Part shown: piece by piece, positions 1 through 64,000 of the stretch | Numbering within the stretch: position 1 is the stretch's first letter | How the letters are laid out: each line of letters opens with the position of its first letter | IMG/VR virus record: IMGVR_UViG_3300025728_000001 | Coordinates: 21,817 to 85,816 of that record | Origin: a virus | Length of the DNA stretch: 64,000 nucleotides | Direction: 5' to 3' (one strand) | The notes under the pieces: generated by a model | Database searches by the model: none | What the model was told of the DNA's origin: nothing | The model's input: the letters and a program-made list of their open reading frames with translations, nothing else | Made by a program: the position numbers and the translations under genes

Positions 1-38
1 GTACCGACCAAAATCACTTTGTTGACCCCGCGAGCCAT
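1..38 (-). CDS. ssb: Single-stranded DNA-binding protein, N-terminus only
   Basis: On the minus strand an ATG at 38-36 opens a frame reading MARGVNKVILVG before the window ends. This matches the conserved start of bacterial SSB, especially Pseudomonas SSB. A strong ribosome site (AGGAGGG) lies just upstream on the same strand. SSB coats single-stranded DNA during replication and recombination. Only 12 residues are visible, so nothing can be said about the OB fold or the C-terminal tail. The gene is divergent from the regulator at 196, and a GTATAGGGATAC element lies in its leader. Confidence 0.8.
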   Translation of the reverse strand, partial: MARGVNKVILVG

Positions 39-55
39 AAAAGCCCCCTCCTGTT

Positions 56-67
56 GTATCCCTATAC
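56..67 (-). promoter_or_regulatory. GTATAGGGATAC element, copy 1
   Basis: On the minus strand this reads GTATAGGGATAC, about 20 bases upstream of the ssb start. The same 12-mer occurs at 22075, 32726 and 48158, each time just upstream of a gene. GTAT and ATAC form inverted half-sites around four bases, as in an operator. A protein-binding or promoter role is inferred from the repeated placement. Confidence 0.6.
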
Positions 68-195
68 GTGGTTCGGGTGTAGTAACCCGCTGTTGGCGCA
101 TAAGATAATGCCTTATCAGGATTTAAAACAGCGCTTTTGTGTCTGCATGGTTTAGTATCTAGGCCATATCGAACTGAATTAGGGCTGTGAGGACA

Positions 196-687
196 ATGAA
201 CCTGGAAGTGTTTGAGGGGGCGGTGACCGACGAAGAGGCGGTGCAAGCCAGTTACCTGGAGCGACAGCGCCGGTTTTACCTGTACGTCGACTTGAAAGCC
301 GATGGCGTGCGCCTGGACTTGTTCCGGCACTTGCCGGAAAAGGAACTGCACACCCTGTCGAATCAGGTGAGCGTGGCGTGCAACGGCCGGACGGGAATCA
401 CCGAAAAGCTGGCCAGACGCTTGGAATACCTGATCGGGCTGCCTTTTGGCTTCTTTGACCACCCACTGCCTGAGCGTGAAATGCGGGCGTCCTTGGCCCG
501 CGGTACCCGGCTGGTGCGCAAGCTCGCCAAGTACGACCTTGATCCAGAGTGGACAAAGCGCAGCAAGAAGAAAATTGCTCAGGTTATGGAGGCGCCCAGC
601 GGGCAAAGAGGGGTATCAAAAGCCCTGTATCAGCAAGTGATCGAGGCGTTGCGCCCGAAAAAAGGCAGTGCGAACAAGGAAGTATAG
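196..687 (+). CDS. Putative HTH regulator
   Basis: A protein of 163 residues (166 if the GTG at 187 is used; neither start has a well-spaced ribosome site). The middle reads like the end of an XRE/Cro helix-turn-helix: SNQVSVACNGRTGITEKLA followed by RRLEYLIGLPFGFFD, the typical 'operator recognition, then A-R-R-(I/L)-E-x-x-L-G-L-P-x-G-x-(L/F)-D' ending. The C-terminus is lysine rich. It is divergent from ssb and followed by a terminator, so it is probably a single-gene unit. DNA binding is likely; the regulated target is unknown. Confidence 0.6.
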   Translation: MNLEVFEGAVTDEEAVQASYLERQRRFYLYVDLKADGVRLDLFRHLPEKELHTLSNQVSVACNGRTGITEKLARRLEYLIGLPFGFFDHPLPEREMRASLARGTRLVRKLAKYDLDPEWTKRSKKKIAQVMEAPSGQRGVSKALYQQVIEALRPKKGSANKEV

Positions 688-782
688 GGAGGGAGGAATG
701 TTAGACGGCCACCTTTCAGCTATGGTATACAGCACGCCGAATTGAGGTGATCCGCCTAACTCCCACTAAACAGGAGACGAAA

Positions 783-821
783 AAAAAGAACCCTCCCCCG
801 CCAAGGTTTTAGGTTCTTTTT
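783..821 (+). terminator. Intrinsic terminator
   Basis: A perfect 10-bp stem, AAAAAGAACC at 783-792 with GGTTCTTTTT at 812-821, has a 19-base loop and ends in a T run. It closes the unit containing the HTH gene at 196 and would also work in reverse. Confidence 0.75.
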
Positions 822-1084
822 GACTACACACATGAAACAACAATCACCACGTCAATCCGTAAGCTTTCCTTGCTTACCCCGTGCTATCAGGCGATGGCGC
901 CAGGGGGATCTATTTTGTTGACGTCCCGAGTATACCACAGGCTCGGGATCTGCAAACTTTCCAGCCGATTCAACCAAGAATTTGATAACGACGTTTCCCT
1001 GAGCCGGCCCTTTGGCTGTGATCCTCAGCGCCCGTTTTTGTCCGTCACTTTTGCCGTCAGCATCCAATTTCAAGGGGGTGCTCG
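822..1084. other. Gene-free leader before the wHTH replication gene
   Basis: No convincing gene is present. Short frames exist on both strands, but they start with TTG and lack ribosome sites. A 7-bp inverted repeat (TCCCGAG / CTCGGGA) lies near 923-949, and an AAGGGGGTG ribosome site at 1072-1080 serves the next gene. The stretch probably holds the promoter or leader of the gene at 1085. Confidence 0.4.
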
Positions 1085-2098
1085 ATGAGCATCATTCGCG
1101 CCGCACGAAAATCCCAGTTCTACACCCTGCCTACCGCCACCATCGACGACGACCGACTGTCATGGGAGGCGCGCGGCCTGCTGATCTACCTGTTGAGCAA
1201 GCCAGACCATTGGATGGTGCAAGTTAAAGACCTGATCAATCGCACCCGGAACGCCATAGGCAAGTCTTCTGGCCGTGACAAGGTGTACACCATCCTCAAC
1301 GAGCTGCGCGCCGCTGGTTACATCATCCGGAGCTTCCAGCGTTGTGGTGGGAACTTCACGGGGATCGAGTACGAAGTGGCTGAAACAGCTGATTTAGAGG
1401 CTGGCGCGGAGTATGTCCGGAGCATTGAACAGAAGGGCCGGGCACCGTTTCCGGAAAACACGGAAACGGACTCATCGGCTGAGGATTCACCGTCAGCGTC
1501 TGCACCGTTTACGTCTAAGCCCGAAACATTAGATAGTACTGAAAGTGCAATTAAGATTGAAAAAGCAGTAAAACCTACCACCGACCCCCTGGACGAAAAA
1601 ACCGATCAGGATCAGGGCGCCGATATCGACTCAACGCTACCCGCTGATTACCCAAGTGATTACCCAGGACCGGCCAGCTCGATTTTCAGAGCCTGGCGGG
1701 CGTATGCCTTAGCGATTCGTGAGCGGTACAAGCTTTGGCCGGTCTACAACTCCAAAGTTGGCGGCTTGATGGGCAAAGCTGTTGTCCGCATCCAAGCCGC
1801 CACCCCCGCCGCCGTTACCCACTTTGTGAAGCTTGAATCAGCCCCGAGCCTGGTCGACAAGCTTCACCCTGTTACCGCGTTCCTCATGTACTGCGAGTCG
1901 TATGCCGTCAAGGCAGAGCTGGCTGCGCAAAGCAAAAAGCGAGCGGACAGGGCGGCGGTGGCCGTGCAAGAAGCCGAACGAGCCAGCGCCTCAGCGCCCC
2001 AGGCAAACGAAAACACTAAATCCACACCGTCGCCAGCCTCGGCCGGCGCCGCAGCCCTGAGCGCGCTCAAAACTCGCGTGGGCATCCCGAGCAAGTGA
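1085..2098 (+). CDS. wHTH replication-type protein
   Basis: A protein of 337 residues. Residues 1-100 (MSIIRAARKSQFYTLPTATI..., then SWEARGLLIYLLSKPDHWMV, KDLINR, KVYTILNELRAAGYI) match the winged-helix domain (HTH_36 / DnaD N-terminal type) of phage and plasmid replication proteins: domain start, 'ARGLLxYLLSKPDxW' recognition segment, and the 'L.xLxxAGYI' wing. A polar linker follows, then a C-terminal helical region (about 200-280: SIFRAWRAYALAIRERYKLW). It lies between ssb and a recombination nuclease, so a role in replication initiation or primosome loading fits. The initiator RepL-like gene is elsewhere (50500), so this one may serve lytic replication. Confidence 0.65.
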   Translation: MSIIRAARKSQFYTLPTATIDDDRLSWEARGLLIYLLSKPDHWMVQVKDLINRTRNAIGKSSGRDKVYTILNELRAAGYIIRSFQRCGGNFTGIEYEVAETADLEAGAEYVRSIEQKGRAPFPENTETDSSAEDSPSASAPFTSKPETLDSTESAIKIEKAVKPTTDPLDEKTDQDQGADIDSTLPADYPSDYPGPASSIFRAWRAYALAIRERYKLWPVYNSKVGGLMGKAVVRIQAATPAAVTHFVKLESAPSLVDKLHPVTAFLMYCESYAVKAELAAQSKKRADRAAVAVQEAERASASAPQANENTKSTPSPASAGAAALSALKTRVGIPSK

Positions 2099-2143
2099 TT
2101 CACCCGTAACCCCCAACACTCAATCGCCAGAGAGAAAACAACC

Positions 2144-2557
2144 ATGCGCCATTCAGGTAAAAACCCAACCAAAGCCCAAAACCAGTGGTTCAACGACGTT
2201 GCGGACATTTGCGGCTGCATCTGCTGCATATTGGACGGCTTCCCACGGGACTTTTCCGAGAACGCCCACGTTTCGATCCACCACTGTGACGGTCGCACCA
2301 AGCCCCACGCCCATTTCTTTGTGCTGCCGCTGTGCGCTGGCCACCACCAAAACGGCTATGGCCAGCGCCCTGGCATGTTGGCGGTTCACGGCCACAAAGC
2401 CCGCTGGATTGCGGAGTACGGCCGCGAAATCGAATTGGTGGGGATGTGTGTCCAGATGGTGGACGCCTCGGGCCGCGCGGTACCGGATGGCGTGCGGGCA
2501 CTGGTGACAGCATGGGAACAGAGCAATCACGAGTCGACAGAGGCCATTGCATGCTGA
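2144..2557 (+). CDS. ref: Ref-like RecA-dependent nuclease
   Basis: A protein of 137 residues. It shows the core of phage P1 Ref (recombination enhancement function): a CxCC cluster in CGCICCILDG, then HVSIHHCDGRTKPHAHFF, then VLPLCAGHHQNG. In the family this is an HNH-type metal site. P1 Ref is known to cut DNA at RecA-made D-loops and to stimulate recombination. The C-terminal part is variable. It overlaps the following zinc-ribbon gene and lies close to the replication gene, consistent with a recombination role. The leader carries the CGCCAGAGAGAA motif shared with other genes here. Confidence 0.8.
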   Translation: MRHSGKNPTKAQNQWFNDVADICGCICCILDGFPRDFSENAHVSIHHCDGRTKPHAHFFVLPLCAGHHQNGYGQRPGMLAVHGHKARWIAEYGREIELVGMCVQMVDASGRAVPDGVRALVTAWEQSNHESTEAIAC

Positions 2558-2754
2558 GTACAGAGGACAGGGTGCTCACCAAGAGCACCAAGTCTTGCCG
2601 GTGTGGAAGCACCGCCCTGATTGAATTCCAGTCGCTCAACCGAAAGCGGTGTAGCGACTGCAACAAACTCATCTACTGGCCGCTCACCACGGGCCAGCAA
2701 CCACTCAACGGCCACCACCGGGCGGGCCGCAAGAACAAGGATCAACCCAAATGA
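2551..2754 (+). CDS. Small zinc-ribbon protein
   Basis: A protein of 67 residues beginning inside the end of the ref gene (ATGCTGA overlap) and overlapping the dUTPase start by four bases. It has CRC near residue 17-19 and CSDC near residue 34-37, giving four cysteines that could bind one zinc, and a basic C-terminus. Tight overlap on both sides supports a real, translationally coupled gene. The function is unknown; binding nucleic acid or a partner protein is plausible. Confidence 0.6.
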   Translation: MLSTEDRVLTKSTKSCRCGSTALIEFQSLNRKRCSDCNKLIYWPLTTGQQPLNGHHRAGRKNKDQPK

Positions 2755-3191
2755 AAGTAAGACGTATCGGTACCCACGATCTGCCCCTGCCTGAGCGCGC
2801 CAAGGCTCGCGACTTCGGTTATGACCTGCGCACTACCGCGGCCTTTACGATCCACCCTGGTCAGCGCCTAACAGTCCCGACCGGCTTCGCCTACGACTTC
2901 CTGGTCGATCAGGGCGCCATGATCTGGCCGCGCAGTGGATTGGCGGACCAGCACGGGATCGACACCCTGGCCGGTCTGGTCGACGGTGGCTATCAGGGTG
3001 AGGCGAAGGCGATCCTAATCAACCACGGCCATGAGCCGGTATCGTTTGAGGCGGGGGATAGAATCGCGCAGATGGTAATCATTACCCGCGTGTCACCGGC
3101 ATTTTTCAGTACCGAAATGGAAGAGGTCGAAGAGTTCACTACGGCCTCAGACCGTGGTGTCGGGGGCTTCGGCCACACTGGCGCCGCATAG
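2751..3191 (+). CDS. dut: dUTP diphosphatase
   Basis: A protein of 146 residues with all five motifs of trimeric dUTPases in order: motif 1 DFGYDLR (21-27), motif 2 PRSGLA (about 61-66), motif 3 GLVDGGYQGE (about 75-84) with the catalytic Asp, motif 4 GDRIAQMV (about 102-109), and motif 5 RGVGGFGHTG near the C-terminus. The enzyme hydrolyses dUTP to dUMP and pyrophosphate, keeping uracil out of phage DNA and feeding dTMP synthesis. Length is normal for the family. It ends the first gene run, before a strong hairpin. Confidence 0.93.
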   Translation: MKVRRIGTHDLPLPERAKARDFGYDLRTTAAFTIHPGQRLTVPTGFAYDFLVDQGAMIWPRSGLADQHGIDTLAGLVDGGYQGEAKAILINHGHEPVSFEAGDRIAQMVIITRVSPAFFSTEMEEVEEFTTASDRGVGGFGHTGAA

Positions 3192-3204
3192 CTTTACCCG
3201 ATAT

Positions 3205-3234
3205 TGTCCGGGGATATCTTTCTATCCCCGGACA
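3205..3234 (+). terminator. Strong hairpin after dut
   Basis: A perfect 12-bp inverted repeat (TGTCCGGGGATA at 3205-3216, TATCCCCGGACA at 3223-3234) with a 6-base loop. It lacks a clean T run, so it may be a terminator that works with Rho, an RNA-end protector, or an operator for the promoter just downstream. Confidence 0.6.
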
Positions 3235-3262
3235 CAATCCATAAGTTTTATTCAAAAAAAGC

Positions 3263-3290
3263 TTTATAAAATTCAGGGCATAATGATAAT
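3263..3290 (+). promoter_or_regulatory. Predicted sigma-70 promoter
   Basis: In an AT-rich block, TTTATA (3263-3268) is followed after 16 bases by GATAAT (3285-3290). The transcript would begin near 3297 and carry the CGCCAGAGATAA motif (3309-3320) ahead of the gene at 3326. The same GATAAT plus CGCCAGAGA layout occurs at 53719-53760. Confidence 0.5.
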
Positions 3291-3325
3291 CTTGCGTCCT
3301 CACCAAAACGCCAGAGATAAACCCA

Positions 3326-3682
3326 ATGCCCTCCCTCCCACTCATGTTTAGCCGGATGTCGGCGGACCTTTTAGCGCACCGCATGCGCTTCCTGGCCTGC
3401 CCTGAAATCCTGGCCGATCTGTACGACATCAACCCGCCGGCCGGGTTTGACCTTGAACGCTGGGCCGATACCGCTCGTGCGCTGACCGAGGATCTGCAAG
3501 CCGGTAAAGCCATTACCCCCGATCAAGCCACCATCGCGTTGCTGGTCGAGTCACTGGAGGGCAATAGCGTGATCGCCAAAGCCCCTATGAGTAGTCGTGC
3601 TGGCCTGATTCAAGTGGCAGCCATGATTGCAACCCGCCTTGAGCCCTATGCAGGCCGCTCGATTCATCCGGAGGTTCACTGA
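3326..3682 (+). CDS. Hypothetical 118-aa protein
   Basis: Not recognised. It is rich in Ala and Leu and predicted to be mostly helical (for example GFDLERWADTARALTEDLQA). A start at 3344 (MFSRMSADLL) is possible. It is the first gene after a predicted promoter and is followed within one base by the start of the next gene, so it leads the long early gene run. Confidence 0.6.
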   Translation: MPSLPLMFSRMSADLLAHRMRFLACPEILADLYDINPPAGFDLERWADTARALTEDLQAGKAITPDQATIALLVESLEGNSVIAKAPMSSRAGLIQVAAMIATRLEPYAGRSIHPEVH

Positions 3683-3683
3683 T

Positions 3684-4352
3684 ATGACCGTTCAACCCCT
3701 AATCCCGGTCGGCGGCAAGCCTGATTGGGTTGGCGCGATGGTGGGCAACGCCCGCTTTGAGTTCACCGCGCGTCTGTGTACCGGCAACGACAAGCTGCGC
3801 CTGATCGCCAAGCACCTGCCAACCTGCACCACGGCCGAGCTGGAGGTGTGCGCCGTCGGCAATTCCGACATGAATACCGCCCGTGTTGAGCTGTGCGAGA
3901 AACTGGTGGCGACCATGCTGCAAGAAGGCACGGTAGATCACGGTATTAGCCAGTTCGCCAAACTGCTGCGCTGTGAGTACGCCAATCGCCTGATTCAGGT
4001 CATTTCCAGCTATGGCCGGTTCTTCTTTTACTCCCGGTCGTGCGACAGCGTGGCGCGGCTGACCTTTGACCAGCGGGTTTACTTGCACGATGAGAAAGGC
4101 GCCACGATTGAGGTTAAGGCATCCAGCAAGTGGAAGGGGTTCAGCCACGGGGGCACGCTGCGCGATCTGGTGTTGCAGATGCGCAACTACGTGATGCGGG
4201 GTGAGCGTATCGACCCTGCCTATCTCGGGATCGATCGTCGGCTGGGCGGAAACATTTGGGGCTATCCGCCTGAGCAGATGCGCCTGTGTCGTGAGGCGGC
4301 GCAGCAGCTGCCGATTATCAACGTGGCTACCCCGCTGGAGTGTGCGGCATGA
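3684..4352 (+). CDS. Hypothetical 222-aa protein
   Basis: Not recognised. It begins MTVQPLIPVGGKPDWVGAM one base after the previous stop. Aromatic clusters (SSYGRFFFYSRSC, GGNIWGYPPEQM) suggest a globular fold. It ends in an ATGA overlap with a small zinc-finger gene. The start at 3684 is chosen because the upstream in-frame codons lie inside the preceding gene. Confidence 0.6.
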   Translation: MTVQPLIPVGGKPDWVGAMVGNARFEFTARLCTGNDKLRLIAKHLPTCTTAELEVCAVGNSDMNTARVELCEKLVATMLQEGTVDHGISQFAKLLRCEYANRLIQVISSYGRFFFYSRSCDSVARLTFDQRVYLHDEKGATIEVKASSKWKGFSHGGTLRDLVLQMRNYVMRGERIDPAYLGIDRRLGGNIWGYPPEQMRLCREAAQQLPIINVATPLECAA

Positions 4353-4498
4353 GCATTCACCAAGGGCCAAAGCCGTTTGGCCATATCAGCGTTAAGTCCG
4401 TGTGTGATGAGTGTGGGCGCGCCCGTAGCAGCGGTAACCATGCGAAGTGCAGCAAGAAGCGCCAAGTTCGCACCGCCTCGCTGAGGGCTGGACAATGA
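4349..4498 (+). CDS. Very small Cys-rich protein
   Basis: A 49-residue frame read directly from the sequence. It begins MSIHQGPKPF and contains CDECGRARSSGNHAKC, a Cys4-like or CxxC...HxxxC zinc-binding pattern. It overlaps both neighbours by four bases (ATGA), which strongly supports translation. Function unknown. Confidence 0.55.
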   Translation: MSIHQGPKPFGHISVKSVCDECGRARSSGNHAKCSKKRQVRTASLRAGQ

Positions 4499-4938
4499 CC
4501 GCCTCTGTCGCGCCAGCGCTGGCGCCGGTCTTGACCGCCGCGGAACAGGATCAGATCGAAGCCGCCGCCCTGCAAAGCTGGCTGGTGGGTAATGCCCGCT
4601 CTATCCGCCCGGTGGCCCGCGTTGGGCTGATGGGCTGGGCGCTGGCGGCGCTCAAGGCCAACCCGGCAGTGGCTGAGCTGCATATCCTTGAAGAGGTCTG
4701 CGCCTTCTACGCGAACGACGAAGACACTTTCAACGGTGAAGGCGGGGAGCCTTTCGGCTCGATCCCTACTGAGGTCGGCATGAAAGCCCGCCAGGCGCGC
4801 GAACGGTTCATTGAGCGGGAAGAGCGCACGAACACCAGCGGCCAGGCCCATTGCCCTAACTGCGGCGTCTGCCACACGAGTGACGAAACCTGCGTTATAG
4901 CGCTTAAGCGTTTTAACTCTTTAGAGTCAGGTGAATGA
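4495..4938 (+). CDS. Hypothetical protein with C-terminal zinc knuckle
   Basis: A protein of 147 residues. The N-terminal two-thirds is helical (AAALQSWLVGNARSIRPVA). The C-terminus has CPNCGVCHTSDETC, a likely zinc site. Start and stop overlap the neighbours by four bases. The last codons overlap an array of 8-bp repeats at 4894-4917. Function unknown. Confidence 0.6.
   Translation: MTASVAPALAPVLTAAEQDQIEAAALQSWLVGNARSIRPVARVGLMGWALAALKANPAVAELHILEEVCAFYANDEDTFNGEGGEPFGSIPTEVGMKARQARERFIEREERTNTSGQAHCPNCGVCHTSDETCVIALKRFNSLESGE
4894..4917 (+). repeat. GTTA octad repeats inside a gene end
   Basis: Three tandem 8-mers: GTTATAGC, GCTTAAGC, GTTTTAAC. They belong to the window-wide 8-bp repeat family also found at 7215, 8047, 11919, 13196, 54054, 60414 and 62253. 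This copy is within coding sequence, so it may bind the same protein or be incidental. Confidence 0.45.
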
Positions 4939-5321
4939 CGCGCCGGCCCGAAGTGCAGACCGACATGTTTGCCATGCCGGCGCCCGAGCAGCCGAAGCCG
5001 GTACCAGAAAGCCCGGTACCGGTGGCCAGCGAGGAAAGCCGGGCACTCAATGCGGTGTATGGCGAGTACCTGGAGCACAGCGTGCGCTATTACGTGCTGG
5101 ATTCGCCTGTGGTGCTGGATGGGTACTTCGACAAGCTCTGCAAGACGCTGCTGGCGGGCTGGGAGCTGGTCACGCACCGATACAAGGACATGTGCGATGA
5201 GTCGGCGCTGTCGGCGGGGACGGGGTTTCAAGTGCCGTTCCACAAGTTGGACCCCATCGTCTGGCTTTGCCGTCAGCACCCCGGAACCCCACTCAAAGAC
5301 ATTTACGGAAGCCACCCATGA
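4935..5321 (+). CDS. Small protein with LigA-like N-terminal segment
   Basis: A protein of 128 residues. After a proline-rich start, residues about 38-75 (NAVYGEYLEHSVRYYVLDSP, then DGYFDKLCKTLLAGWEL) resemble domain Ia of NAD-dependent DNA ligase: the 'YYVLDxPxxxDxxYDxL' stretch that binds the nicotinamide part of NAD. The adenylation domain is absent, so this cannot be a ligase alone. It may bind NAD/NMN or be a relic. It overlaps its neighbours by four bases. The family assignment is tentative. Confidence 0.55.
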   Translation: MTRRPEVQTDMFAMPAPEQPKPVPESPVPVASEESRALNAVYGEYLEHSVRYYVLDSPVVLDGYFDKLCKTLLAGWELVTHRYKDMCDESALSAGTGFQVPFHKLDPIVWLCRQHPGTPLKDIYGSHP

Positions 5322-5917
5322 ATAACCAAGTCACCCCAGCTGGCGCCATCGTTCGCCATAACGCCACCTCCCTGCGCTTTGCCACTGGCGACCTGGCCAA
5401 GGCCGAGTTTGTGGACGCCAAGCTGTTGGACGAAGCCCTGGCGCGTATTGCCGAGCTGGAAGAGGCCCGGCCCGCGGCTCTGCGCCAGGTGTATGACCTG
5501 ATCGGCCTGCACTACAGCCACCCGGTATCGGTTCTGCTGGAAAATTTCAAAAACATCAAGCGGTTTTCCGACCTTCTGCACGCCGTGGAGCGTGAGTTTT
5601 TCATGGTGCCGGGTGAGCCAAGCGACGAGCCCGAGGACGAAGGTGCGCCGGTTGACGACGATTGCCTGTTGAATTGCTGGGGATCGAGCCAAGAGCAGTA
5701 CCTTGAGCAGTTCCGTCTCGCGCTGCTGATGCTTTCCAAGCCAGCAGGGGAAGCGGTGGCCCATATCCAGTTTGGCGAGGTTGATTCGGGCGAGATTGGC
5801 GATTACGAGATTGAGCCCAACCGTAAGGTCTGTGACGCCTTGAACGTGGCGGACAACGGGAATGCGTCGATCTATGACCTTTACCTGTTCCCCCGCCAGG
5901 ATGCCGCCGCGCAATGA
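5318..5917 (+). CDS. Hypothetical 199-aa protein
   Basis: Not recognised. It begins MNNQVTPAGAIVRHNATSLR. A helical middle (LLDEALARIAELEEARPAAL) is followed by an acidic patch (EPSDEPEDEGAPVDDD). Such acidic, mixed-helix proteins are common in phage early regions. Starts and ends overlap adjacent genes, so it belongs to the coupled run. Confidence 0.6.
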   Translation: MNNQVTPAGAIVRHNATSLRFATGDLAKAEFVDAKLLDEALARIAELEEARPAALRQVYDLIGLHYSHPVSVLLENFKNIKRFSDLLHAVEREFFMVPGEPSDEPEDEGAPVDDDCLLNCWGSSQEQYLEQFRLALLMLSKPAGEAVAHIQFGEVDSGEIGDYEIEPNRKVCDALNVADNGNASIYDLYLFPRQDAAAQ

Positions 5918-6060
5918 CCACGCACCTGGTTTGGTTCGCGCCTCAGTACGGCAATCCCGGCTGCTGGCGCGAATGCACCGTTGACCGCTTTGGCGTGTGG
6001 CGTGGCCCTACCGGCTCCTACATCCCGGCCCCAAGCCCTGATCGAGTGAAGAAGAAATGA
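5914..6060 (+). CDS. Small 48-aa protein
   Basis: Reads MTTHLVWFAPQYGNPGCWRE and ends in a basic tail (DRVKKK). It overlaps both neighbours by four bases. Aromatic and Gly-rich content suggests a small beta fold. Not recognised. Confidence 0.5.
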   Translation: MTTHLVWFAPQYGNPGCWRECTVDRFGVWRGPTGSYIPAPSPDRVKKK

Positions 6061-6191
6061 GCAACTGCGACTGGAACAGCGCAGACCGCAACCGGGAGCT
6101 TGCCCGCGAGCGTGCTGAGCGTAGCGACCCTTTCCACCCAATACGTCGCTCCAAGGGCGAAAAGCACCGCAATAGGAAGGCGCGCAAATGA
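6057..6191 (+). CDS. Small basic 44-aa protein
   Basis: Begins MSNCDWNSADRNRELARERA and is very rich in Arg and Lys at the C-terminus (RRSKGEKHRNRKARK). It is coupled by ATGA overlaps to both neighbours, and nucleic-acid binding is possible. Not recognised. Confidence 0.5.
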   Translation: MSNCDWNSADRNRELARERAERSDPFHPIRRSKGEKHRNRKARK

Positions 6192-6583
6192 AAGCACTGA
6201 CAATTCGCCAGCCGTGGGCATGGCTGATCATCCACGGCGGCAAGGACATCGAAAACCGCTCGTGGCACACCAAGTTTCGCGGGCGCTTCCTGGTGCATGC
6301 CGCCAAGGGCATGACAAGGGACGAATACGCCGACGGCTACAAGTTCGCCCTGGAATGCGGCATTACCGACCTGCCGCGCTTCGGTGAGCTGCAACGGGGC
6401 GGGATTATCGGCTCTGTGGAGCTGGTCGACAGCCTGGACCATAGCGATTCGCCTTGGTACATGGGGCAAAAGGCCTTTGTCCTGCGCGAGCCTCGGTTCC
6501 TGCCGTTCACCGCCTACAAAGGGCAGCTTCAATTCTTCGAAGTGTCGAACGCCCTACTGCCGCACGGAGCTGCAAATGTCTGA
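6188..6583 (+). CDS. ASCH-domain protein
   Basis: A protein of 131 residues. It opens with MKALTIRQPWAWLIIHGGKD and IENRSW, the classic ASCH/PUA-like start (xIxxPWAxxIxxGxKxxExR), and continues with GRFLVHAAK and GGIIGSVELVD. ASCH domains are RNA- or modified-nucleoside-binding folds; some cleave acetylcytidine. The phage role is unknown. The whole domain is present. Confidence 0.8.
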   Translation: MKALTIRQPWAWLIIHGGKDIENRSWHTKFRGRFLVHAAKGMTRDEYADGYKFALECGITDLPRFGELQRGGIIGSVELVDSLDHSDSPWYMGQKAFVLREPRFLPFTAYKGQLQFFEVSNALLPHGAANV

Positions 6584-7205
6584 CGTCGAGTTTCTATTGC
6601 AAGACTCCCGCGGCAACACCGGTGACCGTCTGATGTTTTGGGCAGCTGGCGGCGGGTACACGACGAACCTGGACGCGGCGCAGCGCTATACCAAGGAAGA
6701 GGCGGCCAGTCAGAACGAAAGCCGGGAGTCTGACCTGCCTTGGCCGCTGGCGTACCTGGTCGAGCGCATGGAGCTGGCGATTGATTGCCAGTACTTGAAG
6801 CCAGAAGCCGTGGATGCCGGCATGCAGACCGCCGAGCGTGGCTACCTGTACGCGGGCGGTACCTGGAATGGGAACGACCTGTGCTGGCTAACCGATGACG
6901 GCAATATCACCAGCGATTTCAGGAGGGCGCACGCCTTCCCGATGAACATCGCCAAGAGCATGGCCGCTCCGAAGCACCACAACGTGCATTTGGCACCGGC
7001 CGACCTTGTTGAGTCACTGGCGCGCAAGGTGGTGGCCGCCGGCAACGTAAAGCACAAGGAAGCACTGAGAGGAACGGGGATTATCCTGACCAAGCCCCCG
7101 AAGCTCAGGGTATTCCGCGACCGCTGCGGCAACTGCGGGGTGTTTATCTCCGACGCCCAGCGCTTCCAGGACTGCCCCAAGTGCGGCGGTAGCAACGCGC
7201 CCTGA
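6576..7205 (+). CDS. Hypothetical protein with C-terminal zinc ribbon
   Basis: A protein of 209 residues starting MSDVEFLLQDSRGNTGD. The N-terminal half has aromatic beta-like stretches (RLMFWAAGGGYTTNLDAAQR). The C-terminus has CGNCGVFISDAQRFQDCPKC, a complete Cys4 zinc ribbon (CxxC...CxxC). It overlaps the ASCH gene and is the last gene before a terminator. Function unknown. Confidence 0.6.
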   Translation: MSDVEFLLQDSRGNTGDRLMFWAAGGGYTTNLDAAQRYTKEEAASQNESRESDLPWPLAYLVERMELAIDCQYLKPEAVDAGMQTAERGYLYAGGTWNGNDLCWLTDDGNITSDFRRAHAFPMNIAKSMAAPKHHNVHLAPADLVESLARKVVAAGNVKHKEALRGTGIILTKPPKLRVFRDRCGNCGVFISDAQRFQDCPKCGGSNAP

Positions 7206-7214
7206 TACAGCCAC

Positions 7215-7254
7215 GTAAAAGCGCTATAACATCTTAACGGCAAAGCGCCATAAC
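7215..7254 (-). repeat. GTTA octad array before a terminator
   Basis: Five tandem 8-mers read on the minus strand: GTTATGGC, GCTTTGCC, GTTAAGAT, GTTATAGC, GCTTTTAC. They cover the gap after the zinc-ribbon gene and run into the terminator stem at 7238, so a bound protein and the hairpin would compete for the same bases. Confidence 0.6.
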
Positions 7255-7268
7255 GCTTTGCCGTTTTT
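7238..7268 (+). terminator. Intrinsic terminator
   Basis: A perfect 10-bp stem (CGGCAAAGCG / CGCTTTGCCG), a 6-base loop and five T residues. It ends the 3.3-7.2 kb run. Confidence 0.85.
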
Positions 7269-7296
7269 GGTTGAGTCGAAGAAAGGGCGGTGCGTC

Positions 7297-8037
7297 ATGC
7301 TTGAGGTAATAGGGACAATTCGAATGAAGCGCTTCGCGGCCAACACGGCGGGCCGGGATTTTGCTGTGGGCGATATCCACGGCCATTTCACCCGGCTGCA
7401 AAAGGCACTGGACGCGGTGGGGTTTGATCCGGAGCGCGACCGGCTATTCAGTGCGGGCGATCTGGTGGACCGTGGCCCGGAGTGTCGCGACGTTCTGGAG
7501 TGGCTGGCCAAGTCCTGGTTTCACCCGGTGCGCGGCAACCATGACGACTACGTGTGTCGCTTCGATACGTGCGATGTCGACAACTGGATCTATAACGGCG
7601 GCTCGTGGTTCGCGGGGCTGTCGCTGTTCGAACAGAAAGAGTTCGCCGTCCAGTTTGCCGAAATCCCTATCGCCATTGAGGTCGAGACAGCCGGCGGCCT
7701 GGTGGGGGTGGTTCACGCTGATTGTCCATTCCCGTCGTGGGATCGATTGCGCGATGAGCTGGAATCGCCGGAGAGCAAGAAGCGCCTGCGCCTGGTGCAC
7801 AACACCTGTATGTGGTCACGCAAGCGCGTAGAGGAAGGCGACACGACACCTGTGGAAGGCGTGCGGGCGCTGGTGGTCGGTCACAGCCCGCTACGGTCGC
7901 CGTTGGTGCTGGGTAACGTCCATCACATCGACACGGGCGGCTGGCGCAGTGACTGGGGGCATTTCACCCTGCTCGACTTGTCCACGCTGGCCACGTTCCC
8001 CGCGGCACTCCCAACGCTGCTGCCTGACTGGGAATAA
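7297..8037 (+). CDS. Lambda-type Ser/Thr protein phosphatase
   Basis: A protein of 246 residues (starts at 7258 and 7324 are alternatives; 7297 follows AAGGGCGG). It has the metallophosphoesterase motifs of the lambda phosphatase / PrpA group in order: GDIHGH (GDxHG), GDLVDRG (GDxVDRG), GNHD (GNHD/E), VVHADCPF, and VVGHSPL (GHTP). Also present is the INGGSWF-like segment (YNGGSWF) typical of lambda PP. Such enzymes use two metals (often Mn) to dephosphorylate proteins. Phage versions may alter host signalling. All metal ligands appear intact. Confidence 0.88.
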   Translation: MLEVIGTIRMKRFAANTAGRDFAVGDIHGHFTRLQKALDAVGFDPERDRLFSAGDLVDRGPECRDVLEWLAKSWFHPVRGNHDDYVCRFDTCDVDNWIYNGGSWFAGLSLFEQKEFAVQFAEIPIAIEVETAGGLVGVVHADCPFPSWDRLRDELESPESKKRLRLVHNTCMWSRKRVEEGDTTPVEGVRALVVGHSPLRSPLVLGNVHHIDTGGWRSDWGHFTLLDLSTLATFPAALPTLLPDWE

Positions 8038-8046
8038 CTACAAGGA

Positions 8047-8070
8047 GTTAAGGCGTTAAAACGTTAATGA
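8047..8070 (+). repeat. GTTA octad array upstream of 8174 gene
   Basis: Three perfect tandem 8-mers: GTTAAGGC, GTTAAAAC, GTTAATGA, followed by weaker CACATTAG. They lie between the phosphatase stop and the next gene, about 100 bases upstream of the next start, where an operator would be expected. Confidence 0.65.
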
Positions 8071-8130
8071 CACATTAGCGCTTTTATGTAATTATGCCGT
8101 CACTCCGCCAGAGATAAGGATTACCCCCCC

Positions 8131-8181
8131 ATGAACGATTACCCCGCAACGGCTCCCGGCCAGGAGCACGCAAATGGCTGA
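8131..8181 (+). CDS. Possible 16-aa leader peptide
   Basis: An ATG at 8131 opens a 16-codon frame (MNDYPATAPGQEHANG) whose stop overlaps the start of the next gene, and whose leader has CGCCAGAGATAAGGA. It may couple translation into the gene at 8174, which has its own good ribosome site. Weak evidence. Confidence 0.3.
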   Translation: MNDYPATAPGQEHANG

Positions 8182-8524
8182 ATACATGCACATTACCCGC
8201 GAGCTGCTGCAAGGGCTGTATGAGGATCTTGAGCGCGCCGTGCCCGAAATGCCGTCTTTGAAGTCTGACGCCGGCGCCCGTCGCAACTTGATTCGCCTCA
8301 TTCTGGCCCGCCAGCCGTCCGAGCATGTCCGCCCGATTCCGACCACTACGGAGGAACTGGCGGAACAAGCGAAAGCAACGGCCGAACGCCTGCGTCATGC
8401 CGAGCGTTTGTTGCACCGAAGCCTGCCGTTGATCGTCGAAGGTGGGCGCTATATCGAGGCCGGTTCGGTGACTGAATCGGTAGAACGGTTCCTGAAAACT
8501 GCATACCGTGGGGGTGAGGAATGA
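8174..8524 (+). CDS. Hypothetical helical 116-aa protein
   Basis: Begins MAEYMHITRELLQGLYEDLE; AGGAG lies seven bases before the start. It is mostly helical, with ELAEQAKATAERLRHAERLL suggesting a short coiled coil. It ends in an ATGA overlap with the next gene. Not recognised. Confidence 0.6.
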   Translation: MAEYMHITRELLQGLYEDLERAVPEMPSLKSDAGARRNLIRLILARQPSEHVRPIPTTTEELAEQAKATAERLRHAERLLHRSLPLIVEGGRYIEAGSVTESVERFLKTAYRGGEE

Positions 8525-9390
8525 GCACATCAAACGGACCAGTCCGCCACGACATCATGTTCAGCATGTCCGCCGCGAGCCATGAGCGCGTGAATCTGCT
8601 ACTGAGCCAGTGCGGCCACCAAAACCTCAATCTGTTGCTGGCGCGTGGTCTGGCGCTGGTGCAATGGGTTGAGGATCAGCAAGACCTTGGCCGCACCATT
8701 GGCGCCGTGATTTATGGCGATGAGGGGGTAGACGTCGCGGAACTGGAAGAGCGCCCGGAGCTGTTGAAGCCCCAGCCGCGGCCCCAGTCGCTGACGCAAC
8801 CCAAGGCCGTCACCCCTGCGCCAGAGCCTGAGCTGGCGCCGGTGGTGGAGCCAACCCCAGCCCCAAAGCCTGAGCCGGTGGCTACCCCTGCGCCGGTGAT
8901 CGATCCGGCCAAGCTGGTGGCGCGCCCAAAGACGCCGCCGCCGGTAACGCAGCCGAAATACCGCGCCCCAAGTGGCCGTGAGCAGGTATTGCGCGCCCAT
9001 ATCCCCAATGACCAAGGCCCGGTAAAGACTCATACGTGGGTGGCATGGCGCTGCAAGATGGATAAGCGCCTGCCGCCGATCCTCATTGGTGATGACCGTG
9101 CGCTACCGGGTGAGCTGAGCCTTGAGCACCTTCCAGAGCTTGAGCGCATGCTGGTGGACGCTCGCCACGCCACGCACTTCCAACTGACTAAAGAGAACTA
9201 CCTTGCCTATTACGCCTTCCAGCATGGCAATGGAAAGCGCGGCGGCTGGTGCTATGTCGAAGAAGACTCGATGCAGCTGCGCAAGGATGACCATTGCGAC
9301 AGCGGGATGTTTGCGATTTTCCCGGTGGTGATGGCGGTCGAGTACTTGCGCCGCCTGACCAATCCACGGGCGTCGGTGGCCAGCGCATGA
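8521..9390 (+). CDS. Two-domain protein with proline-rich linker
   Basis: A protein of 289 residues. A small N-terminal helical domain (about 1-80) is joined by a long Pro/Ala/Glu linker (about 85-155, repeated PAPEPE/PTPAPKPEP units) to a C-terminal domain (about 160-289; KYRAPSGREQVLRAHIPNDQ ... RGGWCYVEEDSMQLRKDD). The C-terminal part looks globular. Such architecture suits a tethering or adaptor protein. No family recognised. Confidence 0.6.
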   Translation: MSTSNGPVRHDIMFSMSAASHERVNLLLSQCGHQNLNLLLARGLALVQWVEDQQDLGRTIGAVIYGDEGVDVAELEERPELLKPQPRPQSLTQPKAVTPAPEPELAPVVEPTPAPKPEPVATPAPVIDPAKLVARPKTPPPVTQPKYRAPSGREQVLRAHIPNDQGPVKTHTWVAWRCKMDKRLPPILIGDDRALPGELSLEHLPELERMLVDARHATHFQLTKENYLAYYAFQHGNGKRGGWCYVEEDSMQLRKDDHCDSGMFAIFPVVMAVEYLRRLTNPRASVASA

Positions 9391-9737
9391 ACGGCCGCCT
9401 GCATTGCGCCTTTGAGGCGTTCGTGATCGATCAGCACAGTGCGCAGATGAAGGGCGCCGGGCACCAGTTCACCGAGGCGATGCGCCAGCACATGGTCAAA
9501 ATACTTGAGCATGGGCGTCCGTTTTACAGCTTTATCGAAGGTGGTGAGCAGTGGCCCGCGTTCGAAGCGGCTTGGAACCTTTCGCGTGAGGCGCTGGTGA
9601 TTACGTTGCCGGCGCGTGCTCTACCGATCCTGTACCAAGATCGTCCGATTTTCAGCATGAACGGCGAAGGCCGAAACGCGGCGCTGGATGAGGTCCGCAC
9701 CATTATCGAATCCGAGGGAGTGACCGTAAGTGGATAA
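9387..9737 (+). CDS. Hypothetical 116-aa protein
   Basis: Starts MNGRLHCAFEAFVIDQHSAQ with a four-base overlap with the previous gene. The C-terminus NAALDEVRTIIESEGVTVSG resembles the small 'AIEAAGGTV' tails of the proteins at 18249 and 19040. Function unknown. Confidence 0.55.
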   Translation: MNGRLHCAFEAFVIDQHSAQMKGAGHQFTEAMRQHMVKILEHGRPFYSFIEGGEQWPAFEAAWNLSREALVITLPARALPILYQDRPIFSMNGEGRNAALDEVRTIIESEGVTVSG

Positions 9738-10161
9738 CGTGAAGCGCTACACAGTTGAGAGCCGTCACCTGTTCCAACACCTTGAGCACCATCGTGTTGG
9801 CTCTGTCGAATCAGTGGTCGTGCATGCCGCCGACTTCGCCGCGGCCCTGGCCCGCGAGGCCGCGTTGCAGGAACAACTGGAGCCCAAGACAGTGCGCGAG
9901 CTTCTTGAGTGCAACATGCTCAAAAGTCTTCCCGAGAAGAAAATCAACGACGTGCTCAAGCAGTTGCACCGTGAGACCGTGGACCTGCGCCGCCACCTTC
10001 ATGAGGCCGCCACGTCGCTGGAAACGATCAGCAAGCAGGCCGGCCGCGATGAGTTCTTGAAGCACATGAGCCAGGTGTGTGGCTACGCTAACAGCCGCGC
10101 CACGGTGGCCCGTGCGTTCATGGATGCGCAACAAGTCGAAGGTGTAAGCGATGATCGTTGA
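9730..10161 (+). CDS. Hypothetical coiled-coil-like protein
   Basis: A protein of 143 residues using a GTG start that overlaps the previous stop. It is highly helical: AADFAAALAREAALQEQLEP and NDVLKQLHRETVDLRRHLHE have heptad-like spacing. Typical of phage early proteins that begin 'KRYxVESRxLxQHLEH'. Function unknown. Confidence 0.55.
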   Translation: MDNVKRYTVESRHLFQHLEHHRVGSVESVVVHAADFAAALAREAALQEQLEPKTVRELLECNMLKSLPEKKINDVLKQLHRETVDLRRHLHEAATSLETISKQAGRDEFLKHMSQVCGYANSRATVARAFMDAQQVEGVSDDR

Positions 10162-10840
10162 TGACGTAATGACCGACAAAATCACTCTGCACGGCCTCGG
10201 CTTCGTGCAGGTTCAGCTCCAGGGTAATCAGCGACTGCATGTCTGGCACCCTGAGTTGCCGCGCCGCGCGTGCTTCGAACACTCTGCGATCCACGACCAC
10301 CGCTTTAACTTCACTTCACGTGTGATTGTCGGAACGCAGATTAACCACACGTTCGAAGATGCTGCCAATGATGCTGGCGAATTCGTGCTCTACCTGCATG
10401 AGGGTGCGCGCACAGCTGGCGGTGGCCGCCCTTGGACGCCGGATGGTCGAGCAGACATGGTGCGCACTGAATCCTATGTGATCGAAGCGGGAAACGATTA
10501 CAACACCCTGGCCTATGAATTCCACCGCACTGAGCCAGCTGGTGATGGCCGAGTGGCCACGATAATGGCGAAACGCGGTGAGTACCCTGCCGGGGCGCAC
10601 TCTACCTGCCGTTTCGGCATCATGCCCGACACGGACTTCGACCGATTCCAGTGGTCGACCGCCAAGCTGTGGGAGGTGGTAGCTGACGTTTTGGCGGGGC
10701 AGGCGCTCGCAGCCCCTACACCGCCAGTTGCCCGGCCAACATTCGAACCATTCAAATTCAGCGATTCCCCTGATGGGTGTGCGGCCGAGGCTGTGTATCT
10801 GCGCCAGGTAGCAGCTGAGGACAAATTCAATGGGCAATAA
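10151..10840 (+). CDS. Cupin-like protein
   Basis: A protein of 229 residues. HSAIHDHRFNFTSRVIVG carries an HxH motif in a beta-strand context, followed about 100 residues later by AYEFHRTEP with another His; this resembles a cupin or cysteine-dioxygenase-like metal centre. A C-terminal extension (about 170-229) is helical. It overlaps the gene before and after. Metal binding is inferred; the substrate is unknown. Confidence 0.5.
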   Translation: MIVDDVMTDKITLHGLGFVQVQLQGNQRLHVWHPELPRRACFEHSAIHDHRFNFTSRVIVGTQINHTFEDAANDAGEFVLYLHEGARTAGGGRPWTPDGRADMVRTESYVIEAGNDYNTLAYEFHRTEPAGDGRVATIMAKRGEYPAGAHSTCRFGIMPDTDFDRFQWSTAKLWEVVADVLAGQALAAPTPPVARPTFEPFKFSDSPDGCAAEAVYLRQVAAEDKFNGQ

Positions 10841-11180
10841 CAAAACGATTGACGGCGTGCCGCGTGAGTTGCTGGAGCGCGTCCATTCCGAGCTTACCAG
10901 TGGTGCGGTAACCATCCGGACGGGTGCGGATGTGCGTGCACTTCTCGCCAAACAGCCAACTTGCGCAAAATCGCAAGTGGCGGATGGCGCGGTGACCGGA
11001 TGGCTATTGGTTTCGCACCCTGATAGCACAGAATGGGCGGTAGAGGCTGGGAGTAAACAGCACGACCGGGCCTTACGCGCTCACCATTTGACGATCCAGC
11101 CACTTTACACCCAAGCCGAACCACCGAGTCGCGACTATCCGCAAGGCGAATCCTTTTATCGCAACAAGGATGCAGACTGA
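10830..11180 (+). CDS. Hypothetical 116-aa protein
   Basis: Begins MGNNKTIDGVPRELLERVHS. A helical N-terminus (ELLERVHSELTSGAVTIRTG, then DVRALLAKQP) is followed by a strand-rich part (VTGWLLVSHPDSTEWAVEAG). The 'PxELLxR' plus 'LRALLAxP' pattern is common in phage early hypothetical proteins. Coupled to both neighbours. Function unknown. Confidence 0.55.
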   Translation: MGNNKTIDGVPRELLERVHSELTSGAVTIRTGADVRALLAKQPTCAKSQVADGAVTGWLLVSHPDSTEWAVEAGSKQHDRALRAHHLTIQPLYTQAEPPSRDYPQGESFYRNKDAD

Positions 11181-11362
11181 TGGGTAACGAACAGCTGCAA
11201 GTCTTGGCCCTGATCATGGCGAACAACGCCTACGTGCTGGGCATGCAGGCAGACAACGCCTACCGTGCCGCCCTCGGTGAATCGCCGGCGTGGAATTATT
11301 CAGACTTTAGCCGTCAAGCAGTAGAGCTTGAAGAACTGGCGAACCGAGCGAGGCACCTATGA
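11180..11362 (+). CDS. Small 60-aa helical protein
   Basis: Begins MGNEQLQVLALIMANNAYVL at the stop of the preceding gene and overlaps the following start by four bases. Probably two or three helices. Not recognised. Confidence 0.5.
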   Translation: MGNEQLQVLALIMANNAYVLGMQADNAYRAALGESPAWNYSDFSRQAVELEELANRARHL

Positions 11363-11979
11363 GCAATGGAATCAATGAGCGCGCGGCGCTGATAGTCCGT
11401 GATATTTGCGAGCACGAGCCTGACGATACGCCGGAGAGCGTGCATATCAGCGTCAAGGCGCTTGGGTTGGTTCTGGCGCAGCGCCTTACCGACTTCCAGG
11501 CCGATATCGACGCCGTTCTGGCGGACCACAATCGCCTGGTGCGTGAGCTGGACGTGCTGCTGAATGGCGAGGCTGGTGCAGCTGATCAGGCCAGCCTGTG
11601 CGATATCGTGGCCCAAGTGCGTATGGCGCGTAAGAAACCCGGTACCGGATCGCTTCAATTGCTGGCGCTGGTACCTGACCAAGTGGTTGGGCGCGTGCAT
11701 CACAATCCCGATCATCACGACCAGGTTCGGGCGGTGCTGAATAGCTGCGGCCGAGCGCTGCCAGATGGTGCGCCGATGTACGCCCGCCCCGCCGATACCG
11801 TAATGCGCTATGTCCGTGCGCCGTCCCGGAAAGATCCGAAGTACCACGAGGTTTGGCCAGAGATTGAGGGCGGCCCGGTGTTCGATGGCGTCACCTACTG
11901 CAATGACCTGTTTGCAGCGCTAAAGCGTTATAACGTCATAGTGGCGGAAACCCTGCCTGAGGGTGCAGTCGATGAGTAA
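11359..11979 (+). CDS. Hypothetical 206-aa protein
   Basis: Begins MSNGINERAALIVRDICEHE. It has a helical N-terminal half with a His-rich loop (VGRVHHNPDHHDQVRAVL) and a segment ADTVMRYVRAP. Its last 60 bases contain an octad repeat (11919-11942), and the C-terminus ALKRYNVIVAETLPEGAVDE is encoded there. Coupled to both neighbours. Function unknown. Confidence 0.55.
   Translation: MSNGINERAALIVRDICEHEPDDTPESVHISVKALGLVLAQRLTDFQADIDAVLADHNRLVRELDVLLNGEAGAADQASLCDIVAQVRMARKKPGTGSLQLLALVPDQVVGRVHHNPDHHDQVRAVLNSCGRALPDGAPMYARPADTVMRYVRAPSRKDPKYHEVWPEIEGGPVFDGVTYCNDLFAALKRYNVIVAETLPEGAVDE
11919..11942 (+). repeat. GTTA octad repeats in coding sequence
   Basis: Three tandem 8-mers: GCTAAAGC, GTTATAAC, GTCATAGT, upstream of the gene at 11972. 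Weaker than the intergenic arrays but with the same period and consensus. Confidence 0.45.
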
Positions 11980-12208
11980 GCAGAAGGAGGCCCAGTTGCA
12001 GCGGATCATAGACAAGATCGTTGCCGACACTGCCCTGGCCAAGAAGCTGGCCGTTGAGCTGTACGGTAAAGAGGCCAACCTGTTCGAAGAGTCGTCGAAT
12101 TTGTACGTGATGGACGGTGACAGCTACGACGGGCTGGCCCGCGAGCGGCAGAAGCATATCCGGATGACTGCCAACGGGGTCTGTTATATCAACGGAGGGG
12201 CGTGGTGA
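11972..12208 (+). CDS. Small 78-aa protein
   Basis: Begins MSKQKEAQLQRIIDKIVADT and overlaps the previous stop (ATGAGTAA). Helical N-terminus; the C-terminus ends GVCYINGGAW. It shares the end A base with the next start (TGATG). Not recognised. Confidence 0.5.
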   Translation: MSKQKEAQLQRIIDKIVADTALAKKLAVELYGKEANLFEESSNLYVMDGDSYDGLARERQKHIRMTANGVCYINGGAW

Positions 12209-12417
12209 TGAGCAACAAAGCGTCTGTAACCCGTATTCGCCATGCGCTGCTAGTGAGCCAGGAGATTACTGAGTCGCTGGCCACGCTTGAGGCCGGCATT
12301 AAGGCCGCGATAGGTAAGGCCAAAGACGAAGGGCTGCCGCAAGGGCTACTGTCTTCAATCTTGAGTGCTTATGCGCTCCAAGAGACACAGAGAATGCTGG
12401 GGAGTAGCGAAGCATGA
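12208..12417 (+). CDS. Small 69-aa helical protein
   Basis: Starts MSNKASVTRIRHALLVSQEI; the ATG at 12208 is chosen because GGAGGGG ends seven bases before it. Almost entirely helical. The stop overlaps the next start (ATGA). Not recognised. Confidence 0.5.
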   Translation: MSNKASVTRIRHALLVSQEITESLATLEAGIKAAIGKAKDEGLPQGLLSSILSAYALQETQRMLGSSEA

Positions 12418-13109
12418 GAATCGTCAACCGCAAGACCTTCCTGGCCATGCCGGTGGGTACGGTGTTCGCCAAGTACGACCCGAGCATTATTCGGGAGCCC
12501 ATGGTGAAGAGCGATTCAGTGGCCGTCGCTGGCGATCTTGTGGACTTTCGCTATATGAATCTGACTGATGAGGTGGATTGCAGCGGATCGTCTGAGCGTG
12601 ATCACATCATGTTTACCGCCGAGGAAGAGGGCGCGTCTTTCGCCCTGCACTTCAATACCGAGAGTCGTGACGGCCTGTATGACGCTGATCAGCTGTTCGC
12701 AGTGTGGGAGCGTGGCGACGTAGAGGGGTTGATTGCTCGCCTACAGTTGGCGCTGGCGGATGGGTACGCCACTGCCACGCCACCGCCTGCTGACTGCGTG
12801 AGTGATGAGAATGAGCGTCCTGTAGTGGTTAGCATCAGGGCGCCGAGTGACCTAGCTATCGGTGACTACGTGTTCGCCAGTCGTTGGGCTGACTGCTGCC
12901 CTGGCGACCCGTGGCACGTAGGGCATGTGTCTGAGGTGGGGGAAAACTATGTGGTCGTTGGCGACGTCTCCCAAAGGCGCTGGGGCAATGCCATGCGTAT
13001 CACCGAGGAACAAGGTCGCCGCATAGCTGCTGAGTACCCTGCAATGGAGGATGGTCCGGCGCTACCGTACAAGGCGATTGCCCGTGTGTTTGGCGTGCCT
13101 GCGGAATAG
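12414..13109 (+). CDS. Hypothetical 231-aa protein
   Basis: The N-terminal half (MRIVNRKTFLAMPVGTVFAK ... SSERDHIMFTAEEEGASFAL) is a beta-rich phage domain often starting with 'RxFLAMPxGTVFxxY'. The C-terminal half includes FASRWADCCPGDPWHVGHVS, which looks like a small beta-barrel. It ends the coupled run before an octad array. Function unknown. Confidence 0.6.
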   Translation: MRIVNRKTFLAMPVGTVFAKYDPSIIREPMVKSDSVAVAGDLVDFRYMNLTDEVDCSGSSERDHIMFTAEEEGASFALHFNTESRDGLYDADQLFAVWERGDVEGLIARLQLALADGYATATPPPADCVSDENERPVVVSIRAPSDLAIGDYVFASRWADCCPGDPWHVGHVSEVGENYVVVGDVSQRRWGNAMRITEEQGRRIAAEYPAMEDGPALPYKAIARVFGVPAE

Positions 13110-13195
13110 GGTAGCGTATACACCGCGACACCTTGGCCGCGACTGAGGATAATGCCGCGCCCAAACGCACCAGCGAAAGCCGTACCGTTTATAGC

Positions 13196-13227
13196 GTTAA
13201 TGAGTTATAACGTTAAGCAGTTAAATA
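13196..13227 (+). repeat. GTTA octad array upstream of a membrane-protein gene
   Basis: Four perfectly phased 8-mers: GTTAATGA, GTTATAAC, GTTAAGCA, GTTAAATA. GTTA falls every 8 bp exactly. The array ends 37 bases before the start at 13265, so it probably sits in or next to that gene's promoter. Confidence 0.7.
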
Positions 13228-13264
13228 TCAATCTTACGGAAGCCATACAGAGAGGCGTCATTTT

Positions 13265-13690
13265 ATGGATATCTACCAAACCCTTATGCTGTTCGGCCCT
13301 GGCCGCTTTGTCGCGCTTGTAAGCATTGTATTGGCAACATTTTGGGTGGGTATGGAGCTTTACAGCGTGGCCCGCCAGTTGGCGTGGAACTGGATCGACG
13401 AAACAAAACACCCGATACAGCGCAGCCGTGCTTTGCTGGCGATCCTGAAAGCCGTCGACAAGACGCGCATGCCCGCTTTAGAGGGATCCCTTGCCGTGCT
13501 CTGCCTGCTGATGCTTTGGCCGGTGGCGTGGATGGTGTGGATAGCGATGGCAATGATGCGCCGCGCTCGTGAAGCCCGCCGCTTGGAAAAGAAGAACTTG
13601 GCCGCCGCTGGCGCGCTGACTGTAGAGCGGACGCAAATGATTGAGCAGGATTTGCGCCGGGTTGAATCAAAAGAGCCTCTGCTGGGCTGA
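13265..13690 (+). CDS. Predicted two-segment membrane protein
   Basis: A protein of 141 residues with hydrophobic segments near 11-30 (GRFVALVSIVLATFWVGMEL) and near 77-98 (LAVLCLLMLWPVAWMVWIAM), separated by a basic/polar loop and followed by a basic helical tail. It is preceded by its own octad array and followed by a hairpin, so it is a single-gene unit. It could be a holin-type or inner-membrane accessory protein, but no specific family is recognised. Confidence 0.6.
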   Translation: MDIYQTLMLFGPGRFVALVSIVLATFWVGMELYSVARQLAWNWIDETKHPIQRSRALLAILKAVDKTRMPALEGSLAVLCLLMLWPVAWMVWIAMAMMRRAREARRLEKKNLAAAGALTVERTQMIEQDLRRVESKEPLLG

Positions 13691-13705
13691 CCGCTGCAAC
13701 CACGA

Positions 13706-13740
13706 ATGCCCGTCTGACCACTCGGTGTAAAGACGGGCAT
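13706..13740 (+). terminator. Hairpin after membrane-protein gene
   Basis: A perfect 10-bp stem (ATGCCCGTCT / AGACGGGCAT) with a 15-base loop. There is no T run, so it may be a weak terminator or an RNA-stability hairpin. Confidence 0.55.
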
Positions 13741-13800
13741 AGCTGGCGCCTGATATCGTTGAGGGAAGTGACACACCACAACCCAAGAGAACGGACCTCG

Positions 13801-14436
13801 ATGTCTAAAAAGCTGATTGCTTTAGCGCTATCCACTGGCCTTGGCCTGCTCGCCGGTATCCCAAGCGCCTCCGCTGGCGTGAGTCTGTTCAAGGACTACA
13901 CCTACGGCACTCCCATCGACAAATACACGCGATCCGCGGGCTATTACGACTGTTCGAATACCGAGCAGAAGGGGCGCTGCACCGACAATTTCAACTTTGT
14001 CGGGGAAAAGTTCACGGCGGTGCTGTACTTCCGCGAGGACAAGCTAGACACGGTTGCCCTGATTGCGCCCTACAAGCAGAGCCTGTACCCGAAAGTCTCC
14101 GCGGCACTGGATAAGTCGTTCAACATCATTTCAATGGAAAACGAGAAATCGTTTCTCGACATGGTGACGCTGCGCAACACGGCCACCCAAGAGGACTACG
14201 TGAAACAGTTCGTAGCCTTTGAGGGGGCGGCGCTTAAGGCTGGCGACCTGACCTATACCTACCTTGAGGTACCGGACACCGTGGGTTATGCGGATGTCGA
14301 CGCGATCATGCGGGCCTCACAGGAGGACGTGCGCCGTGCGGCGGTGCGGCTGGTGAGGGACACGGAATCGACTAGCCTGATCGTTAGGTTTGAGCTTCCG
14401 AATGTGAGCCACAAGCATGCCGACGAATCTTTCTGA
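13801..14436 (+). CDS. Predicted exported protein
   Basis: A protein of 211 residues with a clear Sec signal peptide: MSKK, a hydrophobic core LIALALSTGLGLLAG, and a likely cut after ASA (about residue 25). The mature part contains two nearby cysteines (YYDCSNTEQKGRC) that could form a periplasmic disulphide. Exported proteins in phage genomes may alter the cell envelope or block superinfection; here the function is unknown. Confidence 0.65.
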   Translation: MSKKLIALALSTGLGLLAGIPSASAGVSLFKDYTYGTPIDKYTRSAGYYDCSNTEQKGRCTDNFNFVGEKFTAVLYFREDKLDTVALIAPYKQSLYPKVSAALDKSFNIISMENEKSFLDMVTLRNTATQEDYVKQFVAFEGAALKAGDLTYTYLEVPDTVGYADVDAIMRASQEDVRRAAVRLVRDTESTSLIVRFELPNVSHKHADESF

Positions 14437-14458
14437 TTCGGGTAAGGAGGTCGCGTAA

Positions 14459-14674
14459 ATGGGTGCATACGTCAATGAAAGGGGCCGTATCCAGTGCGGC
14501 GACCATCAATTCTTTACCGGTGAATGCGTAGCGGTGTGGATGTCTGGCGAGTGGGTAGAAACCCGCATTGAGTTCGACCATGAGGCTCAGGCGTTTTACT
14601 CGGTTGATGGCCTAGACTTGATTGGCCAGGAAGTCCGGCGCCATCGTTCTGATGGTGATTACCGCTTGGATTGA
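14459..14674 (+). CDS. Small 71-aa protein, DUF5348-like
   Basis: Begins MGAYVNERGRIQCGDHQFFT after a perfect AAGGAGGT ribosome site. The pattern 'F-T-G-E-x-V-x-V-W-x-x-x-E-W-V-x-T-R-I-E' followed by 'Y-x-V-D-G-L' is that of the small beta proteins grouped as DUF5348; this match is by eye. Function unknown. Confidence 0.55.
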   Translation: MGAYVNERGRIQCGDHQFFTGECVAVWMSGEWVETRIEFDHEAQAFYSVDGLDLIGQEVRRHRSDGDYRLD

Positions 14675-14692
14675 TTCAAAGGAGCCCCCGCC

Positions 14693-14956
14693 ATGATGAA
14701 GCCATTCGCCCCTGTCGACCCGGCGACCCTGCAAGTGCGGTTAGAAATGGTCTTTGACCGCATCCTGCCGCTGATGGAAGAGGCGCAGGGGGAGAATCGC
14801 GCCATTTACTACGGGCAATTGTTGGGCCTTTTGGCGGGGCTGTTCCAGGCCGGGATCATCGGGCCTGATGATTTTGAGCTTCGACGGCTGGCGGTCCATG
14901 CCAACTACGCGCCTGGCTCGCTGGAGACTTACAACCCGTTTAAGCCTGACGCATAA
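14693..14956 (+). CDS. Hypothetical 87-aa protein
   Basis: Starts MMKPFAPVDPATLQVRLEMV after GGAGCCC; the second Met at 14696 is an equal start candidate. Predicted all-helical with YYGQLLGLLAGLFQAGIIGP in the middle. Not recognised. Confidence 0.55.
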   Translation: MMKPFAPVDPATLQVRLEMVFDRILPLMEEAQGENRAIYYGQLLGLLAGLFQAGIIGPDDFELRRLAVHANYAPGSLETYNPFKPDA

Positions 14957-14974
14957 ACCGAAAGGAGCCCCGCC

Positions 14975-15220
14975 ATGAGCGAACCCTATACCGCAAAAAT
15001 CACCATCGACATCAAGGCGGTCAGCGTCGAGCACGCTAACGAGATGTGGTTACAGGTCGTAAAGCTGATCGAAACCACATGTGCCAGCGGCAGTTGCGTT
15101 GTGCCCGGAAAAGGCGAGGCCAGCTTTACCGTGGTCGAGACGGGCAACCCGGACGCCGGATCGCTCCAGCGCGAACTGCACGACATGATGAACAAGGCCC
15201 TGCGCGGCGAGTTGGATTAG
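14975..15220 (+). CDS. Hypothetical 81-aa protein
   Basis: Begins MSEPYTAKITIDIKAVSVEH after AAAGGAGCC. It looks like a small alpha-beta sandwich (TAKITIDIKAV, then helix, then GEASFTVVET). Last gene of this run before a terminator. Not recognised. Confidence 0.55.
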   Translation: MSEPYTAKITIDIKAVSVEHANEMWLQVVKLIETTCASGSCVVPGKGEASFTVVETGNPDAGSLQRELHDMMNKALRGELD

Positions 15221-15334
15221 CCGCATGCGTTACACGTAAAGCCTGATACCATCACCGCTCGCTCTGCCTTTGTTGGCTGTGGTGATGTGTCCAGGGGGAT
15301 GGCCCTCGAAAACTTCCCCCTTGGATCGCTGTAG

Positions 15335-15370
15335 AAGCCCTGACGCTGTTGAAGCTGTCGGGGCTTTTTT
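15335..15370 (+). terminator. Intrinsic terminator
   Basis: The stem AAGCCCTGAC / GTCGGGGCTT (one mismatch) is followed by six T residues. It ends the 13.8-15.2 kb unit. Confidence 0.8.
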
Positions 15371-15388
15371 ATGTCTGTTTTTCAGATA

Positions 15389-15409
15389 AATACATAAAAA
15401 TGATGTATT
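15389..15409 (+). promoter_or_regulatory. AATACAT/ATGTATT inverted repeat, copy 1
   Basis: AATACAT and ATGTATT form 7-bp arms around seven bases. Eighteen of 21 bases match the element at 53672-53692. It lies about 60 bases before the gene at 15470, in the expected place for an operator overlapping a promoter. Confidence 0.5.
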
Positions 15410-15469
15410 GAGTTTTATGGCCGGTGTATAGTGGCGCCAAGCCAGAAATAGCCAGTCAGGTACACGGGT

Positions 15470-16198
15470 ATGTCGGATACTGAAAACGTCGTAGAGATAG
15501 GCGAGCTGCGGCTTGCAAGGGTCAAGCAGGGTTATCTGCGGATGCGTGAAGGCTGCCAGCATAAGCAGGTAGAACTCGACGATACCGGCGAAGTGGTCAC
15601 CTGTATGACCTGTAAAGTCCAAGTATCCGCGTACTGGGCACTGAGCATGCTCACCACCTATTGGGGCGACAACATGCTCAAGGTGAAGCGCGCGCAGGAA
15701 GCTGCCAAAGAAGAGCGCGGCGCCGTGTTGCACCTGACAGCGGCCAAGAGGGTCGAGGCGGCTTGGCGTAGCAGAACCATGGTGCCGGGCTGCCCACACT
15801 GCAATCGCGGAATCTTTCCCGAGGATGGGTTTGGTGGCTCCTTGATTCAGCGCCGCTTTGAGACTGGCCTGCGGGAACGGGAGAGGGCAGACAGCATTGC
15901 GCAGGGTTTGCCGGTGGTAGCGAAGCTGTTGCCGCGCAAGACCGTGAAAAGAACCACCCCGGCCAACGCCAAACCACGCTCCAAGGTCAAACCCCGCCCA
16001 CTGTGGGCCAACGCACCGGCTTGGGCTGAATGGCTCACAGGCGACGTTAAGGGCCGCTGGACATGGCACCAGATCGAGCCCTTTGAGGTTTCGAACGAAT
16101 ACCAGAGCGGATCCATGCACGAGTTCGCCGGCACGACGCTGGCGCCCGCGGATGGTGTTGGCATCAAAGAGAAGCGCCCGCGGGGTGAAACGGCATGA
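15470..16198 (+). CDS. Hypothetical protein with two zinc sites
   Basis: A protein of 242 residues. Residues about 28-48 hold CQH and CMTC, and residues about 110-113 hold CPHC, with further histidines: two candidate zinc knuckles. The C-terminal part is basic and proline-rich (LLPRKTVKRTTPANAKPRSK). It has its own promoter region with an inverted repeat and leads a new run. Nucleic-acid binding is plausible; no family recognised. Confidence 0.55.
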   Translation: MSDTENVVEIGELRLARVKQGYLRMREGCQHKQVELDDTGEVVTCMTCKVQVSAYWALSMLTTYWGDNMLKVKRAQEAAKEERGAVLHLTAAKRVEAAWRSRTMVPGCPHCNRGIFPEDGFGGSLIQRRFETGLRERERADSIAQGLPVVAKLLPRKTVKRTTPANAKPRSKVKPRPLWANAPAWAEWLTGDVKGRWTWHQIEPFEVSNEYQSGSMHEFAGTTLAPADGVGIKEKRPRGETA

Positions 16199-16404
16199 CT
16201 TCCCCGGTCGTTACCCGTAACCACACTGGCCATCGCGTTGGCGCCTGTCACCAGAACGCCAATCTAACCACCGCGCAGGTTGAGGCCATTCGTGCGGACT
16301 ACGCCGCCAAACGGGGCGGTTACATCGTACTGGGCCGCCTACACGGCTGCGGAGCTTCGACAGTCCGCGACATTGTTCTATTCAGAACGCGCTGGGCTGC
16401 ATAA
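16195..16404 (+). CDS. Small HTH protein
   Basis: A protein of 69 residues. NANLTTAQVEAIRADYAAK followed by GRLHGCGASTVRDIV is the 'LTxxxVxxIR..YA....ALARxFGVSxSTVxxIV' helix-turn-helix seen in HNH-associated and resolvase-like DNA-binding modules. It overlaps the preceding gene by four bases. Likely DNA binding; target unknown. Confidence 0.65.
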   Translation: MTSPVVTRNHTGHRVGACHQNANLTTAQVEAIRADYAAKRGGYIVLGRLHGCGASTVRDIVLFRTRWAA

Positions 16405-16439
16405 GCGCTTACAACCCCTTAACCGTCTGGAAACCTCAA

Positions 16440-17537
16440 ATGAACCAAGAGCAGGAAAACAAGCTGTCGGCTGATATCGCCGGATGCCTGAAAGACCACG
16501 TTTACACCGAATTGACCAATGCGAATGGCGTTGAAGTGTGGCGCTGCCAGAAGCCTGGTAGCCACAATCTGGCGTTCGATATCTGTGTGACCCGCTACGG
16601 CACGGCGGTATTTGGCGATATCGGGCACCTGACCTTCGATATCGACGCCCGCTATGGCATTCATTACCTCGCCAATACCGGCTACAGCAACCTGCACGGG
16701 AAGCTGGCGGCGTCCTGCAAGGAAGAGTGGATAGACCTGGACGCGATTCTAGATACCGTGCGTGATTGCATTTATACGGCGCTGGATGATGAAGAGGTCG
16801 AATATCCAGGGGGTATGGATATCAAGTCGTTGATCGGTTGGCTGGGAGCTACGGCCAAGAAGCGCGAAGAATCGGATTTGCCGCTTGAAGAGTGGGCCGA
16901 TTTGCTGGATACCGTAGGCCGTTTTGACACTGAAACGGCTCGCGACATTGTGCCGGCCTTTGACCTGCTGGCCGAAAGCGAAGAGCTGTTACGCACCAGC
17001 GACCTGTGGGAATCGACATTCTCCAAACCATCCGATCATGTCTGGCGCAAGATTTTCTATGTGCAGCACGCGGCCAACGCCATCATGGCTCAGAAGGCCG
17101 CGGCCGAGGACGCTGCACTGGCGCCTGAGTACTGCTACGCACTGGGGCCGGCTGATGAGCGTTGGAGTAGTGACAGCCTGGCGTCGTATGTGAGCGACCA
17201 CGAATTGCCTATGGGCGCCGTGATCCAGCGAGCGGTGATATCCCGTAGTAGCGCAAGCAGCTTCCTGCCTGATGCCAGTGACGTGATTGAGCACATGGCG
17301 AACGCAGCAGATGACGAGAACAGCGAGTTTGCCGATGGCTTCCCGAACGAAACAAAAGAACAGAAGGCCGAGCTTGAGCGCCTGTTGAAGCCGCTGCAAT
17401 CCTGGGCAGACCGCACGTTCGATGTGAGCTTCTACACCATCGAGAACGACAGTATTGAGTCCTACGTCGTGACTGCTGAGGACGTGGCCGCCGGTGAGGC
17501 GTACCGCAAGACCCTGGAAACGGAGGTTGCGGCATGA
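16440..17537 (+). CDS. Hypothetical acidic 365-aa protein
   Basis: One of the larger accessory proteins. It is acidic throughout (LPLEEWADLLDTVGRFDTET, AADDENSEFADGFPNETKEQ). Its N-terminal region (about 20-100) looks beta-rich, the rest helical. No catalytic motif is seen. It starts a coupled run with the NinX-like gene. Function unknown. Confidence 0.6.
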   Translation: MNQEQENKLSADIAGCLKDHVYTELTNANGVEVWRCQKPGSHNLAFDICVTRYGTAVFGDIGHLTFDIDARYGIHYLANTGYSNLHGKLAASCKEEWIDLDAILDTVRDCIYTALDDEEVEYPGGMDIKSLIGWLGATAKKREESDLPLEEWADLLDTVGRFDTETARDIVPAFDLLAESEELLRTSDLWESTFSKPSDHVWRKIFYVQHAANAIMAQKAAAEDAALAPEYCYALGPADERWSSDSLASYVSDHELPMGAVIQRAVISRSSASSFLPDASDVIEHMANAADDENSEFADGFPNETKEQKAELERLLKPLQSWADRTFDVSFYTIENDSIESYVVTAEDVAAGEAYRKTLETEVAA

Positions 17538-17974
17538 CTGCTACAGCCGAAAAGACGGTTGTTATCGAGACGGCAAAGCTTGAAGGCCTGGCGCTTGAGT
17601 GGGCGGTAGGCAAAGCGCGCAGTCCTGCGCCTGGCTACAAGCTGGCTTATTTGCGCCCGGCGTTCATCGACGAGAACAACCGGCCATCCGTCGTGTACAT
17701 GTCCATGGCTGACGGGATCGCCACGCCATGGCAACCGCTCAGTGACGGTAATCAGGCGTGGGAGCTGGTGGACGCTCATATCAAGCGCCTGGGTGACTGT
17801 GCGGCGCCTGTGAACGGCTGGGACGCTATCCCTGAGGGTAAGCAGTACTTTGCAATGAATCATGACAGCGACATGGCCTTTGGATCGACCAAGCGCATTG
17901 CAGTGTGTCGTGCTGTTGTGCTGGCCAAGCTGGGAACTTCGGTGGAAGTGCCGGCGGTGTTGGTGTCGCAATGA
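17534..17974 (+). CDS. NinX-like protein (DUF2591), copy 1
   Basis: A protein of 146 residues. It has the DUF2591 / lambdoid NinX pattern: LEGLALEWAVGKA near the start, W..L.D.NQAWELVD in the middle, and AVCRAVVLAKLGTSVEVPAV at the end (A.CRA.V..xLG..V.VP). Function is unknown even in lambdoid phages. A clear paralogue is at 19303. Confidence 0.7.
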   Translation: MTATAEKTVVIETAKLEGLALEWAVGKARSPAPGYKLAYLRPAFIDENNRPSVVYMSMADGIATPWQPLSDGNQAWELVDAHIKRLGDCAAPVNGWDAIPEGKQYFAMNHDSDMAFGSTKRIAVCRAVVLAKLGTSVEVPAVLVSQ

Positions 17975-18252
17975 CCAAGTACGTGGCGGTCCCTCACGTC
18001 GCGCTGAGCTCTCAGGTAGATGGCGAATGGGTGAATGTCGGCACTGTCGCGCATTTGGGCTATCCCCAGCCCTGGCCGTCCGCCGGCGCAGTGGTGCTGT
18101 ACGAAGAGTATGCCGAGATTCACGACCGCGTGTTTGAGGCGGTAAAGCCTGGCGCTCTCACCAAGCTAATCGCCGGGCAGAAAAAGCCGCCGCAGGAATG
18201 CCAACCAACCAAAAGCCACCCGTTAGTTGACCGCTGGGGACGCCTGAAATGA
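17971..18252 (+). CDS. Hypothetical 93-aa protein
   Basis: Begins MTKYVAVPHVALSSQVDGEW. Beta-rich N-terminal half and basic tail (GQKKPPQECQPTKSHP). Overlaps both neighbours by four bases. Not recognised. Confidence 0.55.
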   Translation: MTKYVAVPHVALSSQVDGEWVNVGTVAHLGYPQPWPSAGAVVLYEEYAEIHDRVFEAVKPGALTKLIAGQKKPPQECQPTKSHPLVDRWGRLK

Positions 18253-19043
18253 CCGAATACACCAAATCGAAAGAGTTGCAGCTGCTTGAGCTTGCAGGGA
18301 AGGCGCTCGCACTGTCGCACGCCATGTACTACGAAGCCTGTCCTGATGATGGCTTCCCTATGCCCTATGCCAAGCTGGGGAAGAGTCATTACTGGAATCC
18401 GTACTGTGATGACGGGGACTCAATGCGCGGTGCTGTTCTCAAGGGCTTGAATCTCCATACTGAGCAAGAGCCTGCTGGTACGGCGTATTGCACCGATCAC
18501 GCTGGCCACCTCTACCCATCGGCTTATGCGGAGGTCGGGGCGAATCGTGTGGCTGCTTACTACGAGGCTGCACGTCGGGCCATCGTGCTGGCGCTGGCCG
18601 AGATAGGGGCATCGCTCGCGTCCGCGGACTTGGTTGAAGCGGACGCGGCGCCCGAGCCCGACCGTAAAGACTTCGAAGACAAATGCCTGGTGCTGGCTGT
18701 GAAGCACTACGGATACGAGCCAGGTGACGCGCTATTGAAATCTATCCTTGAGCGCCGCGCCAATGATCGTTACATGCTGCCGTGGGTAGATGGCGCATGG
18801 ATTGGCTACCAGGCTGCCATTGAGCCGGTGTCGGTGATTACTATCGATCAGCCAACCCTTGACCGCATGTATGAGCGGACCAAGGCGTTGATCGACGCCG
18901 GGGAGCCCCGCTTTATGGTGGTCCTGCCGAGGCCGTTCATGAGCGGGTACACCGAGAGCGGCAACTGTCCGGCAACCGATCTGTACAGTTTCGATGACGT
19001 TAAATCCGCCATTGAAGCCGCCGGCGGGACGGTGACGAAATGA
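18249..19043 (+). CDS. Modular phage early protein with W-N-P motif
   Basis: A protein of 264 residues that looks composite. Residues 8-70 (LQLLELAGKALALSHAMYYE ... WNPYCDDGDSMRGAVLKGLN) match a common phage module 'ELLxLAAKAxG...WNPLxDDGDALRL'. Residues about 135-200 (VKHYGYEPGDALLKSILERR ... WVDGAWIGYQAAIE) resemble 'YVDxxxxxxWxGWQAA' modules. The C-terminus ends AIEAAGGTVTK, shared with the next gene. Function unknown. Confidence 0.6.
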   Translation: MTEYTKSKELQLLELAGKALALSHAMYYEACPDDGFPMPYAKLGKSHYWNPYCDDGDSMRGAVLKGLNLHTEQEPAGTAYCTDHAGHLYPSAYAEVGANRVAAYYEAARRAIVLALAEIGASLASADLVEADAAPEPDRKDFEDKCLVLAVKHYGYEPGDALLKSILERRANDRYMLPWVDGAWIGYQAAIEPVSVITIDQPTLDRMYERTKALIDAGEPRFMVVLPRPFMSGYTESGNCPATDLYSFDDVKSAIEAAGGTVTK

Positions 19044-19306
19044 CCGACAAGATTCGCGAAGAGTTTGAGCGTACCAGCGCCCGCGACCATCGCCGCCAGC
19101 CACCGAAGGGCAATAACTACATCGATCCAATGGCCCAGGCTGACTGGGATTCGTTCCAGAAGGGCTGGATGCAGTCCCGCGCTGCAATGGTGGTGGAACT
19201 GCCGAAGGGCGGAAGCATGTGGAACGACGAGCCCATTGAAATTAAGCGTAGTGACGCGGTGGCAGCGATTGAAGCCGCTGGCGGCACTGTGAAGGTGAAA
19301 TCATGA
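19040..19306 (+). CDS. Small protein sharing the AIEAAGGT tail
   Basis: A protein of 88 residues. It begins MTDKIREEFERTSARDHRRQ, has DWDSFQKGWMQSRAAMVVEL (the 'WxGWQxSRAAxxVxLP' module) and ends DAVAAIEAAGGTVKVKS like the end of the preceding protein, pointing to local duplication. Function unknown. Confidence 0.6.
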   Translation: MTDKIREEFERTSARDHRRQPPKGNNYIDPMAQADWDSFQKGWMQSRAAMVVELPKGGSMWNDEPIEIKRSDAVAAIEAAGGTVKVKS

Positions 19307-19686
19307 ATACCGTTCCTGTGCTTGTGGATGTCGCTGTAAAGGATCTATCAGGGGCTGCGCTTGATTGGGCCATAGCTGTATCGGGATGCGTGACTGTTGA
19401 GGGAAATGGTTTGAGGTTCGATCTGCTGCATCGTCCGACCGTGGGCGGCGACTTTTCGATGCCTTACCAGCCCTCCACCAATTGGAGCCAAGCCGGCCCG
19501 CTGATCGACAAGTACAAGGCGTGCTTTGCTGCCTATGACTACGGGTACCTGTGCCTGTTGGCGCATAACGACCTGCACCACGGCCAAGGGAAAGGCCCGG
19601 ACCACCTTACAGCCGCCTGCCGCGCCATTGTCGCCGCTCACCTTGGCGATATCGTCAAAGTCCCTCACTGCCTGGTGATGCCATGA
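19303..19686 (+). CDS. NinX-like protein (DUF2591), copy 2
   Basis: A protein of 127 residues. It shows the fuller NinX signature: LSGAALDWAIAV, then MPYQPSTNWSQAGPLIDKY, then TAACRAIVAAHLGDIVKVPH. It is clearly related to the protein at 17534, which has kept the ends but diverged in the middle. Function unknown. Confidence 0.75.
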   Translation: MNTVPVLVDVAVKDLSGAALDWAIAVSGCVTVEGNGLRFDLLHRPTVGGDFSMPYQPSTNWSQAGPLIDKYKACFAAYDYGYLCLLAHNDLHHGQGKGPDHLTAACRAIVAAHLGDIVKVPHCLVMP

Positions 19687-20048
19687 GAAACCACAATCAA
19701 GAATTGTTGACCTTTGCTGCCAAGGCTATCGGCCAAGGCCCGAGCGGCACCTATTACGCGGATGGTGGGTGGTCGCCTAGCGTCGAGCGCAGTTTCAAGC
19801 CCTCCAGTGGTATCGGTAGCGTCTCTGTAGAGGCCGGCTGGGATCCGACGAGCGACGACGGCGCCTGTGCTCGCTTGGAGGCTGCTCTGTTGCTGTCCGT
19901 CATATGGGGTGAAAGCGAGGTGAGTATCCAGTACCAGGGGCAGACCTTGAGCGCGGCGGCTTATGAAGCGTACAGGGGTGATCGAAACATGGCCCGACGT
20001 TATGCCTCTGTTAACGCTGCCGCGATGATTGGGAGAGCCATGCAATGA
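19683..20048 (+). CDS. Phage W-D-P module protein
   Basis: A protein of 121 residues. NQELLTFAAKAIGQGPSGTY and EAGWDPTSDDGACARLEAAL match the N-terminal module of the protein at 18249 (WNPYCDDGD). This is a standalone copy of that module. Coupled to neighbours by four-base overlaps. Function unknown. Confidence 0.6.
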   Translation: MRNHNQELLTFAAKAIGQGPSGTYYADGGWSPSVERSFKPSSGIGSVSVEAGWDPTSDDGACARLEAALLLSVIWGESEVSIQYQGQTLSAAAYEAYRGDRNMARRYASVNAAAMIGRAMQ

Positions 20049-20401
20049 AAGTGTTCGAAATTGAACTGACCGTGACGGCCGTAGTGGCGGCTGAGAGTGA
20101 ATTCTCAGCTGAGCAGTGGGCGGATCTGAATATGGTCGAGATTTGTAACGGTTCTACAGTGCTGGCCACCAGCTCCCGCGAAATCACGACGCGTGCCGAG
20201 CTGGATACGGTGGAGAACGGCCAGTGGAACGACGCCCAGCCGTATGGTCTGCCGTCGGGTGATAAGCGCCAGATCGTCGACCTGCTGCCGTTCGATCCTG
20301 ACGCACCGTATCGCTGTGAGCAGACGGTGGACATGTTTTCGCCTAATCCAGTCACCGCCGGCATAGATCGGGATACGACGGGGGCGATTGGTCAGCCATG
20401 A
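20045..20401 (+). CDS. Hypothetical 118-aa protein
   Basis: Begins MKVFEIELTVTAVVAAESEF. Strand-rich N-terminal half with several acidic residues; no motif seen. Overlaps both neighbours by four bases. Not recognised. Confidence 0.55.
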   Translation: MKVFEIELTVTAVVAAESEFSAEQWADLNMVEICNGSTVLATSSREITTRAELDTVENGQWNDAQPYGLPSGDKRQIVDLLPFDPDAPYRCEQTVDMFSPNPVTAGIDRDTTGAIGQP

Positions 20402-20769
20402 GACTCAAGAAGGCCGAGCGGGCGTTGCTGCGCGAGAAGTTCGGCGGGCATTGCGCCTACTGCGGGATCGAGCTGGAAGGCAACAAGTGGCATGAGGACC
20501 ATGTAGACCCGATCATTCGCCAGGTGGAAAAGCCGACCGAACGCCCGGAGAACCATCACATGGACAACATGATGCCGGCATGCGCGCCCTGCAATCTCAG
20601 CAAGGGACGCCAAGAGCTGGAAGGCTGGCGTTTGTGGCTGGCGGGGCATGTGAACAGCCTTAACGAGTACCACGGTATCTACCGCATGGCGAAGGCTTAC
20701 GGCCTGGTAGTCGAGACGGCGGCGCCGGTGGTGTTCTATTTCGAGCGCGTCGGCCTGGCCGCTCATTAA
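20398..20769 (+). CDS. HNH endonuclease
   Basis: A protein of 123 residues. The HNH fold is visible: CAYC (structural Zn), DHVDPI (first His of the catalytic DH pair), NMMPACAPCNLSKG (N plus CxxC), with ENHHMDNM between. The enzyme would nick or cut DNA with one metal. It is free-standing, not in an intron or intein, so it may be a DNA-processing nuclease or a homing nuclease. Confidence 0.85.
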   Translation: MRLKKAERALLREKFGGHCAYCGIELEGNKWHEDHVDPIIRQVEKPTERPENHHMDNMMPACAPCNLSKGRQELEGWRLWLAGHVNSLNEYHGIYRMAKAYGLVVETAAPVVFYFERVGLAAH

Positions 20770-20785
20770 AACCAAAGGAGTAGGT

Positions 20786-21151
20786 ATGGACCTGTTCAAA
20801 AATGCTTGCTGGCTGCATCTGAGCTTCGCCATCAACCGCTATTTGATGGCCAACGCTGACGGCCGCCAGGATGGTCACGAGAAGGCTCAGCGACATTTGG
20901 AGCTGTGCTACTTCTACCTTGCAGCGTTTAAAGGCGTTGATATTGATCAGGCGCGGATCGACTTCATAGACGAATACCTGGCGCTGCATGAACACACCCA
21001 AGCGCTTACCGACTACCTGGATGAGCAGATAGGGTTCCCGCTCAAGGGGCGGCCAGACTACGACAAGCTTGCGCCGATGTTCTTCGAAAAATTCCACGCG
21101 CTGGCTATGGAATCCCTCGCTGCTCTAGTGCCAGCCACCACGAACGCGTAA
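20786..21151 (+). CDS. Hypothetical 121-aa protein
   Basis: Begins MDLFKNACWLHLSFAINRYL after AAAGGAG. It is all-helical with several aromatic and His residues (QRHLELCYFYLAAFKGVDID). Last gene before a terminator. Not recognised. Confidence 0.55.
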   Translation: MDLFKNACWLHLSFAINRYLMANADGRQDGHEKAQRHLELCYFYLAAFKGVDIDQARIDFIDEYLALHEHTQALTDYLDEQIGFPLKGRPDYDKLAPMFFEKFHALAMESLAALVPATTNA

Positions 21152-21166
21152 CCGATCGATTCATGC

Positions 21167-21194
21167 AAAGGGCGCCCAAGCTGGCGCCCTTTTT
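21167..21194 (+). terminator. Intrinsic terminator
   Basis: A perfect 10-bp stem (AAAGGGCGCC / GGCGCCCTTT), a 6-base loop and a T run. Confidence 0.88.
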
Positions 21195-21211
21195 GTTGGG
21201 AAAATGCGGCC

Positions 21212-21742
21212 ATGACTAGATGGATAAGCGACGATCACTTGAAGAGCCTCCCGGCCGCCATGACGCGGCGTGCGCTGGGTGGTGTTGCCTCGACACCTGC
21301 GGCCAGGAAGCCGGCGAGCCGGGCCACGGCCAAGACTGTGCAGATTCCTGAGCCGGTGGTGGCTACCGTTCCCGCTCCCACGGCAAAGCAGCGTATGCAG
21401 GCCAAGGGGCGCTTGCCGAAAGGGGTGATGAACGCCACCGAAACCCGGTACGCGGCGCACCTGGACGAGTTGAAGCTGGTCGGGGAGGTTGTGTGGTGGC
21501 GTTTCGAGCCGGTGAAGCTGTTACTGGCGCCGCTCACTACCCTGACGCCTGATTTCATGGTGCAGCTCGCTGACGGCGCGCTAGAAATGCACGACGTGAA
21601 GGGGGCGAAGGCCATCTACGAGGATGACGCCAAGGTCAAGATGAAGGTGGCCGCCAAGGAATACCCCTTTGTGTTCCGTGTGGTGTTCCCCAAGGCCAAG
21701 AAGGACGGCGGCGGGTGGTTGATTGAGCAGGTTGGTGAATGA
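21212..21742 (+). CDS. PD-(D/E)XK-like nuclease, DUF1064 type
   Basis: A protein of 176 residues. After a low-complexity N-terminus it has ATETRYAAHLDELKLVGEVV, WWRFEPVKLLLAP, LTPDFMVQLADG and EMHDVKGAK: the 'ExxYAxxLxxL..G.I..W.FEP..L.L....Y.PDF.V.......E.H.VKG' pattern of DUF1064-like endonucleases. Likely catalytic residues are the Asp of TPDF and the Glu/Lys of EMHDVKG. Such phage proteins are candidates for recombination or replication nucleases. Family by eye; activity not shown. Confidence 0.65.
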   Translation: MTRWISDDHLKSLPAAMTRRALGGVASTPAARKPASRATAKTVQIPEPVVATVPAPTAKQRMQAKGRLPKGVMNATETRYAAHLDELKLVGEVVWWRFEPVKLLLAPLTTLTPDFMVQLADGALEMHDVKGAKAIYEDDAKVKMKVAAKEYPFVFRVVFPKAKKDGGGWLIEQVGE

Positions 21743-22017
21743 GCGGGCCACAGCCTCCCGAGGTGCTGGCCGCCCACGAACGATACGTTAGCCATATCAT
21801 GTTTTGCGTTGTTTGTTTTGCCCCAAAAAAGCGCCATTGTCCTACAGGATTGGCATTGCGGGTGGAGTACGACGCCCGTTTTTTAATGACCATTTCCGAC
21901 CTTCGCTGGCGCCGAATCCTGTTGCAGCGCGAGGTCGAGCAAAACCCGGCAAATGCTGACGGGCTCAAGGACCGCGTTATAGAGCTGTACAACGAAGAAC
22001 AGGGCGAGGCGCAATAG
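21739..22017 (+). CDS. Small Cys-containing protein
   Basis: A protein of 92 residues. It has FCVVCF and a later Cys; the C-terminus is helical (DLRWRRILLQREVEQNPANA). It overlaps the nuclease gene by four bases. Not recognised. Confidence 0.5.
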   Translation: MSGPQPPEVLAAHERYVSHIMFCVVCFAPKKRHCPTGLALRVEYDARFLMTISDLRWRRILLQREVEQNPANADGLKDRVIELYNEEQGEAQ

Positions 22018-22074
22018 GTTGTCAGTTTTCCCGCGTCAATAGCTAAGCTCTTGCGCCTTTTTGGCTTGCTAAAT

Positions 22075-22086
22075 GTATAGGGATAC
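22075..22086 (+). promoter_or_regulatory. GTATAGGGATAC element, copy 2
   Basis: Reads AATGTATAGGGATACTTT with flanks and lies 44 bases before the start of the XRE regulator at 22130. Copies at 32726 and 48158 share the same 18 bases. If the XRE protein binds it, this copy would be its own autoregulatory operator. Confidence 0.65.
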
Positions 22087-22129
22087 TTTCTAATCGCCGA
22101 CGTTGAGACGTGCCGGGGAGGGTGCCTAG

Positions 22130-22888
22130 ATGGATGGGAACAAAACAATCGCAGCGGCTACTACAGAGCAGGAAGGCGCCGCGCCTGGCGATACCCAGCC
22201 GTCGGTGCTCTCGCTGTTTTGTGAGTCGGAGGATTTGGGGGTTGGTGCTGGCAAGAGCGAGCGTCGGCGGGCCGAAGAGGCCAAGCTGATGGCCGTTATG
22301 GGTGCCAAGCTGCGCCGGGCGCGCAAGGCTGCCGGACTGAGCGCGAATGACGCGGGGCTGGCACTGGCACAAGAAGGGATGACCATGATCAGCCTGTACG
22401 AGAATGGCCATCGTCTGCCCAGCCTTACTAACATTCGTTTAATGGCACAATTGTACGGCGTGACCACCGATTACCTGTTGGACATGCACGACGACGTTGT
22501 GGCCCGGCCAGAAGACGGCAATCAGGCTGTTCTAAAGGGAATTATCAGTACCTCCCTAATGGGCCAGTTTGGCCAGTTCGTAGATGTCATGTCCCGCCGC
22601 AACTCCGTAATGATCGAGGCCCTGAGCTTGGATCGCGCCCTGTTGTCCAGCCTGGCCGTCGTCGCCACTGATCTGGTCAGCGCTTTAAACGTCGTCAAAA
22701 CCCACGCCCCCGAGTTCGAAGAGATTCGCGGAGGTGCAAAGCTCGTCCGTTTGGTCGGTGAGCTGCATGTGAGTATGTCCGAACAGATACGCCGCCGAGC
22801 GCGCGAGGAAGCCATGGCCGATTACGAGCCCTTCTATCCCGCGCCGGACCAGATTGCAGAGAAGGTGCAGCAGTTCTTTTTGTTTTAG
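22130..22888 (+). CDS. XRE-family regulator, CI-like
   Basis: A protein of 252 residues. Residues about 52-115 form an XRE helix-turn-helix: LMAVMGAKLRRARKAAGLS, LALAQEGMTMISLYENGHR, LPSLTNIRLMAQLYGVTTDY, LLDMHDD. The C-terminal part (about 130-252) is helical and likely for dimerisation; no peptidase (S24) residues are seen, so RecA-triggered self-cleavage is not suggested. Its promoter region has a GTATAGGGATAC element. Its place between the early run and the packaging genes makes it a candidate for lysis-plasmid control. Confidence 0.75.
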   Translation: MDGNKTIAAATTEQEGAAPGDTQPSVLSLFCESEDLGVGAGKSERRRAEEAKLMAVMGAKLRRARKAAGLSANDAGLALAQEGMTMISLYENGHRLPSLTNIRLMAQLYGVTTDYLLDMHDDVVARPEDGNQAVLKGIISTSLMGQFGQFVDVMSRRNSVMIEALSLDRALLSSLAVVATDLVSALNVVKTHAPEFEEIRGGAKLVRLVGELHVSMSEQIRRRAREEAMADYEPFYPAPDQIAEKVQQFFLF

Positions 22889-22899
22889 AAGGTGGATAC

Positions 22900-23436
22900 A
22901 CGGGCTGGAGAGGTGGACGCGTATAGCCCTGCGTGGCGTCCACTGGCTTGACCAGCTGGTTAACGGGGGCAGTGGTACCCCCGCAAGCTTGAACTCGATC
23001 AGGCTTGCGGGTTTCTAAAGGAGTACGCATACCGGAGCGCTTTGTGAAGAGCACTGCGGTATGCAGTAGGCCGAAAGGTGAGCAAGCATGGCCGGGGCTT
23101 CCTACCGGTTGTAGAGGCGCCAGTAACGCGGGTTGACCATGCGCCTAAGCGCGTTACCTGCTGCATTTCGAATTTGCGCTCTGCGCGGATAGCTTGGCCT
23201 CCTTAAGGGGCATGTGATGCGGTCGCTCGTCGTTGGTGGTCAGGTGTGCGGTTTGCACTCGGCATATAGCGTCCTTAGACAGTGCGCTGAAACACCGCGG
23301 CATGGATAACCGACAGGGAGAAAGGTATTACCACCTTTGCGGCGCCGATCAGTAGCGTTCCCGTTGGCTGATAGTGGTGGGGGTCTACCAGGACCAACGC
23401 CCAAAAGAATGGCCCGCTCTGCGGGCTATTTTTTTA
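22900..23436 (+). ncRNA. Large structured non-coding region, candidate RNA
   Basis: No plausible gene fills the 618 bases between the XRE gene and terS, yet the stretch is full of perfect stems: 22913-22920/22936-22943 (GTGGACGC), 22980-22988/23003-23011 (CCCGCAAGC), 23027-23034/23057-23064 (GCATACCG), 23066-23070/23101-23105, 23123-23130/23150-23157 (GTAACGCG), 23321-23326/23333-23338 (AAAGGT), and 23362-23367/23393-23398. AGGCGC at 23115-23120 can also pair with GCGCCT at 23141-23146, crossing the GTAACGCG stem to make a pseudoknot. The end is an intrinsic terminator (GCCCGC tct GCGGGC plus T run, 23412-23436). The stem at 22980-23011 may separately terminate the XRE transcript. Alternatives: a packaging (pac/cos) site next to terS, or both. 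Confidence 0.55.
23411..23436 (+). terminator. Intrinsic terminator of the candidate RNA
   Basis: A 6-bp GC stem (GCCCGC / GCGGGC) with a 3-base loop, followed by a run of T residues with a single leading A. It lies 70 bases before terS. Confidence 0.8.
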
Positions 23437-23506
23437 AGGTGAAGCGCAAGAAGTTGGCCGCGTTACCACGGCTGACAGCGAACATATTACGCATTAGGGA
23501 TAACAG

Positions 23507-24580
23507 ATGCCGCGCAAGCCAGAGAGTGATAAACCTGCGATGTCGAGGGATGATTTATCCCCGTCCAAGGCTCCGGCGCGTGATCGAAAACCTGCAAAAC
23601 CGCGCGCGGCTAATGCCAACACGGTGCAAAGCAGCAAAAAGCCGGCCACCACGGAAACTAAAAAGCCCGTGAAAGCTGCTGCTAAACCTGCCGCTAAACG
23701 CAAGCCTCGCAGTGCGGCCACGATTGGAAGGACTGCGATCAAGAACCCGGTAAAGCTCCCCCCTAAGGCCCAGCAAGCCATTGATATCTCTGCGTTTCAA
23801 GGGCTCGACGCCCGACAGGCGAAGTTCGTGGATCTGTGGCTGGTCACCTACAACGGGGCTCAGTCCTACCGGGACGCGGGTTACAAGTGCAAGAACGACA
23901 ACGTTGCGCGGGTGGGTGCCCACAAACTGCTAACTAAGGTTAAAAACCACCCGTATACGCTCGCTCGACAGGTTGAACTGTTCTCACGCACCGCCGATGT
24001 GCAAAACCAGATCGTCGCCACCTTCCACGCCGCCTCCTTTGCCGATCCGCGGGAACTGGTCGAGTACGTGCGCCGGTGCTGCCGCTATTGCTATGGCATC
24101 GATCACAAGTTTCAGCTGCGCCCCAGTGAAATGGAGCGCCGCCGCCAGCAGTACGAGGCGGACAAAACCGCCCTCAAGGCCGAGGGCAAGGAAATTGGCG
24201 AGTTCGACGAGCTGGGTGGTGTGGGCTACGACGGCAAGAAGTCGCCCAACTACGATTGCCCCGAGTGCGACGGCGAAGGCGAAGGCCGCGCACTGTTCAA
24301 AGACAGCTCCACCCTGTCCCCTGCTGCCCTGACGCTGTACGAGGGCGTGAAAGAGGGCAAGGACGGTACCGAAATGAAGGTGGCCAGCCAGAAAGGCTAT
24401 CGCGACTCCCTGGCGAAGCTGTTCAACATGAACGTAGAGCCGGCGGTAACAGTGACGCTGGGTATCAGTGAAGAGAAGTTAGAGGAAATCCTGGCGATAG
24501 CTGAGGCGAACACTCAGAAGAATCGCGAGGCCATGTCAGCCCGCGCCGAAGAGCTGGCCAAGATAGGGATTGTGTCGTGA
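23507..24580 (+). CDS. terS: Terminase small subunit
   Basis: A protein of 357 residues. A long Lys/Ala/Pro-rich N-terminal tail (about 1-95) is followed by a terminase_2-type DNA-binding domain at about 98-155: LDARQAKFVDLWLVTYNGAQ, SYRDAGYK, ARVGAHKLLTKVKNHPY. Residues about 195-270 carry CCRYC and CPEC, forming a likely zinc ribbon. The protein recognises phage DNA and recruits TerL for packaging. It directly follows the gene-free structured region, which could contain its recognition site. Longer than usual because of the tail. Confidence 0.82.
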   Translation: MPRKPESDKPAMSRDDLSPSKAPARDRKPAKPRAANANTVQSSKKPATTETKKPVKAAAKPAAKRKPRSAATIGRTAIKNPVKLPPKAQQAIDISAFQGLDARQAKFVDLWLVTYNGAQSYRDAGYKCKNDNVARVGAHKLLTKVKNHPYTLARQVELFSRTADVQNQIVATFHAASFADPRELVEYVRRCCRYCYGIDHKFQLRPSEMERRRQQYEADKTALKAEGKEIGEFDELGGVGYDGKKSPNYDCPECDGEGEGRALFKDSSTLSPAALTLYEGVKEGKDGTEMKVASQKGYRDSLAKLFNMNVEPAVTVTLGISEEKLEEILAIAEANTQKNREAMSARAEELAKIGIVS

Positions 24581-24858
24581 AGCATCCAGGCCCGACTGCG
24601 GCCGATGTTAAGCATTCACGCGTTACCACGGGCCTAAGCCAGCGAGCGAGCGCCGCCCTGATCCACGTCAGCCGGAGAGCCTGGCAGACGTATGAAGACG
24701 GGACGGTTGTGATGAAGCTTGGCCTGTGGGAGCTGTACCAGTTCAAGACCGGACAAATATGGGTCTGTCCGCTGCCAGTGAAGGGCGCGAAGCGGGCGAC
24801 ATTACGCCAGGGTAGGCAAGAAAACTTAACGCCATTCAAGGCTAAGTCACAGGAGTAG
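24577..24858 (+). CDS. Small HTH protein by terminase
   Basis: A protein of 93 residues with a GTG start overlapping the terS stop. TTGLSQRASAALIHVSRRAW followed by QTYEDGTVVMKLGLWELYQF matches the small phage HTH proteins 'LTQxxAAxLIHVSxRxWQxYExGxxxM'. Likely DNA binding, possibly a packaging or late regulator. Confidence 0.65.
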   Translation: MKHPGPTAADVKHSRVTTGLSQRASAALIHVSRRAWQTYEDGTVVMKLGLWELYQFKTGQIWVCPLPVKGAKRATLRQGRQENLTPFKAKSQE

Positions 24859-24864
24859 GTACAC

Positions 24865-25521
24865 ATGCCGCACGTAGAGAAATCAGTTGCTGTTGAGCGT
24901 CGTTCGCCTGTTGCCGCACCAGGTGCAAGCATCGTGAACGATATCGGCCTGTTGAATGCCGAGCAGATCCCGGCCTTCCGGGTGTTCCTGGAAGAAAGCG
25001 GCCTGCTAGTCCGTGATTCGGGCGCTGGGCAGTTCTTTCACGTCCGCCTGCCTGAGTTGCCGCGCTGGCTGCCAATCGAGCGTGGTCGTGCCGGTGCGCC
25101 GGTAACGCCGGACGTGTTGCGCCCCTTCGTGGCCAGCTTCCTCAAGAAGCCATTGGATAGCGTGATGGGCGAGGTTCGTGCAGCCCGCCAAGCTGCTGAG
25201 CGTGCCGTGGCCCGTGCAGCGCTTGATTTACCGCTGAATGTCTTTTCTGCCTCGCCTGCCTTATTGGAGCCGATCCGCCCCGTAGAGCCAGAACAATCGG
25301 TTGTCACGTCATCACAGGGTGTGGCTTTCATGCCTGCGCTCGCCAAGCAGGCCGCACCATTGTCGAGTTACCTCAGCGACCTGCGCGACGACTTCGCCTT
25401 GCATGCGCCCATCCCTTTGTGCTCACTCCACACCGAGGACGACCTCATGAACCATGCTATTCGCCGCTGGGAGTACGCGGACGTGATGCTTTCAACACGA
25501 TCCGTAAAGGCCGGGGATTAA
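24865..25521 (+). CDS. Hypothetical 218-aa protein
   Basis: Begins MPHVEKSVAVERRSPVAAPG. It has a helical central region (EVRAARQAAERAVARAALDL) and an N-terminal segment FRVFLEESGLLVRDSGAGQF. No motif recognised. It is inside the packaging cluster. Confidence 0.5.
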   Translation: MPHVEKSVAVERRSPVAAPGASIVNDIGLLNAEQIPAFRVFLEESGLLVRDSGAGQFFHVRLPELPRWLPIERGRAGAPVTPDVLRPFVASFLKKPLDSVMGEVRAARQAAERAVARAALDLPLNVFSASPALLEPIRPVEPEQSVVTSSQGVAFMPALAKQAAPLSSYLSDLRDDFALHAPIPLCSLHTEDDLMNHAIRRWEYADVMLSTRSVKAGD

Positions 25522-25539
25522 CCGGGAGAGTACAAACCA

Positions 25540-25710
25540 ATGGTTTGCCGTTACTGCGACGGGGCCAGGGTCGTGTGGCGCACAGGTGCGCACGGCCCAT
25601 TCACCCTTTGCCAGGACTGCAAACGTCGGAACTGTGAGCGGGGCACCAGAGCCCTGCCTCACGGGCACCACGAATGCGTCCGCGCCCAACTTCAACTGAA
25701 AATGCTGTGA
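25540..25710 (+). CDS. Small zinc-finger protein
   Basis: Read directly: 56 residues starting MVCRYCDGARVVWRTGAHGP, with CRYC, CQDC, and later a Cys and several His, giving a four-cysteine zinc ribbon. Spaced seven bases from the next start. Not recognised further. Confidence 0.5.
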   Translation: MVCRYCDGARVVWRTGAHGPFTLCQDCKRRNCERGTRALPHGHHECVRAQLQLKML

Positions 25711-25717
25711 GCCCCCT

Positions 25718-26176
25718 ATGAGCCAGTCACAGAAAGCCCTGTTAGCCGCCACTGAATTGAATCGCGCCACCCGCCTGGTGCGGTTGCAGCACGCCAACGC
25801 GGTGTTGATCGAGATATCGAAGGTCGGGAACCACACATGGGCGAACGAAGCGGGGGACGTGTGCCGCTTGCGCCTCACCATCGACGGCCGCGTGCATTTC
25901 CGCGACCACAACCCGGAAACGCCAACCATCGACCTGCACAGCACCGCCAAGGGCACCCACGGCTTCTGGCTGGGGTTTCCCTACAAGGGCTCCGAAGCGC
26001 TGGTGCTGCGCGGCCTGCGCGACTACGTGGCGAAGGGGACCAAGATCCACCGCACGTTGCTGGTGCCGCTGGTGAATGGGCGCCTGGCCCGTGGGTATAC
26101 CGCCGACGACGTGGCGCTGATCGAGGACCGGTTGAAGTTCGTGCCGATCTTTGTTGAGCCGGGGGCGCGGCCATGA
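25718..26176 (+). CDS. Hypothetical 152-aa protein
   Basis: Begins MSQSQKALLAATELNRATRL. The middle is beta-rich (DVCRLRLTIDGRVHFRDHNP). It overlaps the next gene by four bases. Not recognised. Confidence 0.5.
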   Translation: MSQSQKALLAATELNRATRLVRLQHANAVLIEISKVGNHTWANEAGDVCRLRLTIDGRVHFRDHNPETPTIDLHSTAKGTHGFWLGFPYKGSEALVLRGLRDYVAKGTKIHRTLLVPLVNGRLARGYTADDVALIEDRLKFVPIFVEPGARP

Positions 26177-26760
26177 TTTTTCTGAATCGCGCTGATTTTG
26201 AGTATGCCGCCAAGGAAGCCGGGATAACCGACCTTGAGCACGCCGGGGAGCATTACGCCAACCCCCACACGCAAGCGGCCTTCTTGGTCTGGATGAGCGT
26301 GGCATTCCCGCGCACCAGCACCGGGGTCAGTCCGCTGGCGTGGGTGAATCGTCGTAACGGCAAGGCGGTGGGGCTGAGCATGACGCGCCCGAGCGGGCCA
26401 GAGTCGGCCGGCTGGGCCAAGCGCCGCGCCCAAGGCTGGGAGCCGTCTATGCCGATGTTCGCCAACGTGCCAGGGGTGAGCCCCGAGGTGATGGCGGTCG
26501 TGCTTGAGCACCAGCGCCAGCGCCAGGAAGAGGGCTATTCGATACAGAGCGACCTGGCGCAATACCGCGGTGGCGAGCTGGCGCGGTCGGCGGCGTGCTA
26601 CGCGATGCAGGCCGGTGGCATGTATCCCCTACGGTGGGCCAACTTCTGGCCGTTTAACTCGAAAATGAAGTCGTGCCCGCCCACTGAATCGCTGATCAAG
26701 GCGGGCGCACTGATCTTTTCCGAACTGGAGCGCATCAAGGCACAAGAGGCGGCCCGATGA
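26173..26760 (+). CDS. Phage/plasmid protein with YRGGELARSA motif
   Basis: A protein of 195 residues. The C-terminal part holds YRGGELARSAACYAMQAGGM, WPFNSKMK and SLIKAGALIFSELERIK, a motif series common in phage and plasmid hypothetical proteins ('YxxGELAxAAxCYA...WPW...K...RxLIKAGALIxAEIERL'). The family is known only as uncharacterised. It is just upstream of the terminase paralogue. Confidence 0.6.
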   Translation: MIFLNRADFEYAAKEAGITDLEHAGEHYANPHTQAAFLVWMSVAFPRTSTGVSPLAWVNRRNGKAVGLSMTRPSGPESAGWAKRRAQGWEPSMPMFANVPGVSPEVMAVVLEHQRQRQEEGYSIQSDLAQYRGGELARSAACYAMQAGGMYPLRWANFWPFNSKMKSCPPTESLIKAGALIFSELERIKAQEAAR

Positions 26761-27446
26761 GTTTGCCACCGCTCTACGAGGATGCCCGGTGGCCCGCGTT
26801 CATCGCTCGTTACGCCAACGACCTCTGCGCGTTTGCCGCTGATGTCCTCGGCATGGAGGTAACGCCAGCGCTCGCCCACGCCTACTGCCTCGCCTCGCTC
26901 CCTGGCTGTCGTGTGTCCATCGCTACCGACATCGATTTGAATGGTGTCGACGCCATTAGCCCGATGGCGCCTATCGCGATCTGGCGCCTGCTGTGTCGCC
27001 CTGAGTCCAGAACCTTAGTGACCATTCCTTTTGGTGGTGGGCGTGCCCGCAAACAGCAATACGTGCGGTTGCTGACGTGGATGGTCGAGGGCGCCCATAG
27101 CTGGTTGCGCGCCTATATCAGTGTTGACGCTACTCAAATCTATCTGCGGCGCGGGTATACGGGCTCGAAAATCCTGTTCCTCTGTGCCGACCAGAGAAGC
27201 CCCGAGAGTCTGGCCGGGTTCTACGGGGGTCACATTTGCTGGCTGATGGAGGCCGCCGAGGACATTCCTGATGCGTGTTTCAGCGTGGCGCTCGCGGCGA
27301 TGACCGATCCGGGCGCCTGCATGCTGCTCACCAACAAACCTTGGCGGGAATCGGGGTTTGCCGCCGACACACGCGGAAAGCTGAGCAAGGACCAGGGCGG
27401 ACAGTGGGACGTCTGCGCCTTGGCTGGCGCGCAAACCACGCAATAA
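26757..27446 (+). CDS. Degenerate terminase ATPase paralogue (pseudo-ATPase)
   Basis: A protein of 229 residues aligning end to end with the ATPase half of the TerL that follows. Here DARWPAFIARYAN, there DPRWPAFVARYAF; here GCRVSIATDIDLNGVDAISP, there GCRVSVASGHG-[intein]-TGKTRS; here ESLAGFYGGHICWLMEAAED, there ENLAGTHGDYLLWMADEASG; here AMTDPGACMLLTNKPWRESGF, there ALTDPRNRFIMASQPTRSSGF. The P-loop Gly-Lys-Thr and the Walker B Asp-Glu are both lost, and the nuclease domain is missing. It reads as a conserved, in-frame open gene with a terminator after it, so it is probably expressed. A regulatory or structural role in packaging is inferred. Confidence 0.75.
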   Translation: MSLPPLYEDARWPAFIARYANDLCAFAADVLGMEVTPALAHAYCLASLPGCRVSIATDIDLNGVDAISPMAPIAIWRLLCRPESRTLVTIPFGGGRARKQQYVRLLTWMVEGAHSWLRAYISVDATQIYLRRGYTGSKILFLCADQRSPESLAGFYGGHICWLMEAAEDIPDACFSVALAAMTDPGACMLLTNKPWRESGFAADTRGKLSKDQGGQWDVCALAGAQTTQ

Positions 27447-27473
27447 GTGCCATCAAATCAAGCAGTAAGGTGT

Positions 27474-27497
27474 AAGGGCCGGTAATACGGCCCTTTT
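27474..27497 (+). terminator. Intrinsic terminator between the terminase paralogues
   Basis: An 8-bp stem (AAGGGCCG / CGGCCCTT), a 6-base loop and four T residues, just before the TerL ribosome site. Confidence 0.75.
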
Positions 27498-27512
27498 GCG
27501 TTAAGGAATGGC

Positions 27513-29807
27513 ATGGCCAGGGCGAAGAAAGAAAAACAGTTGGTGCTCGATGCCGATCCGCGCTGGCCTGCGTTTGTTGCCCGGTATGCCTTCGAACAGT
27601 ACAAGTTCGCCGTCGAAGTGTGCGGCATGGGCATTGTGGGCAAGCCCGTAACGCACCAGCAGAAAGAACTGTTCGATGAGGCCTCGCCCTATGGCTGCCG
27701 GGTGTCGGTGGCGTCTGGCCACGGCTGCTTTGCGCTGGGCACTAAACTCATGCTCGCCAGCGGTGAGCCGATTGCCGTAGAGGACGTGAAGTCTGGCCAG
27801 CGCCTCATGGGCGCCGACGGCTCGCACGCCACCACGGTCCTGGAGCTTAAGCGTGGGCGCCAGGCCATGTACCGGTTCACCTATACCGACGGCACCAGCC
27901 ACACATTCAACGAAGCACACATTCTTTGCCTGGTGGCCATCGCGCCCGATGGTGACGTGGGCGTGGGCGCCGAGATTGAAACGTCCGTAGAGCAGTGGTT
28001 GACCTGGGGGGCGGACAAGCAGGCCCGGTATGCGACCTATCGAAGCGATGCCAAGTCGTTCCGGCGCCCACTGCGCAACCTGTCGGTGTCTCCATACGTC
28101 ATGGGCCAGCGGCTGGCGCTTTCTGGTGAGCTGATCCCCGCCGATTACCTGTACAGCGGCCAGGCGCAACGCCAAGAGCTGCTGGATGGCATGGTGGGGC
28201 GTGCTGGCGCCCAATTCATTAGTGGGAGCGAGGCTGTCACCCGTCAAGTGAGCTGGCTGGCGCGTTCGGTTGGGTACCACTCCAGTGTGGTGCGCCTTGA
28301 GTCCGGCAACTGGCTGGCCAAGATCGATCGGTTGCCTGGCGCGCTGCACTTCGCGATTGCTTCCTGTGAGGCGCTGGGGGAGGGCGACTACTACGGCTTC
28401 ACCCTGGACGGCGACAACCGGCTGCTTGGGCATGACTTCACCGTTCTGCACAACACCGGCAAGACTAGGAGTTTTGGCGTTATAGCGCTTTGGCACCTGC
28501 TCTGCTATCGCAACTCAAACACCTACATCACCGCGCCAAAGCTCAAGACGGTACGGGAGGGTGTCTGGAAGGAAATCACCACACTCAAGGCGCAGATCGA
28601 GAAAGGCCCGCACGCCTGGATTGCGCAATACATCACCATCCAGGCCGAAAAGGTCTACATCAACACCAAGTCGGCTATCTGGTACGTCACGACCCGTACA
28701 GCGCCCCGCGGCTCGCCTGAGAACCTGGCCGGTACCCACGGTGATTACCTCTTATGGATGGCGGATGAGGCGTCAGGCATCCCGGACGAAAACTTTGGTG
28801 TGATCGGTGGCGCCCTCACCGATCCGCGTAACCGTTTCATCATGGCCAGCCAGCCTACCCGTAGCAGCGGGTTCTTTCGTGACTCGCACCACAGTAAGAG
28901 CAAGCGCCAGGGCGGGGCGTGGACAAGCCTCACATTCAGCTCCGAAGAGTCGACGCTGGTTGGTATCGAGTTCATCAAGGAAAAGCTCATCCAGTACGGT
29001 GGGCGCGATGAAATGGAATACCAGATCAAGGTCCGGGGCATGTTCCCGACCAACTCAAGCAAGTACCTGCTCAGCCAGGCAGCCCTTGAGCGCGTCATTG
29101 AAGGCCCGAACGTCATTCTGCCGGGCGAAGCCTATGGTCACCTGATCATCGTCGACGTGGCGGCGGGCGTAGGGCGAGACAAGACCGTGGCCACCCATAT
29201 GAAGGTGATCGGCAACGGCGACCGCATGAGCGCAGACCGGCGCCGGATTGAGGTAGTGGCGGTACCGGTCTACACCAACACCGAAGACTGGACACCGGTG
29301 GCGGTGAAGGTGCTGGACTACGCGGCGCAGTTCTCCAACGTAACGATCATCGTCGACACCAACGGCATGGGTAACCAGTTCCTCAAGCGGCTGATAGAGC
29401 TGTCGGGCGGCGGTATCCATGCCAAGGGCTGTCGCTGGGGTGAATTGCCGTTCAGCAACGAATACCGCAAGCGATTCCTCAATCAGCGGGCGCAAAGCAC
29501 CGTGCACCTGGTTGAGGCGATCAAGGACGGCGTGGTACGTCTGTCGAGCCAGTACAAAAAGGATCTGATCGACCAGGGCAGCCGTATTCCTTACTTCCTG
29601 GACGAGCTGGGGCGATATCACATCGCCCGCAAGCAGGACATGGCCGCCGAGGGTCTGCCATCCCCCGACCTTTTGGACACGCTCGCCATGGCGTTTCTGG
29701 AATCTGCGGACTACGTGCCAGCGCAAGGCGAGGCCGTCAGCCTCAGCACAGACAGGCGCCAGGCCGCACTTGATGCGGCTCGCGAGGCGCTGGCGGGCAT
29801 CACGTAA
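27513..29807 (+). CDS. terL: Terminase large subunit with intein
   Basis: A protein of 764 residues, of which residues 72-314 are an intein; the spliced terminase would be 521 residues, a normal length. After splicing the P-loop becomes SGHG-TGKT. Walker B is LLWMADEAS and the coupling motif ASQPTRSSGF. The RNase H-like nuclease has acidic residues in HLIIVDVAAG, IIVDTNGMGNQ and DLLDTLAMAF. The enzyme drives DNA into the prohead and makes the terminal cuts. Splicing is needed to rebuild the ATP site. The ATG is supported by AAGGA seven bases upstream. Confidence 0.92.
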   Translation: MARAKKEKQLVLDADPRWPAFVARYAFEQYKFAVEVCGMGIVGKPVTHQQKELFDEASPYGCRVSVASGHGCFALGTKLMLASGEPIAVEDVKSGQRLMGADGSHATTVLELKRGRQAMYRFTYTDGTSHTFNEAHILCLVAIAPDGDVGVGAEIETSVEQWLTWGADKQARYATYRSDAKSFRRPLRNLSVSPYVMGQRLALSGELIPADYLYSGQAQRQELLDGMVGRAGAQFISGSEAVTRQVSWLARSVGYHSSVVRLESGNWLAKIDRLPGALHFAIASCEALGEGDYYGFTLDGDNRLLGHDFTVLHNTGKTRSFGVIALWHLLCYRNSNTYITAPKLKTVREGVWKEITTLKAQIEKGPHAWIAQYITIQAEKVYINTKSAIWYVTTRTAPRGSPENLAGTHGDYLLWMADEASGIPDENFGVIGGALTDPRNRFIMASQPTRSSGFFRDSHHSKSKRQGGAWTSLTFSSEESTLVGIEFIKEKLIQYGGRDEMEYQIKVRGMFPTNSSKYLLSQAALERVIEGPNVILPGEAYGHLIIVDVAAGVGRDKTVATHMKVIGNGDRMSADRRRIEVVAVPVYTNTEDWTPVAVKVLDYAAQFSNVTIIVDTNGMGNQFLKRLIELSGGGIHAKGCRWGELPFSNEYRKRFLNQRAQSTVHLVEAIKDGVVRLSSQYKKDLIDQGSRIPYFLDELGRYHIARKQDMAAEGLPSPDLLDTLAMAFLESADYVPAQGEAVSLSTDRRQAALDAAREALAGIT
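27726..28454 (+). other. Intein in TerL P-loop (243 residues)
   Basis: The intein starts with Cys (CFALGTKLML, block A) and ends in HDFTVLHN followed by Thr+1 (block G). Block B is about GTSHTFNEAH (Thr...His), and block F is DYYGFTLDGDNRLLGHDF. It is longer than a mini-intein: the middle (about PYVMGQRLALSG ... RQELLDGMVGRAG ... VSWLARSVGY) looks like a LAGLIDADG endonuclease whose first motif is shrunken and whose second lacks the acidic catalytic residue (LLDGMVGRAG instead of LLDGLxDxDG). Splicing residues look intact; homing activity is probably lost. Confidence 0.85.
28471..28494 (+). repeat. GTTA octad-like repeats in terL
   Basis: GTTTTGGC, GTTATAGC, GCTTTGGC in tandem, just after the intein in the extein. 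They match the window-wide octads but lie in coding sequence, so this copy is the least certain. Confidence 0.35.
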
Positions 29808-29818
29808 CAAACAATGTT

Positions 29819-29846
29819 TTGATAATGCGTAATCCGCTGATATGCT
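29819..29846 (+). promoter_or_regulatory. Predicted sigma-70 promoter
   Basis: TTGATA (29819-29824), a 16-base spacer, TATGCT (29841-29846). It lies between terL and the gene at 29879, giving a leader of roughly 26 bases. Confidence 0.55.
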
Positions 29847-29878
29847 GGCGCCCGCCCCACATATTCGGAACAAAACTT

Positions 29879-30565
29879 ATGAGTGATTTTGTGTGCCGTA
29901 AGAGCATGACGCCCTGCAAGACACCGGGTATGTGCTCGCCGCACGGCGGATGCCCCAGCACTGAGCAAGTCAGCAGCGCATGGCTGGCGCAGCTGCGCAG
30001 TGAGTACCTGGTGTTTGGTCAGCAAGCCACGGCTTTGAAGGCCGAGAACGTCCGTCTGCGCGAACAGGTTGCCGCACTGCAATCCAGTCCGCTGGATGCG
30101 CGGCTTGCTGGCTTCTGGCGCTCCCCGAAGGAAATGCCGCCAGAGGACGCCCAAGTGGTGGTGCTGCGCGATGCCGGCAACGTGGGGAATGGTCAGCACC
30201 CTGGCCACCGCTGTGGGCGCTGGCTTGAGCTGACCACGGCCAGTCGCCTTATGTTCGCCTGCGATGCGCTTTCAACCGGAAACGTTATCGGCTGGGTTGG
30301 CGCTGATGAGTTCCTAGGGCTTGAGGGTTTGAGCGCCAACGCCTGCCGCTATCTGTGGTTGCGCGACAAGGACGAAACGACGGCGGCCCATTTCCTTGGT
30401 TATTCGGACGGCAGTGTTGGCGATTCGATCCTTGATAAGGCAATGAGCAGGGAGAGCGGCGAAGAGTTTCGATGCAAGACCTGCTATTGCGAATGGATAG
30501 GCACCAAAGCCCATCCAGATACCGCTTGTGAAGCCCCAGACGTTAGAGCGGGGCGTCGGCCATGA
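29879..30565 (+). CDS. Hypothetical protein with coiled coil and DUF551-like segment
   Basis: A protein of 228 residues. The N-terminus is Cys-rich (CRKSMTPCKTPGMCSPHGGC). A short coiled coil follows at about 45-70 (ATALKAENVRLREQVAALQS). Next comes WRSPKEMPPEDAQVVVLRDA ... VIGWVG, resembling phage DUF551 ('W...xxLPPxxxxVLVxxx...VIxW'). The C-terminus has further CxxC-type cysteines. Function unknown. Confidence 0.55.
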   Translation: MSDFVCRKSMTPCKTPGMCSPHGGCPSTEQVSSAWLAQLRSEYLVFGQQATALKAENVRLREQVAALQSSPLDARLAGFWRSPKEMPPEDAQVVVLRDAGNVGNGQHPGHRCGRWLELTTASRLMFACDALSTGNVIGWVGADEFLGLEGLSANACRYLWLRDKDETTAAHFLGYSDGSVGDSILDKAMSRESGEEFRCKTCYCEWIGTKAHPDTACEAPDVRAGRRP

Positions 30566-30747
30566 GTGACGGAGCACTGGCCGCGCTGGTGATCTGCTAC
30601 CTGGCTGGCAGCTCCATCACCCTCATGAGCATGGACGCGCCCAGCAAAGTGCGTTTCCTGTACCGCCGTCTCGCGCTGTGGCCGCTGTACTGGGCCTACC
30701 TGCTCGTAAAGATGGCTTTCATGCTGGCGCACGAGCTGCGCCGGTAA
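30562..30747 (+). CDS. Small membrane protein
   Basis: A protein of 61 residues with an N-terminal hydrophobic segment (LAALVICYLAGSSITLMSM) and a second aromatic hydrophobic segment (LALWPLYWAYLLVKMAFML) after a basic loop. Overlaps the previous stop (ATGA). It could be holin-like, but no family is recognised. Confidence 0.5.
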   Translation: MSDGALAALVICYLAGSSITLMSMDAPSKVRFLYRRLALWPLYWAYLLVKMAFMLAHELRR

Positions 30748-30789
30748 ACACCCTTTCAACCCCAACCCATAAACCCGAGGAACATCACC

Positions 30790-31809
30790 GTGCCTGTACT
30801 CCATAGCGCTATTCACAAGATCGACAAGAAGCCAGACGGCACCCCGGCCGTGCTGCACCTTGGCCGTTCCGAGCAGGTCGAGAGCATGGCCCGCGATGAG
30901 CTGATGAGTCAGTTCAACGACAGCTACAACGCCACTACCGGCAAGGCTTGGGGTTTCTTTCACCCGGAGTCCGGGGCGCACCCACTGCGCGGATGGCTCA
31001 CGACGTACCTGGCTGGCGCGTCTGACTTCCTGACGTTCAGCACCATCGCCGTCGAACACCTGACCAGGCTCATGGAAGAATCGAATCTGACCACGGGCGG
31101 CCACGCGCTCTTCTGCCACTACCGTCAAGGTATGACCGACTACCTGGTCATCGCCCTGGTGCAGGAAACCGAAGCGCTGACAATGACCGAAGAGCTGGAC
31201 CTGATCAGAGGCAAGCGCCTGGACCTGGACCACCTGCGCCTGGCCGCGCGTATCAACCTGTCGGAGTGGGCGAGTAATTCCGCGTCCAAGCAATACGTCT
31301 CTTATCTCAAGGGTAAGAACGGCAAGCGGGCCAGCGAGTATTTCCGCGACTTCGTTGGTGTGCAGGAAGGCGTCGACGGCGCCGGCGAAACCCGGACCTT
31401 GCTCAAGGCGTTCAGTGACTTCGTTGAAAGCGAGGATCTGCCAGAAGAGTCCACCCGTGAGCGCACCAAGGCACTGATCGATTACGCCAGCAGCCAGACC
31501 AAGCGGGGCGAGTCGATGAATCTTGAAGAGCTGTCGGAGCTGATCGACGAAGAGCGCCCGAAAGCCTTCTATGATCACATCCGGGCCAAGGACTACGGCC
31601 TGTCTCCTGAAATCCCGGCCGATAAACGCGTTCTGAATCAGTTCCGCCGCTTCACCGGGCGCACAGATGGCATGTCGATCAGCTTTGATTCGCATCTGCT
31701 GGGCTCTAAGGTCGCGTTTGACCAAGAGGGCGGCACGCTGACACTGAGCGGCCTGCCAACCCAGCTCACCGAACAGCTGAAACGCGCCGCAAAGGACGCC
31801 AACGCATGA
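30790..31809 (+). CDS. ndpA: Nucleoid-associated protein NdpA (YejK family)
   Basis: A protein of 339 residues, the normal family length, with a GTG start. Diagnostic stretches of YejK/NdpA are present in order: [12 protein letters not shown] (KxYGxFxxES), [43 protein letters not shown] and [19 protein letters not shown] (RYLxFLKGRxGRKVxDFF), [13 protein letters not shown] and [16 protein letters not shown]. The family binds DNA in the nucleoid. A phage-plasmid copy may shape its own DNA or the host nucleoid. It is coupled to the next gene. Confidence 0.88.
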
Positions 31810-32480
31810 AAAAGAGCAAATCAATTCAGGCTGTGATCCGCCGAGCCCGCGCACAGGGCCGGGCCGAGGCCGTCACGATGCTGAGCAGCCTTTGCCCTGA
31901 GGATGGCCTTGATAAGTGCATAGGCAGCTCAGCGAACGGTGACGCTGGCGACTACAGCAGCTATTGGGACGTGGACGCGCTGCGCAAGCTGCTGTGTGCT
32001 GATACCGAGGTGTGCGACAAGATCGATCGGTTGCACGGTGCGCATGAGTGGGTGTCGTACCTGGAGTTCGACCTTAAGAAGGCGCGCGAAGAGCTGGCGC
32101 TGGCCAAACCGAACGCCGCCCGGTACCAGCACCTAAAAGCTACGTGGGAGGATGGCGGCCTTATTGCGCAGCTGGATACGAACGTGAAGCCTGAGCACTG
32201 GGACGCGACCATAGATGCCGATATCGCCAAGACAGGCGTGGTGCGCGCCGACATTGAACGGATGACGATGGGGCTCGACCTCAGCGAAGAGCAGATTCTG
32301 GAGGCGATGGCGAGCGCACGACGAATGATCAACCTGGAGCGCTTGCCGCTGAGCATGCCAGCCAGCGCCGAATTCAATGCAGTAGTGCGAAAGAGCACAG
32401 AGGCCATGTTCGGCCCAATCATGGCTCCGCAGATGTACCCAGGCGCTTATAGCAAGTCGAGTGGTGGCGCCCATGAGTGA
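31806..32480 (+). CDS. Hypothetical 224-aa protein
   Basis: Basic start ([20 protein letters not shown]), then a helical body with a predicted coiled coil ([20 protein letters not shown]). No motif recognised. It overlaps NdpA and the following small gene. Confidence 0.55.
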
Positions 32481-32670
32481 CGTGGAGCTTGTTCAGGTGG
32501 TTGTCAGTGTCGACGGCGCACTATGCCAAGTAGTGATCCCATCGGAGTACAAGCCGGCCTTGCTGCGCCTGATGCAGGGCTTCTGTGAGGGCGGCGCCTT
32601 GAAGGTGGTCCGCCTGCCCGATACGGTGGGGCTGATCCCACTGCATGACGTGATTAAGTCAGAATCATGA
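32473..32670 (+). CDS. Hypothetical 65-aa protein
   Basis: Begins [20 protein letters not shown]. Beta-rich, acidic at the start. Overlaps the end of the preceding gene. Not recognised. Confidence 0.5.
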   Translation: MSDVELVQVVVSVDGALCQVVIPSEYKPALLRLMQGFCEGGALKVVRLPDTVGLIPLHDVIKSES

Positions 32671-32683
32671 AATGCGATAGAGT

Positions 32684-32713
32684 GGCGTTTTAGCACCACA
32701 AAAGCCGTTTTTT
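32684..32713 (+). terminator. Probable terminator
   Basis: GGCGTTTT and AAAAGCC pair with one bulge around an 8-base loop and are followed by six T residues. It ends the ndpA unit. Confidence 0.5.
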
Positions 32714-32725
32714 AACCGAAAGAAT

Positions 32726-32737
32726 GTATAGGGATAC
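32726..32737 (+). promoter_or_regulatory. GTATAGGGATAC element, copy 3
   Basis: Same 12-mer with the AATG...TTT flanks of the copies at 22075 and 48158. It lies 55 bases before the LytTR gene at 32792, directly after a terminator, in a likely promoter position. Confidence 0.65.
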
Positions 32738-32791
32738 TTTTTGGATCCCTTTTTTGCCCCAAACCAGTAAAACGATAAGGATGGAAACCGG

Positions 32792-33184
32792 ATGATCTTG
32801 AAGGCGTACAGGGATGGGCAATTTCATTACATCAAGGCCCGCGATTTCGCCGGGTTCAAGGCAGACAGCAAGTATGTGATAGGCGTCACCCCGGATGGGC
32901 GCGAGTGGTTGTTGTCGGATGGCGTGACCCTTAAGTCTATCGAGTCGGTGTTGCCCGACCTGATCCGGTTGAATCGTGGGGTGCTGGTCAAGCGCTCCCA
33001 CGTCACCGGGCTGATTCGCACGCGCAAGGGCAGCAACATCGCTATCACCGTGGTGACGACGGCCGGCGAGTACAGGCTGGCGCGCCGCAACTGCGTGAGC
33101 ACCATTGTCGAGCTGATCGAGCACAACCTTAGGCGCGAACGCTCCCCCACTTACCCCATGGATAAATCGCCAGATGAGCTTTGA
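32792..33184 (+). CDS. LytTR-domain DNA-binding protein
   Basis: A protein of 130 residues. It shows the LytTR pattern: WLLSDGVTLKSIESVLPDL, then IRLNRGVLVKRSHVTGLIR ('FVRIHRSxLVNxxxIxxI'), then VVTTAGEYRLARRNCVSTIV ('xxLxxGxxxxVSRRxxxxxxxxL'). No receiver domain is attached. LytTR proteins bind DNA through beta strands. This one is preceded by a GTATAGGGATAC element and a terminator, so it probably leads its own unit as a regulator. Confidence 0.75.
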   Translation: MILKAYRDGQFHYIKARDFAGFKADSKYVIGVTPDGREWLLSDGVTLKSIESVLPDLIRLNRGVLVKRSHVTGLIRTRKGSNIAITVVTTAGEYRLARRNCVSTIVELIEHNLRRERSPTYPMDKSPDEL

Positions 33185-33656
33185 AGACACAACCCCGGAC
33201 TTGTCCGGTCTTATATCGCCCGCACCCACCGAAACGCTTGAGCAGGCCCGTGAGCGCATCATTGCCCAGGTGATGGACCGTCAGAAGGCATTGAGCGAGC
33301 AATTCAGTAAGGTCGATCACCCCTTTGTCAGTGAGGCCGCGCAGGATGACTACGAGCTGGCCGCCGAAGAGTTCCGGGCGCTGATCAAGTGCGTGGTCCA
33401 TTTGCCTAATTCGGTCGAGGGGGTGCGCTTCCTGGAAGGCTGGCACGCTAACCGTATGAAGCAAGTCGAGCTGCTGATGGATCACGCCAGACCGGGCCAG
33501 CACATAGCGTTCGGCGCCGGTACCGAGCCCGTGGCCATCAGTGAAGAGTTTGCCAAGGGGATGCGGGCGGGCCTGTTGGTGGTTCGCGATATGTTCGGAA
33601 ATTTCCCCCTGGCGCTGACGGTGAGTGAAGAGCCCGAAGACGACCCAGCGGAATAG
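33174..33656 (+). CDS. Hypothetical 160-aa protein
   Basis: Begins MSFEDTTPDLSGLISPAPTE, overlapping the end of the LytTR gene by 11 bases. It is helical, with LEQARERIIAQVMDRQKALS, and acidic at the C-terminus (SEEPEDDPAE). Not recognised. Confidence 0.55.
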   Translation: MSFEDTTPDLSGLISPAPTETLEQARERIIAQVMDRQKALSEQFSKVDHPFVSEAAQDDYELAAEEFRALIKCVVHLPNSVEGVRFLEGWHANRMKQVELLMDHARPGQHIAFGAGTEPVAISEEFAKGMRAGLLVVRDMFGNFPLALTVSEEPEDDPAE

Positions 33657-33671
33657 CCCACAACGCTCCCG

Positions 33672-33701
33672 AAGCCCGCCCACAAAGCGGGCTTTGCTTT
33701 T
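33672..33701 (+). terminator. Intrinsic terminator
   Basis: A perfect 8-bp stem (AAGCCCGC / GCGGGCTT) with a 7-base loop, then TGCTTTT. Confidence 0.75.
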
Positions 33702-33755
33702 CTGGTATGCTGAATAAATCTTATAAGCACCAGACTCTAAATTCAGGGTGGCACG

Positions 33756-33980
33756 ATGGAAGTAGCACGATTGGTTGAACTACTCGGCAACAAGAAGGCG
33801 GTAGCGGAGGCGCTGGGGCTGGCCTACCAAACCGTTTATTGCTGGGAAAAGGACGTACCGCCGAGACAGCTGCCTACCGTCCTGGTGGCGCTGGAGACAA
33901 AAAGCATTGAAGCGATGGAGCATTCCAAGTTGCTGGCGCGTGAAGCCAAGGCGCTGCGCCACCAGCTGACCACCGAGTAA
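33756..33980 (+). CDS. Cro-like HTH protein
   Basis: A protein of 74 residues. VARLVELLGNKKAVAEALGL followed by AYQTVYCWEKDVPPRQLPTV is a Cro-type helix-turn-helix (Q-T-V-Y-x-W as recognition helix, then PxR/RxLP). The C-terminal helix is MEHSKLLAREAKALRHQLTT. It has its own upstream AT-rich region. It could be the opposing regulator to the XRE protein at 22130. Confidence 0.72.
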   Translation: MEVARLVELLGNKKAVAEALGLAYQTVYCWEKDVPPRQLPTVLVALETKSIEAMEHSKLLAREAKALRHQLTTE

Positions 33981-34063
33981 GGCGCTGGCGTGCAAAGCGC
34001 CGGCCAATCCCCTTTCCCCTGCATGTGACACTACCGCCCTGGCTATCAATGGGGTGCGTGGAC

Positions 34064-34360
34064 ATGATCGAAGAGTCGCGGTTTTATCGGGAGGTGCGCA
34101 AGTTTGCCACCACTGAGCCGACCTATTCCGCCAACTGCCAAGTGATCCGCACCGTTCCCAGTGACCGACACAACCTGTCGGCGGTGGCGCGGCGGGCGTT
34201 TGGTGATGCGACAGAAACGCGCACGATCCTTGCCGCGGCGGGCCTGCCCAATGTCGACTCCCCGCTGGTCGAGCAAGACCTGGTGCTGCCGACGATTGCC
34301 TACCTGCGCTATCTGAAAGAGAAGTGCGGGATCACCACAGCGGTTAGGACTGTTCGCTAA
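34064..34360 (+). CDS. Small virion-type protein, LysM-like
   Basis: A protein of 98 residues; the start at 34064 is preferred over upstream in-frame starts at 34025 and 34049. DRHNLSAVARRAFGDATETR, TILAAAGLPNVDSP and DLVLPTIAYL follow the 'D.L..IA...YGD......I..AN.L.....L..G..L.LP' pattern of LysM-like or T4 gp53-type baseplate modules. It lies between regulators and head genes. Tentative. Confidence 0.4.
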   Translation: MIEESRFYREVRKFATTEPTYSANCQVIRTVPSDRHNLSAVARRAFGDATETRTILAAAGLPNVDSPLVEQDLVLPTIAYLRYLKEKCGITTAVRTVR

Positions 34361-35433
34361 TGGCGGCCAAGGACCAGGGCCGGCCGGATGTGGTGCAGGA
34401 CGCGCGCAAGGCCGGCAAGGAAGCCCGTGAGGCGTTTGAGTTCGATCTAAAGCGCCGTCTCGGGGACCAGGCCAAGATCCTGTCCGCCGACGACATGGGC
34501 GGGCTGTACGAACCAAAGCGCGGGCTGTTCACGTCGATTGACGGCAAGCCCCGCATGCTCACCTTTGACGACATCCTGGCGTTCAAGGCCGCGGTCAAAG
34601 ACATTCAGCGGATGCACGGCCAGCACAGCAAGCAGGCGTCCGGCGGGATCCTGGTCAAGAAGGTGATCGACCTGTCCACGCCCCAGGACCGGGAGCGCGC
34701 CAACAAGCAGATCCATTTCGCGGTACCGATGAGCAATCGCGCGGGCGTGGTGCAGTTCCAGACCAACTCCGGCCCCAACTCCGACGTATCGCGCCACACG
34801 GTGATGGTGCAGTTCCTTAGCTATGACGCGGCCCTATCGAGTGGTCAGCCGGCGCCCGAGGCGGCCAAGTCGCTGGCGCGCGGCAAGATCAAATACGACT
34901 GTAGCTGCAACCGGCACACGTTCTGGTTTCGCTACATCGCCAGCATTGGCAACTTCAACTACGGCCGCGCTGAGGATGGTTTTCCGCGCATCCGCAACCC
35001 CAAGCTGTACGGTGTTGCCTGCAAGCACGTCATCCGGGTTATGGCCACGCTGGGGCATTCAGGGACGTTCAACAACTACGCCCGGAAGATGATCGAGCAC
35101 GGACGTAAAACGCTGAGCGGCAAACAGCAAATCATGACGGTGAAAGAGCAGCAGGCGTTTATTGACAACGCCACCAACGCTCGCCGCCGGGCGCGCACCG
35201 TCAAGACCTCCGAAGAGAAGCGCCTGGAGCGTGCCGCACAGCCCGCGCAGCAACGCAAAGCCGTAGAGGCGGCCAGGGTCAAGGCGGCGAATGACGAGCT
35301 GCGCAGAACGCACGCCACCAAGGTCAACAAGCCGGTGCCACTGGACAAGAAAATCAAGGCCATGATGAAGCTGGGCTACTCCGAACAGGCCGCACGTATC
35401 GCCATCACCGCCGCCGACAACGCACAGGGTTAA
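34360..35433 (+). CDS. Phage protein with SWIM-like zinc motif
   Basis: A protein of 357 residues. CSCNRHTFWFRYIASIGNFN, GFPRIRNPKLYGVACKH and VIRVMATLG form a CxC...CxH motif like a SWIM zinc finger, conserved among uncharacterised phage structural-cluster proteins. The C-terminus is basic and coiled (RRRARTVKTSEEKRLERAAQ). It sits just upstream of the portal, so a head or packaging role is likely but unproven. Confidence 0.6.
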   Translation: MAAKDQGRPDVVQDARKAGKEAREAFEFDLKRRLGDQAKILSADDMGGLYEPKRGLFTSIDGKPRMLTFDDILAFKAAVKDIQRMHGQHSKQASGGILVKKVIDLSTPQDRERANKQIHFAVPMSNRAGVVQFQTNSGPNSDVSRHTVMVQFLSYDAALSSGQPAPEAAKSLARGKIKYDCSCNRHTFWFRYIASIGNFNYGRAEDGFPRIRNPKLYGVACKHVIRVMATLGHSGTFNNYARKMIEHGRKTLSGKQQIMTVKEQQAFIDNATNARRRARTVKTSEEKRLERAAQPAQQRKAVEAARVKAANDELRRTHATKVNKPVPLDKKIKAMMKLGYSEQAARIAITAADNAQG

Positions 35434-35436
35434 GAC

Positions 35437-35946
35437 ATGCTCAACAACGTCGCTATTGCAATCAACAAGGCCAACCGCCAGCGCACCCTGCGCGAGCCCA
35501 ACGCTATCGAGTGTGTGCTGTTCACCAAGCGAGTCGACCGGGAGTCAGACAGCACCAGCTATGACGGCTATCCCACGCTGGGCGGCGCTGGCGTCATGAG
35601 CGATGAGGATGAGGTGAACTATTCGTGGGTGTACGCCTGCGATGCCAAGATTCACTTTGCCCAAGGCTTTGCCGCGCCGCTGGGCAACACGGCCGACGAT
35701 GATGGGCGCCTCAACTACCCCGAGGGCGTGACAGAGGCGTCTATCGAGCCAATCCTTGATCCGGGTGCCGAAGGCTACGTGCAGCCGGCCAAGCGCATGC
35801 TGGTGGCCTTACTGATGGGGGACGGCCTGATCATCAACTACGAGATTGTTGACGTGACCGGTAACGTGAACATCCCGCCGTATACCCGCAAGTACCTGGT
35901 TAATCCGCGCCCGGATGAAGAGGCGACCGGGGATCTGGAACCATAG
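35437..35946 (+). CDS. Putative structural protein
   Basis: A protein of 169 residues starting MLNNVAIAINKANRQRTLRE. Beta-rich composition with acidic stretches (DEDEVNYSWVYACDAKIHF); typical of neck or completion proteins, but no motif is decisive. It is just upstream of the portal gene. Confidence 0.45.
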   Translation: MLNNVAIAINKANRQRTLREPNAIECVLFTKRVDRESDSTSYDGYPTLGGAGVMSDEDEVNYSWVYACDAKIHFAQGFAAPLGNTADDDGRLNYPEGVTEASIEPILDPGAEGYVQPAKRMLVALLMGDGLIINYEIVDVTGNVNIPPYTRKYLVNPRPDEEATGDLEP

Positions 35947-35999
35947 CGCGCCCGTCCTCCATATGGTGCAAAGCCCCGCCCGGAAGGGCTCAAAACCGC

Positions 36000-36036
36000 C
36001 TGTACGCTGACCGGTAAATGGGACTAATGCGTACAG
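36000..36036. repeat. Inverted repeat before the portal gene
   Basis: CTGTACGC (36000-36007) and GCGTACAG (36029-36036) form perfect 8-bp arms, ending four bases before the portal start. No ribosome site is visible, so folding here may control portal translation, or it may be an operator. Confidence 0.4.
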
Positions 36037-36039
36037 ACA

Positions 36040-37629
36040 ATGGCCGACGAAAAGAAACCGAAAAAGAGCTGGCTGGGGTCGCTTAGCGACACCACCAAGC
36101 TTTTGCTGGGCGAGGTGAGCACGGCGCCCGAAAACCGAATGGAAGGCATCAGCACCTTCGACGCTGATTACGTCGGCATTGAAATGCTGTTGGGGTCGAG
36201 TGATCGCCCCGCCCGGTCCCGTTCTGCGATCTATCAGAAGTGGCATTACATGATTCAGGACGGGCTGATCAGCACCATCCTGCGCTTACACGTCCAGATG
36301 GCGCTGGGCGGCCACGAGACGACCGGGGAAACGATCTTTATCGAACCCAAGCCCGGTATCTCGGCGGCGGACAAGAAGGCCGTCGACGAACTGCAATTTA
36401 TCGCCAAGATCCTCAACAAGCACGCGCACGGCATGTGCTTCACCGCCTGTGCCTTCGGGGATGCCTACGCCCGGCTCTACACCCAAAAGGGCGAGGGGAT
36501 GTTTGCCTTCGACAGCGAGCAGCCGTTTGCGCCCCTGGTGCAGGCCTATGAAGAGATTGGCCAGACCGTGGGCTACATCGTCAGTCTCGGGTCGAAGCTG
36601 CAAAGCCGCTTCAATCACCTGGACATGGTGCGTATGCGCATGCCGCGCATGGTGTACCTGCCACAGATGCGCGCCATCGAGAACGCCCAAAAGATCAACC
36701 TGGAAGCCACTCAGCCGCGCGATATGCGGCCATTGCCGGCGCTGGTGGGCGGTTCGTTCCTGGAAGCGGCCGAGGTGGACTACGACAACCTTATGTCCGC
36801 CCTGCGCGGGATGATCGGCCAGCGTATCGCCGGATCGATTGACGAAACCATGATCGGCGCCAACCTCTCCGACATGACGGCGGCGCAACAAAAGCTGTTC
36901 ATGGACTCGCTGGAAAAGATGCTTATCAGCATGAAAACCCGCGCAGAGGATGCCGTGCGCACGGGCCAATACGCCACCTCGCGCAACTTCCACGTCATGC
37001 CGACCTTCAATGAAAAGCAGCTGACGCAAATCAGCTCGTTTCAGGGCGGCTCCAACTCCGGCGCCGGCGCCAACATCGAAGACGTGATGTTCTGCGCCCG
37101 CAAGCTGGCGGGCACGCTGGGCATTGACCTGTCGATGGTGGGCTTCGCTGACCAAATGACCGGGGGCCTGGGTGAGGGTGGCTTTAACCGCACCAGCAGC
37201 CAGGCCGCTGAGCGCTCCCGAATCATCCGCACCGCCTTTATGCAGACGGTGAACGACACCATCGACCGCCACATGCTGGCCAAGACCGGCAAGTGTTGGG
37301 CGGACGATGAACGCCCCTATGACGTGAATTTCTTCGGCTCCATTGCGGCGCTTGAGGCTGAGAAACAGGCCAGCCGAGAACGATCGATCAATGCCGGCGC
37401 CATGCTGCTCCAGGCTATGGATGGCATGCGAACCATGGGCCTGCCGCAAGACGTTTGCGAGCAGTTCCTGGCCTCAATGATGGAAATCGACGCCGACAAG
37501 GCCAAGGTGTTCGCCAAAGGGATCAAGGATGCAAAACCGCCAGCGCCTGATATGGGCGGTGGCTTCGGCGGTGGTGATGACAACCCGCAACCGCTACTGC
37601 CGAACGGCACTACAGAGAGAGAGGAATGA
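36040..37629 (+). CDS. Portal protein
   Basis: A protein of 529 residues. Position (after terminases) and size fit a portal; features include RSAIYQKWHYMIQDGLISTI, an aromatic stem segment (GMFAFDSEQPFAPLVQAYEE), a helical hub (LMSALRGMIGQRIAGSIDET) and a Gly-rich low-complexity C-terminus (GGGFGGGDDNPQPLLPNG). The portal ring is the DNA entry channel of the capsid. Assignment is by context and composition. Confidence 0.7.
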   Translation: MADEKKPKKSWLGSLSDTTKLLLGEVSTAPENRMEGISTFDADYVGIEMLLGSSDRPARSRSAIYQKWHYMIQDGLISTILRLHVQMALGGHETTGETIFIEPKPGISAADKKAVDELQFIAKILNKHAHGMCFTACAFGDAYARLYTQKGEGMFAFDSEQPFAPLVQAYEEIGQTVGYIVSLGSKLQSRFNHLDMVRMRMPRMVYLPQMRAIENAQKINLEATQPRDMRPLPALVGGSFLEAAEVDYDNLMSALRGMIGQRIAGSIDETMIGANLSDMTAAQQKLFMDSLEKMLISMKTRAEDAVRTGQYATSRNFHVMPTFNEKQLTQISSFQGGSNSGAGANIEDVMFCARKLAGTLGIDLSMVGFADQMTGGLGEGGFNRTSSQAAERSRIIRTAFMQTVNDTIDRHMLAKTGKCWADDERPYDVNFFGSIAALEAEKQASRERSINAGAMLLQAMDGMRTMGLPQDVCEQFLASMMEIDADKAKVFAKGIKDAKPPAPDMGGGFGGGDDNPQPLLPNGTTEREE

Positions 37630-37631
37630 TC

Positions 37632-38531
37632 ATGCGTAAGCGCACAGGGGTTATCAGCTACAACTTGAACGACCGTGGCCGAGACTTTAACGGCCAGGAT
37701 CGTGACGTCGACATTGCCGCGGCCATGCGCTTGATCAATGGCCCGGCGGTACAGGAGCTGGTGCGCCAGGGTGATGTGTACGGTTACTTCGGGCACACGT
37801 TCCGCGAGAAATACGGCCTGAATGTGCCTGAAACGGTGATCGAGGGCGGCAAAGTGGTGGTGCTTGAGCCCAGCGTGCGCACGGTGTTTATCAAGTGCCT
37901 GCCTGACGGCACCGTAGAGCACGAACAGGAGTTTTTGAACAATGCGCCCGGCCGTATTGCTGGCCGCCTGTACGACAGCAAGGCCTACGGTTTCAGTTCG
38001 GTGTTCCATGCGCCCGAAGAGAACGGCAAGCGCACGCCCAAGACCTATCACGGCATGGATTTCGTCAGGACACCGAACTACAACACCAACAAGGGCTATA
38101 CCGCGATGCTGGATAGCGTCGAGCCGGGCGCCATCGAGTCGCTGGGCTTTGCGGGCGAGTGCGCCGCCATGATGGACAGCGTAGACGCGATCATGGCTGA
38201 GAACGACGCTACCGCGGCCGGGATCAGCGAGGCCTACCTGCACCAGTGCAAGGTTAACGATGACCTGGTAGACCTCAATGCACGCCTGATGCTGCGCCTA
38301 CAGAAGGCCGGTACCGGCGCCATGCTCGACAGTCTCGATCCGACCACACTGCAACGCGGTTCGGAGTTCCTGCCCAGTCGTGCGGCGGCCATGCTCGACA
38401 GCGCGGATCGTTTCATGTCCGCTGTTCTGCCAGAACTGGAGCCTGCGCCCGAACAAGTGGAAGCCGACAAGAAATCCGGCGTCCTGGCCAAGAGCATCGA
38501 CATGGTGCGCAAAGTGATTGGGGGGGTGTAA
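37632..38531 (+). CDS. Putative head/structural protein
   Basis: A protein of 299 residues; the ATG at 37632 is preferred over 37626 because AGAGG is then well spaced. LNDRGRDFNGQDRDVDIAAA, INGPAVQELVRQGDVYGYFG, GRIAGRLYDSKAYGFSS and GMDFVRTPNYNTNKGY form a conserved series seen next to portals in large phages, compatible with a head-maturation or scaffold-type protein. A catalytic triad is not evident. The major capsid protein is not seen here. Confidence 0.5.
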   Translation: MRKRTGVISYNLNDRGRDFNGQDRDVDIAAAMRLINGPAVQELVRQGDVYGYFGHTFREKYGLNVPETVIEGGKVVVLEPSVRTVFIKCLPDGTVEHEQEFLNNAPGRIAGRLYDSKAYGFSSVFHAPEENGKRTPKTYHGMDFVRTPNYNTNKGYTAMLDSVEPGAIESLGFAGECAAMMDSVDAIMAENDATAAGISEAYLHQCKVNDDLVDLNARLMLRLQKAGTGAMLDSLDPTTLQRGSEFLPSRAAAMLDSADRFMSAVLPELEPAPEQVEADKKSGVLAKSIDMVRKVIGGV

Positions 38532-41072
38532 GTGGCCAACCTTCCCTCTGGTCCGGACGGCTTCCTTACCGGGAAGGCCGCTGAATCGCTCAGCCGGATC
38601 GCCAGCGAAATCGAGGTGCTTAAGGCGATCCACTCGGACACGACCGCGACCCTCAAAACGCTGACCAAAATGGCGCGCTCGCTGTCCAGCCCTGCGCCAG
38701 CGGCGCCGCCCAATCAGCGCGCGCCCCAGCAGCGCGCCCCAGCTGCCGCGCCACGAGCGCCCGTAGCGCCGCGTGATCCCTCTTCCAGTCCGTCGGGCGC
38801 CCCATCGTCCACGTCGAGTCGTGGCCGGGATGAGAACGGCCGATGGCGCCCCAAGACGCCCGCCTCAGACGCTAGCCCATCGCGCAGCAGTGAGGGCGGG
38901 CGCGTCTCGGCGGCCATGCACAACGTCGGGGACTCCCTGAAAGGTGCCGGCCACTCCATAGCGTCCGGCGCCGAAGGCATGGACCCCACTGTCCAGGCCG
39001 TCAAGGAAATCAGCGGCATATTCTCCCCACTGTCGAGCATGCTTAAGCCCATGGGGCGACTGTTCGGTCGGGGCAAAACCCCTGAGCAGAAGAATCAGCG
39101 CGAAAATGTGACCTGGTACCGCCGCATCTGGAGCGCGGTCAAAAACCCGGCGGCCGGTGGCGGTGGCATGGGGCTGATCATGACGGCCTTGCTGTCGATG
39201 CTGGGCATGCTGCTGGCGCCTATCAAGGCGCTGGGGCGACTGCTCGGCATGGGTTCGCTGGGCAAGCTCTTGGGCGGGCTTGCAGGGGGCGGTCGCGCGG
39301 GCTCAAGAGGTGCGCGAGGCGCAAATAGTCGGCTTGATGCAGGCGCAGCCGGTGGGAAGAGAAAACCGGGCACGGCAGGCGGTACCGCTGGCGCTGCGAC
39401 AACCGGCACAAAAGCCGAAGCGGCGGCGGCCAAGGCAGCAGCGAAGGCCGGCGGCAAGGGCATACTGGGCAAGGCCGCTGGCTTTGGCAAAGGGCTGCTC
39501 AAGCGGATTCCATTCCTCGGCGCGGCGCTGGGCTTGGGCATGGCTGCCAGTTCGGCTATGGCATCCGACGATCCCAATCTGTCGGCTGATGAGAACAAGA
39601 AGGAGCGTTATGGCGGTGTAGGCAGCGGCATCGGTGGCGTGATCGGTGGTGCGGTGGGGATGTTGGGCGGGCCAGCGGGCGCCATTGCCGGCGCGATGAT
39701 TGGCGACCAACTGGGCACCATGGTGGGCGAATGGCTGGCCACCGTCGACCTGGGCTCACTCCCCGGCAAAATTGGCGATGCGTTCACCAGCCTCAAAGAC
39801 GGCACCCTTAAGGCGGCCACGGGGGCGTTTGACTCGATAAAAGAGGGCTGGAAGGGGCTGGTAGACACTGGCGCGAAACTCTTCACCAGCATGAGCGATT
39901 GGGCCAAGGACACTTGGAAGGCGGCCACGGAAGCCGTCTTGGGCCTCAAGGACACCGTAGCCGACAAGTTGCAGACCGCCACGGACTACGTGGGCGATAA
40001 AGCCACGTCGGTGAAGGATGCCGGCCAGAACCTGCTCAACAAGGCCACCGGTGGCAGCTACACGGGCGGCTCCAATGCGCGCAAGGATGAGCTGATTAAG
40101 GCAATGGACGCCGGCGGGATCACCGATCCGAAGTCGAAAGCCATGCTCATGTCCAACGTCGACGTCGAGACGGGCGGGTTCAAGAAGAATGAGGAAAACC
40201 TGAATTACAGCGCCAAGCGCCTACAGGAGGTATTCCCCAAGTACTACAGCACCCCCGAGGCGGCTCGCGCAGACGCCAACAACCCGGAAGCCATCGCCAA
40301 CAAGGTCTATGGCGGGCGCATGGGCAACACCGACGCGGGTGACGGGTACAAGTACCGTGGGCGTGGCGACATCCAGCTCACCGGCAAAGCGCAGTATGCG
40401 GACATGGGCAAGAAGCTGGGCGTCGACCTGGTGAACAACCCGGATCTGGCCATGGATCCCAAGTATTCGGCGCAGATTGCCGTGCAGCATTGGAAAGGCT
40501 CCGGCGCCGACAAGGCGGCCATGGCCGGCGACCAGGACCGCGCCCGCAAGCTCACCAACGGCGGCACCAACGGCCTGGAGGACGTGAAAAGCAAGTATGA
40601 CGGCTACCTGGATCAGGCCAAGGCCGGCGACTTGACGCCAACCCGCCGCGCCGATCAGGGCAAGGTGCAAGCCCCCGAGGGTGCTAACGCCGCGCTGGCC
40701 AGTACCATGTCAGCGGTAAGGGGTACCGCGGCCATAGGGGTGATGCCGATTGGCCCGCGTGGCGCAATGGCCCCGGCCATGCCTGGCGCTCAGACAGTGG
40801 GTGTTATGGCGCCGGCCGTGCCGACCACGGGCATGGCGTCCGTCAGGCCGATCAATGCCGGCATGATGGTCGCCCCCAGCTACTCGCCGCCGGCGCCGGA
40901 CGCGTCCCTGACCAAGATCCCGCCAACGCCAGCCGTTGAAAAGCCCCTCCTGACACCAGGCAAGGCCGCGGCCTCCCCCGCTATTCAGATGTCGGTACCG
41001 CTCAGCCAGAACTTGGAAGACAGGCAGATTGCCCACGTCGCCAGTGGTGGCATGGGAATGGGGAACAAGTAG
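38532..41072 (+). CDS. Tape-measure-like protein with GH19 lysozyme domain
   Basis: A protein of 846 residues. A Pro/Ala-rich N-terminus and hydrophobic/Gly-rich stretches near 215-265 (GGMGLIMTALLSMLGMLLAP) suggest membrane-active or tape-measure segments. Residues about 515-695 are GH19-like: SNVDVETGGFKKNEENLNYS, AIANKVYGGRMGN, YRGRGDIQLTGKAQY. In GH19 endolysins the glutamate near (H/V)E(S/T)GGF is catalytic and is present. The domain cuts peptidoglycan during DNA injection. Its place before the baseplate genes supports a tail role. Confidence 0.7.
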   Translation: MANLPSGPDGFLTGKAAESLSRIASEIEVLKAIHSDTTATLKTLTKMARSLSSPAPAAPPNQRAPQQRAPAAAPRAPVAPRDPSSSPSGAPSSTSSRGRDENGRWRPKTPASDASPSRSSEGGRVSAAMHNVGDSLKGAGHSIASGAEGMDPTVQAVKEISGIFSPLSSMLKPMGRLFGRGKTPEQKNQRENVTWYRRIWSAVKNPAAGGGGMGLIMTALLSMLGMLLAPIKALGRLLGMGSLGKLLGGLAGGGRAGSRGARGANSRLDAGAAGGKRKPGTAGGTAGAATTGTKAEAAAAKAAAKAGGKGILGKAAGFGKGLLKRIPFLGAALGLGMAASSAMASDDPNLSADENKKERYGGVGSGIGGVIGGAVGMLGGPAGAIAGAMIGDQLGTMVGEWLATVDLGSLPGKIGDAFTSLKDGTLKAATGAFDSIKEGWKGLVDTGAKLFTSMSDWAKDTWKAATEAVLGLKDTVADKLQTATDYVGDKATSVKDAGQNLLNKATGGSYTGGSNARKDELIKAMDAGGITDPKSKAMLMSNVDVETGGFKKNEENLNYSAKRLQEVFPKYYSTPEAARADANNPEAIANKVYGGRMGNTDAGDGYKYRGRGDIQLTGKAQYADMGKKLGVDLVNNPDLAMDPKYSAQIAVQHWKGSGADKAAMAGDQDRARKLTNGGTNGLEDVKSKYDGYLDQAKAGDLTPTRRADQGKVQAPEGANAALASTMSAVRGTAAIGVMPIGPRGAMAPAMPGAQTVGVMAPAVPTTGMASVRPINAGMMVAPSYSPPAPDASLTKIPPTPAVEKPLLTPGKAAASPAIQMSVPLSQNLEDRQIAHVASGGMGMGNK

Positions 41073-41089
41073 CCCGCCAGTTCACTGCA

Positions 41090-41115
41090 AACCGCCCCGC
41101 AATAGGGCGGTTTTT
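41090..41115 (+). terminator. Intrinsic terminator
   Basis: A perfect 8-bp stem (AACCGCCC / GGGCGGTT), a 7-base loop and a T run. It separates the lysozyme gene from the baseplate genes. Confidence 0.85.
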
Positions 41116-41155
41116 GTTTGTCATCATGTAATCAATAAACCGCTACCGGTGCCCT

Positions 41156-41476
41156 ATGGCAGACGACATGCTCAACACGGACCTGCTCTTTCGAATGATT
41201 GCCCATTGGGTGGGTACCCAGCCGAACAAGTACTACGGATCGACCTATGGCGCGCCGACCGAGGACTTGCTGCAAAAGCCCCTCAGTTCGCCCATTGCCG
41301 ACGCCTACCTGGCCAAGATGCGCGAAGACATTCCCGTTATCGCTGCGCTGCCACCGGGCACGATCAACATGTACACAGACAACGATGGGCTTGACCGAAA
41401 GACCATCTATATCGATATCAACGGCTCCTACGTGAGTCTGGCGGACCTGGGGGACGTGAAACGTGGCAGTTACTAA
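41156..41476 (+). CDS. Small tail/baseplate-region protein
   Basis: A protein of 106 residues. It begins MADDMLNTDLLFRMIAHWVG and holds NKYYGSTYGAPTEDLLQKPL and a C-terminal strand-rich half. Located directly before baseplate J and overlapping it by 14 bases; similar small proteins in this position are baseplate-wedge parts. No specific match. Confidence 0.5.
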   Translation: MADDMLNTDLLFRMIAHWVGTQPNKYYGSTYGAPTEDLLQKPLSSPIADAYLAKMREDIPVIAALPPGTINMYTDNDGLDRKTIYIDINGSYVSLADLGDVKRGSY

Positions 41477-42857
41477 AGACGACTTCATTCAAAGCGCGAT
41501 TAATGAAATCGCCAGCTACCCCACTATCGCCATGCGGTACCAGATTGGTGATCCGCTGATTACGCAGGGGCTCGCGTCGATGGCGGCCATGCTGGCGGAC
41601 GTGAGCAACCAGGTGGAGGTGACCGCCGGCGAGCCCTTCACCAAGGCCCGCGACGTGACGGTACGCAGTGATGCGGCCGTTAAAGGCATCTTGCCCTTCG
41701 CTACGCCCGCCATCGCCGCCATCAAGGTTACGAACGGCGCCCTGGTGCCGGTCCAAGTGCTGGCGGGGCGAGTGCTCCAGGATGCGGCTGGGCGCTATTG
41801 GTTGGTTACGTCGGGCGTGAACCTGGCCGCCGGCGCTATCGGTTACCTGACGGCCAAGCAAGTCAGCGCTCGCCGCTTCACGCACCAGGTGACCGCGTTC
41901 ATTCCGTTCTACTCGATTCCCCTCAGCCAGCCCGAGGTGGGGTTTATTGCCAACGTGCTGGTGGACACTTTCGAGTACTCCACCAACTTCGCCAACATCC
42001 TGGACGGCGAACGGGTTTACAACATCAAGTCCAACGAAGTCAGCGAGCTGAGCCTGCAATTCGGCATTGCCGGGCTGTCCGGTTATCAGCCGGCCGTGGG
42101 CGCGCAGATCAAAATCACCGTGCAGGACACAGAGGGCGCTGTGACGCTCTCCACCGGCATGAAGTTCTATTTTGAGTACACCGGTGGCGCGAGTGATGCG
42201 CTGTTGGCCATGGAACTGTCAGAGGTCAGCCAGGCCGGCGCCAACCCGATGGACATCACGACTATGCGCGAGGTGTGTTCCTACCCCGGCATTTACGACG
42301 ACAGCGCCGTGTTCGGCTCCAACTTCGATTTTGTGGTGCGCAAGGCGGTGTCCCCGGTGACGTTCCTCAGTATCTGGAACGAAGCCAAGGAGGAAGCGGT
42401 TCGCGGCGCCAGCGTGGACAACATCAACACGCTGTTTGTGGCGGCGCGCAAGGCCGGCACCACACAGCCGGTGCTGCAATCGCAAATCACGGCGGCGATT
42501 CAGCGCGCCGATAACAGCTACAAGATCAAGTACGTGCCCGTGATCGATGTCGTGGTGCCCATGGTGGTCACCCTCACCATTCCATCGGTCTATGACTCCG
42601 GCGCCGTCGAGCAGCAAGTAAGCACGATCCTGCTCGGCCAATACGGCGAGGACTCGGCCTGGGCCAAACGGGGCGAGGCGCAGATTCTGGAAAAAGACGT
42701 GTACGCGCTGATGGTCGACAACAACGTGACGGCACTCTCTGCGCGCCTGGGTAACCTGACGGTCGACAGTATTGGGGATGATGACGACGTATTGCCCGAA
42801 CACTACCGCTACATCACGCCCGAAAGCCTGGTGATCAACATCCGCGAGGCGGACTGA
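41463..42857 (+). CDS. Baseplate J / gp47-like protein
   Basis: A protein of 464 residues. The central half has baseplate-J features (VLAGRVLQDAAGRYWLVTSG, GYLTAKQVSARR, EVGFIANVLVDTFEY) and the typical domain with RGASVDNINTLFVAARKAGT and VPMVVTLTIPSVYDSGAVEQ ('xVxVxVxxxxG...'). It forms the wedge that joins the fibres to the tail tube end in contractile-tailed phages. Position before the tail-I-like protein is usual. Confidence 0.7.
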   Translation: MAVTKDDFIQSAINEIASYPTIAMRYQIGDPLITQGLASMAAMLADVSNQVEVTAGEPFTKARDVTVRSDAAVKGILPFATPAIAAIKVTNGALVPVQVLAGRVLQDAAGRYWLVTSGVNLAAGAIGYLTAKQVSARRFTHQVTAFIPFYSIPLSQPEVGFIANVLVDTFEYSTNFANILDGERVYNIKSNEVSELSLQFGIAGLSGYQPAVGAQIKITVQDTEGAVTLSTGMKFYFEYTGGASDALLAMELSEVSQAGANPMDITTMREVCSYPGIYDDSAVFGSNFDFVVRKAVSPVTFLSIWNEAKEEAVRGASVDNINTLFVAARKAGTTQPVLQSQITAAIQRADNSYKIKYVPVIDVVVPMVVTLTIPSVYDSGAVEQQVSTILLGQYGEDSAWAKRGEAQILEKDVYALMVDNNVTALSARLGNLTVDSIGDDDDVLPEHYRYITPESLVINIREAD

Positions 42858-42858
42858 T

Positions 42859-43575
42859 ATGGAGCTGCTACCACTTGTTCGCAGTGCTGAGTTCGACGAG
42901 GTGGAAAGCGAGTTCAAAGCGCTGTTCCTCAGCCTGTACAAGCAACACGTAGACGATCAAGTCAGCGAGGTGGCGCTGTACGGCATGCCGCATATTGGGC
43001 CTGACTCGTTGGTTGAACGCGGTTTGACCGGGGATGGCCTGGCCGTCCTGCGCACCACCACCATGGACCAGATCCGCCACCTGTTCCATGCCTGGCGCTA
43101 CCGCAACCCGCAGCGCGGCACGACGTTTCTGGCGGCCTATCTCAACACGCTGTTTGGCCCGGTGTTCACCATCGATCAGCTCTGGTGCAAGAAAGCCGGC
43201 ACCTACCCGGTAGACGTGATGACCGCGGCAGAAATGCAGCTCGCCGGCGAGCTTGAGGCGGATTACTTCCTGACCAGTCGCCTGCGCGTGGACATCGAAA
43301 CCGAGATTGTTCCGGAGCGCATCCTAAAGGCCGCCAAGACTGCATTGGCCGCCCGCTTCGTTCTGGAGCTGCGCGCGGCCAAGAAGGTCGCCGTTAATAC
43401 TTACCTGGGTTTTGTGGCCTACGGCTTCAACGTGGGGCGTATCACCGGTACCGCGATCTATCACCAGCCCGTCATTGAAAGTTCGGTCACGGTCGGCCCG
43501 GCGATCAAGTCCGGCGGTACCAGCGTTACGTTCAGCTCGATTAAGCGTTTAGACATGCAAACCTTCCAAAAATAG
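42859..43575 (+). CDS. Putative tail protein I-like baseplate protein
   Basis: A protein of 238 residues starting MELLPLVRSAEFDEVESEFK. TTTMDQIRHLFHAWRYRNPQ, GTTFLAAYLNTLFGPVFTID and RFVLELRAAKKVAVNTYLGF fit the tail-protein-I group ('LPHLAWxWxV...'), though the match is weak. Position after baseplate J and before the fibres supports it. Confidence 0.5.
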   Translation: MELLPLVRSAEFDEVESEFKALFLSLYKQHVDDQVSEVALYGMPHIGPDSLVERGLTGDGLAVLRTTTMDQIRHLFHAWRYRNPQRGTTFLAAYLNTLFGPVFTIDQLWCKKAGTYPVDVMTAAEMQLAGELEADYFLTSRLRVDIETEIVPERILKAAKTALAARFVLELRAAKKVAVNTYLGFVAYGFNVGRITGTAIYHQPVIESSVTVGPAIKSGGTSVTFSSIKRLDMQTFQK

Positions 43576-43623
43576 GGCGTTTTTTCGACCGTAAGCTTTG
43601 CCATAAATCACGCCGGGGGCTTT

Positions 43624-45900
43624 ATGGCAAATCCTGTAATTATCAATCCCACGCTGACGTTGGCGGGCCAAGCGGCCGCGATCAACGCCAGCAACACCGG
43701 GCTTGAACTGATCATCGACGGCGTATCGTTCGGCCGCGCGCATTACGAACCGGACGGGGAAGAGCTGGCGCTGGTCGATCCGGTGGGCAGTCGTGTTCCG
43801 TTCGCGGGTGGCAGTCGCCCAACGCTGTATCAATTGCGCCTCAGTGCTGCGTGGAAGGAAGACGTCGGTGTCGTGCCCATTGCCGAGATTGGTTTTTGGG
43901 CGGGCGATGTTCTGGTGTTCGTCTGGTCTGATCCCGATCCTACTGTCGTTGCAACCTACAAGACCGATGGCGTTCCCTACGTGCTGTTCTGTGATCTGGC
44001 GTTTGCTCAGGTTCCCGCTGGCAGCATCACCATTGTCACCGATCCAGACGAAAGCGCCGCGCTGGCGGCTCTGACTGAGCATGAGGGCGCAAGCAACGCT
44101 CACCCTCAGTATCTGCTGCGCGAAGACGTGGCGAAGGATGCCGGCCCTCTCATGGGGCTTGTGCATTCCGTTGGCAGTACAGCCAATGCGTTGCTGCTGG
44201 CCCTGGATGCACCTGAGTCCGTGTTGCCCGCCTACGCGAAGTTTCAGCGCTTCCAGTTCCTGGCCGCACTAACCAACACCACCGCCGTAACAGTCAATGT
44301 CGAAGGCCTCGGCCCGATTGCCGTGAAGCGCGGAGGCGATACCGGCCTGGTACCGCTTGATCCGGGCGACATCAAAGCCGGCTCGCTGTACGACCTCAAC
44401 TATGACGGTACGTTCTTCCAGCTGGGCGGCGGCGTGGGCGGCGGCAAGGCCTTTGAGCGCTTTTCGTTCGTAGCAGGCGTTGCTCAGAACGAATTCATCT
44501 TTCCGCACGTCCCTGGCAACGTCATTGCTCTGCGCAACGGTCGCGAAATCGACGGTGTCACGTCGGCCGTAGACGGTTCGAAGGTGACCACGGCCATTGC
44601 CATGAACCTTGACGACCGCATGGACTTCCTGGCGTTCAAGTCGTTCAGGGTGGCGGACAGCTACACCAAGACGGAACTTAACGCGCTGCTGCTCACCGCG
44701 GGCGCCTTGCCCGTCGGTTCCATGCTGCCGGTACCGAAGGGCGTTGTTCCGCCGGGCTATCTTGAGCTGGATGGCAGTGTGCAGAGCATTGCGGTCTATC
44801 CGGACCTGGCCGCCTACCTGGGGACTACGTTCAACACGGGCGGCGAAGGCGCGGGCAATTTCCGCCTACCTGAGTCGCGCGGCGAGTTCCTGCGGGGCTG
44901 GGACCATGGCCGTGGCGTCGACGCTGGCCGAGCGATAGGTAGTTGGCAGAAAGGCACAATGACCGGTGCCGACACGACAGGTTCCGGCGATGGCCTCGTG
45001 GTCGTTGGCCTTGGCGGCACAGCGGCAGCGCCTATCTCAAGTTACGGTATGGACCCGGTAACGCTGACCGACTATCCGCCCAATCTGGTTGTTAGCGGCA
45101 CCGGAACGTCTGCCATCGCCGCGACAACGGCAGTAATTGGCTCTACCCGTCCGCGCAACTTGGCGGTTATGTGGTGCATCAAGGCTTGGAACGCACCGAT
45201 CAATCAGGGAAACATTGATATTGCTGCCCTGGCGCAGAAGGTCGCGGACAACGAGTTCGGCCGACTTCTAGGTATTCAAAAGTTCACCGCCAACGGCCTT
45301 TATGTCCCAACGCTTGGAATGAAAAAGGTGCGATTGCGCCAATGTGGTGGTGGTGCCGGCTCCAGTGGTGTCGCTGCAACTAGTGCTACGCAAACCTCCG
45401 CATCTGGCGGTGGCGCGGCGGGGGGCTACTCCGAATCCCTGCTAACGGCGGCGGACATTGGCGCAAGCCAAGTTGTGACAATTGGTGCTGCTGGCCTCGC
45501 TGGTGCCGCAGCAGCAGTTGGTGGTCCGGGCGGTACAACTTCATTAGGAGCGCTGGTTATCACTCCCGGAGGCTTCCCGTCTAGCGTCGGAACCGTCGTA
45601 GCCAGCACGGCCTTCAATCTTTTCGCCGGGGGCGCACCTGGGGCTCTACCTACTGGCGGCAATCTCTTGAATAGTGTTGGTGAGCCAGGCGCGCCCGCGA
45701 TACTAGTCAGCGCGTCAACGCTAGCCGGGCACGGAGGAAGCGGCCCGCTTGGTGCAGGTGGTTTTGGTACATCAGGCACCCCTAACCCTGGATCTGGCTA
45801 CGGATCGGGCGGCGGCGGCGTAGCAAATGGTATTTCTTCGGCCGCAAAGCCTGGTGCACCAGGTGGCCCTGGTGTGATGTTTCTTGAGGAGTACGCATAA
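43624..45900 (+). CDS. Tail fibre with collar domain and Gly-rich adhesin tip
   Basis: A protein of 758 residues. N-terminal fibre-attachment segment (PVIINPTLTLAGQAAAINAS ... GGSRPTLYQLRLSAAW). Middle repeats; a phage tail-collar domain at about 365-430 (LELDGSVQSIAVYPDLAAYL, FRLPESRGEFLRGWDHGRGV). Then RPRNLAVMWCIKAWN. The last ~180 residues are Gly/Ala-rich (GGGAGSSGVAATSATQTSAS ... GSGYGSGGGGVANGISSAAK), like the gp38-type receptor-binding tip of T4-like phages. Likely binds the host surface. Confidence 0.8.
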   Translation: MANPVIINPTLTLAGQAAAINASNTGLELIIDGVSFGRAHYEPDGEELALVDPVGSRVPFAGGSRPTLYQLRLSAAWKEDVGVVPIAEIGFWAGDVLVFVWSDPDPTVVATYKTDGVPYVLFCDLAFAQVPAGSITIVTDPDESAALAALTEHEGASNAHPQYLLREDVAKDAGPLMGLVHSVGSTANALLLALDAPESVLPAYAKFQRFQFLAALTNTTAVTVNVEGLGPIAVKRGGDTGLVPLDPGDIKAGSLYDLNYDGTFFQLGGGVGGGKAFERFSFVAGVAQNEFIFPHVPGNVIALRNGREIDGVTSAVDGSKVTTAIAMNLDDRMDFLAFKSFRVADSYTKTELNALLLTAGALPVGSMLPVPKGVVPPGYLELDGSVQSIAVYPDLAAYLGTTFNTGGEGAGNFRLPESRGEFLRGWDHGRGVDAGRAIGSWQKGTMTGADTTGSGDGLVVVGLGGTAAAPISSYGMDPVTLTDYPPNLVVSGTGTSAIAATTAVIGSTRPRNLAVMWCIKAWNAPINQGNIDIAALAQKVADNEFGRLLGIQKFTANGLYVPTLGMKKVRLRQCGGGAGSSGVAATSATQTSASGGGAAGGYSESLLTAADIGASQVVTIGAAGLAGAAAAVGGPGGTTSLGALVITPGGFPSSVGTVVASTAFNLFAGGAPGALPTGGNLLNSVGEPGAPAILVSASTLAGHGGSGPLGAGGFGTSGTPNPGSGYGSGGGGVANGISSAAKPGAPGGPGVMFLEEYA

Positions 45901-46811
45901 TGAGCCGTGCAGATGATTTAGCCGATATGGAGAGCAGCATGCTCGCCATGCGCGGGATGAACAACGCCACTATCACCGCCGCCAAGGTGCTCACCAACGA
46001 TGAGACGGGCTTTCTGCTGGTGGACGCTACCGCCGCCGGCTTTACCCTGACCTTGCCGTCAGCGACCCGCCCGATGGATATCCGGGTGCAGCGCGTCGAC
46101 AACGGTGGCAACCGCCTGGTGGTACAGGCGTCCGGGGCCGAAAAGATCCTGTTCCATACCCACTTGAGCGCGACCGGCTATCCGTTCTTCGTCCTGATGG
46201 GGGCTGGTGACTTCTGGCACTTGCGCAGTGACAGCAATGGCAAGTGGCAGGTGCTTGATCGTATGGACACCACCCCATTGGGGCGCCCGGTGTTCGAAAC
46301 CACCACCGCGTTCTCTCCGGGTGGCTGGGCGGGCATCAACGGGTTTATCTACAACCGTGCCGAATGGCCATGGGTATGGGACCACGCGCAGGCGTCGGGG
46401 ATGCTCACCACCGAAGCGCTACGGGCCGGCAAGGAGGGTATGTGGACCTCGGGCGACGGTGCGCTGACCTTTCGCAGCCCTGAAACACGCGGCGAATTCA
46501 TGCGGGTGCTCGATGAGTCGCGGGGGATTGATGCGTCGCGCACGGCCGGCTCTTGGCAAAAGGGCGCTGTTCATAGCTTCGACATCGGTCCAGGGACCGG
46601 GCTGGTCGGCGATAGGTCGGGCACCACGACTGGCGCCTTGGCTCGCGCCGACCTCGGCTATGACGCTGGCTCAGCCGCTGACTATCCGACTGGACAATCT
46701 ATGTCGTCGGCCACCGGCAGCATCCTCGGGATAACAGAAACCACAGAAATTGCATGGGGTGTCACGCGCCCTCGAAACATCGCCTATCCCGGCCGACTGA
46801 AACTGATCTGA
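45900..46811 (+). CDS. Second collar-type tail fibre
   Basis: A protein of 303 residues starting MSRADDLADMESSMLAMRGM, one base overlap with the previous stop. It carries a second collar motif (FRSPETRGEFMRVLDESRGI) and ends GVTRPRNIAYPGRLKLI, both shared with the fibre at 43624. It appears to be a shorter paralogue. Possibly an alternative or accessory host-binding protein. Confidence 0.75.
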   Translation: MSRADDLADMESSMLAMRGMNNATITAAKVLTNDETGFLLVDATAAGFTLTLPSATRPMDIRVQRVDNGGNRLVVQASGAEKILFHTHLSATGYPFFVLMGAGDFWHLRSDSNGKWQVLDRMDTTPLGRPVFETTTAFSPGGWAGINGFIYNRAEWPWVWDHAQASGMLTTEALRAGKEGMWTSGDGALTFRSPETRGEFMRVLDESRGIDASRTAGSWQKGAVHSFDIGPGTGLVGDRSGTTTGALARADLGYDAGSAADYPTGQSMSSATGSILGITETTEIAWGVTRPRNIAYPGRLKLI

Positions 46812-46818
46812 GGTGTTT

Positions 46819-47625
46819 ATGACTGCAATTTATTTGATCGACCCGGCCGGCGCTCTTGTTGGCCCTATCACCCTGCCAGTGGTGCCCGGTATCGGCTGCC
46901 AGATGCCAGATGACGCCATCGACTTGGGTAGCGAGCTTGTCGCGCCAGCAGAGGGCTTTGTGTGGGCGCTGCTGGAAGGCGAGCCGGTGTTGCTGGCTGA
47001 CCATCGCGGGACGGTCTACAGCACCGCCACCGGTGAGGCGCAGCAGCTCGACGCACTGGGCGAGCTGCCGGAAGGCCTGGCGCTCGATCCGCGCCCTTCG
47101 TTGGCCCATGCGTGGACTGACGGCAGTTGGCAGGTTGACGCCACCCTGGTGGCCAAGTTGCACAGCGAAGCGCAGGCCAGCGCCTGGGAGCTGATCAAGG
47201 CTGAGCGGGACCGCCGGAAAAAGGCCGGATTCAACGCCGCCGGTAAGTGGGTGCATTCGGACACGTTCAGCCGCAGCCAGTGGCTTGGGCTCAAGGATAA
47301 CGCCCGTGACTCCTTGGCCAACGGCGGGACCATGGCTGACGGCCTGCGCGACGACGAAGACAAGCCAATTATCTGGAAAATGCTGGACGGCTCATTTGTG
47401 CCCGTGACCGCACAGCTCGCGTTCGACGTAGTGGCAGCGGTGACACGCTCTGACATGGCGGTCTTTACCGCGGCCGAGACGCACAACGCGTATATGCGCG
47501 GCGCCGCCGATCCAAGCGCCTACGACTACACCACCGACTGGCCTCAAACCTATGCAGAGTGGGCGGCAATCCAGGCTCAAGATCCTGAGACAATTCCCCC
47601 TGAGGATCCGGCGCCAGAAAGCTGA
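46819..47625 (+). CDS. Tail fibre assembly protein (DUF4376-like)
   Basis: A protein of 268 residues; the start is the ATG at 46819. The N-terminal ~120 residues are typical of Tfa-type chaperones; residues about 115-230 (WELIKAERDRRKKAGFNAAG, KWVHSDTFSRSQW, AVFTAAETHNAYMRG) match DUF4376 ('I...RDxxxxxGxxxxGxxFHSDxxSRxqx...T....H...M'). It probably helps fold or attach the fibres upstream. Confidence 0.75.
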   Translation: MTAIYLIDPAGALVGPITLPVVPGIGCQMPDDAIDLGSELVAPAEGFVWALLEGEPVLLADHRGTVYSTATGEAQQLDALGELPEGLALDPRPSLAHAWTDGSWQVDATLVAKLHSEAQASAWELIKAERDRRKKAGFNAAGKWVHSDTFSRSQWLGLKDNARDSLANGGTMADGLRDDEDKPIIWKMLDGSFVPVTAQLAFDVVAAVTRSDMAVFTAAETHNAYMRGAADPSAYDYTTDWPQTYAEWAAIQAQDPETIPPEDPAPES

Positions 47626-47670
47626 CCCGGAACAAGACCCTGAGCCCGCACCAGAATAGGAAGGTCAACT

Positions 47671-48153
47671 ATGATGCAATCGGTACAGCTGCTGTTCACC
47701 CGCCGCCGCATGATCGGCAGCCTACTGATCCGGGGCATTACCTGGTCGTCGTTCAGTCACGTCGAGATCGTGGTGGGCGACCAGGTGATAGGCGCCAATA
47801 TGGTGGGAGGCGTGAGCCTGACGCCGCTCAAGGAACGCCTGGCGAATTCCAGCTATGCCGCCCTGGTCAATATCCCTTGCCATGACGCCCAGGCGATCAA
47901 GCAGACGGCGTTGAGCATGATCGGTGCCGGCTATGACTACTTGGCGCTGTTCGGGATCCTGGTGCACTCCGAGCGCTTCGACAGCAAAACGCGTTTCTTC
48001 TGTTCCGAGTTTGTGGCGTGGGCGTTTGAAAAGGCCGGTGCGCCGTTGATTCGTCCGGAGATTACCGGCCGCGTCACGCCCCAGCACCTGTGGATGCTCC
48101 CCGCTCCCACGGTGACGGCTGGCGACCCGCTTTCGCTCTTAAATTTGGCCTAA
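47671..48153 (+). CDS. Permuted papain-like (YiiX/NlpC-P60-type) hydrolase
   Basis: A protein of 160 residues starting MMQSVQLLFTRRRMIGSLLI (47674 is the alternative start). FSHVEIVVGDQVIGANMVGG gives the catalytic His, and RFFCSEFVAWAFEKAG gives the catalytic Cys, in the order and context of YiiX-like permuted papain peptidases ('SHVxixvGxxxIxA...YDxxxxxF.......fCSExV'). It may cut peptidoglycan peptide bonds or lipids. It could act in entry or lysis. Confidence 0.72.
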   Translation: MMQSVQLLFTRRRMIGSLLIRGITWSSFSHVEIVVGDQVIGANMVGGVSLTPLKERLANSSYAALVNIPCHDAQAIKQTALSMIGAGYDYLALFGILVHSERFDSKTRFFCSEFVAWAFEKAGAPLIRPEITGRVTPQHLWMLPAPTVTAGDPLSLLNLA

Positions 48154-48157
48154 CAAT

Positions 48158-48169
48158 GTATAGGGATAC
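48158..48169 (+). promoter_or_regulatory. GTATAGGGATAC element, copy 4
   Basis: Same 12-mer with AATG...TTT flanks. It lies 38 bases before the tail gene at 48208, between stop and start, suggesting a promoter or operator site inside the late region. Confidence 0.65.
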
Positions 48170-48173
48170 TTTT

Positions 48174-48189
48174 CCGGGGTTCGCCCCGG
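48174..48189 (+). promoter_or_regulatory. UUCG-capped GC hairpin in the leader
   Basis: CCGGGG / CCCCGG close a TTCG tetraloop, an exceptionally stable RNA hairpin, 18 bases before the start codon at 48208. There is no T run, so it is more likely a 5-prime mRNA-protecting hairpin for the transcript from the element just upstream. Confidence 0.55.
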
Positions 48190-48207
48190 CGAAGTATCGA
48201 GGTTTTT

Positions 48208-48987
48208 ATGAACAAACCGTTAAACGGCAGTTTCGACCAGATCAAAGACGGATTTGGGCACTACCTGCAACGCTGGCGTGACGGCCTTTACGCGGACTAC
48301 GCCGACACCAAGGCGGTAAAGGCGTTCATGGCTAAGCCGTTCGCTGAGGCCGTCAAATTTGCGTCCGGGCGCATGGTGGACGATGCCGAGGCCATGCTGG
48401 AGGCCTACCAGAAGAACAAAAACGGGCCGCCCGGTAAAACCACGCTGTTTCCGGTGCTGCTGCTCGCCATGGATGAGAATTTTGTCGGTACCGGCGCCGA
48501 CTGGGGTGGCGATCAGATTGGCCGCACCCTGCAACAAATCGAAGAGGGCGGATCCTGGTACGGGCATAAGCATGTTATGCAGGATCGGCGCCTACAGATG
48601 GTGCTCATCGCCAGCGAAGGCGGATCGGCGCAAAGCCTGGCCGCGCAGCTGTCGTCGTTCATCAAAGAGCCGTCTAACCGCTATTTCAATGCCGTGTACC
48701 AGTTCGGCCAGTACAACGTTCCGGTGCCTCAGACACTGGAATCTGTGCGAATCGACTGGATGGAGGTCAAACAGGATGAGAAGAACATCAAGATCCTGGT
48801 GGCCGACCTGACACTCAAATGTACGATTCCGTTCTTTGATGCCCCGGCCGATGGCGCGCCCAATGACGGTTCCGACAAGGTGCCGCCAGGCTATCCGGTC
48901 GTGATCGATACCCAGCACGCCGCGCGCAGCCTCCTGGCCGACACAGCGACCATGCCACCGGGCCGCGTTATGGGTACCCGCCAGTGA
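48208..48987 (+). CDS. Tail structural protein (unassigned)
   Basis: A protein of 259 residues starting MNKPLNGSFDQIKDGFGHYL. It has long helical and beta segments (RLQMVLIASEGGSAQSLAAQ, VRIDWMEVKQDEKNIKILVA). Its location just before the hub and spike genes suggests a baseplate or tail-tip role. No family recognised. Confidence 0.5.
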   Translation: MNKPLNGSFDQIKDGFGHYLQRWRDGLYADYADTKAVKAFMAKPFAEAVKFASGRMVDDAEAMLEAYQKNKNGPPGKTTLFPVLLLAMDENFVGTGADWGGDQIGRTLQQIEEGGSWYGHKHVMQDRRLQMVLIASEGGSAQSLAAQLSSFIKEPSNRYFNAVYQFGQYNVPVPQTLESVRIDWMEVKQDEKNIKILVADLTLKCTIPFFDAPADGAPNDGSDKVPPGYPVVIDTQHAARSLLADTATMPPGRVMGTRQ

Positions 48988-49883
48988 ACGTCTACCTGCG
49001 CGAGGGCGGCGACCAGCTCCCTACCGACGTGATACTCAAGTGGGTGGGGCGCTCTGACCTGACGCCTATCCCGCGCTCGCTTGAATTCACGGTGAAGCTG
49101 ATCGATGGCGTCCAGGAAAAGCTTAAAGTCGGCGCCTCGGTATGGGCCGGGCGGGAAAACCTGCGCTATGAAATCGTCAAGAGCGACCGGGCGCAGCCGC
49201 TTGGCCAGGTGCAGGGCAAGAATCAGCAGCAGGCCATGAAAGTGACCGCATTGCTTCACCGCTGCGCCTCAATCGCCCGCCCGCTCAATAGTGCGGTGAT
49301 CCTGACCGGTACCACGCTTGGGGCGATCTACCGGGCGTGTGGGGCGTTCATGCCGGTGACCAGCGACTTCGCGGTACCGCGCTTTACCTGTTTCAAAGGT
49401 CACCAGCCCAGCTATCCGCTGGCGCAGGCACTCCAAGAGGAAGGCGCGGCGCTGGTGCTCAGGAATGGAAGCATTACCGCCATGCGCCTGACTGACATGG
49501 CCAAGCAGGCGCCCCTGGCGGATATCGGCCAGGTGGACAGCAGCGCCAAGATCGAAAGCGAGTTTCTGCAACTCCAGGACATCCCGTCGTTCTACTCGGT
49601 CAACGACAGCGCCGCCATTGTCCTGGGGCAGATGGGCCAGACCCGTCGCGTGGAGTTCATGGCCCGCGCCGACGAGCGCCAGCTGAGGAACGCCAGTTGT
49701 GTCCTGGTGCGCAGCAAGACCGTAGACAGCAACATTTGCCAGCAGTACCAGGCCGGTGACGTGCTACGGGTGGCCGGAGAGAACCTGGTGATCATCACCG
49801 CCGCACACGCCTTTGAAAACCTTGAGGGGGCGCAGGAAAGCCGCAGCCGCCTATGGCTCGGGAAGCTGATCAATGCCCAGTAA
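48984..49883 (+). CDS. Baseplate hub-like protein
   Basis: A protein of 299 residues. PIPRSLEFTVKLIDGVQEKL, ASVWAGRENLRYEIVKSDRA and the later strand-rich half fit gpD/gp44-type hub proteins of contractile tails, in which an OB-like layer holds the spike. It is coupled to the spike gene by overlap. Assignment rests on neighbours and composition. Confidence 0.55.
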   Translation: MNVYLREGGDQLPTDVILKWVGRSDLTPIPRSLEFTVKLIDGVQEKLKVGASVWAGRENLRYEIVKSDRAQPLGQVQGKNQQQAMKVTALLHRCASIARPLNSAVILTGTTLGAIYRACGAFMPVTSDFAVPRFTCFKGHQPSYPLAQALQEEGAALVLRNGSITAMRLTDMAKQAPLADIGQVDSSAKIESEFLQLQDIPSFYSVNDSAAIVLGQMGQTRRVEFMARADERQLRNASCVLVRSKTVDSNICQQYQAGDVLRVAGENLVIITAAHAFENLEGAQESRSRLWLGKLINAQ

Positions 49884-50409
49884 TAAGCACCCTGGATTCA
49901 TCCGCATAGTGGACCGGGACCGCCGCGAGGTGCGCGTAGAGATACCGCCCTTCACCGACGGGGCCGCCGAGTTGCCTATCGCGGAAATCGAATACCCGAT
50001 TGGTGATGACTCGCAAAACACCGAGATTCGTCTGGTCGCGGGGCGCCCGGTGTGGATTGAGTTCATCGCGGGCGATCCGCGCCGGCCGCTCATCACCGGG
50101 TATCGCAATCCGAACACGGGTAACGTGATCGGCATGCGCCGCTGGAACCATGACAACTTTGAAATCAACGCTGACCAGGTGTTCACGATCAATGCAGGTG
50201 CGCAGATTGCCCTGGTGGTCGGCGGCACGTCTCTGGTGCTCACACCGGACGCCATCGCGATGATTGCCACGGCGCTGAGCATCCAGGCAGCGGTAACGAT
50301 TGAGGGAGCTGTCACGCAGACCGGTGGCGACATCACCAGCGACGGTATCAGCGTTCAACACCACAACCACCCTACAGCGCCGCCTGGCCCGCCAAGCGAG
50401 CCGGTATAA
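49873..50409 (+). CDS. Baseplate spike (gpV-like)
   Basis: A protein of 178 residues. It has an OB-fold-like N-terminal half (DRREVRVEIPPFTDGAAELP), a recognisable spike core (VWIEFIAGDPRRPLITGYRN), a beta-helix stretch and a C-terminal HHNHP, the histidine cluster that binds an iron ion at the spike tip of P2 gpV. The spike punctures the outer membrane. Confidence 0.78.
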   Translation: MPSNKHPGFIRIVDRDRREVRVEIPPFTDGAAELPIAEIEYPIGDDSQNTEIRLVAGRPVWIEFIAGDPRRPLITGYRNPNTGNVIGMRRWNHDNFEINADQVFTINAGAQIALVVGGTSLVLTPDAIAMIATALSIQAAVTIEGAVTQTGGDITSDGISVQHHNHPTAPPGPPSEPV

Positions 50410-50419
50410 CTCCTGGTCA

Positions 50420-50449
50420 GGGGTTTGTTCATCGCGTGAACACACCCCC
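50420..50449. terminator. Two-way hairpin between spike and rep genes
   Basis: GGGGT...ACCCC and an inner TGTTCA / TGAACA stem form an imperfect hairpin between converging genes. A T run is weak on both sides. Confidence 0.45.
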
Positions 50450-50499
50450 GCTCATCCCTGTGAGATAGCGAACAAGCCTGTCAGATATCGTTCAAGCAG

Positions 50500-50997
50500 T
50501 TAGAGCGGCAATTCGTCTTGCACGCTGACTGCTGATGTCTCAACTTGACGCCCGCGCTCAGCAGAGTAGGTCACGCGCAGCTGGAAGGCCTGACGCTGCA
50601 TACAGATCTTGCGCCACTCGCCGCGACCAAAATAAAGCGGATTCACTTGGTATTCATTGGTCGACACCCGGCAGATCAAGTCCTTTTTGCACAGCTCGTT
50701 CAAACGGTTTCGAAAGGTTTGATCGGCAATCCCCAAGTTCGCGGCAATCTCTTTTCGCGACCGAGGCGAAAGCAGGATGTACCCCTCAAAGTCGAGCCGG
50801 CGCAGCAGCGACAGCAAGAACGTTTTGAGCGAGTCGGACACGTTGATCAGTACGCAGAGGTCGTCGAGGTACAGCTTGACGTAGGGCGGCTCACTGGGTA
50901 ATTGGAAAACATTGTGGGTGGTGCTTTCGATCACTTCGCCAGTCTGGAAGTTAACCACTTGAGAGCTGGTGCTCTGTACGACTTTTTTGGTAGCCAT
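50500..50997 (-). CDS. RepL-type plasmid replication initiator
   Basis: A protein of 165 residues; the start MATKKVVQS is chosen because AAAGGAGG lies eight bases before it. STSSQVVNFQTGEVIESTTH resembles the RepL start ('VxxxTGExxE'), then YVKLYLDDLCVLINVSDSLK. A winged-helix segment follows: YILLSPRSRKEIAANLGIAD, QTFRNRLNELCKKDLICRVS, NEYQVNPLYFGRGEWRKICM (RepL 'INPxxxFRGxxxKR'). It likely initiates plasmid-mode replication. Its promoter faces palindromic GTACC-type repeats, consistent with binding by the initiator. The only large minus-strand gene besides 53173. Confidence 0.72.
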   Translation of the reverse strand: MATKKVVQSTSSQVVNFQTGEVIESTTHNVFQLPSEPPYVKLYLDDLCVLINVSDSLKTFLLSLLRRLDFEGYILLSPRSRKEIAANLGIADQTFRNRLNELCKKDLICRVSTNEYQVNPLYFGRGEWRKICMQRQAFQLRVTYSAERGRQVETSAVSVQDELPL

Positions 50998-51009
50998 GCC
51001 GGATCCTCC

Positions 51010-51218
51010 TTTGTACCTTGTTAGATAGGTACATCCTAACATGTACAATGGTTCAGGTGTACTCCACTGAGTGAGTACATAAGTGCGCTGCGATCTTGGG
51101 ATTTTGTACCGTCCAGACGGTACAAATCTCGGGATAGGGGTTTTGGCCATTTGTACCGTCCACACGGTACAAACCTAACCGTCTCCACGGTACAAAAGTA
51201 ACCGTCTGGACGGTACAA
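51010..51218. repeat. RepL operator/iteron array
   Basis: Three spaced half-sites near rep (TTTGTACC at 51010, GGTACA at 51028, related GTAC sites to 51048) and four stronger palindromes further away. Copies at 51103-51126 and 51150-51173 have 10-11-bp arms TTTGTACCGT / ACGGTACAAA. Copies ending at 51196 and 51218 keep the right arm ACGGTACAAA but have degenerate left arms. The set reads as initiator binding sites (origin and/or auto-control) for the protein at 50500. Confidence 0.75.
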
Positions 51219-51321
51219 AACTCCGCTCTAGCCCACGCGGCACAAGGCTCTCCCTAATCTCTTATATTATGGGGGTGTTCCAGAAGGGCAAAAGTCGCCT
51301 GCGGCAGCGGCCAGTTGTTCA

Positions 51322-51360
51322 CGGGTGACAGACTTGGCTCGCGCCGGCGCTAGTCACCCG
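51322..51360. repeat. Inverted repeat with GC palindrome core
   Basis: CGGGTGAC (51322-51329) and GTCACCCG (51353-51360) are perfect 8-bp arms around a loop containing the palindrome GCGCCGGCGC (51341-51350). Part of the gene-free stretch between rep iterons and the DarA-like gene. Confidence 0.55.
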
Positions 51361-51393
51361 CGCCCAACCGGCTTGCAGGGGCGTTCGGCGGGG

Positions 51394-51508
51394 CGGGTGG
51401 GTGAATTACAAGAAACCAATCGTTCAGCCCATCTTTCTGCCTTGTAGGGCAGGCACACCAAGGCTTCTAGTGGGCTTCATATGCAGAAATTTGTAATTCA
51501 CCCACCCG
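51394..51508. repeat. Long nested inverted repeat (cruciform)
   Basis: Outer arms are a perfect 18-bp inverted repeat at 51394-51411 and 51491-51508, separated by 79 bases. Inside are AGCCCA (51426-51431) / TGGGCT (51471-51476) and GCCTTG (51439-51444) / CAAGGC (51459-51464), all nested in order. The whole 115-base element can fold as one long interrupted hairpin. It could be an origin element, the gene for a small antisense RNA controlling rep, or a transfer site. No gene lies in 51219-51613. Confidence 0.65.
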
Positions 51509-51613
51509 ATTCCGTTTATTACCCCTGAGCCATTTGCAGCGCAAAGCCCGCCCGGTCCCGCCCTTTTTGCCCCTTCACAATGTCCCCAGTAAATCCAATC
51601 CATGGGGGCAGTC

Positions 51614-53176
51614 ATGCCAGCTACGAACAAACTCGATTTCTCCAATGCCCAGGCCGCTGCCAAGGCGCTCAAGAAAGTCAGTACGATCATGATCCGCGCG
51701 GGCCAGCCCGTGGTTTCATCTGAATTCAGCGACAAAGCCCGTCGCGTGGCGGGTGTCACGTACCGGGAAGCGTCGTTAACCGTCGCCAGTGGGCAAATCG
51801 TTGTGCTGCGCGTGAATGCGACCGGCGATATCTTCCAGGTGCTGCTCAATGGCTCCGTGCAACCGATGAAGAATCAGACCGATTCTGACAAGGCGGTGAT
51901 GGAGATTGCCGCGCTGCTGGAAGGTGGTCAGGTGGCATTTCAGAAAGCCCAGGCTCGCAAAGCGATTGCTCTGCCTAAGGGTATGAGCACGCCGGCGCCG
52001 AAACAGGCCGCGGTTTACGCCGAGCGCGTGGCGCAGCTCGATACGCAGATTGCCGAGCGCCAGGCGACGGTGGCGGACCTACAGCAGCAACTGGGGGCGA
52101 TGACCGACAGCCTGGAGCCTGCGCCAGCGGCTCCCGCTCAGAATCAAAACCCTGAGCCAATGTCGTGGCTTGGTTTCAAACTCGTTAATCAGGCATTCGT
52201 CGATGAGGTTGGCCCGATGGAAGTCCCTTCGCGCTTCCAGATCGGCGCTGATGTATTTCTCGGGCTTGGGCAGGAAGGGGACAGGATGGACATAGCCGCC
52301 AAGGTGATCGGGGCAAATTTCCGCGCATCGAAGGTGCATTACACGCTGGCGGTCCCTACTCAGTCCGTCGGTGAGCAGCAGATGTACGCGGTGCTGTACG
52401 ACGTGGACTCACTGTCGGTTGCCTCCGCTGGCGACATCTTGCTCGACAGCATTCCTGACTTTTCGCCAGTCCAGTCCCTGGAGGCTCACAAGGAGCCATT
52501 ACCCGATGATGAGGGGCTGGCCGCCACACTGCTCGATGCGATCAATCAGCAGCCGAAGGGATTCCCGCGCAAGTGGGGAGGCAAGCTGTACAACTTCGAT
52601 CAGTTCAAGCTGGTACCAGCCGATGAGCATGGCGAATTGCCGGGGGCCTGGACGCTTATTGACGGCGCCGTCCCGGTAGCTGATTCGCTGCTGGATGGTA
52701 TCGAGCAGCCTCAAGACGAAGAGCTGACCGTATCAGGCGCCTACGTGGCCGCGCGGGAGATTGTCCTGGCCGATCCGGCGATGATGGATAGCATGGCCAC
52801 CGCTGGCGCTATCGAACAGCTCAGACAAGCGCTGAGCGTGGTCGAGACGAATGCCCCGATAAATGAGGCCGAGGGGAATCTGGACCAGGCGAAGCTTGAG
52901 CGCAGCCTGGCGAAGTCCTTTATCACCGCCATTGCCATGCTCGACAGCGTAGCCCCTGACTTTGGGGACTCAGGCCTGTCGGAGCTGGTGAACATCGCCA
53001 TTGTGTCGGCGGCGGACGTGAGCGATATCAAGGATGAGGAAGCGTTGGCGCAGCTGCTCGCGTTGGGCATGGTCGAGACTGCCGAGGGTCTTTACATGTT
53101 GACCGACAAAGGCCGAAGCGCCTTGGAAGACGCTGGCTTTGATGCCTACGGCGAGCCCTTTGCCGCAGAGGATTAA
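51614..53176 (+). CDS. DarA-like anti-restriction polyvalent protein
   Basis: A protein of 520 residues (524 from the alternative ATG at 51602). The N-terminal ~110 residues (NKLDFSNAQAAAKALKKVST, IRAGQPVVSSEFSDKARRVA, GQIVVLRVNATGDIFQVLLN) match the DarA N-terminal domain of P1 and other polyvalent proteins. A coiled coil follows (AERVAQLDTQIAERQATVAD), and the C-terminus has several more modules, including LTDKGRSALEDAGFDAYGEP (wHTH-like ending). P1 DarA is packaged in the virion and protects DNA from type I restriction. The role here is inferred. Confidence 0.65.
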   Translation: MPATNKLDFSNAQAAAKALKKVSTIMIRAGQPVVSSEFSDKARRVAGVTYREASLTVASGQIVVLRVNATGDIFQVLLNGSVQPMKNQTDSDKAVMEIAALLEGGQVAFQKAQARKAIALPKGMSTPAPKQAAVYAERVAQLDTQIAERQATVADLQQQLGAMTDSLEPAPAAPAQNQNPEPMSWLGFKLVNQAFVDEVGPMEVPSRFQIGADVFLGLGQEGDRMDIAAKVIGANFRASKVHYTLAVPTQSVGEQQMYAVLYDVDSLSVASAGDILLDSIPDFSPVQSLEAHKEPLPDDEGLAATLLDAINQQPKGFPRKWGGKLYNFDQFKLVPADEHGELPGAWTLIDGAVPVADSLLDGIEQPQDEELTVSGAYVAAREIVLADPAMMDSMATAGAIEQLRQALSVVETNAPINEAEGNLDQAKLERSLAKSFITAIAMLDSVAPDFGDSGLSELVNIAIVSAADVSDIKDEEALAQLLALGMVETAEGLYMLTDKGRSALEDAGFDAYGEPFAAED

Positions 53177-53655
53177 ATCGAAGTGATCTGATACAGGCGG
53201 GCGATGTCGTCACTCATTCGCCCAAGTGACTCGATACCGCGCTGGCGTGACATGAAGTGCGCCAGCGCCAGTACCGCCACCTCAGCGTTGCCGATATCGC
53301 CAGCCAGTCGGTATTTCTGCCCCTGCGTGTCCACGCCATCCGTTTCGATCCGTGGGCGGTACCGGGCCACGTCGTCGGCCAGCAGGATGGTAGCCATCCC
53401 CTCGGCTTCCTTGTACGCGGTAATCGCTGCCGCCAGGTGTTCCTCTTTGAACAGGCAGTCGTAGTTTTTCAGTCGAAGGTTTGTCACAAAGGCAAAGCCC
53501 TCGTCTGCAACCTCCCTATACGTGATCTTGTCCAAGACAGTCATTGTCCCTAGCGCGTTGCTTTTGAACGCCATCAGGGTTATAGGCTCAGCCCCTGCGC
53601 CACCATAGCCGCCTATGGACACCATGATTTTCATTCCGGCCGGTGCTTCTGACAT
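53173..53655 (-). CDS. Hypothetical minus-strand protein
   Basis: A protein of 160 residues starting MSEAPAGMKIMVSIGGYGGA after GGAGA. Strand-rich N-terminal half with Gly, then helical (HLAAAITAYKEAEGMATILL). Its stop overlaps the convergent DarA-like gene. Shares a divergent promoter region with the gene at 53772. Not recognised. Confidence 0.6.
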   Translation of the reverse strand: MSEAPAGMKIMVSIGGYGGAGAEPITLMAFKSNALGTMTVLDKITYREVADEGFAFVTNLRLKNYDCLFKEEHLAAAITAYKEAEGMATILLADDVARYRPRIETDGVDTQGQKYRLAGDIGNAEVAVLALAHFMSRQRGIESLGRMSDDIARLYQITSI

Positions 53656-53671
53656 GCCATATCTCCATATG

Positions 53672-53692
53672 AATACATAAATTTGATGTAGT
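53672..53692. promoter_or_regulatory. AATACAT element, copy 2
   Basis: Eighteen of 21 bases match the element at 15389-15409 (differences at two central positions and one near the end). It lies between divergent genes, just before the promoter at 53697. Confidence 0.45.
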
Positions 53693-53696
53693 GATG

Positions 53697-53724
53697 TTTG
53701 CAGTTAGAACAATCAAATGATAAT
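53697..53724 (+). promoter_or_regulatory. Predicted promoter with CGCCAGAGA leader
   Basis: TTTGCA, 16 bases, GATAAT. The transcript leader contains CGCCAGAGAAA (53750-53760), as at 3309 and 8106. Confidence 0.5.
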
Positions 53725-53771
53725 GTCTTTTCCGTCGAGGCTTTCGACACGCCAGAGAAAGGAAAAGACCG

Positions 53772-54005
53772 ATGAGAACTAGAAATCTTAAGCGTCAACG
53801 CCAGGCCATTTGGGCCGGCTGTTTGCTCATGGTTGCGCTGTATCTGATTGTGGTCAGCTTTCTAGGAGGTAGCGATTATGACCAAGCCGTGGTGGATCAT
53901 CAGTGGAAGTGCCAGATGATCAGTGAGGGCGTTTGGCCCAAGGATCCGGCCACTCATTGCTCCGAGCCCCTTGAGACGCTGGCGCTCAACACCGTCAACC
54001 AGTAA
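53772..54005 (+). CDS. Small membrane-anchored protein
   Basis: A protein of 77 residues with one membrane segment at about 11-31 (IWAGCLLMVALYLIVVSFLG) after a basic N-terminus, so the C-terminal part with three cysteines (KCQMISEGVWPKDPATHCSE) would be outside. Single-gene unit between a promoter and a terminator. It could act at the envelope, for example in superinfection exclusion; not shown. Confidence 0.6.
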   Translation: MRTRNLKRQRQAIWAGCLLMVALYLIVVSFLGGSDYDQAVVDHQWKCQMISEGVWPKDPATHCSEPLETLALNTVNQ

Positions 54006-54021
54006 CCACGCTGCACGCCAC

Positions 54022-54047
54022 AAGCCCCGCTCCCTCGGGGCTTTTTT
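54022..54047 (+). terminator. Intrinsic terminator
   Basis: A perfect 8-bp stem (AAGCCCCG / CGGGGCTT), a 6-base loop and a T run. Confidence 0.88.
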
Positions 54048-54053
54048 ACGCCT

Positions 54054-54125
54054 GCAATAACACCATAGCGCATTAACGCCATACCGTCATAACAGAACAG
54101 ACCTATTGCGTTATGACGGGATAGC
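54054..54125 (-). repeat. Octad array and inverted repeat at the parA promoter (candidate centromere/operator)
   Basis: On the minus strand five tandem octads fill 54054-54093: GTTATGAC, GGTATGGC, GTTAATGC, GCTATGGT, GTTATTGC. On the + strand GTTATGAC (54110) and GGGATAGC follow. The outer parts form a perfect 10-bp inverted repeat, CCGTCATAAC (54084-54093) / GTTATGACGG (54110-54119), overlapping the predicted -35 box. This is the position and form of a partition operator or parS. The likely binder is the RHH protein at 54870. Confidence 0.7.
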
Positions 54126-54133
54126 GCTAGAAT
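54106..54133 (+). promoter_or_regulatory. Predicted parA promoter
   Basis: TTGCGT (54106-54111), 16 bases, TAGAAT (54128-54133), with the octads overlapping it. A second inverted repeat CGGCCA / TGGCCG (about 54136-54155) lies downstream. Autoregulation by the partition proteins is therefore likely. Confidence 0.55.
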
Positions 54134-54165
54134 TCGGCCATAATCAATTGGCCGGAGCGCTACAC

Positions 54166-54807
54166 ATGACAGTTATCGCGGTGATGAATCAGAAGGGCGG
54201 CGTGTGCAAAACCACCACTTGTGTCGGGCTGGCGCGGGCGCTAGATCTGGATGAGCGGGACGTGGTGCTGGTTGACTCGGATCCGCAGGGCAGCATGGTC
54301 GACTGGGCGGCGGCGAATGATTCGCAGCCCATTCAGGTGTACGTGATTGAGCGCACGAAGTTGGAGCGAGAAATTCCAAAGCTCACCAATGAATTCGTAA
54401 TCATCGACGGTACAGCGAAGGCCGCCGATCTGGCCTTGAAGACAATCAATGTCGCGGACCTGATCTTGATCCCCGTGCAGCCTTCCCCGCTTGACGTGTG
54501 GGCCACCAGCGAAATGGTGGACATGATTCACGACCGGATTGAAGAACAGAAAGCCGCGGGCGAGACGCCTGTACGCGCTGCCTTTATCGTTAGTCGCTCA
54601 TCAAGTCGGGCAAAGCTGAGCAAGAAAATTTCCGCGACTCTGGCGGGTTATGGCTTTCCAGTGCTGGAGGCTCGACTTTCACAGCGCCAAGAGCACCCGA
54701 ACTCTCATATGTCCGGGAAAACCCCTTTGGACACGCAGCCGCGCGGCCCAGCAGCGGCGGACCTTCGGGCTATCAAGGATGAAGTGTTGGCGCTCTTGGC
54801 GTCGTAA
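54166..54807 (+). CDS. parA: ParA-family partition ATPase
   Basis: A protein of 213 residues, the small ParA type (no N-terminal HTH). The deviant Walker A reads KGGVCKTTT, with Cys in place of the last invariant Gly before the catalytic Lys; the signature Lys of the KGG motif is kept. VVLVDSDPQGSMVDWA is the Walker A-prime Asp block, FVIIDGTAKAADL the Walker B, and VQPSPLDVWA the switch. ParA forms ATP-dependent patterns on the nucleoid that move plasmid copies apart. The Cys comes from a TGC codon; it may be a real variant of this lineage. The start at 54166 is fixed by the M-T-V-I-A-V-M-N start of the fold. Confidence 0.85.
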   Translation: MTVIAVMNQKGGVCKTTTCVGLARALDLDERDVVLVDSDPQGSMVDWAAANDSQPIQVYVIERTKLEREIPKLTNEFVIIDGTAKAADLALKTINVADLILIPVQPSPLDVWATSEMVDMIHDRIEEQKAAGETPVRAAFIVSRSSSRAKLSKKISATLAGYGFPVLEARLSQRQEHPNSHMSGKTPLDTQPRGPAAADLRAIKDEVLALLAS

Positions 54808-54813
54808 ATAGAC

Positions 54814-54863
54814 GCTAAGGAGTTAAATGCACTATCATGCCGAAAACGTCTTAACGCTAAAGG
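54814..54863 (+). repeat. Octads upstream of the RHH gene
   Basis: GCTAAGGA, GTTAAATG at 54814-54829 and GTCTTAAC, GCTAAAGG at 54848-54863, less regular than other arrays but with the same bases. The last ends six bases before the RHH start, consistent with autorepression. Confidence 0.5.
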
Positions 54864-54869
54864 TGAGCC

Positions 54870-55115
54870 ATGAGTGAATTATCCATTAAGCCGCGCCAGT
54901 CGCGCACGCAGGAAGAAAAGCCTGCCGTAGAACTCGCCCCTGGCCGCCCGAGCAAGACGCCTAAGGTGATCAAGCTGGGCGCTAAAGAGCGGTTGAACCC
55001 CTACGTGACTCCCGAGCAGAAGCGCAAGCTGCGTCTACTCGCGGTAGACCGTAATTGCTCGATGTCTGAAATCATCGGGGTGCTGATCGACGAGGCAGAA
55101 ACGCCGACATTCTAG
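54870..55115 (+). CDS. Ribbon-helix-helix partition partner
   Basis: A protein of 81 residues. A flexible basic N-terminus (about 1-40, as in ParG) is followed by a ribbon-helix-helix fold: KERLNPYVTPEQKRKLRLLA (strand plus helix 1) and DRNCSMSEIIGVLIDEAETP (helix 2). This matches ParG/Omega-type DNA-binding partners that load ParA-family ATPases onto centromeres. Its octad sites lie upstream and at the parA promoter. Gene order parA-RHH supports the pair. Confidence 0.75.
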   Translation: MSELSIKPRQSRTQEEKPAVELAPGRPSKTPKVIKLGAKERLNPYVTPEQKRKLRLLAVDRNCSMSEIIGVLIDEAETPTF

Positions 55116-55130
55116 GGATGCCGGCTTACC

Positions 55131-55158
55131 AAAGGGTGCCCATGCGGCGCCCTTTTTT
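55131..55158 (+). terminator. Intrinsic terminator after partition genes
   Basis: AAAGGGTGCC / GGCGCCCTTT (one mismatch), 5-base loop, T run. Confidence 0.85.
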
Positions 55159-55194
55159 GTGCCTGCGATTCGGGAGGAAGTGATCGGGCATAAA

Positions 55195-55220
55195 AAAACC
55201 GCCCCGAGAGGCGGTTTTAA
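55195..55220. terminator. Second, two-way terminator
   Basis: A perfect 9-bp stem (AAAACCGCC / GGCGGTTTT) flanked by A and T runs, so it could stop transcription from both sides. Confidence 0.75.
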
Positions 55221-55229
55221 ATATGTCCA

Positions 55230-55274
55230 CGAGTAGTTCCGCAGCGTTTTAGCGGACAGAAACGTAACTACTCG
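55230..55274. repeat. Nested inverted repeat
   Basis: CGAGTAGTT (55230-55238) and AACTACTCG (55266-55274) are perfect 9-bp arms; inside, CCGC (55239-55242) pairs with GCGG (55252-55255). It may be a structured leader, an operator for the long gene downstream, or a site for a DNA-binding protein. Not a classical terminator. Confidence 0.5.
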
Positions 55275-55432
55275 CCCTCTCCCACCTGCGTTAGCAAGGT
55301 CAAGATAGTGAAGCTATTTAAAGCCAGCCGATGCGGCCGCGTCAATTGGTGATTTGGCGCCACGCAAGCAAACCGCCGGCCGGGACTAGGGGAATCGGGC
55401 GGTATCGTGGCTGCTTTCAGGGAGCGGCTTCG

Positions 55433-58400
55433 ATGACAGACGTTTTTAGCAATCTCCAGAGCGCCGCGCATGCCGGCGCCTTTGGCATGGGCTCGCACGC
55501 ACAGCCCACGCCCGCGCAGATCAAGGCCGGCAACTACGCCAAGGGCAGCTTTCGCCTGCACGGCCTGCGCATCACCATTGAAACCCCCATGTTCCAGTCC
55601 CGCCGGGGCAAAGAAGACGGTAAGCCCTGGTCGATCACCTGCATGGCGCATTACGGCTATGTGAACGGCACCAAGGGCGCCGACGGTGACGCCGTGGACG
55701 TGTTCGTGGGACCAGTGCCCGAGAGCCTGCGCGTGTACGTGGTCAACCAGAACGCCAAGGACGGCTCATTCGATGAGCACAAGGTGCTGCTGGGCTTTAT
55801 CGACCAGGACCAGGCCTGCACCGCCTACATGAACTCTTACGAAAAGGGTTGGACCGGCCTGGGCAGTGTCGCGGCCTGCACCATCAAGCAATTCAAGTAT
55901 TGGCTCAAACACGGGGATCTAAGCCAGCCCCTCTCCCCCGACTTACCCAATATTCCGCAAGATGAGGCGTTGAGCATGACTGATGTATTTGCGCGCTGGG
56001 GCGCTGACAACCTACCCGTAGGGCAGACCGTGGGCGCCTTGCTGTACGAGCTGCGCCGCTCCGATCCGGACGGCCTGATGTTCGACAGCGCCACCATGGC
56101 CGATATCACTGAGAGCCTGGCCGACGACGGCACAATGCTCGATGCCATGGTGATCGAGTACAAGCAGTTTGAGCGCAAGGCTGGCCAGCTGCTCAAAGTG
56201 ATGCAGAACGTAGGCGGTGAGGTGAAGGCCGACGCTGTGGAAGTCAGCAAGCCGTTCAAGAGCAAGGGCACCACCCAAGTAGCCATGCTGTTCACCATGA
56301 GCGACGGCCAGAGCGTGTCGGTGTTCTTCCACAACCCGGACAGCACGCCCAACAAGCTCACGCCAGCCGACGAGCTGATCAGCTGGAAGTGGGTACAGAA
56401 CAAGAGGGACATCACCGCTGTGGTGGCGCCTGAGAGCGGCCAAGACCTCAACCCGCGCATTGTGTGCCGCCGGATCATGGCGCTGATTCAGAAGAACAGC
56501 GCCAAGTTCATCAAGGCGAACGAAGGCAAGACCGCCCGCACCGCCGCGCTCGATGAGCTGAAAGCCAGTGTGGAAAGCAAAACCGGCGAGCTGGCGGCAC
56601 TCGACACCCAAATCAGCGAACTACAGGCGCAGCTGGCTGAGAAGAAGGCCGCCCCGGTGGTGCCAGTCGCTCCAGTGGTCGAGCCGGTAGCCGTTGAGCC
56701 TGTTGCAGTGCTGGCGTCGACACAATGGCCAGCAGACGCCAAGGCGATGGCTACAGCGTTGAAGCGCCTGGCCACTGATTCCCCGACACCTATCCGGATC
56801 ATCCGAGCGACTAAGGGCGAGCGTCAAAGTGTCCAGGTGATCACTGAGCGAGGTGAGTTTGCCACGTTCACTACCATCGTCGCCCTGAAGACGCCCGAGG
56901 GTGCTGCATCGTTCTGGTATGTCTCCGCGACTGACTCCGACAAGCCGTCGGCCCCGCTTGATCGCCAGGAGCGCGATTACTTTGCAGCGCTGGTCAAAGC
57001 TACGAACGAACTCCCGCGCGCTGTAGTCGCTGAGCCTGCCCTTGCCCCTGTCGTCGAGCCTGAGCCGGTATCGACCGATCCTGTTGTCCCCGTCAGCACC
57101 GCCAGCGTCATCCTGGAGGACTACGCCGACGTTGCAGCGCTTGGCGAAGCCGTCGTGCTCAGCACCGGTTCCGAAAACGTGTACCTGGTCAAGGATGGCG
57201 TCCAGTACATGACGAAGTTGCTCAACACAGACGTGTATGAGCCGAAAGTGGGCGAAGTGGTCGACCTGTCGGGCGTGGTTGATCCGTTCGCCGTGTCCGA
57301 TGTAGATGAGTCGTCCGCAATTCTTCAAGGTCCAGCCGGGCCGGTGACTGTCGCCAAGACCAAATATGTAGAAACCGGTGAATGGGGCGTGAGTTGGGCC
57401 AGCACCCACCTCGCTACCGCTGCAAGCAAGGCCGAAGGTGTTGCCATTGCTGAGCGCGTCATTGCGTCGGGCGCTGACAACATCGACGGCATGCGTGCGG
57501 CGGTTGCCGTGACTACCCCCGAGCCGGTAGCAGAGCCAGAATCTGACCCGTATGAGGAAATTAACACCGCCCTCACGGCCGTGGGCTTTACCCGCGTGCA
57601 GCAAAATGACTGGGCTTCGCCGGCGTACCCTCTTGAAAATGGAGGGACTAAAGGTTTCAACGTGCGCGCCGGCGGGGAACCTGTGAGCATGCGCCTGAGC
57701 TTCCGTGTCACTTTTCCGGGGATTACAGGGGGCGGCCAGGAGGTCGGTACCTATCAAGATATCCCTTCGCTCATGGCTGCACTCGCTGCCGAGCAAGCCA
57801 AGGTCGCCCCGGCGCCAGTTGCTGAGCCTGACGAAACCGAAGACACCGGCGTTATCGAAGCCGAAGGCCGAGACAACACCGTCAAAACCGCCAAGGGCAC
57901 CAAGGTCGTGACCGGCTTCAAGGTGATCGAAGCGAAGAACCTGATCATCAGCCACGAGACTGACGGCACGATAAACCCTGACTACCCGGCTGAAATCCAG
58001 CCGCGTGACCGGGCGCGGGCGACATCGCAGGCGTGGGTGCAAAAGACAGCACGCAATCTTGACCCGGACAGCCTGGGGCGCACTCAGCGTGCCGACAGTG
58101 GCGCGCCTATCGTTGGTACCGACCGTGTGGTCGAATCGGGCAACGGCCGCGCCATGGCAGTCCGTGAGGCCTACCGCATTGGCCAGGCCGATGAATACCG
58201 GGAGTGGTTGCTGGAAAACGCGGAGTACTTCGGCGTAGACCCGGCCAAGATTCAGCGCATGAAAGCGCCGGTGCTGGTGCGTGTGCGTAAAACCGAGGTG
58301 AATCGGGTGGAGTTTGCCGTGGAATCCAACCAGGACGACAAGCTGGCGATGACGGCCACCGAGAAGGCCCGCAGCGATGCCAAGCGCCTGGACACCGCCA

Positions 58401-59359
58401 TGCTGTCGAAGCTGGCAGACGGCGACCTCAATAGCGCGGCCAACCGTGACTTTGTGGCGGCCTTCCTGCAATCGCTGGGCGATGCCGAGGCGGCGCAGTA
58501 CCTGACCAGCGACGGTAAACCAACGTCGAGCCTGATCAGTCGCCTACAGGCCGCGCTGTTTGCTGGTGCCTACTCAGACGATCGGTTGCTGGAAATGACC
58601 GCGGACCAGGCCAAGCCTGAGATTGCCAACATCGTTTCGGCCTTGAACAGCGCAGCGCCTGACTTCATGCGGGCCAAGGAACAGGACCGGATCGGCGCCG
58701 AGAAAGCGGGCGAGCAGGTCACCGACTCCCTGGAGCTGTCGCTTAACCAGGAGGCGGTCAACGCCATCATTGGCGCTACCAACGTGCTGCGCCAAGCCAA
58801 AGAGGCCGGCATGGGCCTGGACGAGTTCCTACGCCAGGGCGACATGTTTGGCGGCACGGATCCGGCTGTAGCAGCCATGGCCGTGTTTATCAGTGCCAAC
58901 AACCGCAGCGCCAAACGCATGAGCACCGCCTTCAAGGCCATGGCGCAGTTCGTTGAGAGCGAGAACGTGCGCAAGCAGACCGCGAGCCTGTTTGGTGATG
59001 AGCCTGTCAGCTTTACCGATATCGTCGGCGCGGCTAACCGCAAGCTGGAACAGGAATATGGCGAGGGGCTGTTTGCCATCGACCAGACCGACATGTTCAG
59101 CCCGGCGCCGCCAGCCGCTCCACCGGCGCCGGTTATCGAGCCAGAAGAGCCGAACGAGGATGACGCCTTGCAGAAGGCCAAGACCTATCTGGACGACATC
59201 ATTGGCGGCACCACCGACCTGGGCAGCCCTGGCGACGTGCTCAAAGAGCTTGAGAGCATTTACGCGGCCTATGGCGAGGACAAGCTGAGCGAGCTGTTCA
59301 TTGATGCCTCTAACGCCTTCCGGGACTACGCGTTGAAGGCTACCGCCGGCGCGTTCTAA
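55433..59359 (+). CDS. Polyvalent anti-restriction-type protein with InPase and DdrB-ParB domains
   Basis: A protein of 1,308 residues; the start at 55433 follows AGGGAG. Residues about 30-160 resemble the pyrophosphatase-like (InPase) domain of polyvalent proteins, with GADGDAVDVFVG (82-93) as the metal motif. A coiled coil (about 365-405) is next. Residues about 430-530 repeat the DarA-N-like fold (WPADAKAMATALKRLATDSP). Residues about 810-1000 are the DdrB-ParB domain: NLIISHETDGTINPDYPAEI, RDRARATSQAW, VESGNGRAMAVREAYR, ESNQDDKLAMTATEKARSDA. P1 DdrB is an internal virion protein of the Dar system. Such proteins are thought to enter the cell with the DNA and counter restriction. The largest gene in the window. 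Confidence 0.75.
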   Translation: MTDVFSNLQSAAHAGAFGMGSHAQPTPAQIKAGNYAKGSFRLHGLRITIETPMFQSRRGKEDGKPWSITCMAHYGYVNGTKGADGDAVDVFVGPVPESLRVYVVNQNAKDGSFDEHKVLLGFIDQDQACTAYMNSYEKGWTGLGSVAACTIKQFKYWLKHGDLSQPLSPDLPNIPQDEALSMTDVFARWGADNLPVGQTVGALLYELRRSDPDGLMFDSATMADITESLADDGTMLDAMVIEYKQFERKAGQLLKVMQNVGGEVKADAVEVSKPFKSKGTTQVAMLFTMSDGQSVSVFFHNPDSTPNKLTPADELISWKWVQNKRDITAVVAPESGQDLNPRIVCRRIMALIQKNSAKFIKANEGKTARTAALDELKASVESKTGELAALDTQISELQAQLAEKKAAPVVPVAPVVEPVAVEPVAVLASTQWPADAKAMATALKRLATDSPTPIRIIRATKGERQSVQVITERGEFATFTTIVALKTPEGAASFWYVSATDSDKPSAPLDRQERDYFAALVKATNELPRAVVAEPALAPVVEPEPVSTDPVVPVSTASVILEDYADVAALGEAVVLSTGSENVYLVKDGVQYMTKLLNTDVYEPKVGEVVDLSGVVDPFAVSDVDESSAILQGPAGPVTVAKTKYVETGEWGVSWASTHLATAASKAEGVAIAERVIASGADNIDGMRAAVAVTTPEPVAEPESDPYEEINTALTAVGFTRVQQNDWASPAYPLENGGTKGFNVRAGGEPVSMRLSFRVTFPGITGGGQEVGTYQDIPSLMAALAAEQAKVAPAPVAEPDETEDTGVIEAEGRDNTVKTAKGTKVVTGFKVIEAKNLIISHETDGTINPDYPAEIQPRDRARATSQAWVQKTARNLDPDSLGRTQRADSGAPIVGTDRVVESGNGRAMAVREAYRIGQADEYREWLLENAEYFGVDPAKIQRMKAPVLVRVRKTEVNRVEFAVESNQDDKLAMTATEKARSDAKRLDTAMLSKLADGDLNSAANRDFVAAFLQSLGDAEAAQYLTSDGKPTSSLISRLQAALFAGAYSDDRLLEMTADQAKPEIANIVSALNSAAPDFMRAKEQDRIGAEKAGEQVTDSLELSLNQEAVNAIIGATNVLRQAKEAGMGLDEFLRQGDMFGGTDPAVAAMAVFISANNRSAKRMSTAFKAMAQFVESENVRKQTASLFGDEPVSFTDIVGAANRKLEQEYGEGLFAIDQTDMFSPAPPAAPPAPVIEPEEPNEDDALQKAKTYLDDIIGGTTDLGSPGDVLKELESIYAAYGEDKLSELFIDASNAFRDYALKATAGAF

Positions 59360-59379
59360 CCCTTCACCCACTGACCAAG

Positions 59380-59403
59380 AAGCCCGCCGAGTGCGGGCTT
59401 TTT
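59380..59403 (+). terminator. Intrinsic terminator
   Basis: A perfect 8-bp stem (AAGCCCGC / GCGGGCTT), a 5-base loop and a T run. Confidence 0.88.
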
Positions 59404-59497
59404 GCTGGCCGAAAAGGTGCAAAGTCCGGCCTGGATGCGGAATAAAACGCCACGACACTGGGGGCCAGAACAAAAAAATCGCCAGTGGAGCTCTGCA

Positions 59498-60358
59498 ATG
59501 GAATCGTTCGTTACCCGCACCCTGACCATTAACGGTCAAACCATCCGCACCGCAGTACGCGCCGGAAAGCCGCACTTAACGCCGCTGCTGGTCTGTAACG
59601 GTATCGGCGCCAGCCTGGAGCTGGTATTGCCGTTCGCGAAGGCGCTGGACCCCGATCAGGGCGTCATAGCCTTCGACGTGCCGGGCGTGGGCGGATCCTC
59701 GACGCCGTGGCTGCCCTACAGCTTTAGCAGCCTGGCCAAGCTGGTGACCCGGATGCTCGACTATCTTGACGTCGGCCAGGTGAACGTCATCGGCTTGAGC
59801 TGGGGCGGGTTTCTCGCGCAGACCTTCGCCCACGAATACCCTGGCCGCTGCAAGAAACTCATCCTTGCCGCCACCTCGGCCGGCCTGGTTAGCGTTATGC
59901 CGTCCCTGAAAGTCCTATCGCTCATGGCGAGCCCGCGGCGCTACACCGACCCTACCCATGGGGCGAGGATCGCGCCGGATATCTATGGGGGCGAGTTCCG
60001 CCGCAACCCTGAGCTGGCGGCTGCGCATGCCGAGAAAATGCAGTCGACGGGCGGCCTGGGCTATTACTACCAAATGGCTGCCGTCTATTTGTGGACGTCG
60101 ATCCACTGGCTGTACACGCTCAAGCAGCCGACCCTGGTACTGGCCGGCTCAGACGATCCGATCATTCCCCTGGTCAATATGCAGACGCTGGCCAACCTCA
60201 TCCCCAATGCGCGGCTACACGTCGTCAACGATGGTCATCTGTTCTTGCTGACCCAGCGCGAAACCCTGGCGCCACTGATCATGTCGTTTCTGTCTGAGGC
60301 CACACAGGAACAGTCGTGTGTGGGCGCTGCTGAGCCCGCCGGCCTTTGCGCTCTGTAG
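59498..60358 (+). CDS. phaZ: Intracellular medium-chain-length PHA depolymerase
   Basis: A protein of 286 residues; Pseudomonas PhaZ is about 283. From memory of the P. putida enzyme, near-identical stretches include GQTIRTAVRAGKPHLTPLL, VIAFDVPGVGGSSTP, ARMLDYLDVGQVNVIGLSWG-type (here TRMLDYLDVGQVNVIGLSWG), KKLILAATSAG and MASPRRYTDPTH. It has the alpha/beta-hydrolase nucleophile GLSWGG, the acid in LAGSDDPIIPLVNM, and the His of NDGHLFLL. It hydrolyses stored polyhydroxyalkanoate in granules to hydroxyacids. In the phage it is a single-gene unit between terminators, with GGAG seven bases before its start. No other PHA genes are present, so it must act on host granules. Confidence 0.92.
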   Translation: MESFVTRTLTINGQTIRTAVRAGKPHLTPLLVCNGIGASLELVLPFAKALDPDQGVIAFDVPGVGGSSTPWLPYSFSSLAKLVTRMLDYLDVGQVNVIGLSWGGFLAQTFAHEYPGRCKKLILAATSAGLVSVMPSLKVLSLMASPRRYTDPTHGARIAPDIYGGEFRRNPELAAAHAEKMQSTGGLGYYYQMAAVYLWTSIHWLYTLKQPTLVLAGSDDPIIPLVNMQTLANLIPNARLHVVNDGHLFLLTQRETLAPLIMSFLSEATQEQSCVGAAEPAGLCAL

Positions 60359-60373
60359 CCAACCTGGCGTCAC

Positions 60374-60398
60374 AAGCCCGCCGCTTGCGGGCTTTTTT
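60374..60398 (+). terminator. Intrinsic terminator after phaZ
   Basis: A perfect 8-bp stem (AAGCCCGC / GCGGGCTT), a 5-base loop and six T residues. Confidence 0.88.
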
Positions 60399-60413
60399 GT
60401 GGGTATATCTAAC

Positions 60414-60461
60414 GCATTAGCGTTTTAACATTTATGAGTTAAAGCGTTAAAGAGTTGTTGA
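60414..60461 (+). repeat. Octad array at promoter A
   Basis: Six phased 8-mers: GCATTAGC, GTTTTAAC, ATTTATGA, GTTAAAGC, GTTAAAGA, GTTGTTGA. The last overlaps the -35 TTGACC of the promoter below, so a bound protein would block RNA polymerase. An almost identical layout recurs at 62253. Confidence 0.7.
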
Positions 60462-60486
60462 CCAGTAGGCACGACGTGCCTATTAT
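60458..60486 (+). promoter_or_regulatory. Strong promoter A with palindrome in the spacer
   Basis: TTGACC (60458-60463), 17-base spacer, TATTAT (60481-60486). The spacer carries the perfect palindrome AGGCACG A CGTGCCT (reaching into the first base of the -10 box), so a dimeric repressor could bind between the boxes in addition to the octad protein. The transcript leader of about 45 bases is repeated at the second promoter. Confidence 0.75.
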
Positions 60487-60535
60487 CGCTCCAAGCCGAA
60501 CGAAGCGGCGCCTAACAGCAACGGAGCACGAAGCC

Positions 60536-61429
60536 ATGACTAAGACCGCCGACCACTACCGCCAGCAAGCCGTTGAGCTGTTTGAAGCGGGCTTCACTTC
60601 CAAGGCGGGCCAAAAGCGCGCCCTTGATGTCTTGAATCGTGCTCACGAAATCCTGACTCGCTCGATTCAAGCGTTCTTCCTGGCCAAGCCTCACGCCGAG
60701 CGCACTGAGGCTGAATCAGCGGTTTACTGGGGCATGGCAGACTTGCACAACTGGAAGGCCAAGCACACCGCCGACACGCTGGCCGTGTACCCGCAAGCCG
60801 CCAGCATCTGCGCAGAAATCGAAGCGCTTGTAGAACTGCGCGCTGCAATCAAGGGTGCTGAAATCGTCAAGGTCCAGCGCGGCGAGTGTGGCGAGCTGGA
60901 TCTGGCCATTATCGCTCTGGCACCGGCTCCTATCACTGGTGCCGCAATCGCCAAAATTTCCGCCTCTCTGAAAACCATCTTCGCCCCAATGGACGCCAAG
61001 GTGCTGGAGGCCGCTAAGGAATGGGCTGTAGGTCGCGTTGCTGCCCTGAAAGAGTTCAAGGCCTCTGACGAGTACGCCGCGATCCGTCGTGACGCTTCCA
61101 AGCTGTACGAACGCCTGCACGCAATCGCCGGCGGTAAGACCTGGTACGCCGTATTCAACGGCACCGGTTCGGTTTACGTCTCGGAGTTCATGACAAAGAA
61201 CTGCGCAGCTACCGCCTACAAACGTAACGCCAGCATCACCACCAAGCTGGTCAAGGCGGGCGTGGCCGAAGTGGTAAGCGAGGAATACACCTACACCAAC
61301 GACGGCTTTAACGGGGTGTTCATCGTCAACACTAACGCCGGCTCCAAGCGCGTATCCATCGATACCATTTATGCCGGCGGCTACAACATTCAGTGCCTGC
61401 ACCTGCGCGTGCTGGTGAAGGTCAAGTAA
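60536..61429 (+). CDS. Hypothetical 297-aa protein
   Basis: Begins MTKTADHYRQQAVELFEAGF. The N-terminal half is helical (LDVLNRAHEILTRSIQAFFL); the C-terminal half is strand-rich (YVSEFMTKNCAATAYKRNAS ... RVSIDTIYAGGYNIQCLHLR). It is the product of the strongest-looking promoter in the window, so it may be an abundant early or plasmid-state protein. Not recognised. Confidence 0.65.
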   Translation: MTKTADHYRQQAVELFEAGFTSKAGQKRALDVLNRAHEILTRSIQAFFLAKPHAERTEAESAVYWGMADLHNWKAKHTADTLAVYPQAASICAEIEALVELRAAIKGAEIVKVQRGECGELDLAIIALAPAPITGAAIAKISASLKTIFAPMDAKVLEAAKEWAVGRVAALKEFKASDEYAAIRRDASKLYERLHAIAGGKTWYAVFNGTGSVYVSEFMTKNCAATAYKRNASITTKLVKAGVAEVVSEEYTYTNDGFNGVFIVNTNAGSKRVSIDTIYAGGYNIQCLHLRVLVKVK

Positions 61430-61479
61430 GGCCTGAGCACCCCGCCCGGAGCAATCCGGGCTCTACCTGGAGAAAGAGC

Positions 61480-61665
61480 ATGACCCGGACCCAATCAATC
61501 CAACAAGTCGACGCCCGCGCACTTGAAATCATCCGTCAGGAGCAAGCAGGCGATATCGACCATCAGGATATTCGCAACTGGCTGAAAAACTCTGCGGACC
61601 ACCTTGAGCTGGCTGCCCTGCACGTTGCAGCTCACGCGCTTGGCGTCACGGAGACAAGTCACTGA
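61480..61665 (+). CDS. Small helical 61-aa protein
   Basis: Begins MTRTQSIQQVDARALEIIRQ after TGGAGAAAG. Acidic-basic mixed helices. A short hairpin (CCCGGA / TCCGGG) is in its leader. Not recognised. Confidence 0.55.
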   Translation: MTRTQSIQQVDARALEIIRQEQAGDIDHQDIRNWLKNSADHLELAALHVAAHALGVTETSH

Positions 61666-61684
61666 TAGGCCATTTCCGTCCATC

Positions 61685-61712
61685 GCCCCTTAGTTGGGGC
61701 TTTGCCAGTACC
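61685..61712 (+). repeat. Intergenic CCCC-TTNATT-GGGG / CAGTAC module 1
   Basis: GCCCC tagtt-type loop GGGGC hairpin, then TTTGCCAGTACC. The same hairpin plus CAGTAC tail recurs at 61931, 62796, 63130 and (variant) 63455, each before a small gene. Confidence 0.6.
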
Positions 61713-61752
61713 GCCAGAACGATCTGGCTCAACCCAGGCAAGAGGTTTCACC

Positions 61753-61908
61753 ATGAAATTCACAGCAAGCGAGCCAGCAGCGTCCGGCATGTTCCCGGTA
61801 GTCAGCGAGTGCGGGCATGACATGGGTTCGTTCAAGACCCAGGGCGAGGCGCAGAAGAAGGCCGCCGACCTGAATGCCGAATACGAGCGGATGAGCGAAG
61901 CGCTCTAG
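61753..61908 (+). CDS. Small 51-aa protein
   Basis: Begins MKFTASEPAASGMFPVVSEC; ends helical (AQKKAADLNAEYERMSEAL). The start at 61753 is chosen because GAGG lies just upstream. Not recognised. Confidence 0.5.
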   Translation: MKFTASEPAASGMFPVVSECGHDMGSFKTQGEAQKKAADLNAEYERMSEAL

Positions 61909-61930
61909 ATTCGCCGTGTGATCAACGCCA

Positions 61931-61958
61931 AGCCCGCTCATGCGGGCTTTGTCAGTAC
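61931..61958 (+). repeat. Intergenic hairpin / CAGTAC module 2
   Basis: AGCCCGC / GCGGGCT hairpin followed by TTGTCAGTAC, then the CGCCAGAGATAAGG leader of the next gene. Confidence 0.6.
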
Positions 61959-61978
61959 AACCCGCCAGAGATAAGGCC

Positions 61979-62200
61979 ATGTCGTTCATCACGTCCGCTG
62001 TACTTGTTGCATCGATCTGCATGCCTGGTAAGGCCTGCATCGTTAAGGAGGTCGCCCGCTTCACCAATGGCGACACCGGGAAACAGTTCTGTATCGCTAC
62101 GGCGGGTTCCGTTAACAGCGTGGGGGATGAGGTAGGCGAAAGCCTTTACTACTGCGTCGACCCGAACACAGGGCAAAGGCTCTTCGCCTCGCTCAAGTGA
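61979..62200 (+). CDS. Small 73-aa protein with a hydrophobic start
   Basis: Begins MSFITSAVLVASICMPGKAC, which could be a weak signal or membrane start, followed by IVKEVARFTNGDTGKQF and four cysteines in total. The leader has CGCCAGAGATAAGG. Function unknown. Confidence 0.5.
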   Translation: MSFITSAVLVASICMPGKACIVKEVARFTNGDTGKQFCIATAGSVNSVGDEVGESLYYCVDPNTGQRLFASLK

Positions 62201-62204
62201 CCTG

Positions 62205-62227
62205 AGCCCCTTCGCTGGGGCTTTTTT
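62205..62227 (+). terminator. Intrinsic terminator
   Basis: AGCCCC / GGGGCT stem with a 6-base loop and a T run. Confidence 0.8.
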
Positions 62228-62252
62228 GTGGGCGTCTACTCAGCGCTGTAGC

Positions 62253-62292
62253 GTCTTAACTTTTTTACGTTAAAGCGTTAAAGAGTTATTGA
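62253..62292 (+). repeat. Octad array at promoter B
   Basis: GTCTTAAC, TTTTTTAC, GTTAAAGC, GTTAAAGA, GTTATTGA: five 8-mers, the last overlapping the -35 box, as at 60414-60461. Confidence 0.7.
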
Positions 62293-62317
62293 CCGATAGG
62301 CACGACATGCCTATTAT
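62289..62317 (+). promoter_or_regulatory. Strong promoter B, near-copy of promoter A
   Basis: TTGACC (62289-62294), 17-base spacer with AGGCACG A CATGCCT (one change from the perfect palindrome), TATTAT (62312-62317). The following ~50-base leader is closely similar to that of promoter A, so the two regions are a duplication. Confidence 0.75.
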
Positions 62318-62366
62318 CCTCCCAAGCCGAACGACACGGCGCCCCACAGCAGCGGAGCAAGACGAC

Positions 62367-62777
62367 ATGAACGCAAACATCGGAAAACTCAATAGCGGCA
62401 AGTGCTACGTCTACCTGAACGGCTACCGCGCTGAGCCGTTTTGGGGCACCGAAGCCGAATGCGAGTCGGCCATCGTTGCGCAAGGTGTTGCCGAGCCAAT
62501 CCCGGTGTTTGTCGACGGCGTGGATATGACCACCAGCACGACGGGCGTTGCAGCCCAGGCAGTGGCCGCCGAACCGATCAAGAAGGCCCGGCGCGCAACA
62601 CGCGAGTACGTCATGACCTTCAAGGCGGCGGACGGCTCCGAGGACGACACTAGCGGGCATGTGGAGAATGTTTTCGCAAAAGACCGTAACGAGGCGATGC
62701 GCAAAGGCCGCGACATCGTGCGGGAGAACTCAGGCCCATACGGCCCAAAGATTCGCGTCAGCGCCCGACTGGCCTAG
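62367..62777 (+). CDS. Hypothetical 136-aa protein
   Basis: Begins MNANIGKLNSGKCYVYLNGY. It has an N-terminal beta-like part and a basic helical C-terminal part (FAKDRNEAMRKGRDIVRENS). Product of the second strong promoter. Not recognised. Confidence 0.6.
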   Translation: MNANIGKLNSGKCYVYLNGYRAEPFWGTEAECESAIVAQGVAEPIPVFVDGVDMTTSTTGVAAQAVAAEPIKKARRATREYVMTFKAADGSEDDTSGHVENVFAKDRNEAMRKGRDIVRENSGPYGPKIRVSARLA

Positions 62778-62795
62778 CCGGCCCGCCAACCTCAA

Positions 62796-62822
62796 GCCCC
62801 TTCATTGGGGCATTGCCAGTAC
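62796..62822 (+). repeat. Intergenic hairpin / CAGTAC module 3
   Basis: GCCCC-TTCATT-GGGGC hairpin, then ATTGCCAGTAC. Confidence 0.6.
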
Positions 62823-62843
62823 TACCTGACGGAGAATGAGCAG

Positions 62844-63110
62844 ATGACCACCAAAATCGAAACCCTCAAAGAAGAAATCAAAGGCTGGTTGAGCAATGCC
62901 GATGACGTAACTATCGCGGTTCACAACCGTGAAGCTTTCGCCAAGAACGCTGTTAAATCGATTGGCGAAGCGGTGAATGAATTCCTCGTCAATGATGCTG
63001 CTTACAGCACGCTGGCCATGTACCAGACTGATTTCATTCGCGAAATAGCCTTGAGCAAGGGCGCTGACGATGCCCGCATTATTTTGCTTTGGAAGGCATG
63101 CAAGCTCTAA
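62844..63110 (+). CDS. Small 88-aa protein
   Basis: Begins MTTKIETLKEEIKGWLSNAD. Helical, acidic; no motif recognised. Part of the small-gene series at the right end. Confidence 0.55.
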   Translation: MTTKIETLKEEIKGWLSNADDVTIAVHNREAFAKNAVKSIGEAVNEFLVNDAAYSTLAMYQTDFIREIALSKGADDARIILLWKACKL

Positions 63111-63129
63111 GACAACCCGCCCGTTGCGC

Positions 63130-63157
63130 GCCCCTTAATTGGGGCTTCGTCAGTACC
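63130..63157 (+). repeat. Intergenic hairpin / CAGTAC module 4
   Basis: GCCCC-TTAATT-GGGGC hairpin, then TTCGTCAGTACC. Confidence 0.6.
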
Positions 63158-63176
63158 AACATAAGGAGATTCACCC

Positions 63177-63437
63177 ATGCCGCCACGTAAGCAGATGTCA
63201 TTGAAGCAAATGGAAGTCCAGGCCAAGGCCTTGTGCTTCGACTGGAACGAAAAGCACCCGAGCGGAACCATGGTCAGCTATGAGTCTGTGTTGGGTAGTG
63301 GCGAAACCCATCGCTGCCGAACCAATGGCAAGGCGTTTGTATCGAGCTGCGAAGCCGTGATTTTCATCGAGCGCGTATCGGGCTACGTCTCCCTGGAGCA
63401 CTGCACCGCCGTTGCGGATGAGGCCGTAGGCGCATAA
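63177..63437 (+). CDS. Small 86-aa protein
   Basis: Begins MPPRKQMSLKQMEVQAKALC after AAGGAG. A beta-rich C-terminus (FVSSCEAVIFIERVSGYVSL) suggests a small domain. Not recognised. Confidence 0.55.
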   Translation: MPPRKQMSLKQMEVQAKALCFDWNEKHPSGTMVSYESVLGSGETHRCRTNGKAFVSSCEAVIFIERVSGYVSLEHCTAVADEAVGA

Positions 63438-63454
63438 CCGCCGGCGGAAGGAAC

Positions 63455-63484
63455 AACCCCCTTGATTGGGGGTTTTCTGGTATC
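63455..63484 (+). repeat. Intergenic hairpin module 5 (variant tail)
   Basis: AACCCCC-TTGATT-GGGGGTT hairpin, then TTCTGGTATCC in place of CAGTACC. Confidence 0.5.
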
Positions 63485-63502
63485 CACAAAGGGAAGTCCG
63501 AA

Positions 63503-63766
63503 ATGACCACAAACAGTGAGGCGTATTTTGCCCGGAAGCTCTTGGCCACTTTAAAAGAGCACCACCCTGCGTTTGCTGTAGAAACCGTGAAGGGAAGCCG
63601 GATCGGTGCTGGGTCGCAGCGTGTGATTCACATCAAACACAGCGGCGGGAAATTTGCGCAGTTCCCATTCCCCATGAAAGGTTTGCACTCCGGCGCCGTA
63701 AGCGATGCTCTGTACATGTCGGCGTGCAGCATGTTGCAACTTACGCCCGCCCCCGAAGCAATGTAG
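63503..63766 (+). CDS. Small 87-aa protein
   Basis: Begins MTTNSEAYFARKLLATLKEH. Basic, with HIKHSGGKFAQFPFPMKGLH. Not recognised. Confidence 0.5.
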   Translation: MTTNSEAYFARKLLATLKEHHPAFAVETVKGSRIGAGSQRVIHIKHSGGKFAQFPFPMKGLHSGAVSDALYMSACSMLQLTPAPEAM

Positions 63767-63776
63767 GAAATGTCCA

Positions 63777-64000
63777 ATGAGTTCTAAACCTCGAAAGGGC
63801 GCCAAGCCTGACGCAACCCTGCATAACCCTGACGCGGCGTACATGCGCAGCCTGGTAGAGGCGTCCGGCATGACTCAGGTGCAGGCCGCCGAGGCTATCG
63901 GTATCAGTGAGCGCGCCATGCGCAACTACCTGAGCAAGACCGCGGGGAAGTACATCGCTCCCCCCTACCCGGTCCAGTACGCGCTTGAGCAGTTGGCCGC
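63777..64000 (+). CDS. HTH protein, cut by the window end
   Basis: Visible 74 residues: MSSKPRKGAKPDATLHNPDA, then LVEASGMTQVQAAEAIGISE followed by RAMRNYLS, a clear XRE-type helix-turn-helix (Q..AA..IGIS.R..R.YL). The C-terminus runs off the window. Likely a regulator or replication-linked HTH protein. Confidence 0.65.
   Translation, partial: MSSKPRKGAKPDATLHNPDAAYMRSLVEASGMTQVQAAEAIGISERAMRNYLSKTAGKYIAPPYPVQYALEQLA

What the first reader, a model, noticed from the sequence alone, without database searches (positions are those of the whole stretch)
59498..60358. Phage-borne PHA depolymerase, a candidate new auxiliary metabolic gene
The reading frame matches Pseudomonas intracellular PhaZ along its whole length, with the nucleophile GLSWGG, the acid in AGSDDP and the catalytic His in DGHLF all present. 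Most phages do not carry storage-polymer genes. It has its own ribosome site and flanking terminators. A phage able to melt host PHA granules could release carbon and energy for replication, or clear granules that hinder DNA packing and lysis. That PHA granules exist in the host and that the gene is expressed are inferences.
Basis: partly seen in the sequence, partly recalled or inferred. Interest (0 to 1): 0.9.

Follow-up and report, generated by a model that had tools for sequence, protein, structure and literature searches.

The report
Phage enzyme predicted to digest bioplastic
A virus of Pseudomonas carries a gene for an enzyme that is predicted to break down the bacterium's stored bioplastic, and related copies turn up in many unrelated, uncultured phages as an old virus-adapted branch of the enzyme, so phages probably often tap this energy store, although no activity has been measured yet.

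Summary
Window 59498-60358 (+) encodes a 286-aa protein that scores 425.6 bits against NCBIfam TIGR02240, poly(3-hydroxyalkanoate) depolymerase (cut-off 250.6). Ser101, Asp220 and His247 are intact. It lies in a phage record of 85,816 bp (terminase, portal, baseplate; DarA/DdrB antirestriction gene; ParA) whose nearest DNA relatives are Pseudomonas plasmids, and between two terminators.

The gene is not a one-off. I found phage-type phaZ on 42 other IMG/VR contigs in about seven or eight groups that share few genes, including phiKZ-like jumbo phages. None of 50,697 deposited phage genomes has a close match. The viral copies, with four stray Pseudomonas copies, form a clade beside the chromosomal Pseudomonas PhaZ clade (97/93 and 97/96 support). 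They are under purifying selection (median dN/dS 0.115) and their GC3 follows each phage's own GC (r = 0.94). None of the contigs checked carries phaC1, phaC2 or phaD. In a Noxifer-like jumbo phage, phaZ replaces accessory genes in an otherwise collinear stretch.

Best explanation: an auxiliary metabolic gene that mobilises mcl-PHA granules during infection. Activity, expression and benefit are untested. The lid and hinge differ from host PhaZ, so a changed substrate or regulation remains possible.

The parts
59498..60358 (+). phaZ: intracellular poly(3-hydroxyalkanoate) depolymerase of phage type, 286 aa; Ser101, Asp220, His247; phage-type residues Phe105, Pro135, Met181
   Evidence: TIGR02240 425.6 bits vs cut-off 250.6; residue comparison; AlphaFold2 model pLDDT 88.7
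59487..59490 (+). GGAG ribosome-binding site, 7 nt before the ATG
   Evidence: sequence read directly
59376..59404 (+). intrinsic terminator upstream of phaZ, ending the antirestriction gene's transcript
   Evidence: hairpin -19.5 kcal/mol, z -3.67; near-copy of the downstream terminator (D3)
60374..60400 (+). intrinsic terminator downstream of phaZ
55331..59359 (+). upstream neighbour, 1342 aa: InPase + DarA_N + ddrB-ParB domains (phage antirestriction type)
   Evidence: Pfam
54169..54807 (+). ParA-family ATPase, suggesting a plasmid-like prophage state
   Evidence: Pfam
27513..29807 (+). terminase large subunit interrupted by a Hint (intein-like) domain
   Evidence: phrog_2 terminase; PF05203
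36040..37629 (+). portal protein (shows the contig is a phage)
   Evidence: phrog_1497, 1e-128
41463..42857 (+). baseplate protein
   Evidence: phrog_1369, 4e-96

Best explanation
The gene encodes an intracellular medium-chain-length PHA depolymerase that a Pseudomonas phage carries as an auxiliary metabolic (moron) gene. During infection, or in the plasmid-prophage state, the enzyme binds host mcl-PHA granules and its Ser-His-Asp triad hydrolyses the polyester to (R)-3-hydroxyalkanoic acids. Host acyl-CoA synthetase and beta-oxidation turn these into acetyl-CoA and reducing power for phage replication. A phage-type copy would let the phage push the host's regulated PHA cycle towards net breakdown. 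Shown here: family, intact triad, phage location, spread over several unrelated phage groups, long residence and purifying selection. Inferred: granule substrate, expression, timing and benefit to the phage.
For: TIGR02240 equivalog hit well above cut-off for P0001 and for all ten other phage copies tested. Ser101 and the Asn-Gly-Ile-Gly loop kept in 43/43 viral copies, and the Asp and His in every copy whose alignment reaches them; Asn34 is the equivalent of the essential Asn35 of P. putida PhaZ (PMC12504323). Alpha/beta-hydrolase model with a helical cap. 42 further viral contigs, with phage hallmark genes in the representatives and little shared gene content between groups. Purifying selection, median dN/dS 0.115 against 0.076 for chromosomal PhaZ. 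phaZ GC3 tracks phage GC, r = 0.94. No phaC1, phaC2 or phaD homologue on the contigs examined, so these are not carried-over host pha clusters. 53 of 59 sampled Pseudomonas genomes carry TIGR02240, so the presumed host group is likely to make PHA.
Against: No activity, expression or infection data. The hosts already have PhaZ, so the need for a second copy is not obvious. Lid and hinge positions differ from host PhaZ more than expected (17 of 67 positions, p = 0.002), and one hinge change (S184F) in the host enzyme nearly abolishes depolymerase activity while raising esterase activity (PMC12504323). No promoter was seen before the gene. The host of this phage is inferred from relatives only.
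Confidence: 0.68

Rival explanations
1. A PhaZ-derived hydrolase whose substrate has shifted: the remodelled lid lets it act on another ester (membrane lipid, lactone signal, antimicrobial ester) rather than on PHA granules.
For: 17 of 36 phage/host-discriminating positions fall in the lid and hinge (p = 0.002). Phe105 next to the nucleophile and Pro135 in the lid differ from chromosomal PhaZ and from all six outgroup sequences. Nearest solved structures are general esterases and an acyl-homoserine-lactone hydrolase. A single hinge mutation in the host enzyme swaps depolymerase for esterase activity (PMC12504323).
Against: Scores far above the equivalog cut-off, where other hydrolase models score far below theirs. 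The window's own copy keeps Ser183, the residue mutated in S184F. Carried by phages of PHA-making bacteria. The Phe105 contrast is partly ascertained, because one search pattern contained it.
Confidence: 0.2
2. A PHA depolymerase kept for the host's sake: a lysogenic-conversion gene of a phage-plasmid that speeds PHA use during starvation, not a lytic-cycle gene. (Overlaps with the best explanation on the enzyme, differs on who benefits.)
For: Stand-alone unit between two terminators; ParA and relatives deposited as Pseudomonas plasmids; four phage-type copies settled on Pseudomonas plasmids or in other Pseudomonas contigs.
Against: The same clade sits in phiKZ-like jumbo phages, whose known members are lytic (hallmarks), where no prophage state would pay.
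Confidence: 0.2
3. Chance capture or contamination: a host gene fragment in a mis-assembled or transducing contig, with no selected role.
For: The gene is host-like and IMG/VR contigs are assembled from metagenomes.
Against: Copies in several unrelated phage groups, none with the host's phaC genes. Clean replacement of accessory genes in a genome collinear with Noxifer. Base composition matched to each phage. dN/dS 0.115.
Confidence: 0.02

Closest known systems
Chromosomal intracellular mcl-PHA depolymerase PhaZ of Pseudomonas (phaC1-phaZ-phaC2-phaD cluster; model enzyme P. putida KT2440, PMC12504323)
   Same: Same equivalog family, triad, Asn-Gly-Ile-Gly loop, fold and length; about 65-67% identity
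   Different: Phage copies lie outside the tight chromosomal clade, sit alone without phaC/phaD, carry Phe105, Pro135 and Met181 in place of Ala, Gly and Val, and have a changed lid and hinge; far more diverse (down to 51% identity within the group, against 82% for chromosomal copies)
Phage-borne PHA-synthesis genes (phaC, phbB and others) reported from PHA-producing mixed cultures (PMC12013262)
   Same: Phage-carried genes of PHA metabolism called auxiliary metabolic genes
   Different: Those are synthesis-side genes; phaZ and depolymerase are not mentioned in that paper. Here the gene breaks the polymer down and forms its own viral clade
Pseudomonas phage Noxifer (phiKZ-like, host P. fluorescens SBW25)
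   Same: Collinear with jumbo contig G011 around the locus, 64-90% protein identity
   Different: Noxifer has two small unrelated genes (81, 82) where G011 has phaZ and a 116-aa gene
Pseudomonas plasmids pKF715C, CP048608.1 and NZ_CP070504.1
   Same: Share structural, replication or antirestriction DNA with the window phage at 75-81% identity
   Different: phaZ absent from pKF715C and CP048608.1 by search; the slot after the antirestriction gene holds ParA or a phosphoadenosine phosphosulfate reductase-family gene. NZ_CP070504.1 lists no phaZ in its annotation

Membership tests
Intracellular mcl-PHA depolymerase PhaZ (TIGR02240) | Score above the curated equivalog cut-off | tested here: met
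   425.6 vs 250.6 bits; ten other phage copies 291-477 bits
Intracellular mcl-PHA depolymerase PhaZ (TIGR02240) | Catalytic triad Ser102/Asp221/His248 (P. putida numbering) | tested here: met
   Ser101, Asp220, His247 in P0001; conserved in all aligned copies
Intracellular mcl-PHA depolymerase PhaZ (TIGR02240) | FNGIG loop with essential Asn35 | tested here: met
   NGIG kept in 43/43; the leading Phe is Cys in P0001
Intracellular mcl-PHA depolymerase PhaZ (TIGR02240) | Lid domain over the active site (residues 133-192) | tested here: met
   Model has helices 137-196 between core strands, mean pLDDT 88.7
Intracellular mcl-PHA depolymerase PhaZ (TIGR02240) | No secretion signal (intracellular) | tested here: met
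   N-terminus MESFVTRTLTINGQT runs directly into the first strand; no signal-peptide program was run
Intracellular mcl-PHA depolymerase PhaZ (TIGR02240) | Hydrolyses mcl-PHA granules | not testable with these tools
   Needs enzyme assay
Phage auxiliary metabolic gene | Metabolic gene of cellular origin inside a genuine phage genome | tested here: met
   Phage hallmarks in the window; host PhaZ is the sister clade
Phage auxiliary metabolic gene | Maintained by selection | tested here: met
   Median dN/dS 0.115 over 235 viral pairs
Phage auxiliary metabolic gene | Expressed in infection and raises phage output | not testable with these tools
   Needs infection experiments
Moron (autonomous accessory phage gene) | Own terminator and promoter | tested here: inconclusive
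   Terminators on both sides; no consensus promoter found
Moron (autonomous accessory phage gene) | Presence/absence among close relatives at the same site | tested here: met
   Noxifer vs G011; 49-kb group, 12 of 39 loci with phaZ

The most novel reading that the evidence does not exclude
Phages of soil Pseudomonas, and separately a Burkholderia-type jumbo phage, repeatedly carry a dedicated viral class of PHA depolymerase with a remodelled lid that escapes host control of the PHA cycle, so forced melting of carbon-storage granules is a common and so far unrecognised phage strategy that unrelated phages exchange with each other.
Probability: 0.45. Interest if true: 0.85.

Novelty: new variant of a known kind. 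Interest (0 to 1): 0.72.

Why it matters
Intracellular mcl-PHA breakdown is described as a trait largely specific to Pseudomonas (PMC12504323). A viral branch of this enzyme, shared by phages as different as plasmid prophages and phiKZ-like jumbo phages, points to storage granules as a resource that phages exploit. It also supplies dozens of new, diverse mcl-PHA depolymerase sequences for bioplastic recycling work. The idea can be tested in laboratory strains such as P. putida KT2440 with and without its pha genes.

Tried and rejected
Other hydrolase family: models for 3-oxoadipate lactonase, macrolide esterase and scl-PHA depolymerase score far below their cut-offs. Recent capture from the present host: the window copy falls in the viral clade, though an AU test does not exclude joining it to the chromosomal clade (p = 0.24). 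All viral copies as a clade without the stray Pseudomonas copies: rejected (p = 3e-6). Chromosomal-type PhaZ on viral contigs: searches with chromosomal PhaZ found only phage-type copies plus one outgroup-type copy (L144). A sigma-54-like motif at 59406-59421 looked attractive, but the motif occurs 15 times in the window against 9 expected, so it is not evidence. Pattern hit L153 holds no phaZ by tblastn. The habitats of the IMG/VR contigs are not stated because their metadata could not be read here. Paper searches for phage phaZ found nothing; the library lacks most subscription journals and all preprints.

Full report
What is there. Window 59498-60358 (+) is an open frame of 286 codons starting with ATG behind GGAG. 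NCBIfam names it poly(3-hydroxyalkanoate) depolymerase with 425.6 bits against a curated cut-off of 250.6. Asn34 corresponds to the essential Asn35. A model built from 29 phage-type and related sequences is an alpha/beta-hydrolase with a helical cap, mean pLDDT 88.7, with low confidence only after residue 269. The best solved-structure matches are esterases and lactonases; the Bacillus thuringiensis PHB depolymerase PhaZ appears further down the list.

Where it lies. The window is part of an IMG/VR record of 85,816 bp. It encodes a terminase split by a Hint domain, a portal protein, a baseplate protein, tail fibres and an endolysin-like protein. Directly upstream of phaZ is a 1342-aa protein with InPase, DarA_N and ddrB-ParB domains, and before that a ParA ATPase. 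The nearest DNA relatives are non-mobilizable Pseudomonas plasmids of 81-95 kb: P. fluorescens DR133 CP048608.1, P. putida pKF715C and P. atacamensis NZ_CP070504.1. So the record is most likely a phage-plasmid of Pseudomonas (inference). Two of these relatives lack phaZ and carry other genes after the antirestriction gene. phaZ stands between two near-identical terminators. No sigma-70-like promoter was found in the 100 bases between the first terminator and the gene, so how it is transcribed is open.

It is not alone. No record among 50,697 deposited phages has a match better than about 32% identity. IMG/VR is different. A search with the window protein gave 4 contigs, and with an alignment 42, at 53-73% identity. 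Shared-protein counts and PHROG hallmarks sort them into groups with little gene content in common: 86-91 kb myoviruses with a tail sheath (G006, G007); a 49-kb group (G012, G015 and about 18 short contigs) whose capsid protein has relatives in Klebsiella and Mannheimia phages; a 48-kb group with portal phrog_146 (G008 and probable relatives); a 116-kb phage of 47% GC (G004); a 41% GC group (G014, G016); a 54-kb lambda-like phage with a J-type tail protein that shares some genes with the 49-kb group (G009); and phiKZ-like jumbo phages (G010, G011, G013), with RNA polymerase beta subunits or the group's DNA polymerase. The window phage is another. Group boundaries are approximate, because several contigs are short or were only sampled.

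A natural control. Jumbo contig G011 is collinear with Pseudomonas phage Noxifer (host P. fluorescens SBW25) on both sides of phaZ, with 64-90% identical proteins. Where Noxifer has genes 81 and 82, G011 has phaZ and a 116-aa frame. In the 49-kb group, 12 of 39 loci around the capsid gene hold phaZ and others have a different gene in the slot; some of the loci without phaZ are cut short by a contig end. This is the pattern of a gain-and-loss accessory gene inside real phage genomes, and argues against assembly error.

History. Chromosomal PhaZ from 33 Pseudomonas genomes is a tight clade. With beta-proteobacterial outgroups the tree splits into that clade (97/96) and a clade of all viral copies plus four stray Pseudomonas copies (97/93). 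A first tree with more distant outgroups also kept every viral copy outside the chromosomal clade, but placed that clade among the viral branches. An AU test does not exclude placing the window copy with the chromosomal clade (p = 0.24), and does reject a viral clade without the stray copies (p = 3e-6). The stray copies are on megaplasmids of P. serbica and P. silesiensis (L046, L113) and in contigs of P. fluorescens PS833 and P. lini (L047, L048), with no phaC beside them; the three genomes searched also hold an ordinary chromosomal PhaZ. They look like genes passed between phages and hosts (inference). All 43 aligned viral copies and the four strays have Phe105 and Pro135; all 33 chromosomal copies have Ala105 and Gly135, and the outgroups have Ala or Gly at 105 and Gly at 135. 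The Phe105 count is partly biased because one search pattern contained it. Pro135 was in no pattern of the alignment search, and searches with chromosomal PhaZ found no chromosomal-type copy on viral contigs.

Selection and residence. dN/dS among viral copies has a median of 0.115 and a maximum of 0.288 over 235 pairs, against 0.076 for chromosomal PhaZ. Many of these pairs come from the 49-kb group, so they are not independent. GC at third positions follows the GC of the surrounding phage DNA, from 37% in a 41% GC phage to 79% in the window phage (r = 0.94; the same with about one copy per group). The gene has probably lived in these phages for a long time and is kept functional. No homologue of PhaC1, PhaC2 or PhaD was found on the contigs, so only the depolymerase is carried.

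A second capture. Contig IMGVR_UViG_2974641675_000001 (280 kb, L144) is a jumbo phage by its two RNA polymerase beta subunits, closest to Burkholderia phage FLC9. Beside them it has a PhaZ of 48% identity to the chromosomal query with the outgroup-type residues Ala and Gly, still above the TIGR02240 cut-off at 291 bits. This looks like an independent acquisition.

Mechanism. From the established biochemistry of the family, the enzyme should hydrolyse mcl-PHA on host granules to 3-hydroxyalkanoic acids, which host enzymes feed into beta-oxidation. Because hosts already have PhaZ, the benefit of a viral copy probably lies in dose, timing or freedom from host control (inference). The lid and hinge hold 17 of 36 positions that separate viral from chromosomal copies (p = 0.002; p = 0.08 for the lid alone). 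Since one hinge mutation in the host enzyme trades depolymerase for esterase activity (PMC12504323), a changed substrate is the main rival. The window copy itself keeps the serine at that hinge site; 23 viral copies have alanine there.

Known or new. Phage-borne genes for PHA synthesis, including phaC, have been reported (PMC12013262). I found no report of phage-borne phaZ, within an open-access library without preprints. The protein is a member of a known enzyme family; as a phage gene it is a new function among auxiliary metabolic genes, with a viral clade of its own.

Noticed in passing
window 60377-60539 and 62208-62370: A 163-nt direct repeat, 77% identical, holding a terminator and, at 60458-60486, a promoter-like site overlapping the palindrome TAGGCACGACGTGCCTA (also at 62297-62313). 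It looks like a repressor-controlled promoter module in front of two small genes.
   Followed up: partly
window 61684-63494: Five copies of a 39-nt module, a terminator-like hairpin followed by a CAGTACC-like stretch, separating a run of small genes; four matches to its core in the window against 0.13 expected.
   Followed up: no
window 27513-29807: The terminase large subunit carries a Hint/homing-endonuclease-associated insert; the P. atacamensis plasmid NZ_CP070504.1 has a similarly annotated gene.
   Followed up: no
window 55331-59359: InPase, DarA_N and ddrB-ParB domains joined in one 1342-aa protein.
   Followed up: no
L144 7971-8786: A jumbo phage contig of Burkholderia-phage type (280 kb) with its own, separately acquired PhaZ next to RNA polymerase subunits.
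   Followed up: partly
L046, L113, L047, L048: Extra phage-type PhaZ copies on megaplasmids (P. serbica; P. silesiensis pPL1 from a plastics landfill) and in contigs of P. fluorescens PS833 and P. lini, with no phaC beside them.
   Followed up: partly
L036 2085-2714: A viral phaZ with an open frame of only 209 aa although similarity runs on to residue 265: a possible broken copy or sequencing error.
   Followed up: no
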